IMG/VR virus record: IMGVR_UViG_3300038825_000719
Location: 1-25,112 of that record
Source: a virus
DNA length: 25,112 nucleotides
Reading direction: 5' to 3' (one strand)
Shown here: positions 1 to 25,112 of the stretch, piece by piece
Numbering within the stretch: position 1 is the stretch's first letter
Layout of the letters: each line of letters starts with the position of its first letter
Made by a program: the position numbers and the translations under genes
Notes under the pieces: generated by a model
Databases searched by the model: none
Told to the model about the DNA's origin: nothing
Seen by the model: only the letters and a program-made list of their open reading frames with translations

Positions 1-63
1 AGTTTGAGTTTCTATTGCTTGATCTCTTGCTTTTTCTTTTGTTTTCGGTTGTTTTAATTCCAT
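1..63 (-). CDS. Partial hypothetical protein (N-terminus only)
   Basis: Only the first 21 codons are inside the window; the gene runs off the left edge. The visible N-terminus (MELKQPKTKEKARDQAIE...) is hydrophilic and rich in Lys and Glu. The start is chosen because a GAGG ribosome binding site lies just upstream, inside the AACAAATGAGG leader that resembles those of the other leftward genes. It follows the 138-554 gene in the same direction and is probably in the same transcription unit. No function can be assigned from so short a piece. Confidence 0.6.
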   Translation of the reverse strand, partial: MELKQPKTKEKARDQAIETQT

Positions 64-137
64 TTTATTTTTTCCTCATTTGTTTGCTTAATCTAAAACT
101 ATTAATAAAAACTCATAAGCATAGTTTTTTAAGTTGT

Positions 138-554
138 TTAATTTAATCTATAAATAAATAGTTCGTTTTCTTCGTGTTCGTTTCCGTCATAGTAACTTAT
201 AAAATGTCCTCTTCCGTCTGATGCGATAGCTTCATTAATAAACTTTTCAATATTTTTAATACTATTTAAAAGCATATTGTTTGAACTTTCGCAATGTTGC
301 TGAACTGATTTAATTATATCTATATCTATTTCAGTATGAAAAGATAAAAAAGAAGAATTAAAAGCCCATATAGATTGTTTAATATCTTCTTCGCATCTTT
401 TTTGAGCTTCTTTATCATTTAAAACTAAATATTCTTGATCACCAATAAAATATGTAGTTTTACCTTCTTTTGTTATATCTGAATATTCGCAATTAGTATG
501 CTTTTTTAAAGCTTCTATATTGCTTCTATTTCTTTCCTCTTCTTTTGTACTCAT
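138..554 (-). CDS. Hypothetical protein, leftward module
   Basis: This gene encodes 138 residues with no family I recognise. The protein is charged and probably mostly helical: the N-terminal 60 residues are rich in Glu and Lys, and the middle (roughly residues 70-110) looks like amphipathic helix. No signal peptide or membrane segment is seen. The ATG is preceded by AAAGGATAAAAAACA, a reasonable ribosome binding site within the AACAAAT leader shared by the module. The next gene upstream (587-823) ends 32 bases away. The location in a cluster of short leftward genes suggests an early or accessory phage function, but this is inference from context only. Confidence 0.75.
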   Translation of the reverse strand: MSTKEEERNRSNIEALKKHTNCEYSDITKEGKTTYFIGDQEYLVLNDKEAQKRCEEDIKQSIWAFNSSFLSFHTEIDIDIIKSVQQHCESSNNMLLNSIKNIEKFINEAIASDGRGHFISYYDGNEHEENELFIYRLN

Positions 555-586
555 TGTTTTTTATCCTTTATTTGTTATTAAAAAAA

Positions 587-823
587 TTATTTAAAATCTT
601 TTAATCTAATTTTAATATTATAATGTTCTTTTAAATCTTGTTTTAATTCTTTGTAATCTTCGTAGAATTTATGGTTATCAGTACCCGAAAAATAATTTAA
701 TATTTCTAATTCATATAAATAACCAAACTTCTTGTAATGTTTGTTTTCTAATTTATTTTGTACTATTAAAAAGTTTTTATTGTCTTTATCTATGCTGATT
801 GCTTTAAATGTGTTTTCTTTCAT
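587..823 (-). CDS. Hypothetical protein, paralogue of the N-terminal part of the 2005-2481 product
   Basis: This is a 78-residue protein of unknown function. Its C-terminus (LKQDLKEHYNIKIRLKDFK) matches the middle of the 2005-2481 product (LKKYLILHYDLEIFEKDFK) at spaced positions: an LK pair, HY, an alternating Ile/Leu strand and a final KDFK. The N-terminal halves could also align as a short beta-rich domain. The start codon overlaps the stop of the 820-1011 gene by 4 bases (ATGA), which suggests translational coupling. No catalytic or metal-binding pattern and no membrane segment are visible. A small domain duplicated within the module is the most that can be said. Confidence 0.72.
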   Translation of the reverse strand: MKENTFKAISIDKDNKNFLIVQNKLENKHYKKFGYLYELEILNYFSGTDNHKFYEDYKELKQDLKEHYNIKIRLKDFK

Positions 824-1011
824 TGTTTTTTCCTATACCCCAAAGTTTCTAGATTAAATATCTCTATTGTTTTAGACGCTTCATCTATCCCAAATTCTTT
901 ATCTATTTTTTGCAAAGTCATACTAATTAAATTACTTGAATAGGGTTTTATATGTATAGTTTCTACATATTCTTTTATTTCATTCCTTAGCTCTTTAAGT
1001 GTTTTGCTCAT
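820..1011 (-). CDS. Hypothetical small helical protein
   Basis: A 63-residue charged protein without recognised family. The sequence is predicted by eye to be helical, with LKELRNEIKEYVETI near the N-terminus and a second amphipathic segment around residues 30-50. The start follows GGGAAAACA inside a long AACAAACAAACAAAGGG leader. The gene overlaps its downstream neighbour (587-823) by 4 bases and its start overlaps the stop of the 46-residue frame at 1008-1148 by 4 bases. This makes a chain of ATGA junctions. Function unknown. Confidence 0.68.
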   Translation of the reverse strand: MSKTLKELRNEIKEYVETIHIKPYSSNLISMTLQKIDKEFGIDEASKTIEIFNLETLGYRKKQ

Positions 1012-1148
1012 TGTTTTCCCTTTGTTTGTTTGTTTAAAATTCTTTTTAAATAAAATATAAAACTATAAATATAAAAATATAAAACCCTGTTAATAATAAT
1101 ATACAAATATGGATCGGTTTTTTTCTGTTTTTTTATGGTTTTTTTCAT
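1008..1148 (-). CDS. Possible 46-residue membrane micro-protein
   Basis: This is a short open frame starting MKKTIKKQKKTDPYLY. It has a basic N-terminus, then a Tyr/Ile/Phe-rich hydrophobic stretch (about residues 14-34), then a basic tail. It could span a membrane once. Its stop overlaps the ATG of the 820-1011 gene as ATGA, the same junction type used elsewhere in this module, which is the main argument that it is real. Against it, the DNA is extremely AT-rich and no good ribosome binding site precedes the ATG. The stretch may instead be a non-coding AT-rich region beside the CTGAGATC repeats. Confidence 0.35.
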   Translation of the reverse strand: MKKTIKKQKKTDPYLYIIINRVLYFYIYSFIFYLKRILNKQTKGKQ

Positions 1149-1170
1149 ATTTGGTTGAAAATCTTGAACC

Positions 1171-1234
1171 CTGAGATCCCTGAGATCAACTTAACAACTC
1201 TTCTGAGATCCCTGAGATCAACTTAACAACTCTT
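1171..1234. repeat. Perfect 32-bp tandem duplication containing four CTGAGATC boxes
   Basis: Two identical 32-bp units lie end to end at 1171-1202 and 1203-1234. Each unit holds two copies of CTGAGATC separated by one base, so the octamer occurs at 1171, 1180, 1203 and 1212. All four contain GATC. The second unit also encodes the last codons and stop of the small frame at 1218-1307. A very AT-rich stretch (about 1030-1130) lies beside the array, giving an iteron-plus-AT-rich arrangement. Whether this is a protein-binding array or a neutral duplication cannot be decided from the sequence. Confidence 0.9.
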
Positions 1235-1307
1235 TAATTTCTGCCTTTATTCTTTCCCAAAAAAAGACAATAAACACTAAAAAAACTATGCTGTCTAATA
1301 TCATCAT
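1218..1307 (-). CDS. Possible 29-residue single-pass membrane peptide
   Basis: A tiny frame that starts MMILDSIVFLVFIVFF, so a hydrophobic helix occupies residues about 3-17, followed by a charged amphipathic tail (WERIKAEIKELLS). The first ATG overlaps the stop of the coiled-coil frame upstream by one base (TAATG), which suggests coupled translation. Its stop lies within the 32-bp tandem repeat. The clean membrane-plus-charged-helix layout and the coupling favour a real gene; the short length keeps confidence modest. The function is unknown. Confidence 0.45.
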   Translation of the reverse strand: MMILDSIVFLVFIVFFWERIKAEIKELLS

Positions 1308-1474
1308 TAAAACCCCTTTTTTAACATTAAGTTAACCATTTCAAGCAAATTTTCTTTTTTATCTACCTTTTCTTGTAATGATTTTATTTTATCTTTTAAT
1401 TCTTCAATTTCTTCTTTTAAGTTCATAATATTTAATTTTAAACTATTTTTTTTTATTTGTAAATCATCTTTCAT
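1307..1474 (-). CDS. Small coiled-coil protein (55 residues)
   Basis: This frame begins MKDDLQIKKNSLKLNI and continues as an uninterrupted heptad pattern (LKEEIEELKDKIKSLQEKV) for most of its length, so it should form a coiled coil, probably a dimer. The ribosome binding site AAGGA is 9 bases before the ATG and sits in an AACAAACAAGGA leader like those of its neighbours. It is directly coupled (TAATG) to the 29-residue membrane peptide downstream. A small coiled coil next to a small membrane peptide could work as a pair, but no family is recognised. Confidence 0.6.
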   Translation of the reverse strand: MKDDLQIKKNSLKLNIMNLKEEIEELKDKIKSLQEKVDKKENLLEMVNLMLKKGF

Positions 1475-1504
1475 ATTTATTTTTCCTTGTTTGTTAAACC
1501 TAAG

Positions 1505-1531
1505 ACAAGAGAGTTTTTTAGGCTCTCTTGT
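1505..1531. terminator. Inverted repeat, possible hairpin terminator between leftward genes
   Basis: ACAAGAGAG at 1505-1513 pairs perfectly with CTCTCTTGT at 1523-1531 across a 9-base loop. It lies between the 1554-2003 gene and the 1307-1474 gene, both leftward. On the minus strand the stem is not followed by a run of T, so it is a weak candidate for a classical intrinsic terminator. It could equally be an mRNA processing or stability hairpin. Confidence 0.35.
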
Positions 1532-1553
1532 TTCTAGCTTTTGCCGTCATCAG

Positions 1554-2003
1554 TTAGGAATTTCTTTTTTGTATTTCTTTCTGGCTGTAAATCTCTTGTA
1601 CCTCTGCGTTGTCAATGTCTTTAAAATCAAAAAGCATACCTCTTTCGTCATAGCTGTTTGAAATTCTAAACATTTTATTAAACGGACTTTCTTTCGTCCA
1701 AAGTTCACAGCGCATATTTCCGTAGGCGTCGCCTTCTTTGTTGTTAAAATCAAGAATGATTTCGAAAGCGTCCTGTAATATCCTAGCTTGTCTAGGTGTT
1801 AGTTTGTTTTTTTCTAATTTCATTTTTGTAATTGTTTCAATGGTTTTTTTATCCTCTTTACTTAAAGCTGTTAACCATTCCCTAGATATATCTGAAATGT
1901 GAACCTCATTTTTTAAATCAAAATTTCCGTCCGTTAATTGTGCATAAACATAACCTTTTTCATCTATTCCACAACCTGCACTTTTTAATATTTTAATTCT
2001 CAT
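1554..2003 (-). CDS. Hypothetical protein, leftward module
   Basis: This gene encodes 149 residues of unknown function. The N-terminus looks beta-rich (MRIKILKSAGCGIDEKGYVYA), the middle (about residues 55-95) is helical, with EDKKTIETITKMKLEKNKLTPRQ, and the C-terminus is polar. No signal peptide, membrane segment or known motif is seen. The start is well supported: AAGGAG lies about 8 bases before the ATG, inside the 3' end of the 2005-2481 gene, which stops one base before. The tight spacing says the two genes are co-transcribed and probably translationally coupled. Confidence 0.75.
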   Translation of the reverse strand: MRIKILKSAGCGIDEKGYVYAQLTDGNFDLKNEVHISDISREWLTALSKEDKKTIETITKMKLEKNKLTPRQARILQDAFEIILDFNNKEGDAYGNMRCELWTKESPFNKMFRISNSYDERGMLFDFKDIDNAEVQEIYSQKEIQKRNS

Positions 2004-2004
2004 C

Positions 2005-2481
2005 TTATTTTTCTCCTTGTTTTGCTTTCATTAGTTTATCTTGTATGTTTTCTAAAAAGTCCTCTTTTAAAAACTCTTGATAATCTTTTTTATTTTCATA
2101 TAAATCAGAATTTAATTGTAAAAAGAGTAAAATATTTTTTCCTATTGTTTCATAAAGGTATAGTATAAAAGCTATTGCTCTTATCTCTCTTAATGAAAGT
2201 TTAACATTTACTTTTTTGTTCATCTCATCTTCCAAGAAATGCTCGTTTGCTACTACTTCTACTTTAAAATCTTTTTCAAATATTTCTAAATCATAATGTA
2301 GAATTAAGTATTTCTTTAAATCGTTGAACTCTTCGAACTCTTCATGTTCTATAAAGTTTTCTTCTATGAAATCTTTATTTAATTTAACTACTACTAATTC
2401 GTAAACGCTGGGATCTGAGAAGCACTTACTTATGCAAAATTCATATCCTTTAAATGTTTGGTATTGTCTTTTTTCTTCCAT
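2005..2481 (-). CDS. Hypothetical protein, first gene of the leftward module
   Basis: A 158-residue acidic protein. Residues about 1-75 carry the small domain also present in the 587-823 product, including the HYDLEIFEKDFK motif. The second half (about residues 90-158) is predicted helical, with a hydrophobic segment LREIRAIAFILYLYETIG that is more likely a core helix than a membrane anchor. It is the promoter-proximal gene of the leftward run and lies just behind the 2506-2520 palindrome. Its leader is AACAAATAAGAAAGGG. The position next to a putative operator would fit an early-expressed gene. No DNA-binding motif is visible. Confidence 0.72.
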   Translation of the reverse strand: MEEKRQYQTFKGYEFCISKCFSDPSVYELVVVKLNKDFIEENFIEHEEFEEFNDLKKYLILHYDLEIFEKDFKVEVVANEHFLEDEMNKKVNVKLSLREIRAIAFILYLYETIGKNILLFLQLNSDLYENKKDYQEFLKEDFLENIQDKLMKAKQGEK

Positions 2482-2505
2482 TTTAAAACCCTTTCTTATT
2501 TGTTA

Positions 2506-2520
2506 TGTAAACAATTTACA
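2506..2520. promoter_or_regulatory. Palindromic operator candidate TGTAAA-N3-TTTACA
   Basis: TGTAAA and TTTACA form a perfect 6-bp inverted repeat with a 3-bp spacer, centred about 30 bases upstream of the first leftward gene (start at 2481). On the minus strand a TTGATA hexamer lies about 17 bases upstream of a TAAATT element overlapping the palindrome, so a repressor bound here could block that promoter. The symmetry is seen directly; the regulatory role is inferred. Confidence 0.4.
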
Positions 2521-2722
2521 AAACCTTTTTTTTAATATCAAACATTTTATTTATTTTATCTAAACATTTCTTTTTATATGGTGTTGATTGATTACCCAGC
2601 ACACGCCACGCCCTAATTATTTAAGAACTATTTTCTTTTTTTGGTTGCTAGGTTGTTTCTGACTAGGTAGGAGTGATTTGACTAGTGCAAGTGTGTCCTA
2701 TAGTATTCCTTGCAAAACCATA

Positions 2723-2744
2723 GTTAACGACTAACTATAAATAG
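2723..2744. repeat. Box copy 1 of a duplicated AACGACTAA-TATAA element
   Basis: GTTAACGACTAACTATAAATAG recurs with few changes 71 bp further on. The core AACGACTAA is identical and is followed by TATAA in both copies. This copy is also partly palindromic (TAGTTA ... TAACTA). Position in the divergent control region suggests a promoter or regulator site. Confidence 0.5.
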
Positions 2745-2793
2745 TAATAATTTAATAAGGTATATATCAATATCAAGAAAATAAAAAATTGTC

Positions 2794-2814
2794 GTAAACG
2801 ACTAATTATAATAG
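2794..2814. repeat. Box copy 2 of the duplicated AACGACTAA-TATAAT element
   Basis: The second copy keeps AACGACTAA and ends in a perfect TATAAT (2807-2812). A small inverted repeat, GTCGT-AA-ACGAC, overlaps its left end at 2791-2802. No TTGACA-like hexamer lies 16-18 bases before the TATAAT, so if this is a promoter it is either activator-dependent or uses the AACGACTAA part as its recognition element. Confidence 0.5.
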
Positions 2815-2918
2815 AGATAGGTATTACAGTTAAAGTAATGGTTTAAGGTAAAAAATATTAGATTACAAATCCTAAATTTTGGTGGTTTTTTATTGATTTT
2901 TACCCCTAAATTACTTCT

Positions 2919-3122
2919 ATGCCAAAATATGATTATCAATGTTTAGAATGCGACAAGATATTTGAAGTGGAACAAAAGATGGCTGATGATCCACTTGAAG
3001 AATGTTTATGTGAAAATGAAAAATTCTTAGTAAAAAGGATACCTTCTAAGCCATTATTAGTCATAAATGATGCAGGTTCAATGCCTGATCGCAAATTATA
3101 CAAAGAATTGGATATAGATTAG
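2919..3122 (+). CDS. FmdB-type zinc ribbon protein
   Basis: A 67-residue protein with the FmdB/zinc-ribbon layout: MPKYDYQC at the start, Cys8 and Cys11 as the first knuckle, and Cys29 and Cys31 as the second. The four cysteines are expected to bind one zinc ion. Members of this family are small putative regulators found in bacteria and in marine phages; a precise role is not known. The spacing of the second pair (C-x-C) matches the family. It is the first gene of the rightward small-gene chain and is followed one base later by a second Cys-rich frame. Confidence 0.8.
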   Translation: MPKYDYQCLECDKIFEVEQKMADDPLEECLCENEKFLVKRIPSKPLLVINDAGSMPDRKLYKELDID

Positions 3123-3123
3123 C

Positions 3124-3279
3124 GTGTTTGACTACTGTTCTTTAATCGACAAGAAATGCTCGTTTGCTGGTAAGGAAAAGGGTATAACTTATTGTGGGTT
3201 ACACACAGGATTACAGATACAAAACAGAATTGAATACATACAATCGTGTCCAAAAACAAAATTTAAAAAGAGGAGATAG
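3124..3279 (+). CDS. Cys-rich small protein (GTG start)
   Basis: An open frame of 51 residues, below usual gene-finding cut-offs, beginning at a GTG one base after the stop of the zinc-ribbon gene. It has four cysteines (residues 5, 12, 24 and 42) and one histidine, spaced in a way that could hold a metal ion or disulfides. The C-terminus is basic (KTKFKKRR). In this frame the nearest upstream stop is at 3115, so GTG is the best start. The next gene's AGGAG lies inside its last codons. No family name can be given. Confidence 0.55.
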   Translation: MFDYCSLIDKKCSFAGKEKGITYCGLHTGLQIQNRIEYIQSCPKTKFKKRR

Positions 3280-3281
3280 CT

Positions 3282-3338
3282 ATGCCATATCATACTGGAA
3301 AGAAAAAGAAGAAAAAGAAAAAAGGTAAAAAGAAATGA
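3282..3338 (+). CDS. 18-residue poly-lysine micro-protein
   Basis: The frame reads MPYHTG followed almost entirely by lysine. It has a strong ribosome binding site (AGGAG, 7-8 bases before the ATG) and its stop overlaps the next ATG as ATGA. These two signals argue for real translation despite the length. Similar MPYxxGKKK-type peptides occur, as I recall, in marine phages. Such a peptide could bind nucleic acid or, more simply, serve as a leader that couples translation to the following gene. Both are inference. Confidence 0.5.
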   Translation: MPYHTGKKKKKKKKGKKK

Positions 3339-3481
3339 AAGTGAAAGCACCAAGAGGATACCACTTTATGAAAAAGAAGGGGAAGTTTAAATTGATGAAA
3401 AATCCCAAAGGTGGATATAAAAAACACAAGGGTTCTTCATTGACAATGAATATGCCTGTTGTCAAAAGACATAGTAAATGA
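3335..3481 (+). CDS. Small basic protein (MKVKAPRGYHFM type)
   Basis: A 48-residue, strongly basic protein beginning MKVKAPRGYHFMKK, with a second conserved-looking part GGYKKHKGSS. I recall similar short 'MKVKAPKGFHWM...LMK...HKGAS' proteins in uncultured marine phages; no function is known for them. The start overlaps the preceding stop by 4 bases and its own stop overlaps the next start by 4 bases. Overall charge suggests nucleic-acid contact, but this is not shown. Confidence 0.62.
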   Translation: MKVKAPRGYHFMKKKGKFKLMKNPKGGYKKHKGSSLTMNMPVVKRHSK

Positions 3482-3609
3482 AAGAAGAAAGTATTTATAA
3501 ACAACCGAACGGAGCAGGGAAAGGCGATGTACCTCGTCCAATGAGTATATCTAAAAAAGAATACGAAAAGCGTTGGGAAAAGATATTTAGAAAAAAGGAC
3601 AAGAAGTAA
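3478..3609 (+). CDS. Small 'GKGDVPRP' protein
   Basis: A 43-residue protein with the motif KQPNGAGKGDVPRPM followed by YEKRWEKIFRKKD. The order 'GKGDxPRP ... W(D/E)xIF(G/R)KK' is one I recognise from many short phage proteins, especially marine ones; the function is unknown. It is linked to its neighbours by a 4-base overlap upstream and a 1-base TAATG overlap downstream, so translation is probably coupled across the chain. Confidence 0.65.
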   Translation: MKEESIYKQPNGAGKGDVPRPMSISKKEYEKRWEKIFRKKDKK

Positions 3610-3824
3610 TGTGGGAATTATTTAAAGATAAAAACGAATACAATGAAAAGAATATTATTGGGTTTTTATCCTTTGCGTTGATGTGTGTATTCGGCATCGT
3701 GGATTTAGCTATGGGTATTGTTGGTATAGAGCTAATGGTAAACGACTACATTTATAACTCGTTCGTCTGGGTGACACTTGGTTCATTCGGAATCGCAGGA
3801 GCAGAAAAAGTTTACAAGAAATGA
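3609..3824 (+). CDS. Small two-helix membrane protein, possible holin
   Basis: A 71-residue protein with a polar N-terminus (about 15 residues) and two hydrophobic segments, roughly residues 16-41 (IIGFLSFALMCVFGIVDLAM) and 46-66. The helices are joined by a short polar turn and followed by a basic tail (EKVYKK). Size and topology fit small class II phage holins, but also many other phage membrane proteins. A better holin candidate exists at 16000-16371 next to the endolysin, so this one may have a different role or act as an antiholin. It is coupled to the genes on both sides. Confidence 0.68.
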   Translation: MWELFKDKNEYNEKNIIGFLSFALMCVFGIVDLAMGIVGIELMVNDYIYNSFVWVTLGSFGIAGAEKVYKK

Positions 3825-3964
3825 GGAAGTCATTATTCCAAGATCGCACCAGGAAGTCAAATGGAGCAAAAAAAACACGACAAGGTATGAGCAGTAATAC
3901 TAAGTATGGAACGAAAGGTTCTAAGAAATATTATAAAAAGAAATATAGAGGACAAGGTAAATGA
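3821..3964 (+). CDS. Small basic protein (47 residues)
   Basis: This 47-residue frame begins MRKSLFQDRTRKSN and ends in a Gly/Lys/Tyr-rich tail (SKKYYKKKYRGQGK). It is very basic with no hydrophobic core, so it is probably disordered unless bound to nucleic acid or another protein. Both ends show ATGA overlaps, with the membrane protein gene before it and the terminase small subunit gene after it. The coupling to terS is a hint of a role in packaging or DNA contact, but no direct evidence exists. Confidence 0.6.
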   Translation: MRKSLFQDRTRKSNGAKKTRQGMSSNTKYGTKGSKKYYKKKYRGQGK

Positions 3965-4629
3965 GTAATATCGAGTTAAAGAAAGCCAATCAAATGGCTG
4001 CTATTGATTTAATGATACATAATCCTGATTTAAATAAAAAACAGTTAGCCGAGCAGATAAATGTAAGTCATAGAACGATACAATCTTGGTTTGCCGATGA
4101 TCGCTTTGTTGATATGTATTATAAAAAGTATATGGTTTCTTTTAATGCAAAGCTACCTATGGTATTAAATAGTATGATTCGTGAAGCAGTTGAGGGAAAT
4201 GTCCAAGCAGGGCGTCTGGTATTAGAACATTCAGGGAAACTAGTTAAAAACATCAATGTAACTGTAGATAGTCCATTTGAAAAATTCTTAAAGGCAGAAC
4301 AGATAGACGCAGAGGATATACTTGACGCAGAAAGCGAGGAAGTTGCAGAAATAATAGAAACGCTTCCAGAAAGAAACCCAGAAAACGACAAACCCAAAAA
4401 GCGTCAGATAAAAGAAAAGAAAGCAGTAGAAAGAATCAAGGAAGGTAAACCACCTTCCAGGCAAAAGAAAAGAGAAGATAGAGCTAATAGATACGCACTA
4501 TTACAACGAGCTAAGAAAGTTGGATTAGAGCCATTGCCATCAAGGCGTCCGACTGCAAGTGAAAAAAGAAAGTGGTTAGAGAAGTTAGCAGAATTAGAAG
4601 CTAAGCAATCCCATACTCATCAGGCATAA
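3961..4629 (+). CDS. terS: Terminase small subunit-like HTH protein
   Basis: A 222-residue protein with an N-terminal helix-turn-helix (about residues 10-50: LNKKQLAEQINVSHRTIQSW) followed by a helical oligomerisation-like region (EAVEGNVQAGRLVLEHSGK). This resembles the phBC6A51-type HTH family common in small terminase subunits, which recognise the phage packaging site and hand DNA to the large subunit. The C-terminal ~90 residues are highly charged and probably flexible or coiled. The gene lies on the plus strand and ends 29 bases inside the 3' end of an opposing gene. TerL lies beyond that gene on the minus strand, so the pair is split, which is unusual. Confidence 0.75.
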   Translation: MSNIELKKANQMAAIDLMIHNPDLNKKQLAEQINVSHRTIQSWFADDRFVDMYYKKYMVSFNAKLPMVLNSMIREAVEGNVQAGRLVLEHSGKLVKNINVTVDSPFEKFLKAEQIDAEDILDAESEEVAEIIETLPERNPENDKPKKRQIKEKKAVERIKEGKPPSRQKKREDRANRYALLQRAKKVGLEPLPSRRPTASEKRKWLEKLAELEAKQSHTHQA

Positions 4630-4822
4630 CATCATACTCTTCAAAAATTTCTGACATTTCCATTGAGATATAAGCTACATCTAATAAATCTATATCTTGA
4701 GATGCAAGTTTTTTAGATGGTGCTACTTTGGAGCATACAAATCCTAAAAGATCATTATTGGCTTCAGATATTCTTTTTATCTGTGAAACCATCTTAAATA
4801 TCTCTTTTATTAAATCGTCCAT
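4601..4822 (-). CDS. Hypothetical small acidic protein
   Basis: A 73-residue acidic, helical-looking protein of unknown function. It is the last gene of the leftward packaging/head cluster; its start follows the stop of the 4824-5327 gene as TAATATG, so reinitiation is likely. The 3' end overlaps the 3' end of the terS gene on the opposite strand by 29 bases, with no terminator hairpin that I can see at the junction. No motif is recognised. Confidence 0.65.
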   Translation of the reverse strand: MDDLIKEIFKMVSQIKRISEANNDLLGFVCSKVAPSKKLASQDIDLLDVAYISMEMSEIFEEYDVMPDEYGIA

Positions 4823-4823
4823 A

Positions 4824-5327
4824 TTATAGTTTACGCATACTTGTTGAAAGATTCCTTATAAAATCGTCCAAAAACTCATCTACTTCAGTTTCAATCTTTT
4901 CTTTTACTATGTCAAATGCTTCTTCATCAGAGGTGTAAAAGAATTTTCTTTGTGGCACTTTTCCATACTTTCCTTTATAGCCACCTTCTTTTAAGTGTGG
5001 TTCGTATTGCTCTTCATTTGTACCGTAGGAAACTTTCATTTCATTAGTGTTTGTTTTTATAGAGCTTCTTGAGTGTAAACTTTTTTTCAAGTTTCCAGTT
5101 CTGTCCATAATAGGACGATTAGGACGATCAGTAATTTTTACATATTTTTCACTTAATGTTTGGAAAGGTTTACCATCAATATTTTTTTCTTTTCTAAAAG
5201 TATCTCTTACTTTCTTTTTTGCGAAGTCAGCTATTCGTTTTAGTCTTTTGTTTACTAATTGCTTTATAACTCTAGCTTGGACTTTGTGAAAGTTAAAATT
5301 AACTTTGTTGTTGATCTTGACTATCAT
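4824..5327 (-). CDS. Virion morphogenesis / tail completion protein (Mu gpG- or HK97 gp10-like)
   Basis: A 167-residue protein. The pattern 'GKPFQTLSEKYVKI...IMDRTGNLKKSL...VSYGTN..YEPHLKEGG...VPQRKFFYTSDEE' fits the phage virion morphogenesis / head-tail joining families: a strand carrying 'DRTGNLxxSL', a 'Y...H.xGG' segment, then 'PxRxFF' near the end. These proteins help finish the head-to-tail interface. The N-terminus is basic and helical. The gene begins 29 bases inside the end of the portal gene, in the same direction, which fits a head-assembly operon. Assignment rests on motif order, not on a search. Confidence 0.65.
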   Translation of the reverse strand: MIVKINNKVNFNFHKVQARVIKQLVNKRLKRIADFAKKKVRDTFRKEKNIDGKPFQTLSEKYVKITDRPNRPIMDRTGNLKKSLHSRSSIKTNTNEMKVSYGTNEEQYEPHLKEGGYKGKYGKVPQRKFFYTSDEEAFDIVKEKIETEVDEFLDDFIRNLSTSMRKL

Positions 5328-6603
5328 CTTCTACTATCTCTACTTCATTCATTGATTTATTATCTGCAATTACTTGTATAGCATCTTCAATACTTAAATC
5401 TCTATTTTCATCTGCTAACAATTCTGCTTGAGTAGTTAAGTTATGTTTTAGCTTGTATTCATTCAACATAATCTTATCTTGAGTAGTCATAGGATATTCA
5501 ACTTCAGAGAAATCTACTTTAAATTGTGAAGGTTCAGGTAAGCCAAGATTATTAATTTGAGATAAAGCATATTCTACTTTATAGAAATCTTTTTCGTATT
5601 GACGATATAATTCTTTGTCATCAATAAAATCTTCGTGGCGTTCTAAGTCTTTAATCATTAAAGATATACCACTTGGCACTTCACCACCTGATTGTGCAAA
5701 AGTAACAAACAAGTGATTATTCAATGCGACTAATTCTATTTGCCATTTAATGTTTTCAATAACATCTCTTACATTTCCTTCTGGAGATACAATGTCGTAA
5801 TTACTTCCTTCTGGCAATGTTAATATTTCATCTGATCCTGCTCTTACATTTGCGTTATCTGATATAAGTCCAGTTACAACTGGCTGTCCAAACATTTGGA
5901 ATCGTAATCCTAATTGCATTTCAGTCATTGTAATATTGATATGTTCATTCGCAGACACCAAGTCTGATGCACCTTCCACAAAGAAAGAATCTAATTGTTC
6001 TTCTCTGTGTGAAAAAACAAAAGGTAATACGCCAAGATTGTGTTGTATTTCTTCTAAGATGTTTCCATTATCATCAAACTTAATATGTCTATCTCTATCC
6101 CAGTAAGCATACATTAAATCATCTGTATCAGATAAATCTGCGTGTCCGTGCATCATTGGATATACAATAGCTTCAGGTTTGTATGGATTTTCACCAAAAT
6201 AAGGTTCAAAGTAATAAATAGGACGATACTCAAATCGTTCTTCCATTTCATCATACATAACATAAGTTGCACAAGTACCAAGCAAACGAGTCATTCGTTC
6301 CATTTGTTTCATACGAGCATTCTTAACTGATGACAAATCAACATACCTGTCATTTACATTCCTCTTAGCACCAATAGTATAAATTTTTGACATACGATTT
6401 ACAAACTTTTTTACGATGTTTGTATTGTAATGTGGGATTTCCTGGAAGGCGTCAGATTTAAAATAACCCTCTATGTATTGCTCGGTTAAAGAGCCAGAAT
6501 AATAATCTAAAAACTTTCTTACTTCCTCTCTTCTAGCTTTCGCTTGTTCTTCTTTAAAGTTAGTTAATGAATCTTTTATAATCTCTTGTGGGGTTAAAAC
6601 CAT
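5299..6603 (-). CDS. Portal protein
   Basis: A 434-residue protein downstream of the terminase large subunit. The helical N-terminus (about residues 1-60, with DYYSGSLTEQYIEGYF), a central beta-rich wing region and a long helical stretch (about 290-400), followed by a Gln/Asp-rich tail, fit the SPP1-like portal family. Portals form the dodecameric DNA entry ring at one capsid vertex and dock TerL during packaging. The length is in the normal range. AAGGA lies 8 bases before the ATG. Gene order terL-portal-morphogenesis protein supports the call, although the block runs opposite to the capsid genes. Confidence 0.82.
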   Translation of the reverse strand: MVLTPQEIIKDSLTNFKEEQAKARREEVRKFLDYYSGSLTEQYIEGYFKSDAFQEIPHYNTNIVKKFVNRMSKIYTIGAKRNVNDRYVDLSSVKNARMKQMERMTRLLGTCATYVMYDEMEERFEYRPIYYFEPYFGENPYKPEAIVYPMMHGHADLSDTDDLMYAYWDRDRHIKFDDNGNILEEIQHNLGVLPFVFSHREEQLDSFFVEGASDLVSANEHINITMTEMQLGLRFQMFGQPVVTGLISDNANVRAGSDEILTLPEGSNYDIVSPEGNVRDVIENIKWQIELVALNNHLFVTFAQSGGEVPSGISLMIKDLERHEDFIDDKELYRQYEKDFYKVEYALSQINNLGLPEPSQFKVDFSEVEYPMTTQDKIMLNEYKLKHNLTTQAELLADENRDLSIEDAIQVIADNKSMNEVEIVEDDSQDQQQS

Positions 6604-6615
6604 TTAGCGTTCCTT

Positions 6616-7947
6616 TTATCTTGGTATTCTTCCAACGAAATTACTTCTAATTGGAAATCTATTCAAGATAAAATATCTGAAAGCATCGCAACCGTGTTCG
6701 TAGAAGCCATCTTTGATAGGATTGTTAGAGATAGCTTTCCCTTCTACTGCTTCAGGAAATCTATATCCTTCAAAATCTTCTGCGATACCTACACATTTTT
6801 TATCTATTTTTATTCTTCTTAAACCATCTGCATTTTCAAAAAATCCACGACAATAACTAACACCAGATTGTATATCACGAGATAGTTTGTCCATTCTATA
6901 TTCTACAAATATTCCGTGTCTGCGAAAGATGTGAATATCTCCTAATCCAGATTGTCCTTGTACAAAGCTACCAGCAGGATCGCCATAGTAAGTAATTACT
7001 GGATAATTCTTTTTCTTTATCATTTCAGCTAATTTATCTGTTGGTATATTTCTTTCGTGAATTATTTCATCAATAATATTAATATGCCAATTACCATCTT
7101 GTTTAAATGTTTGAAACCATAATACCGATGGCATTCTAAATCCAAAGTCCATTGAACAATAGGTTGGTAAATTTTCTTGATATGGAACATCGCCCATATC
7201 TATTTCTCTGTCAAATGGATATACTCTTCCTTCCATTGAAGTAAACTTTGCAGCAAACTCTTGATCAAATAATTCTTTAGACATATTACGCTTTCTTTCC
7301 TGGATAAAAGAATCTTTTTTTCCTTCAGGGAAAGCATATTGATTTTCCCAACTAGGAGATTGTTGTGAATACCATTGAGGATCTGTTTGCCCTAATAAAT
7401 ATAAATCATAAATCCAATTAAACCCTTCTGGGGTAGTAATAAAGATTGCTTTACCTTTTCTATCTACAAGAGTAGGAGATAAATACATATCCCAAATTCT
7501 TCTTGGCATTTTTGCTGCTTCATCAATAATTAATAAATCTACACCTTCTCCAACCAATGAGTCTGGATTTTCACAAGACATACCTTCTACTGTTGTTCCC
7601 CACTTGAACTTGATATACTGTTCTTTTTCTGATGCTCTGTCAATATCGTTTGCTTTACCTGCAACCATATCTTTCCAAATTTCTCGGAACATTAATCGTG
7701 ATTTTTTGTAAGATAATCCAACAAGCCATATTTTTTTATTAGGTTGTGCTGCGTAAAATTCAGCTTCACGAAATGCTGCAGTAGTCTTTCCATATCTTCT
7801 ACCACAGATGTTTACGAAATAAGATGCGTCAGGTTTGTCTGGAAAATGTAATTTCCTTTGCCCTTCGTGTGGTTGATATTGCATATAATCGAACCACTTT
7901 TGCTTGAACTCAAACTCTTTTATTTTCTTTGACATTCTGATTGTCAT
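6616..7947 (-). CDS. terL: Terminase large subunit
   Basis: A 443-residue DNA-packaging motor with all expected landmarks. The ATPase has a Walker A-type loop GRRYGKTT at about residues 49-56, Walker B VDLLIIDEA at about 137-144 and the coupling motif IFITTPEG at about 168-175. The nuclease domain shows SMDFGF near 264, YYGDPAGS near 322 and a late DAFRYF near 424, giving the acidic residues of an RNase H-like site. It translocates DNA through the portal and cuts it. No Shine-Dalgarno is visible before the ATG at 7947 or the next Met at 7935, so the exact start is uncertain. TerS is on the other strand 2 kb away. Confidence 0.93.
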   Translation of the reverse strand: MTIRMSKKIKEFEFKQKWFDYMQYQPHEGQRKLHFPDKPDASYFVNICGRRYGKTTAAFREAEFYAAQPNKKIWLVGLSYKKSRLMFREIWKDMVAGKANDIDRASEKEQYIKFKWGTTVEGMSCENPDSLVGEGVDLLIIDEAAKMPRRIWDMYLSPTLVDRKGKAIFITTPEGFNWIYDLYLLGQTDPQWYSQQSPSWENQYAFPEGKKDSFIQERKRNMSKELFDQEFAAKFTSMEGRVYPFDREIDMGDVPYQENLPTYCSMDFGFRMPSVLWFQTFKQDGNWHINIIDEIIHERNIPTDKLAEMIKKKNYPVITYYGDPAGSFVQGQSGLGDIHIFRRHGIFVEYRMDKLSRDIQSGVSYCRGFFENADGLRRIKIDKKCVGIAEDFEGYRFPEAVEGKAISNNPIKDGFYEHGCDAFRYFILNRFPIRSNFVGRIPR

Positions 7948-7982
7948 TAATTTAATTCATATTTAACTTAATACCATATAAT
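7929..7982 (+). promoter_or_regulatory. Candidate promoter region for the rightward structural operon
   Basis: TTGACA at 7929-7934 is followed after 16 bases by TTTAAT at 7951-7956, and a second TATAAT lies at 7977-7982. This is between the divergent terL and scaffold genes, where a rightward promoter is needed. The TTGACA lies inside the first codons of terL on the other strand. The match is by eye only and random matches are frequent in DNA this AT-rich. Confidence 0.35.
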
Positions 7983-8002
7983 AATCCACTTAAGGAGTTA
8001 AA

Positions 8003-8554
8003 ATGTCTGAAGAAACGCAGAATACAGCCGTTGAGGAAGCTGTAAAAGAACCTCAAGTCAGTCAAGACGAAAAAAAGACACAAGAAGCTGTTCCATATTA
8101 TCGTTTTCAGGAGCTAGTGAAAGAACGAAATGAATTAAAATCACAAGTTCAAGAAGTAGCAACTGCACAGGAAGAACAGCGTAAAAAAACCTTAGAAGAG
8201 CAAGGCGAATACAAAGCTCTGTTAGTTGAGGAACAAAATAAGAATAAAGATCTTGAAGCCAAGTTTAATGAGGTTAATGAATCTTTTTCTAATTATGTAA
8301 ATCAAGAAAGAGAATCTCTTCTAAGTAAAATTCCTGAAACGAAAAGAGAAAAATTTGAGAAGGTAGATGATTTATCTCTTTTGCGTGACATAGTTACCGA
8401 GTTTGATAAAAAAGCTGGAGTCAATGTAGGACAAGTTGAAAATCAAGTGTCTGTACAAAAGTTTAAGGGTAATCCTTTTTCTGATATGGACACCAGTTCA
8501 AAGCGTAGAGATTCGCATAAGAGTTTGATAAGTCATTACCTTAAAAAGAAATAA
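8003..8554 (+). CDS. Scaffolding protein
   Basis: A 183-residue, highly charged protein directly before the coat gene. Residues about 30-110 form a long coiled coil (RFQELVKERNELKSQVQEV...), and the end is basic (SHYLKKK). An acidic, helical body with a short basic C-terminal hook is typical of phage scaffolds, which bind coat protein, shape the procapsid and leave before DNA enters. AAGGAG sits 8 bases before the ATG. It is the first gene of the rightward structural block. Confidence 0.78.
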   Translation: MSEETQNTAVEEAVKEPQVSQDEKKTQEAVPYYRFQELVKERNELKSQVQEVATAQEEQRKKTLEEQGEYKALLVEEQNKNKDLEAKFNEVNESFSNYVNQERESLLSKIPETKREKFEKVDDLSLLRDIVTEFDKKAGVNVGQVENQVSVQKFKGNPFSDMDTSSKRRDSHKSLISHYLKKK

Positions 8555-8584
8555 TCATTTTAACTTTTAAGGAGAGTAAATAAA

Positions 8585-9454
8585 ATGGCTGACGGAAATG
8601 TAACAACAACAACAGCTGCCAATTTTATTCCTGAAATGTGGAGAGATGCTATTCTTGATTATGCTGAAAGAAAATTTCAGTTAAGAAATCAGGTATTAGA
8701 CTTCTCATCTATGTTAGCAGGTGGTGGCGACATTCTAAATATACCTAAGGTTACTGAAGAAACTGCTGCATCTAAAAGTGCAGGAACTGCAGTAACATAT
8801 ACTAACAATACCGATGGTGTTATTCAACTTGGCGTTGATCAACATCATTACGAAGCTAAAAGAATCGAGGACATCGTAAGAGTTCAAGAATCTGCTGATC
8901 TATTCAATGCTTATGCACAATCAATGGGTTACGCTTTAGCTAAAAAAGTAGAAAACTATATTGCATTATTAATGCAAGGTGCTACTGGTAATGATGTGTC
9001 ACTTTCAACTGACAACACTTTCACTACTGCATTAATCAGATCTGGTTTACAGAAACTTCTTGATGCAGGACACGATTACACAGACGGAGAACACTACTTC
9101 TATTGTTCACCTGCTGCGTATATGTCACTATTATCTTTAGGCGACTTCACAGAAGCACAAAAAAGAGGAGATGCTGAAAATCCTCTAGCTTCAGGAAGAA
9201 TCATTAACGCTTATGGATTAGAAGTGTATGCAAGTACAGACTGGGACGATGACGGTGGTAGTGGCGATGAAACTGCTACAATCTTCAACAGAAACTCGAT
9301 CTACTTTGCACAGCAGTTAGCTCCAAGAGTTCAATCATCTTATGATATTGATCACTTGGCAACTTCTGTTGTAGCTGATGTTTTATTTGGAGCTGCTTTA
9401 TCACACGCTGCAAATTCAACAGCAATGGGTATTGTTAACTTCAACAATGCGTAA
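8585..9454 (+). CDS. Major capsid protein
   Basis: A 289-residue protein in the classical slot after the scaffold. The N-terminus 'VTTTTAANFIPEMWRDAI' and the segment 'EAKRIEDIVRVQESADLFNAYAQ' are typical of phage coat proteins with the HK97 fold: an N-arm, a spine-helix region (about residues 85-130) and a C-terminal 'HLATSVVADVLFGAALSH' strand/helix. It would form the icosahedral shell. A strong GGAG site precedes the ATG. No cleavable pro-domain is obvious. A stable hairpin follows the stop (9455-9490). Confidence 0.85.
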   Translation: MADGNVTTTTAANFIPEMWRDAILDYAERKFQLRNQVLDFSSMLAGGGDILNIPKVTEETAASKSAGTAVTYTNNTDGVIQLGVDQHHYEAKRIEDIVRVQESADLFNAYAQSMGYALAKKVENYIALLMQGATGNDVSLSTDNTFTTALIRSGLQKLLDAGHDYTDGEHYFYCSPAAYMSLLSLGDFTEAQKRGDAENPLASGRIINAYGLEVYASTDWDDDGGSGDETATIFNRNSIYFAQQLAPRVQSSYDIDHLATSVVADVLFGAALSHAANSTAMGIVNFNNA

Positions 9455-9490
9455 TAGTTAATTAGGGGAGCTTTATGCTCCCCTTAACTA
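9455..9490 (+). terminator. Strong hairpin after the major capsid gene
   Basis: AGGGGAGC at 9464-9471 pairs perfectly with GCTCCCCT at 9477-9484 over a 5-base loop. The outer bases TAGTTAA (9455-9461) and TTAACTA (9484-9490) extend the stem past a small bulge. No T-run follows, and the next gene's ribosome binding site (AGGAG) comes just after the stem. It is therefore more likely an attenuator or an mRNA-stabilising 3' structure for the coat message than a full terminator. Confidence 0.6.
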
Positions 9491-9499
9491 GGAGATAAT

Positions 9500-12400
9500 A
9501 TGGCTAATTTTACATCAACGCATACTGGAAGTGTAGTCGATGCAGCAGTAACTAAGATTACTGCAACCTCTTCATCAGCAACTGAATTAAACATTTTAGA
9601 TGGTGTAACTGCAACTACAGCAGAGATTAACATTCTTGATGGCGTTACTGCAACAACTGCAGAAATAAATATTTTAGATGGTGTCACAGCGACTGCTGCT
9701 GAAATCAATATACTAGATGGGGTAACCTCTACTACTGCAGAGTTGAATATTCTTGATGGAGTGACATCTACTGCTGCAGAGTTGAATATTCTTGATGGGG
9801 TAACATCAACTGCAGCCGAGCTAAATGTATTAGACGGATATACTGGTAGCGTAACAGAATTAAACTACTTAGATACTTTACACGCCACAGGCGTAACTGC
9901 TACAGAATTTGACTATCTTGATGGCGTTACTTCTAACATACAAACACAATTAGATGCAAAGATTGAAGCAACTCTTACTTCTGAACAAGTTCAAGATATA
10001 GTAGGAGCAATGTTCTCAAGTAATACTGAATCAGGTATTACAGTTTCTTACGAAGATGGTGATGGCACAATAGACTTAACAGTAGCCACACAATCAGATA
10101 ATAATTTTACAACCACACTTTTAAATAAATTAAATGCAATAGAAGCGAGTGCAGATGTAACAGATACTACTAATGTAACTTCAGCAGGAGCATTAATGGA
10201 TTCTGAAGTTAGCAACCTTTCTTTTGTAAAGGGTTTGACAAAAGGTATTAGTGATGGAAATGTTTTAACAGCTAATGATGCAGTTGCAGATAATGATTTT
10301 CTTAGAATTGATGGAACAGAAGTAGAAGGTAGAACTGCAGCAGAAGTAAGAAGTGATTTAAATGTAGAGGACGGAGCTACTGCAGATCAGACAGCTTCTG
10401 AAATAAAAACTTTGGTTGGAAATGCTAGTGACTCTAATGTATTTACAGACGCTGATCACTCTAAGTTAGATGGTATTGAGGCAAGTGCAGATGTTACTGA
10501 CGCAACAAATGTAACAGCTGCTGGTGCATTAATGGATAGCGAACTAACAAGTATCGCAGATGTAAAAGCTTTAGATCAGTCAGTAATAAGTGGAGCTTCG
10601 CCTACATTCGGCACAGCAAATATGACTGATGCTTCTAACAAAAGATTTATGACTGATGCTCAAGAAACAAAACTTGATTCAGTTGAAAGTAATGCGACTG
10701 CCGATCAAACCGATGAAGAAATACAAGATATTGTAGGAGCAATGTTTAGTAGTAATACCGAAACTGGAATTACTGCCACTTATCAAGATGCTGATGGAAC
10801 AATAGATTTAGTTGTTGGCACACTAAATCAAGATACTACTGGTACGGCTTCAAAAGTTACAGTAGCAGATAGCACAGCAAACACAAACTTTCCAGTTGTA
10901 TTTCACGATGAAGGAACAGGAAATGTTTTATTAGATGACACAGGTGCATTAAGATATAATCCAAGTACAGGAGAATTATTAGTTCCTAAACTGACTGTAG
11001 CAGGAACAACTACTCAAGTAGATACAGTTACTATGGAAGCAGCAAATGCTATTATATTTGAGGGAGCAACAGCAGACGCACACGAAACAACATTATCTAT
11101 TGTTGATCCAACAGCAGATCACACACAATACTTAATTAATCAGGGTGGGTATATTCCAGTATTAGCAGCAGCTACAACAACTGCTATTACTTCTACCCCT
11201 GCTGAACTAAATGTGTTAGATGGAATTACTTCTACAACAGCAGAGCTTAATATCCTTGACGGAGTAACAAGTACGGCTGCTGAATTAAATATTCTTGACG
11301 GAGTGACTGCTACTGCTGCCGAACTAAACATAATGGACGGAGTAACAGCTACCACAGCAGAATTGAATTATGTAGATGGAGTAACTTCAAATATTCAAAC
11401 GCAGTTAGACGCAACACTTGATACAGCAGGAACTGGTATAGATATATCAAGCACTACTATAAGTGTTGATGTTTCTGATTTTATGACTAATGGTAGTAAT
11501 GATAGAATACTTACTGCTACTGGTACAGATGCTATGAACGCAGAAGCCAATCTTACTTTTGATGGAACAGATTTAAAACTACTTGGCGATGATTTAGAAA
11601 TGAGATGGGGTGCTGGGCAAGACTTCAAAATTTATGTAAGTAGTGATGATGCTTATCTTGTTAATATTAGAGAAGATAAAGATATACGATTTATGGTTAA
11701 TGATGGTAATGGCACAAGTGGTGCTAATATTACTGCATTAAAAATAGATGCAAGTGATGTTGGAGCTGTTAAACTACCAAACGACAATCAAGTTTTATAC
11801 ATTGGTGCTGGTAACGATAGTTACTTTACACACAATGGAACTAATTCAATTTGGGGAAATAATACTGGAACTTTACAAATAAGAAATCACACTTCTGATG
11901 CAGATATGTTTTTATCTGTTAATGATGGCGGAAGTCATATTAACGCAATTCAAATAGACGCAAGTAATTATGGTAGAGTAATATTACCAAGCGACAATCA
12001 AAAATTAACTATTGGTGCAGGTTACGACTTAAACTTATATAACAATGGTTCGGTTTCTTATATCGCAAACAGTAACAATACTTTTAATATAGATCAAGGT
12101 GCAGCAGCCACTATGCAGATTAGAAACTTATCATCAGATCAAGATATAACTTTTTCTGTAAACGATGGTGGAAGTCAAATTAATGCAATTCAAATAGATT
12201 CAAGTGAAGTAGGGCAAGTTAAATTACCTAACGATAATCAAAGATTAAGTCTTGGAGCAAGTGATGATTTGGACTTTATTCACGATGGAAGTAATAGTAT
12301 TATTGGAAATGCTACTGGCGATTTAACAATCAAAAACTTTGCACAAGATAAAGATATTATTCTTATGTCTGATGATGGTAGTGGTGGAGAAACTGCTTAC

Positions 12401-14107
12401 CTAACATTAGATGGTAGTGCAGGTTATACTACTGTTCAGAAAACTTTAAGACTTGATGATAATGTTCAACTGCATTTAGGAACTGGTAATGATTTAAAAA
12501 TTTATCACAATAGTTCTTCAAGCAATAACAATATAGACAATCATAATGGTAGTCTTTATGTTACTAACTATGTAGATGATGCTGATATTATTTTTAGAAG
12601 TGATAATGGTAGTGGTGGTGTTACTGATTATTTTTATTTAGATGGTAGTGCTACTAAAACAATATTTGCTCAAAGCACACAACACGCAGACAATGCTAAA
12701 GCTGGATTTGGAGCTGCATCAGATTTACAAATTTATCACGATGGTTCTCACAATTACATAGATACTAATAATGGTAACATTTATTTTAGAGATGATGCAG
12801 ATAATAATATCTTTACTGTTTATAGAGAAGGTGGTGGAATACAACTATCTGAAGGTGATCTAAAAATACCTGCAACCTCTAAACTTTACTTAGATGGTGG
12901 TGGTAATACTTATATCTTTGAAGAAAGTGCAGATAATGTTATTCACTATGTAGGTGGACAAAATAAACTAAGATTTAATAGTACTGGTACAATTTTAAAT
13001 GATGCAGGATTAGCATTAGACTTTAGAGTAGAAGGAGATACTGATCCTAACCTATTCTTTGTAGATGGTAGTGCAGATAGAGTAGGTATAGGAACTAACT
13101 CACCAAGTAAGAAGTTAGAAGTAGTAGGAGATGTTAGAATTGCAAGTGGTGGAGATTTAATATTATCAGATAGTGGTGGTGGTAATGATACTTTCTTATA
13201 CAATGATAGTCAAAGTTTAATTGGATATATTAATGGTGCAGAAAGATTTAGAGTAAATTCATCAGGTAATCTCGGTATAGGAACTACCTCACCAAGTGTA
13301 GAACTTCATGTAAAAGATGCAAGTTCTCATGCACAATTAAGAATTGAAACTGATAATGCTGGTAGTGGTGCTTATCTTGAATTAGAAGATACAACTAATA
13401 AATATCAAATATATAATCTTGGTGGAGATTTAGGAATAGATGAAAGTGGTGTAGCTACAAGATTTATTATTAAAGACAGCACAGGAAACATTGGAATCGG
13501 CACTTCATCTCCAGTAGCTAAGTTAGATATAGAAAATTCAACTGCACCTACTTTGGATAATAATACTCACGCAGGGGAAGCATTATTTTTAAGAAGTGGT
13601 GGCTCTGGTGGCGATGGTAATGTTCAAGCAGTATTAGCATTTGGTAAAGCAGATGGTTCATCAAGAAGAAGTGGTAGTGCGATTGCATCTGTTCAAACAG
13701 ATAGTGATGTAGATAAAGTAGGAATAGGTTTTTATACTTCTGATAGTTCTTCTTCATCGCAAACAATGGATCAGAGAGTGTTGATTGATCATGTTGGTAA
13801 TATGCGTTTTTCAGACAATGGAGCTAACCCTTCAGCGTCAACTAATATGGCATTTATATTTAACGATGGTGGAGAAATGAAAGTATTAGATGAGTTAGGA
13901 AATACCACAACTATTTCCCCACACAATTTTGAATTAATTCCTGAAGGAGCATCAGAAGATATGGCGTTTGCTTATCATTCTACCAAGCATACACCAGAGG
14001 GTAAATTAAAAAAAGTCAATGTCGATATGATGAAATTGGCAAGATTAGTAGAACAACTTACTGGCGAAAAGCTAGTATATATTGAAGAAGGAGAAAAAGA
14101 TGGCTAA
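9500..14107 (+). CDS. Giant repeat fibre protein (tail or head fibre)
   Basis: A 1535-residue structural protein. Near the N-terminus is a run of about eight 13-residue repeats of the type ELNILDGVTATTA (about residues 29-145), then a spacer region, then a second block of five or six copies (about 570-632). From about 690 to 1130 come longer beta-rich units built from 'LPNDNQ...IGAGND...DIxFSVNDGGS'. Three copies of 'GIGTxSPxxKL' (about 1195-1345) follow. This is the make-up of trimeric phage fibres that contact the host surface. No S74 chaperone signature is seen at the end. Its place right after the coat gene also allows a head fibre. Confidence 0.8.
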   Translation: MANFTSTHTGSVVDAAVTKITATSSSATELNILDGVTATTAEINILDGVTATTAEINILDGVTATAAEINILDGVTSTTAELNILDGVTSTAAELNILDGVTSTAAELNVLDGYTGSVTELNYLDTLHATGVTATEFDYLDGVTSNIQTQLDAKIEATLTSEQVQDIVGAMFSSNTESGITVSYEDGDGTIDLTVATQSDNNFTTTLLNKLNAIEASADVTDTTNVTSAGALMDSEVSNLSFVKGLTKGISDGNVLTANDAVADNDFLRIDGTEVEGRTAAEVRSDLNVEDGATADQTASEIKTLVGNASDSNVFTDADHSKLDGIEASADVTDATNVTAAGALMDSELTSIADVKALDQSVISGASPTFGTANMTDASNKRFMTDAQETKLDSVESNATADQTDEEIQDIVGAMFSSNTETGITATYQDADGTIDLVVGTLNQDTTGTASKVTVADSTANTNFPVVFHDEGTGNVLLDDTGALRYNPSTGELLVPKLTVAGTTTQVDTVTMEAANAIIFEGATADAHETTLSIVDPTADHTQYLINQGGYIPVLAAATTTAITSTPAELNVLDGITSTTAELNILDGVTSTAAELNILDGVTATAAELNIMDGVTATTAELNYVDGVTSNIQTQLDATLDTAGTGIDISSTTISVDVSDFMTNGSNDRILTATGTDAMNAEANLTFDGTDLKLLGDDLEMRWGAGQDFKIYVSSDDAYLVNIREDKDIRFMVNDGNGTSGANITALKIDASDVGAVKLPNDNQVLYIGAGNDSYFTHNGTNSIWGNNTGTLQIRNHTSDADMFLSVNDGGSHINAIQIDASNYGRVILPSDNQKLTIGAGYDLNLYNNGSVSYIANSNNTFNIDQGAAATMQIRNLSSDQDITFSVNDGGSQINAIQIDSSEVGQVKLPNDNQRLSLGASDDLDFIHDGSNSIIGNATGDLTIKNFAQDKDIILMSDDGSGGETAYLTLDGSAGYTTVQKTLRLDDNVQLHLGTGNDLKIYHNSSSSNNNIDNHNGSLYVTNYVDDADIIFRSDNGSGGVTDYFYLDGSATKTIFAQSTQHADNAKAGFGAASDLQIYHDGSHNYIDTNNGNIYFRDDADNNIFTVYREGGGIQLSEGDLKIPATSKLYLDGGGNTYIFEESADNVIHYVGGQNKLRFNSTGTILNDAGLALDFRVEGDTDPNLFFVDGSADRVGIGTNSPSKKLEVVGDVRIASGGDLILSDSGGGNDTFLYNDSQSLIGYINGAERFRVNSSGNLGIGTTSPSVELHVKDASSHAQLRIETDNAGSGAYLELEDTTNKYQIYNLGGDLGIDESGVATRFIIKDSTGNIGIGTSSPVAKLDIENSTAPTLDNNTHAGEALFLRSGGSGGDGNVQAVLAFGKADGSSRRSGSAIASVQTDSDVDKVGIGFYTSDSSSSSQTMDQRVLIDHVGNMRFSDNGANPSASTNMAFIFNDGGEMKVLDELGNTTTISPHNFELIPEGASEDMAFAYHSTKHTPEGKLKKVNVDMMKLARLVEQLTGEKLVYIEEGEKDG
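9584..9945 (+). repeat. First block of 39-bp coding repeats in the fibre gene
   Basis: About eight consecutive units encode ELNILDGVTATTA-like 13-residue repeats; the last ones diverge (ELNVLDGYTGSVT, ELNYLDTLHATG). The amino acid pattern is held more strictly than the bases, since synonymous codons vary between units, which points to selection on the protein rather than a recent duplication. Confidence 0.85.
11200..11395 (+). repeat. Second block of 39-bp coding repeats in the fibre gene
   Basis: Five or six further copies of the same 13-residue unit, from AELNVLDGITSTT to ELNYVDGVTSNIQ. Both blocks end with the same sequence (DGVTSNIQTQLDA), so the whole segment of repeats plus terminator-like tail may have been duplicated inside the gene. 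Confidence 0.82.
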
Positions 14108-14339
14108 AGTAATCGCAGAAAAAGCAGTAGAGTCAGTAGATGCACCAAAAATGGTTGAAATCAAACATACACGAATGATGAAAGACGCTGCAGGTAAAGA
14201 TGTGGAAGTATTAGATTATGCTGAATCAAAATCAGTTGATGATGCTATATCAGAAGCAGAAGCAAGAAAAGCAAGTCTTGAAGCACAAGTAGTTGAAGTA
14301 GATGCTGAATTAGTAGATCTAAAAGCAATTAAGGGGTAG
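14100..14339 (+). CDS. Hypothetical small coiled-coil protein
   Basis: A 79-residue protein starting MAKVIAEKAVESVDAPKM and ending with an amphipathic helix (ISEAEARKASLEAQVVEVDAEL). The start at 14100 is chosen over an earlier in-frame ATG at 14082 because GAAGGAG lies 7-8 bases before it. The first 8 bases overlap the end of the fibre gene (ATGGCTAA), implying coupled translation. It may be a small structural or assembly partner of the fibre; that is inferred from position only. Confidence 0.65.
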   Translation: MAKVIAEKAVESVDAPKMVEIKHTRMMKDAAGKDVEVLDYAESKSVDDAISEAEARKASLEAQVVEVDAELVDLKAIKG

Positions 14340-14341
14340 TA

Positions 14342-14614
14342 GTGGCTATTACATACAGGGGGGAACGCTTTAGAGGTTATAATAAACCAAAGCGTACCCC
14401 TAAACACCCTAAGAAGTCACACGCTGTATTAGCTAAGTCTGGTGGAAAGATTAAGTTGATTCGTTTTGGACAACAAGGCGTAAGGGGTGCAGGTAAGAAT
14501 CCACGATCAGCAGCAGCGAAAGCAAGAAGAAGAGCATTTAAAGCACGACACAGAAAAAACATCGCTAGAGGTAAGATGAGTGCTGCTTACTGGGCGAATA
14601 AAGTAAAATGGTAA
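14342..14614 (+). CDS. Small basic conserved phage protein (GTG start)
   Basis: A 90-residue, very basic protein. Its hallmark is GGKIKLIRFGQQGVRGAG followed by an Arg/Lys/Ala-rich helix, then ARHRKNIARGKMSAAYWANKVKW. I recognise the 'KLIRFGQQGV...F(K/R)ARH..NI..GKMSAAYW...VKW' pattern from many marine phage genomes, where its role is unknown. The GTG start is supported by AAGGGG 8 bases upstream, and only 2 bases separate it from the previous stop. High charge suggests DNA or RNA contact, or a place in the capsid. Confidence 0.7.
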   Translation: MAITYRGERFRGYNKPKRTPKHPKKSHAVLAKSGGKIKLIRFGQQGVRGAGKNPRSAAAKARRRAFKARHRKNIARGKMSAAYWANKVKW

Positions 14615-14624
14615 AGGATTAAAA

Positions 14625-14921
14625 ATGGAAGTTGGAAAAAATACAAAATTTACACTAAGTATAGAAACTGCTGCTAGTATTGGTGTTACAATATTTATGG
14701 TAGTAGGATTATGGTTTAATCTACAAGCTGATATACAAGAAGCAAAAGAGCTTCCTGAACCACCAGTTAGTAGAACAGAATATGATTTAAAAGATCAGAT
14801 GATTCGTAATAGTATTATGAATACAGAAGATAAAGTTGAAAAACTAGAAGAAAAAGTAGATGACATTAAAGAGGATACACGCAGTATTAATGATACTCTA
14901 CTAAAAATGAATAATAATTAA
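14625..14921 (+). CDS. Membrane-anchored coiled-coil protein (lysis-related?)
   Basis: A 98-residue protein with one hydrophobic segment (about residues 14-33, AASIGVTIFMVVGLWFNLQA) near the N-terminus, then a Pro-containing linker, then a coiled coil (about 60-95, IMNTEDKVEKLEEKVDDIKE). One anchor plus an extramembrane coil is the layout of inner-membrane spanins and of some holin-like proteins. AAAGGA precedes the ATG. It lies upstream of a secreted thioredoxin-fold gene and about 1 kb before the holin and endolysin, so a role in lysis is possible but unproven. Confidence 0.66.
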   Translation: MEVGKNTKFTLSIETAASIGVTIFMVVGLWFNLQADIQEAKELPEPPVSRTEYDLKDQMIRNSIMNTEDKVEKLEEKVDDIKEDTRSINDTLLKMNNN

Positions 14922-14922
14922 T

Positions 14923-15012
14923 ATGAGGTACAAAGATGAATTATTACTATGGTATGGTATGGTTGCTTGGATTATTGTTATGGCAATCGCCCTTATACTC
15001 GCAGTCCGTTAG
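14923..15012 (+). CDS. Possible nested 29-residue membrane peptide
   Basis: This frame begins at an ATG one base after the stop of the preceding gene (TAA-T-ATG) and overlaps the signal-peptide part of the next gene in another frame. It encodes a charged start (MRYKDE) and a continuous hydrophobic helix ending in Arg (LLLWYGMVAWIIVMAIALIL). No Shine-Dalgarno of its own is visible, but reinitiation after the stop is possible. Signal-peptide codons are often hydrophobic in other frames, so chance is a serious alternative. Confidence 0.25.
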   Translation: MRYKDELLLWYGMVAWIIVMAIALILAVR

Positions 15013-15322
15013 ACTAGACAGCTTCCAAGATGTGCAGTTACTTAATGTACAGAATTGTTCTGTAGTACAAGTAAATGCAAGTTGGAATCATCAAAACAGA
15101 GTAAAAATTGAAAAACTAGCAAACATTTGCTATGTTGCAGAAATAGACATAGAGGACAAAGTTATTGGTGCTACCATAGCTAAAGAGTGGAACATTACAA
15201 TCGTTCCTACTATTATTGTGCTAGAAAATGGTAAAGAGGTAAAACGATTTGTACCTGGAATTAGTATGAGATTCAACGAAGATACTATTATTGCAGATGT
15301 TAGAAAAGAAGTAAAACAATGA
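14936..15322 (+). CDS. Secreted thioredoxin-fold protein lacking the CxxC active site
   Basis: A 128-residue protein. Residues 1-23 look like a signal peptide (hydrophobic MVWLLGLLLWQSPLYS). The rest has the thioredoxin order: a strand with VVQVNASW, a helix, the strand CYVAEIDIE, then 'IAKEWNITIVPTIIVLENGKEVKRF', in which Pro91 matches the cis-proline. Where WCGPC is expected the sequence is WNHQN, so both catalytic cysteines are gone; Cys41 and Cys65 remain. It cannot do normal disulfide exchange and may act as a binding or structural protein outside the cytoplasm. GAGG precedes the ATG. The stop overlaps the next start (ATGA). Confidence 0.75.
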   Translation: MNYYYGMVWLLGLLLWQSPLYSQSVRLDSFQDVQLLNVQNCSVVQVNASWNHQNRVKIEKLANICYVAEIDIEDKVIGATIAKEWNITIVPTIIVLENGKEVKRFVPGISMRFNEDTIIADVRKEVKQ

Positions 15323-15501
15323 GAAAAAAAAGAAAATCGAGAGTCAATCAAGCAGGTAATTATACTAAACCTACGCTTAGAAAGCGTTTATTCAATAAAC
15401 TCCTAAGAGGAAATAAAGGTGGTAATCCTGGACAATGGAGTGCTAGAAAAGCACAGATGTTAGCACTCGCCTACAAACGAGCAGGTGGTGGTTATAGATA
15501 A
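15319..15501 (+). CDS. Small 'GGNPGQWSARKAQ' basic protein
   Basis: A 60-residue basic protein with the motif GGNPGQWSARKAQMLALAYKRAGGGY near its C-terminus. This 'GGxxGQWSARKAQ...YKxAGGGY' pattern is one I remember from many marine phages and some large DNA viruses; its function is not known to me. It overlaps the thioredoxin-fold gene by 4 bases and the next gene by 1 base (TAATG), so the three are translated from one message. Confidence 0.72.
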   Translation: MRKKRKSRVNQAGNYTKPTLRKRLFNKLLRGNKGGNPGQWSARKAQMLALAYKRAGGGYR

Positions 15502-15740
15502 TGGCTCTCAAGAAATCACAGAAAAGTCTACGCAGGTGGACGAAACAAAAATGGCGTACCAAATCTGGTAAACCTTCTAAGAAAACTGGTGAAAGATATT
15601 TGCCTGAACGACTGTTAAAAGCAATGACTAAATCAGAATACGCATACGAAACTCGAAAGAAACGCAAAGCGACTAAAGCAGGTAAGCAACGAGCTAAGTA
15701 TTCTGCTAAAACAAGAAAAAGAATGCGTAGATATACATAA
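15501..15740 (+). CDS. Small 'TKSGKPSxxTGERYLP' basic protein
   Basis: A 79-residue, very basic protein. The core KSLRRWTKQKWRTKSGKPS, then TGERYLPERLLKAMTKSEYA, then KAGKQRAKYSAKTRKR is recognisable as a small family I recall from cyanophages, other marine phages and algal viruses. It has no known enzymatic role. The extreme positive charge suggests nucleic-acid binding or packaging into the virion. It directly follows the QWSARKAQ protein with a 1-base overlap, and the two may act together. Confidence 0.72.
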   Translation: MALKKSQKSLRRWTKQKWRTKSGKPSKKTGERYLPERLLKAMTKSEYAYETRKKRKATKAGKQRAKYSAKTRKRMRRYT

Positions 15741-15751
15741 TTTGTTATATT

Positions 15752-15775
15752 CAGTATTATTAAACATACTGGAGG
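15752..15775 (+). promoter_or_regulatory. Small hairpin abutting a ribosome binding site
   Basis: CAGTAT (15752-15757) pairs with ATACTG (15766-15771) around an 8-base loop, and the last G of the stem is the first base of the GGAGG that serves the gene at 15780. A stem here could tune ribosome access. It is only six base pairs, so it may be chance. Confidence 0.25.
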
Positions 15776-15779
15776 ACAA

Positions 15780-16007
15780 ATGTCTAAAGAAACAAAACAA
15801 GATGAATTTAAAGTAGTGCTAGAAGATGGCAAAGAAGTAAAATTTGACGATCTGAAAGACGAGCAAAAAGTAATGGTAAATCAAATTAGAGATTTAGATA
15901 TACAGCTCGGCAGAATGAGCTTTCAAGCACAACAACTTCAAGCTGCAAAGAATCACTTTTCTGCAGAACTTAATTCTTCTTTGAAAGAAGAGAAGGAAGA
16001 TGCCTAA
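15780..16007 (+). CDS. Small helical protein, DUF6447-like
   Basis: A 75-residue protein: a short beta start (FKVVLEDGKEVKFDDL) followed by a long helix (KVMVNQIRDLDIQLGRMSFQ...LQAAKNHFSAEL). This 'DGKxYxxxxLxxEQK...RDLDxQL...LQxA' pattern resembles DUF6447-type proteins as I remember them; no function is known. A strong GGAGG site comes 5-6 bases before the ATG. Its last 8 bases overlap the holin gene (ATGCCTAA), placing it in the lysis transcription unit. Confidence 0.7.
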   Translation: MSKETKQDEFKVVLEDGKEVKFDDLKDEQKVMVNQIRDLDIQLGRMSFQAQQLQAAKNHFSAELNSSLKEEKEDA

Positions 16008-16371
16008 GTTAAATGTAGTTGCAGGTATCATAGATAAAGTAGCAGACAAAATCGATGACTTTACTCTTGACAAAGCAGAAAAAGCAGAACTCATACAAGA
16101 GATTAACAAAGCTCAAATTGAGGTTAATAAAGTTGAAGCAAACAGTAATAGTTTATTTGTTGCAGGTTGGCGTCCTTTTGTTGGTTGGACTTGTGGAGTA
16201 GCACTATGTTATCACTTCGTACTACAACCCTTCTTACTTTTTCTGTTACATTCATTTGGTTATCAAGTGGATTTACCAGTATTCGATATGACAACTCTCA
16301 CGACAATACTTCTGGGTATGCTCGGTTTGGGGGGTATGCGCAGCTTCGAGAAAGTGAAGCGATCAGCATAA
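16000..16371 (+). CDS. Holin (GTA-type 3TM holin family)
   Basis: A 123-residue protein with a charged amphipathic N-terminus (about residues 1-48), then WRPFVGWTCGVALCYHFVL, and a C-terminal hydrophobic segment LTTILLGMLGLGGMRSFEKVK. The 'WRPxxGW...LLGxLGLGGxRxxEK' signature is that of the GTA-type phage holin family, which opens the inner membrane to end infection. Two or three membrane helices are visible between residues 52 and 115. The gene is immediately followed, with a 1-base overlap, by a GH108 endolysin, the normal partner. Confidence 0.85.
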   Translation: MPKLNVVAGIIDKVADKIDDFTLDKAEKAELIQEINKAQIEVNKVEANSNSLFVAGWRPFVGWTCGVALCYHFVLQPFLLFLLHSFGYQVDLPVFDMTTLTTILLGMLGLGGMRSFEKVKRSA

Positions 16372-16844
16372 TGGAGTTCAACGAAATCATTGAGAAAGTC
16401 CTTGAACACGAGGGTGGTTATGTCAATGATAAAGATGATTTAGGTGGGGAAACAAAGTATGGTATAACCAAACGATTTTATCCTCACCTTGACATTAAGA
16501 ACTTAACTAGGGAACAAGCAAAAGAAATCTATTATCAAGACTATTGGATTCCTTCCAAAGCGTCTAAACTTCCTGCAGATCTACGATACGCTTACTTTGA
16601 TTGCGTTGTAAATACTGGACAATATCGTGCAGTAAAAATATTACAACAAGCGTGTAATAATAAAAATACATTTGATATTAAAGAGGACGGCAAGATTGGA
16701 GCAGCAACAATATCTGCTTGTAAAAAATTAGAAGCAGATAGATTTATTTCATATAGAATTTTATTCTATTCTTTGCTAATTTCTGATAACCCCACACAAG
16801 AAAAATTTTGGTATGGGTGGTATAAAAGAGCTAAAGGAGAATAG
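16371..16844 (+). CDS. GH108 endolysin (lysozyme-type muramidase)
   Basis: A 157-residue peptidoglycan hydrolase. The N-terminal motif FNEIIEKVLEHEGGYVND contains the catalytic Glu of the GH108 family (E-G-G-Y), followed by GGETKYGITKRFYP. The C-terminal half (DCVVNTGQYRAVKILQQA...DGKIGAATI) is the peptidoglycan-binding domain usually fused to it. The start is set at 16371 because it gives the normal family N-terminus and overlaps the holin stop (TAATG). The frame stays open upstream, and an ATG at 16206 with a good GGAG site would add a signal-peptide-like extension. Confidence 0.88.
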   Translation: MEFNEIIEKVLEHEGGYVNDKDDLGGETKYGITKRFYPHLDIKNLTREQAKEIYYQDYWIPSKASKLPADLRYAYFDCVVNTGQYRAVKILQQACNNKNTFDIKEDGKIGAATISACKKLEADRFISYRILFYSLLISDNPTQEKFWYGWYKRAKGE

Positions 16845-17825
16845 ATGCCTACATACATTACAGCTAGAGATTTAAAAGATACCTTTCCAAACTTAGACGA
16901 GTTTGACACAAAAAAACCTGTGTATGGTTGGGTGGCAGAATCTACAAATAGATATGTGTCACACGATTCTGGATTGGTAACTGTTCTTTTTGCAGACGGA
17001 AAAGATTTAGGTTCTGCACAATCAGCTTTGTCTGATGTAGATGCAAACGATGAATGGTTTTACGATTCAGCAGCAGACGCAGTATATTATTATAATAGTG
17101 CTAGTAGTCCAGAAGATTTATTGATGGAAGCAGGAGAAGATTTTGTTACATTAAAAACAAGAGTGATGCAAGACGCAAGTGATTATGTAGATTCTAAACT
17201 TGATTCTAATTTACCAAGAGAGCAATTTTTATTAAAAGATGGTACATACGACTATCTCATTAGACGACTAACTTCATTAGTCGCAGCATTCTTTTTAGTA
17301 AAAGGGAAAGATCCTACGAGTGAAATAGCAGAAGCGTTATTTGAAGAAGCACAAATGCACATTGCAGACTTAAATGCAGGAAAAGCAAAACTAAGTTATC
17401 AGAACACAGGAGATGCTTCAAAAGGCATTGTAAGAAAAATGTCTGTGTCTGGAAGTCTTAATATTGTTGACACTAGAGGAAATTACTTTGGTAGCTACGA
17501 CAGATTAAAAGTTATTGTAACTACTGGTGGTGCTATTGGTACTGCGAAGTATTCTGTGTTTGCGAAAGATGACGATACTTTAAAAAATAATCAAGTGGTA
17601 ACAGATGAAGTTATTAATGGAGATTATCAAGAATTAGCAGCAGGATTGCAGATAAGATTTCAAGGATCATCAGATAGTTCTACTGCAACACAAAATGATG
17701 AGTGGGAAGTAGAAGTAACAGGTATTTACGAAGAAACAGAAAATGCCTCTATGCGTTCAGTTAAAATGACTCGTAAAGATTTTAAACAATTCTATCGAGG
17801 TAAGAATGGCTCTCGCATCTACTAA
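16845..17825 (+). CDS. Head-tail connector protein (gp36/DUF1320-like N-terminal part)
   Basis: A 326-residue protein. The first ~190 residues (YITARDLKDTFPNL, then MQDASDYVDSKLD..LPR, then LIRRLTSLVAAFFLVKG and ALFEEAQMHIADLNAGKAKL) follow the pattern of the gp36/gp6-like head-tail connector families, which form a ring under the portal. About 60 residues in the N-terminal part (residues 40-95, acidic and Tyr-rich) look like an insertion. The C-terminal ~120 residues are a beta-rich extra domain. It begins one base after the endolysin stop, with AAAGGAG upstream, and starts the tail-joining block. Confidence 0.65.
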   Translation: MPTYITARDLKDTFPNLDEFDTKKPVYGWVAESTNRYVSHDSGLVTVLFADGKDLGSAQSALSDVDANDEWFYDSAADAVYYYNSASSPEDLLMEAGEDFVTLKTRVMQDASDYVDSKLDSNLPREQFLLKDGTYDYLIRRLTSLVAAFFLVKGKDPTSEIAEALFEEAQMHIADLNAGKAKLSYQNTGDASKGIVRKMSVSGSLNIVDTRGNYFGSYDRLKVIVTTGGAIGTAKYSVFAKDDDTLKNNQVVTDEVINGDYQELAAGLQIRFQGSSDSSTATQNDEWEVEVTGIYEETENASMRSVKMTRKDFKQFYRGKNGSRIY

Positions 17826-18225
17826 TGCCTGGAAAGTTAATGTCGAAGAAACGATACAAACTGCAATTAGAAGTGAGTTCTCAAATGCTCTCCCTATTTA
17901 TAGAAGCAAGAAAACAAATATAGCAGGTAATCAATTTGCTATTCTTAGAGGGGAAAATTCAGAACCTCAAAATACTATGTATGCTAAACTAGGAAGTAAT
18001 TATAATCTTTCATTAGAAGTATATATATCGGATAGAAAAAGAAACGATATAACTGTTAAGCATTTTTTTAAACAAATATCAAGAGTAGAAGAACTATTTT
18101 ATTCTTTGGTGGAATTAAATCCATTGTTTAATGTTAGTATAAATAGTATAAATTATAATGACGATGAGGATATTAATGGATATAGAAAAGCAACTTTTGA
18201 TTTGACTGTAAGGAATATTAGATAA
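17806..18225 (+). CDS. Tail completion/terminator-like protein, copy 1
   Basis: A 139-residue protein related to its downstream neighbour. Both have the pattern IR(S/T)EFxxALP(I/V)Y near residues 20-35, then a strand pair, then a helix with (I/V)SR(V/I)E. Size and position between the connector and the tail tube protein fit tail completion or terminator proteins, which cap the tail tube. The start at 17806 is preferred because GAGG lies 7 bases before it; the gene overlaps the end of the connector gene by 20 bases. Confidence 0.6.
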   Translation: MALASTNAWKVNVEETIQTAIRSEFSNALPIYRSKKTNIAGNQFAILRGENSEPQNTMYAKLGSNYNLSLEVYISDRKRNDITVKHFFKQISRVEELFYSLVELNPLFNVSINSINYNDDEDINGYRKATFDLTVRNIR

Positions 18226-18734
18226 TGGCTATTAGTTTTAACAATGTTACATACGACAAAGTAATGACACCATTGCGAGATAAAATACGCACAGAGTTTA
18301 AGGGTGCATTGCCTGTCTATTTTGACAATAACTATAGAGATATAGGAACAAAGTCATTAAGAATATATCCTCAATCACAAACATTAGTAGAGAAGAAAAC
18401 TCGTTCTTATCTCAATGTATATCAAATGGAAATGGATTATGTTATTAAAACATATAATGATAATGAAAAAGCATTAGATGAAATGTATAAAGATGTGAGT
18501 AGAATAGAAACTGTGTTGTTTAACAACTCACACGGTGGATCTACACCATACTTCTTTGAAAGTATGCCTACTATCGAGCATAATATAGACACAGATTTAG
18601 AGAATGTATATGTATCAAGAATAAGCGTACCAGTATTGTATGAAGAAGTTTATCAATCATTTGCGAGGTTTGTAACTTCCGATGATAAATTCTTTGTATT
18701 ATCTAATGGTTCTTTTTATATTGTAAGGAGTTAA
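18225..18734 (+). CDS. Tail completion/terminator-like protein, copy 2
   Basis: A 169-residue paralogue of the 17806-18225 product, sharing IRTEFKGALPVY and VSRIETVLFN. It is longer by about 30 residues, with a C-terminal extension (FARFVTSDDKFFVLSNGSFY). The start overlaps the first copy's stop by one base (TAATG). One copy may be the tail terminator and the other the head-side completion protein, but which does which cannot be told from sequence. Confidence 0.6.
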   Translation: MAISFNNVTYDKVMTPLRDKIRTEFKGALPVYFDNNYRDIGTKSLRIYPQSQTLVEKKTRSYLNVYQMEMDYVIKTYNDNEKALDEMYKDVSRIETVLFNNSHGGSTPYFFESMPTIEHNIDTDLENVYVSRISVPVLYEEVYQSFARFVTSDDKFFVLSNGSFYIVRS

Positions 18735-18736
18735 TT

Positions 18737-18922
18737 ATGGCTAAAAAGTACAAAAAGAAAGAAGGCGTCTTACCAAGAGGTACAAGTTACTTAGGGTTAG
18801 ACTGGGCAGATTGGGCAAGATTAAAAAATGGTAAAGCTGTAGAGCTTGATTCTATGCCTAAAGAAGCCAAAGAATTTTTAGTAGAAATCAAAGATCAAAA
18901 AGTTAAAAAAGAGGTAAAGTGA
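18737..18922 (+). CDS. Hypothetical small protein
   Basis: A 61-residue basic protein (MAKKYKKKEGVLPRG...YLGLDWADWARLKNG, then a helix and a Lys/Val-rich tail). It lies between tail completion and tail tube genes with an AAGGAG 6-7 bases before the ATG, and it ends one base before the next start. No family is recognised; a minor tail role is inferred from context. Confidence 0.68.
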   Translation: MAKKYKKKEGVLPRGTSYLGLDWADWARLKNGKAVELDSMPKEAKEFLVEIKDQKVKKEVK

Positions 18923-18923
18923 A

Positions 18924-19943
18924 ATGGCAGATTTAGCAGAAGGATTTAGTCCTAAACAGTTTCAGTTAGCCATCGCTGCTGAAGCAGATGGCATTGGTGG
19001 TGGAGAAGCCACAGACGCAGATTATAAATTTATTAATATTGATTCTATCGAGTTCCCATCTTTAAACCCACAACAGGTTTTAGATGTAAGACACGGAGCA
19101 GGTAGAACTATGAAAGCTGTAGATATGTTCTTATCCAACAAACTTACAGTAAAAGAAATTAGTTTTTCAGGTATTGCAGACGCTACTATTTTACCAATGC
19201 TTCTTTCAAATATTACAACCGATGCTTCAAGTGCTTATGAAATAGCAGGAAGTTACGCAGGTATTGATTTATCTTATGGAGATTCTGTAAGTGACAATAC
19301 AAAAACATTTGCAGTAGTTGTAGTAACACCAGAAGCAGCTCAACAAATGTATTTTAAGGGTTGTTTCTTAACTTCATTAACTATTAGTGGAGATGTGGGA
19401 GAAGAAGCAGGAAGATTAAAGATTTCAGGTACATTTAAATCTGGTTGTATTCCAGCATTAAATGATACTTCTATTGTTCCAACACACGATAGAGCAAGTT
19501 TTAATACAAACTACTTTATGACAGATTATGGTGATTCTGGCTCAACAAATGCAGTAACAACTATTGCAGGTATTTCTGATCCAGTAATGAAATCATTTAG
19601 TTTAACCATTGAAAACGATGTTGTTATGAGTGGTTATGATGTAAATGGTAATTATCAGCAAATGCACAGAGGTATTCCAGAAGTGGCAGTAACCTTTGAA
19701 GCAGTTGTAAAGTATGATGGTGATACAGATAATCTTATACAAACATTTGGAGAACAATCAACATCTACTGTTGCAAATACATTAACAGCAGCAGATAGTG
19801 TGACAAGAAATGTAGATATATCATTACCAACTTGTATTATTACCGATGTAAGTTTTTCAGAGGAAGATGCAATGTTCCTATCCGTAAGTAGTAAAGCAGT
19901 AGCTGGTACTTCAGGAAACATTGTTTCTATCACAATACAATAA
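18924..19943 (+). CDS. Major tail (tube) protein
   Basis: A 339-residue, mostly beta-strand protein rich in Ser, Thr, Asp and Gly, with strands such as LTVKEISFSGIADA, LKISGTFKSGC and MKSFSLTIENDVVM. The size, composition and place directly before the tail chaperones and tape measure fit the major tail protein that stacks as hexameric rings into the tube. No sheath gene follows, which supports a non-contractile tail. GAGG precedes the start. The C-terminal third (PEVAVTFEAVVKYDG... to the end) may be an extra surface domain. Confidence 0.8.
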   Translation: MADLAEGFSPKQFQLAIAAEADGIGGGEATDADYKFINIDSIEFPSLNPQQVLDVRHGAGRTMKAVDMFLSNKLTVKEISFSGIADATILPMLLSNITTDASSAYEIAGSYAGIDLSYGDSVSDNTKTFAVVVVTPEAAQQMYFKGCFLTSLTISGDVGEEAGRLKISGTFKSGCIPALNDTSIVPTHDRASFNTNYFMTDYGDSGSTNAVTTIAGISDPVMKSFSLTIENDVVMSGYDVNGNYQQMHRGIPEVAVTFEAVVKYDGDTDNLIQTFGEQSTSTVANTLTAADSVTRNVDISLPTCIITDVSFSEEDAMFLSVSSKAVAGTSGNIVSITIQ

Positions 19944-19961
19944 TAAAAACGAGGAAAGTCA

Positions 19962-20225
19962 ATGTCTAAAAAGATAACGCTTAAGAGTGGTGTTAAAGCT
20001 ACGCTTATAGAAATGTCAGTAGATGCTTTTGATAAATGTATGGATTCTGTACGCTTTGAAGAAGTAGATGGACAGTCAGTAATTAAAAATCAATTTGCAT
20101 TAAGTACACTTTGGATTAGAAAAGGTGTAGACGGAGCAGATGATAAGTTTATTAAATCTTTATCAATCAACGATAGAGTAGAATTACAATTAGCTATTCA
20201 GGAATACAATAGCTTGGGGGAATAG
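19962..20225 (+). CDS. Tail assembly chaperone, G-like short form
   Basis: An 87-residue protein beginning MSKKITLKSGVKATLIEMSV, followed by helices; no Cys pattern or membrane segment of note. It lies between the tail tube gene and the tape measure gene, the position of the gpG-like chaperone of siphophages. Just before its stop (TAG at 20223) the message has GGGGG, where ribosomes can slip one base back and continue into the frame at 20219-20665. The ATG is preceded by CGAGGAAAG. Confidence 0.72.
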   Translation: MSKKITLKSGVKATLIEMSVDAFDKCMDSVRFEEVDGQSVIKNQFALSTLWIRKGVDGADDKFIKSLSINDRVELQLAIQEYNSLGE

Positions 20226-20276
20226 AAACCCTCTCACTTGAATTAAACATATTAATAGATGATTGGTGTGAGGGTT
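20214..20276 (+). promoter_or_regulatory. Probable programmed -1 frameshift site with stem-loop
   Basis: The slip site is the G run at 20216-20220, read TTG GGG GAA TAG in the first frame. Six bases after it a stem begins: 20227-20237 pairs with 20266-20276 (AACCCTC with GAGGGTT, a T-T mismatch, then CAC with GTG) around a 28-base loop. Spacing and stem are as expected for a stimulator of -1 frameshifting. After slippage the frame continues through GGA ATA GAA and stays open to 20665. Confidence 0.7.
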
Positions 20277-20665
20277 GCAAATATTCTACCTTTCCATATA
20301 AAGCTAAGTTACCTCTTAAAAAGAATAACAGCATTCACACCTTTACATCTATGGACGATATATGGTATGTAATCAAGCTATTAAAAGAAGAAGTTGAAGA
20401 ACATAACGCTACTTCTGAAAGAAAGTTTGAAATACACGAAGCTATCAAATCACACCTACCTTTTTTTGCCTGTACAAACAACTTTATAAACAAAGAATAT
20501 CAACGAGATATACAACGATATACCTATTGTAAAAAGATGAAAGTACCCCCTTATGAAGGATCATACGGAAATCAACCAAAAAAATGGATTGATAAGTGCA
20601 ATGTTATAGAAAAAATGTTAAATTATATACAATCAAAACATTACAACAATATGAAAAATGGCTAA
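20219..20665 (+). CDS. Tail assembly chaperone, T-like extension of G (made by -1 frameshift)
   Basis: This frame gives about 148 residues, starting GIETLSLELNILIDDWCEGC and ending KHYNNMKNG. It is open from just after 20212 and has no ATG, GTG or TTG before 20351, although the 125 bases before that ATG remain open and encode plausible protein with a WCEGC motif. The simplest reading is that it is translated only as a fusion with the upstream G-like protein (G-T), which guides tape measure folding and tail tube assembly. If instead it starts at 20351, the product is 104 residues. The end overlaps the tape measure start by 8 bases. Confidence 0.72.
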   Translation, partial: GIETLSLELNILIDDWCEGCKYSTFPYKAKLPLKKNNSIHTFTSMDDIWYVIKLLKEEVEEHNATSERKFEIHEAIKSHLPFFACTNNFINKEYQRDIQRYTYCKKMKVPPYEGSYGNQPKKWIDKCNVIEKMLNYIQSKHYNNMKNG

Positions 20666-22895
20666 ACAGTTTGAAATACAATTAGAATTTACTACAAAGG
20701 GAGCAAATAAATTAATTGAATCCCTTAAGATTTTAGCACAACAACAAAATAAAGTTTCTGCAGCTCAACGAAAATTTAACAACGCAAACCTAAAAGCAGT
20801 TACTGCTACTAAGAAATTATTAATGGCTCAAGAAAAGCATCGTTCTGCGATGTTAAAAACTTCTACACAAATTGCAAAACTTAAAGAGCAAGTAAGACAA
20901 TTAAGAATGCGTAATAAGCAACTTGCTGCTTCTACTTCAAGAGTTACAAAAGTACAAAACAGATTTCGTATTTCTACTGCTGGACTACAAAGAACTATTG
21001 GTTCTATTAGAAATAAAATTCTTCTTGTAACATTTGCTTTTGGTGGTATGGCAGCAGGTATTAGAAGTGCTGTTGAAACTTCAATGCAATTTGAAGCTGT
21101 GCAGGTAAGACTTAATTCAATGTTTGGTTCTGTTAGAGCAGGAGAAAAAGCATTCCAAAAATTTAATCAAGTAGCAGCAACGACACCATTTACATTAACA
21201 GATGTTGTTGAAGCTGGTGCAGCATTAAAAGCATTTGGTACGAATGCAGAGGAAATGATTAAACCTACTGCCGACTTAGCAGCGTTTATGGGTGTAAATG
21301 CTACTGAAGCAGCACAAGCACTTGGTAGAGCATTTGCTGGTGGTGCAGGAGCAGCAGATATACTTCGTGAAAGAGGTATTTTACAACTTATTCGTGATAC
21401 AAAAGGTATCGAAGATTTATCTAAACTTACATTGCCAGAGTTTAGAAAAGCATTACAAGAAACATTAATAGATCCAGAGGTTGGAATAGCAGGAGCTACA
21501 GACAAACTTGCACAAACAATGGCTGGTGCAGTTTCTAATATGGCAGATGCTTTTACAAGAATGAAAGCTGCTATTGGTGACTTTGTAATGATGAAAGGAC
21601 TAATAGGTGAACTTGCTGAATCTTTTGAAAATGTAGGCGAATTTTTTATGCAACTGTCTGAAACTCCATTAGATACAACCATCAGACAATTAAAAGAAAT
21701 GAATGTCGATACTTCTAAATTAGAGCTATCTCAACAGAAATATTTAAAATCAAAAATGGAAGAAGAGGGCAATGCTATAACACTAGCAGAGTTTAAAGAG
21801 TTAGATGAAAAAAGAGAAAATAACAGAAAAAAACTATTAATTCAACTTGCCGATATACAATCAACAATTTTTGACACAAAGAAAAGAGAAAAAGAAATAA
21901 CAAAAGAATTAGGAGCTGCTACATTTAGTCAAATCATAGAAGGACAAGAAGCAAGAGAAAAAGAGTTATTAGATGCAAAAAAAATATCAGATGAAAATGA
22001 AAAGAAATCTGAAATATTACGCAAGGGAGCTATGAAATATGAAGCTGTTTTATTAAAAATAAAAGGACTGGAAGAGGATATAGTAAAAACAAAAGCAAAG
22101 CAAATCGATTTAGGATTTGCATTTTTTTTCGATCCAGATGCTTTAATAAACGCTTATTCACAGTACAAAGAATTAACTAAAGAACAAGAAAAACTATTAG
22201 ATGAAGGTGAAGCTCTTAGATTAAAAACAAGGGAAGAATTGTTTACAACACATTTTACAAAAATATTGTCACTTGCTCAAACAAATATAGAACAAAGGAA
22301 ACAATCGGAATTACAAGCATTAAGAGATACAGATAGATTTAGAAATGCAAGTGCAGAGCAGCGACAAGATATGGAAAAAGATGCTCTTAAAAAATTCAAA
22401 AAACAACAAAATATTATATTTAAAATTAATCAGGCAAACGAAATAGTTAAAACTCTAATGACAACCCATAAAACTGTTGCAGAAATTATGCTTTTAAGTG
22501 AAAAACTAAAAGCAGAAGCAGCAGCAGTTGCTGTTACAAATCCTATTAAATCTGCAGCTATGTTAGCAGCAGCTAAAGGATTAAGAGGGTTGGGTATATC
22601 AACTAGAGCAATAGGTGCAGCACAAGCAGGTATTATAGCAGGACAACAACCACCAGCATTTGCTCGTGGTGGTTCATTTATAACTGGTGGACAGCAAATG
22701 ATTATGGTTGGAGATAATCCAGGTGGTAGAGAACGAGTAGATATTACTCCATTATCAAGTCCAGATTTTGGTGACGCAGGTGGTAGTGGCTCTATTAATG
22801 TGAACATTATGGGTAATGTTATTGGCACACAAGAATTTGTAAGAGATAACTTATTGCCAGAGATTGAAAACACAATCAAACGAAATCTTGCGTAA
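20658..22895 (+). CDS. Tape measure protein
   Basis: A 745-residue protein that sets tail length. It has an N-terminal coiled coil (about residues 10-95), a hydrophobic segment near 113-132 (ILLVTFAFGGMAAGIRSAV), and then the conserved tape-measure region 'FEAVQVRLNSMFG...AATTPFTLTDVVEAGAALKAFG...ALGRAFAGG' (about 140-235). A long helical part (to about 600) and a Gly-rich C-terminus (FARGGSFITGGQQMIMVGDN) follow. By the usual ~0.15 nm per residue the tail would be near 110 nm. The ATG overlaps the chaperone stop (ATGGCTAA) with no clear Shine-Dalgarno, so translation may depend on coupling. Confidence 0.88.
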   Translation: MAKQFEIQLEFTTKGANKLIESLKILAQQQNKVSAAQRKFNNANLKAVTATKKLLMAQEKHRSAMLKTSTQIAKLKEQVRQLRMRNKQLAASTSRVTKVQNRFRISTAGLQRTIGSIRNKILLVTFAFGGMAAGIRSAVETSMQFEAVQVRLNSMFGSVRAGEKAFQKFNQVAATTPFTLTDVVEAGAALKAFGTNAEEMIKPTADLAAFMGVNATEAAQALGRAFAGGAGAADILRERGILQLIRDTKGIEDLSKLTLPEFRKALQETLIDPEVGIAGATDKLAQTMAGAVSNMADAFTRMKAAIGDFVMMKGLIGELAESFENVGEFFMQLSETPLDTTIRQLKEMNVDTSKLELSQQKYLKSKMEEEGNAITLAEFKELDEKRENNRKKLLIQLADIQSTIFDTKKREKEITKELGAATFSQIIEGQEAREKELLDAKKISDENEKKSEILRKGAMKYEAVLLKIKGLEEDIVKTKAKQIDLGFAFFFDPDALINAYSQYKELTKEQEKLLDEGEALRLKTREELFTTHFTKILSLAQTNIEQRKQSELQALRDTDRFRNASAEQRQDMEKDALKKFKKQQNIIFKINQANEIVKTLMTTHKTVAEIMLLSEKLKAEAAAVAVTNPIKSAAMLAAAKGLRGLGISTRAIGAAQAGIIAGQQPPAFARGGSFITGGQQMIMVGDNPGGRERVDITPLSSPDFGDAGGSGSINVNIMGNVIGTQEFVRDNLLPEIENTIKRNLA

Positions 22896-25112
22896 TGGCT
22901 TTATCAGGCAATAGTGATTACAATGGTGCTTTAGGTGCAAGTATTAAAGAAGAATGGATTTTTGAATTACGAAATAATACTTATAGTTCAGGATCTGCTG
23001 CAACAGAATATATAAGACTAGGTACTGCAGAAGTTGGTAGTAGTTCAACTATATATCATTCATTTATAACTAATATTCCATCTATAAGAGAATCTATTGA
23101 TTTGTCAAAATCTACTGCTTCAGTAGGAAATATTAGTTTGACTTGTGTTAATGGTGCTTTGGCAAATCATAGTAACGCTACATTAGCAGCAGAAATATAT
23201 GGTGGCACAAGAAGATATATAAACCACGATGTTATAGTGCATTCTAGAGTTGGTGGATATACAGAACAAATATTTAAAGGAAGATTAAAAGATGTTAATA
23301 TAAATGGAGTTGATACTCTTTCTATGACAATAGCTGTTTACAATCCTATAGAAAATATTAGCATATTACAACATCAGTCTAAAATAGGTAATTTTTTTCC
23401 TGTATTTTATGGCACAGGAACACCAGAAACATCAACAGTTTCTAGTCCTGATTTTGTAGATGCTGCAAGAGTATTTCCTGTACAAGTAGATAGTTTAAAT
23501 AATGATGTATTTAATTGCTTGGCTCACAAAGCTGTTGATGACGGTAGATTACATTATCCAGTAAAAGATATGTATGATTCTACAAGTTTTCCTATTTTTG
23601 TTCCCTTAGATGATGTTCAAAACGATTCACACGATGATTACGAGGGAGCAACAAATGATACTAATAAAAATGTATTGTTTACAGATTTAGATTTAGAAAG
23701 AAGTTATAAAATTCGTCCACAAACTGTGACTAATCCAAGTAGTGTTACTGGACTTACAATATCAAACGCAGGAAATGCTTACGATTCTACTGGTGCAGGA
23801 ACAGTTGCTACTTTTGCTTTTAGCTCAGATGCTACTATTTCTCCTGGTGGTACTTATATAATGACTGATTTTCCAAAAGAAGATCACGAAATAACAGAAT
23901 TAAATTTTCACTTTACACATCAAACAGCAAGTTTTTCTGATACTAATGGAAGTTTAACTGTTACCCTAAGAGTGTTAGCGTATTGGAATAATCCAGATTT
24001 AGACAATCCTAGTTTTGTAGATATTACAAGAACTGCTAATGCTAGTTCTACTACTACGATACACGATTTATTAAATACAACTACCTTTTCTACTTCTTTA
24101 AAAACAATGCCAGATCAAATAAGATTGTTTGTGTCTTTCAATAATCAACCAGCAGATGCAGGAAATGGTACAGCGAATACTGCAACTGTAACTGTAAAAG
24201 ATATGTTTTTAGAAGTAACTACTAAGATTACTCAACCAACAGCGTCTGATGCTACTGCTGATAAATTATCTAAAAATAGTGCAGTTACGAGTGTAAAAAA
24301 ATTATATACAGGAGCAGATGGATTAACTAAATCTTGGAGTACAAGTACGGTAATCACAGATATTTTTAATATGCACAGAGATTTATTGTATAGATTTGCA
24401 GGAGTAACTGGTACGCCTGTTGTAAATAACGGAAAAAGTTTATCAGACTTAGAAACAGACAGAACAAATTGGTTTTGCAAATATTATACAAACAAACAAA
24501 TAGAATTAAAAAAACTGCTAGAACAAGTTCAATTTGAAGGTGCGTTTATACATCGTTTTCGTCCAGCAGATCAATCTTCTCAATATGTTTATATTGATGA
24601 TACTATGAACACTTTGCACACTATAAGCAAAGATGATATAAGGGGTATGAAAATATCAATTACTCCAATAGAATCTTTAATAACTAAAAGAGAAATAAAA
24701 TATGAAGTTAATCCTATTAATGATAAAACATTTTTGACGCAAACTTGCGAAGATACTACAAACGATCCACGAGGTGATTACAATATAGCTACAAAAGAAA
24801 ATGTAGAAACAACTGAATTGACTATTTTGAGAAATAAAATAGGCGATGCGAATATGGGAGCAACTACAACAATAAGTGGCGTTACAGTTCCACACAGAAG
24901 TAATGGCTTTGCTAATTATTATAATGCTATTCAAGGAAATCCAAAATTAATTGTTAATACAGAAATAATAAATCCTGGTAGCTCTGGTGGTAGTTCTTAT
25001 TTTTATTTAATGGAAGTTGGAGATGTGTGTGCTTTCGATCATACAAATCAAGTTATAGCTCCTTTTGGAGAAAGTTTCAATGGAAAGCAATTTATAGTGA
25101 CATCACTTACTA
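22895..25112 (+). CDS. Large tail-tip / baseplate hub-like protein (partial)
   Basis: The frame starts at an ATG overlapping the tape measure stop by one base and stays open to the window edge (739 codons so far). The N-terminal part (SIKEEWIFELRNN..., then TNIPSIRESIDLSKSTASVGN, then IFKGRLKDVNINGVDTLSMTI) is beta-rich and resembles hub proteins that close the tail tip. A central Ser/Thr-rich beta region (about 285-450) could be a carbohydrate-binding insertion. Position after the tape measure is that of distal tail and tail-associated proteins. The C-terminus, where host-contact or lytic domains would sit, is outside the window. Confidence 0.72.
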   Translation, partial: MALSGNSDYNGALGASIKEEWIFELRNNTYSSGSAATEYIRLGTAEVGSSSTIYHSFITNIPSIRESIDLSKSTASVGNISLTCVNGALANHSNATLAAEIYGGTRRYINHDVIVHSRVGGYTEQIFKGRLKDVNINGVDTLSMTIAVYNPIENISILQHQSKIGNFFPVFYGTGTPETSTVSSPDFVDAARVFPVQVDSLNNDVFNCLAHKAVDDGRLHYPVKDMYDSTSFPIFVPLDDVQNDSHDDYEGATNDTNKNVLFTDLDLERSYKIRPQTVTNPSSVTGLTISNAGNAYDSTGAGTVATFAFSSDATISPGGTYIMTDFPKEDHEITELNFHFTHQTASFSDTNGSLTVTLRVLAYWNNPDLDNPSFVDITRTANASSTTTIHDLLNTTTFSTSLKTMPDQIRLFVSFNNQPADAGNGTANTATVTVKDMFLEVTTKITQPTASDATADKLSKNSAVTSVKKLYTGADGLTKSWSTSTVITDIFNMHRDLLYRFAGVTGTPVVNNGKSLSDLETDRTNWFCKYYTNKQIELKKLLEQVQFEGAFIHRFRPADQSSQYVYIDDTMNTLHTISKDDIRGMKISITPIESLITKREIKYEVNPINDKTFLTQTCEDTTNDPRGDYNIATKENVETTELTILRNKIGDANMGATTTISGVTVPHRSNGFANYYNAIQGNPKLIVNTEIINPGSSGGSSYFYLMEVGDVCAFDHTNQVIAPFGESFNGKQFIVTSLT

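What the first reader, a model, noticed from the sequence alone, without database searches (positions are those of the whole stretch)
14936..15322. Secreted thioredoxin-fold protein with both active-site cysteines replaced
Signal peptide, thioredoxin strand/helix order and cis-proline (VPTIIV) are all present, but WCxxC has become WNHQN. Loss of catalysis with retention of the fold and an export signal suggests a non-enzymatic role in the periplasm or envelope, for instance in lysis timing, superinfection exclusion or virion contact. It sits between membrane-protein genes and the small basic genes, close to the lysis genes.
Basis: partly seen in the sequence, partly recalled or inferred. Interest (0 to 1): 0.5.

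Follow-up and report, generated by a model that had tools for sequence, protein, structure and literature searches.

The report
Phage envelope module with dead thioredoxin
Many uncultured marine viruses of bacteria carry an exported thioredoxin-shaped protein that has lost its reactive cysteines, regularly next to a gene for a membrane-anchored coil and sometimes next to one for an outer-membrane barrel, so it may be part of an undescribed machine for breaking or guarding the cell envelope.

Summary
Window 14936-15322 (+) encodes a 128-aa protein with an export signal, a predicted thioredoxin fold (AF2 pLDDT 77.9; Z up to 14.6) and WNHQN for WCxxC. It is not a decayed copy: W-N stands there in 201 of 201 distinct homologous ORFs that cover the site, CxxC in none, and dN/dS is 0.02-0.09 in 10 of 12 pairs (saturated in 2). 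Two other cysteines are both kept in 191 of 195.

The gene directly upstream (14625-14921: one transmembrane helix, a highly conserved juxtamembrane stretch, a coiled coil) adjoins it in 166 of 166 loci with room; in the reverse search 109 of 109 such genes are followed by a homologue of this protein. In a sister type a predicted outer-membrane barrel gene follows (51 of 51); the window's type lacks it.

A Gln after the signal peptide suggests Bacteroidota or related hosts. No convincing lipobox protein (o- or u-spanin) was found in the window and five relatives. Best guess: a non-redox adaptor in an envelope module, most likely for outer-membrane disruption at lysis (0.4). Superinfection exclusion is the main rival. 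No function was tested.

The parts
14936..15322 (+). Thioredoxin-fold protein with export signal and without active-site cysteines, 128 aa
14936..15001 (+). Signal peptide (residues 1-22), supposed mature end at Q23
   Evidence: judged by eye and script; Q23 in 123 of 123; loose pattern [SAG]Q in 193 of 194 of the wider set
15083..15097 (+). W50-N51-H-Q-N54, place of WCxxC
   Evidence: N51 in 201 of 201 distinct ORFs
15056..15058 (+). C41, start of first core strand; possible disulfide with C65
   Evidence: 123 of 123; both Cys in 191 of 195
15128..15130 (+). C65, start of second core strand; possible disulfide with C41
   Evidence: 123 of 123; both Cys in 191 of 195
15203..15214 (+). V90-P91-T92-I93, cis-proline loop equivalent
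   Evidence: 123 of 123; P91 and T92 also in the divergent set of 7
14625..14921 (+). Partner 'TMcc': 98 aa, N-terminal transmembrane helix (about residues 13-33, by eye), conserved stretch, C-terminal coiled coil (by eye)
   Evidence: directly upstream in 166 of 166 loci with room; 6-18 bases apart in 203 of 205; 109 of 109 in the reverse search
14751..14807 (+). LPEPPVSRTEYDLKDQMIR, highly conserved juxtamembrane stretch of the partner
   Evidence: P44, P46, R50, E52, Y53, D54, L55, D57, M59, R61 in 91 of 91 distinct sequences; K56 90, Q58 89, I60 89; in 9 divergent ones P44, R50, E52, D54, K56-R61 hold
16000..16371 (+). Context: GTA_holin_3TM-type holin
   Evidence: Pfam 54.6 bits over cut-off 24.8; PHROG holin
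16371..16844 (+). Context: GH108 endolysin, no signal or membrane anchor seen by eye
   Evidence: Pfam 93.3 bits over cut-off 21.2; start

Best explanation
The protein is a non-redox thioredoxin-fold adaptor. It is exported to the periplasm and cleaved before Q23 (inferred). It is probably held together by a C41-C65 disulfide in most members (inferred) and uses the old substrate groove of thioredoxin (W50, N51, P91, kept in all types) to bind a partner (inferred). The partner is most likely the product of the gene directly upstream, an inner-membrane protein whose periplasmic side (topology inferred from charge) carries a highly conserved peptide and a coiled coil. The linkage of the two genes is shown; physical binding is not. 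In a sister type a third gene, encoding a predicted outer-membrane barrel, follows directly, so the set can reach from inner to outer membrane. The most likely job is the outer-membrane step of lysis: a spanin-equivalent in phages that lack recognisable spanins. In the window's own type the outer-membrane partner would have to be a host protein or the membrane itself. The 'non-redox, paired module' part I hold at about 0.9; the lysis step is the guess scored here.
For: WN and groove residues conserved. dN/dS 0.023-0.085 in 10 of 12 pairs, dS saturated in the other 2. Type-2 proteins have the barrel gene directly downstream in 51 of 51, type-1 in 0 of 105; 18 more were unclassed. The barrel model (pLDDT 70.8) matches outer-membrane barrels in all 50 rows shown by each search. 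The pair or trio sits beside unrelated lysins: GH108 in the window, M15 in L249 and L261. The lipobox scan gave none in the window and three weak non-ATG candidates in five 45-55 kb relatives. A survey of 677 phages of Gram-negative hosts left 91 without spanins and says that an OMP could act as an o-spanin (PMC6139136: passages, section 15). The partner's supposed layout resembles the i-spanin described there (N-in, coiled-coil periplasmic domain; passages).
Against: 58 of 146 distinct loci lack a homologue of the three tested lysis genes near the pair, and in some the pair lies between tape-measure and tail-like genes (L150, L299). No barrel homologue was found in the window or in 16 other type-1 records of 28-64 kb, which may be incomplete. 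The thioredoxin has no lipobox. The barrel's Foldseek TM-scores are low (0.19-0.37 by query length). Allele replacement confined to the mature thioredoxin part (L102) fits a specificity role at least as well. G003 and G006 hold other N-terminal-TM proteins that were not followed up. No complex could be modelled. Known Bacteroidetes phages are reported to use only u-spanins (PMC12596118, passages), and u-spanins were named in two cultured flavophages (PMC8776804, passages); the host here is inferred.
Confidence: 0.4

Rival explanations
1. Superinfection exclusion: the inner-membrane coil and the periplasmic thioredoxin (with the barrel where present) form a plug that stops genome entry of related phages, and exchange of the mature thioredoxin part sets specificity.
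For: Against L102 the window's DNA is mostly 90% or more identical over 4 kb, but 66-76% over the mature thioredoxin part; type-1 and type-2 sets replace each other in phages with a similar gene 16845; the pair is not always near lysis genes.
Against: The genes lie in the late structural and lysis region; both were present in 23 of 23 loci examined around gene 16845 with more than 2.3 kb upstream, so not patchy there; selection is strongly purifying. No match in PADLOC-DB, which holds bacterial defence proteins and so says little.
Confidence: 0.27
2. Lysis timing: the exported protein is an antiholin-like regulator that binds the periplasmic part of the upstream membrane protein acting as a holin or holin partner, as T4 RI binds T (recalled).
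For: Single-TM partner with a supposed periplasmic tail, small exported neighbour, adjacency; lysis genes nearby in 88 of 146.
Against: A separate 3TM holin is present in the window; the partner's tail is a short coiled coil; a barrel component has no place in this scheme.
Confidence: 0.14
3. Assembly or folding helper for tail or receptor-binding proteins, or a factor for phage proteins that pass the envelope.
For: A homologue of the fibre-like gene (85 loci) or of a tape measure (28-30 loci) lies within 1.5 kb upstream (loci partly redundant).
Against: Tail assembly is cytoplasmic (general knowledge), whereas the protein carries an export signal in nearly all members.
Confidence: 0.08
4. Redox function through C41 and C65 instead of the active site.
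For: Both cysteines conserved in 191 of 195.
Against: They lie at the starts of two core strands in the model and are missing as a pair in the four type-3 ORFs that keep WN.
Confidence: 0.04
5. A decayed or orphaned thioredoxin, or a chance ORF.
For: Below the Pfam cut-off for Thioredoxin on its own.
Against: 201 of 201 WN, no CxxC relative among those found, low dN/dS, linked partner.
Confidence: 0.01

Closest known systems
Thioredoxin (Pfam PF00085, TIGR01068)
   Same: Predicted fold, active-site Trp, cis-Pro position
   Different: Both catalytic Cys replaced, the first by Asn throughout; export signal; the buried Asp position (recalled from E. coli Trx Asp26) is Q in 177, E in 23, H in 2 and unread in 3 of 205; paired with a membrane-protein gene
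Two-component spanins (lambda Rz/Rz1) and u-spanins
   Same: Inner-membrane protein with N-terminal TM and coiled coil; adjacent exported partner; often near holin and endolysin
   Different: The partner is a folded thioredoxin without lipobox; the outer-membrane element, where present, is a predicted barrel and not a lipoprotein
T4 holin T and antiholin RI (recalled)
   Same: Single-TM protein with periplasmic domain plus small exported binding partner
   Different: No sequence link tested; the window has a separate 3TM holin
Host thioredoxin as T7 DNA polymerase processivity factor (recalled)
   Same: A thioredoxin used for binding, not for redox chemistry
   Different: Cytoplasmic, host-encoded, keeps its cysteines
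A0A516MHR8 (unnamed viral protein in BFVD)
   Same: 55% identity, TM 0.86: a deposited relative; A0A516M4Z3 and A0A516L471 come next at 21% and 29%
   Different: No name or function in the tables at hand

Membership tests
Thioredoxin fold superfamily | Thioredoxin fold | tested here: met
   model: Z 14.6, rmsd 2.7 over 105 residues; Z 14.3, rmsd 1.7 over 98
Thioredoxin (PF00085), redox enzyme | WCxxC active site | tested here: not met
   WN in 201 of 201, CxxC 0
Thioredoxin (PF00085), redox enzyme | Pfam gathering score | tested here: not met
   17.5 vs 23.5 for the window protein; a divergent relative reaches 26.0
Two-component spanin | Inner-membrane component with N-terminal TM and periplasmic domain | tested here: inconclusive
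   TM and coiled coil read from sequence; topology not shown
Two-component spanin | Outer-membrane lipoprotein component (lipobox Cys) | tested here: not met
   none in the window; three weak non-ATG candidates in five relatives
Two-component spanin | Needed for outer-membrane disruption | not testable with these tools
   needs experiment
Unimolecular spanin | One protein with lipobox and C-terminal TM | tested here: not met
   no lipobox in the thioredoxin or the partner; lipobox scan
T4 RI-type antiholin | Binds the periplasmic domain of a holin and delays lysis | not testable with these tools
   needs experiment
Outer-membrane beta-barrel (third gene of types 2 and 3) | Antiparallel barrel with signal peptide and aromatic or hydrophobic C-terminus | tested here: met
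   predicted strands, pLDDT 70.8; Z up to 15.9, low Foldseek TM 0.19-0.37; last residue Y in 53, L in 2, F in 1 of 56. Not found in the window's type

The most novel reading that the evidence does not exclude
A phage-encoded trans-envelope machine of a new kind: an inner-membrane coiled coil, a cysteine-less thioredoxin that works as a peptide clamp, and (in part of the lineage) a phage-made outer-membrane barrel, which together disrupt the outer membrane in phages that lack spanins, with type-1 sets using a host barrel instead.
Probability: 0.3. Interest if true: 0.85.

Novelty: new variant of a known kind. Interest (0 to 1): 0.6.

Why it matters
How phages without recognisable spanins break the outer membrane is put as an open question in the spanin survey (91 of 677 genomes; section 15 of PMC6139136, which suggests that an OMP could serve as o-spanin). 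This family gives a concrete, widespread candidate (375 related stretches in IMG/VR from one pattern search) with defined parts that can be cloned and tested. It is also a clear natural case of a thioredoxin that seems to have become a pure binding protein, with a constant Asn where the attacking cysteine stood.

Tried and rejected
Decay hypothesis: rejected. The DNA pattern VQVNAxWCxxC in IMG/VR gave 0, but it asks for the family's own flank, so a distant CxxC relative could be missed. Cellular relatives: none in genome contigs by profile peptides (21 stretches, 0 relatives) or by the partner's exact motif (0). Cultured phages: no partner match at E up to 10, no barrel match of use, best thioredoxin E 0.1 and, for a type-3 protein, E 0.006 to an ordinary WCVPC thioredoxin ORF in an RNA-phage contig. 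Host from capsid, terminase, holin and endolysin relatives: uninformative. tRNAs in 18 fetched stretches: only a tRNA-Met in two type-3 stretches. Weak Pfam matches such as Imm53, NifT and NPV_P10 lie below cut-off and were discarded. A read-through fusion of partner and thioredoxin for folding was considered and not run, because the folding tool returns no coordinates. In one search the gene names printed per locus are an artefact of the script; only its counts are used. In one search four ORFs show L because the pattern hit the signal peptide; one search is the proper count. One search left 18 ORFs unclassed by its rule; by eye 16 are type-1-like (no barrel), L262 is type-2-like with a barrel and L213 type-2-like without one. 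Its low-score class of 5 is L242, L249, L261, L294 and a fragment, L375; the single 'yes' there is L375. Mended on re-check: the endolysin start (16371), the record types, the M15 match of L261, the wording on G108 and on the reverse search.

Full report
What is there. The ORF at 14936-15322 (+) is as described. It starts 14 bases after the end of the gene at 14625-14921 and overlaps the next ORF (15319) by four bases, so it sits in a tight gene run. The window is a 25,112-base IMG/VR virus record, G+C 33%.

Fold. Pfam Thioredoxin matches the window protein at 17.5 bits, under its cut-off of 23.5. A profile of 22 relatives (A1) hits a thioredoxin chain in the PDB at E 8e-5, with more at weaker E. 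The AF2 model from that alignment has mean pLDDT 77.9 and pTM 0.70, with blocks at 79-90 from residue 31 on. Foldseek lists thioredoxins from E 2.7e-6, and VIA-align gives Z 14.6 to 13.6 in the 50 rows shown, rmsd mostly 1.6-2.1 (up to 2.7), 95-106 residues aligned. NCBIfam TIGR01068 matches at 20.8 bits against a cut-off of 96.8. So the protein has the fold but does not reach the family cut-offs.

The active site. W50 aligns with the Trx Trp; N51 and N54 replace the cysteines. N51 is in 123 of 123 distinct full ORFs. In the wider set it is in 201 of 201 that cover the site, N54 in 139, CxxC in none. Some searches that gathered these sequences used peptides across this site and could favour WN. 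Two sets did not: loci fetched by the upstream gene's DNA motif, and loci fetched by the gene at 16845, also show no CxxC. Sequences down to 24% identity (L249, L261: FWAPWNETN, FWAPWNEVN) still have WN. W50, N51, P91 and T92 are kept across types; G108, in 123 of 123 at first, is Asp in 24, Asn in 1 and unread in 5 of 205 of the wider set. dN/dS against 12 relatives is 0.023-0.085 in 10, with dS saturated in 2. Cys41 and Cys65 are in 123 of 123 and both in 191 of 195 of the wider set; of the other four, two have one and two have none. They begin two core strands of the model. A disulfide is likely but not shown, and cannot hold in those four.

Export and host. Q23 is in 123 of 123, and a loose [SAG]Q pattern is met in 193 of 194 of the wider set. 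Exposure of a Gln by signal peptidase I is typical of Bacteroidetes (PMC5837995: abstract start, passages; PMC10653852: abstract start). The same passages report high values in a few other bacteria, for example Ignavibacterium album, so the host is Bacteroidota or a related lineage, not proven. No relative was found in genome contigs.

The partner. A homologue of the 98-aa gene at 14625-14921 lies directly upstream in 166 of 166 loci with at least 1 kb of room (several loci are the same contig fetched twice). Other neighbours vary: 60-aa basic gene 51, endolysin 51, holin 129 of 187 loci with 2.5 kb downstream, in the expected place. Among 91 distinct partner sequences the juxtamembrane stretch is almost invariant; in nine more divergent ones P44, R50, E52, D54 and K56-R61 hold.

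The third gene. In type 2 (L150, L162, L168, L210) a 363-369 aa protein with an export signal starts at the end of the thioredoxin gene; in type 3 (L261, L242) a relative lies upstream of the pair. By script, type-2 thioredoxins have it directly downstream in 51 of 51 and type-1 in 0 of 105; of 18 unclassed ORFs, 16 are type-1-like without it, L262 type-2-like with it, L213 type-2-like without it. The 88.7 kb type-3 record behind L249 gave no match, nor did the window or 16 other type-1 records. Its model (pLDDT 70.8, pTM 0.59) meets outer-membrane barrels in all rows shown (with low TM-scores; Z up to 15.9). The model is moderate, so the strand number is not claimed.

Setting. In the window the pair lies between the large fibre-like gene and a 3TM holin and GH108 endolysin, with small genes between. 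In L249 and L261 it adjoins a 74-aa gene with hydrophobic segments, and an M15 lysin lies close by. Of 146 distinct loci with room, 88 have one of the three tested lysis genes near and 58 do not; in some the pair follows a tape measure. The lipobox scan found none in the window, G003 or G006 and three weak non-ATG candidates in G001, G002 and G018. Other N-terminal-TM proteins exist in G003 and G006.

Mosaicism. Against L102 the window is mostly 90% or more identical over 4 kb, but 66-76% over the mature thioredoxin part; in L083 a drop to 78-88% lies instead over the end of the partner gene and the signal peptide. Relatives found by the gene at 16845 carry both partner and thioredoxin in 23 of 23 listed loci with more than 2.3 kb upstream. 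L333, with 2,270 bases, gave no match there and holds part of a barrel gene, so both kinds of set occur beside similar genes.

Reading. The set looks like a core, late, envelope-facing module with a binding thioredoxin. I favour the outer-membrane step of lysis because the parts can span the envelope, the genes often adjoin unrelated holins and lysins, and no convincing spanin was found. The spanin survey leaves 91 of 677 genomes unexplained and suggests that an OMP could act as o-spanin. Against this stand the loci without the tested lysis genes, the barrel not found in the window's type, and the u-spanins reported for known Bacteroidetes phages; allele exchange fits superinfection exclusion as well. 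The lysis claim is an inference at 0.4.

Novelty. Searches of the paper library for a phage periplasmic thioredoxin-like or redox-dead protein gave nothing of this kind in the listings, nor did one for phage barrels in lysis cassettes; of the papers listed there only PMC8776804 was opened (passages). An unnamed relative is in BFVD.

Noticed in passing
window 15000-15320 against L102: DNA identity mostly 90% or more on both sides but 66-76% over the mature thioredoxin part: local allele replacement in otherwise near-identical phages.
   Followed up: partly
G005 (64 kb) and G007 (51 kb): Two divergent copies of the thioredoxin-like gene in one record: two modules in one phage, or joined genomes.
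   Followed up: no
window:3609-3824 (+): 71-aa protein with two hydrophobic segments; look-alikes lie directly after the thioredoxin in L249 and L261 and next to the partner gene in G002: a possible holin.
   Followed up: partly
L242:3327-3887 (-), L294:1001-1564 (+): Two tandem partner-type membrane genes with the same motif.
   Followed up: no
window 14342-14614, 15319-15501, 15501-15740: Very basic small proteins (phrog_7595, 17747, 14910; function unknown) whose place relative to the pair varies.
   Followed up: no
L400:154-564 (NC_073930.1): RNA-phage contig whose first ORF reads as an ordinary WCVPC thioredoxin and then runs into unrelated sequence: probably an assembly chimera.
   Followed up: partly
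L248, L299 and relatives: A subgroup with E instead of Q at the place of the buried Asp of thioredoxin (23 of 205 ORFs) and D at the G108 place.
   Followed up: no
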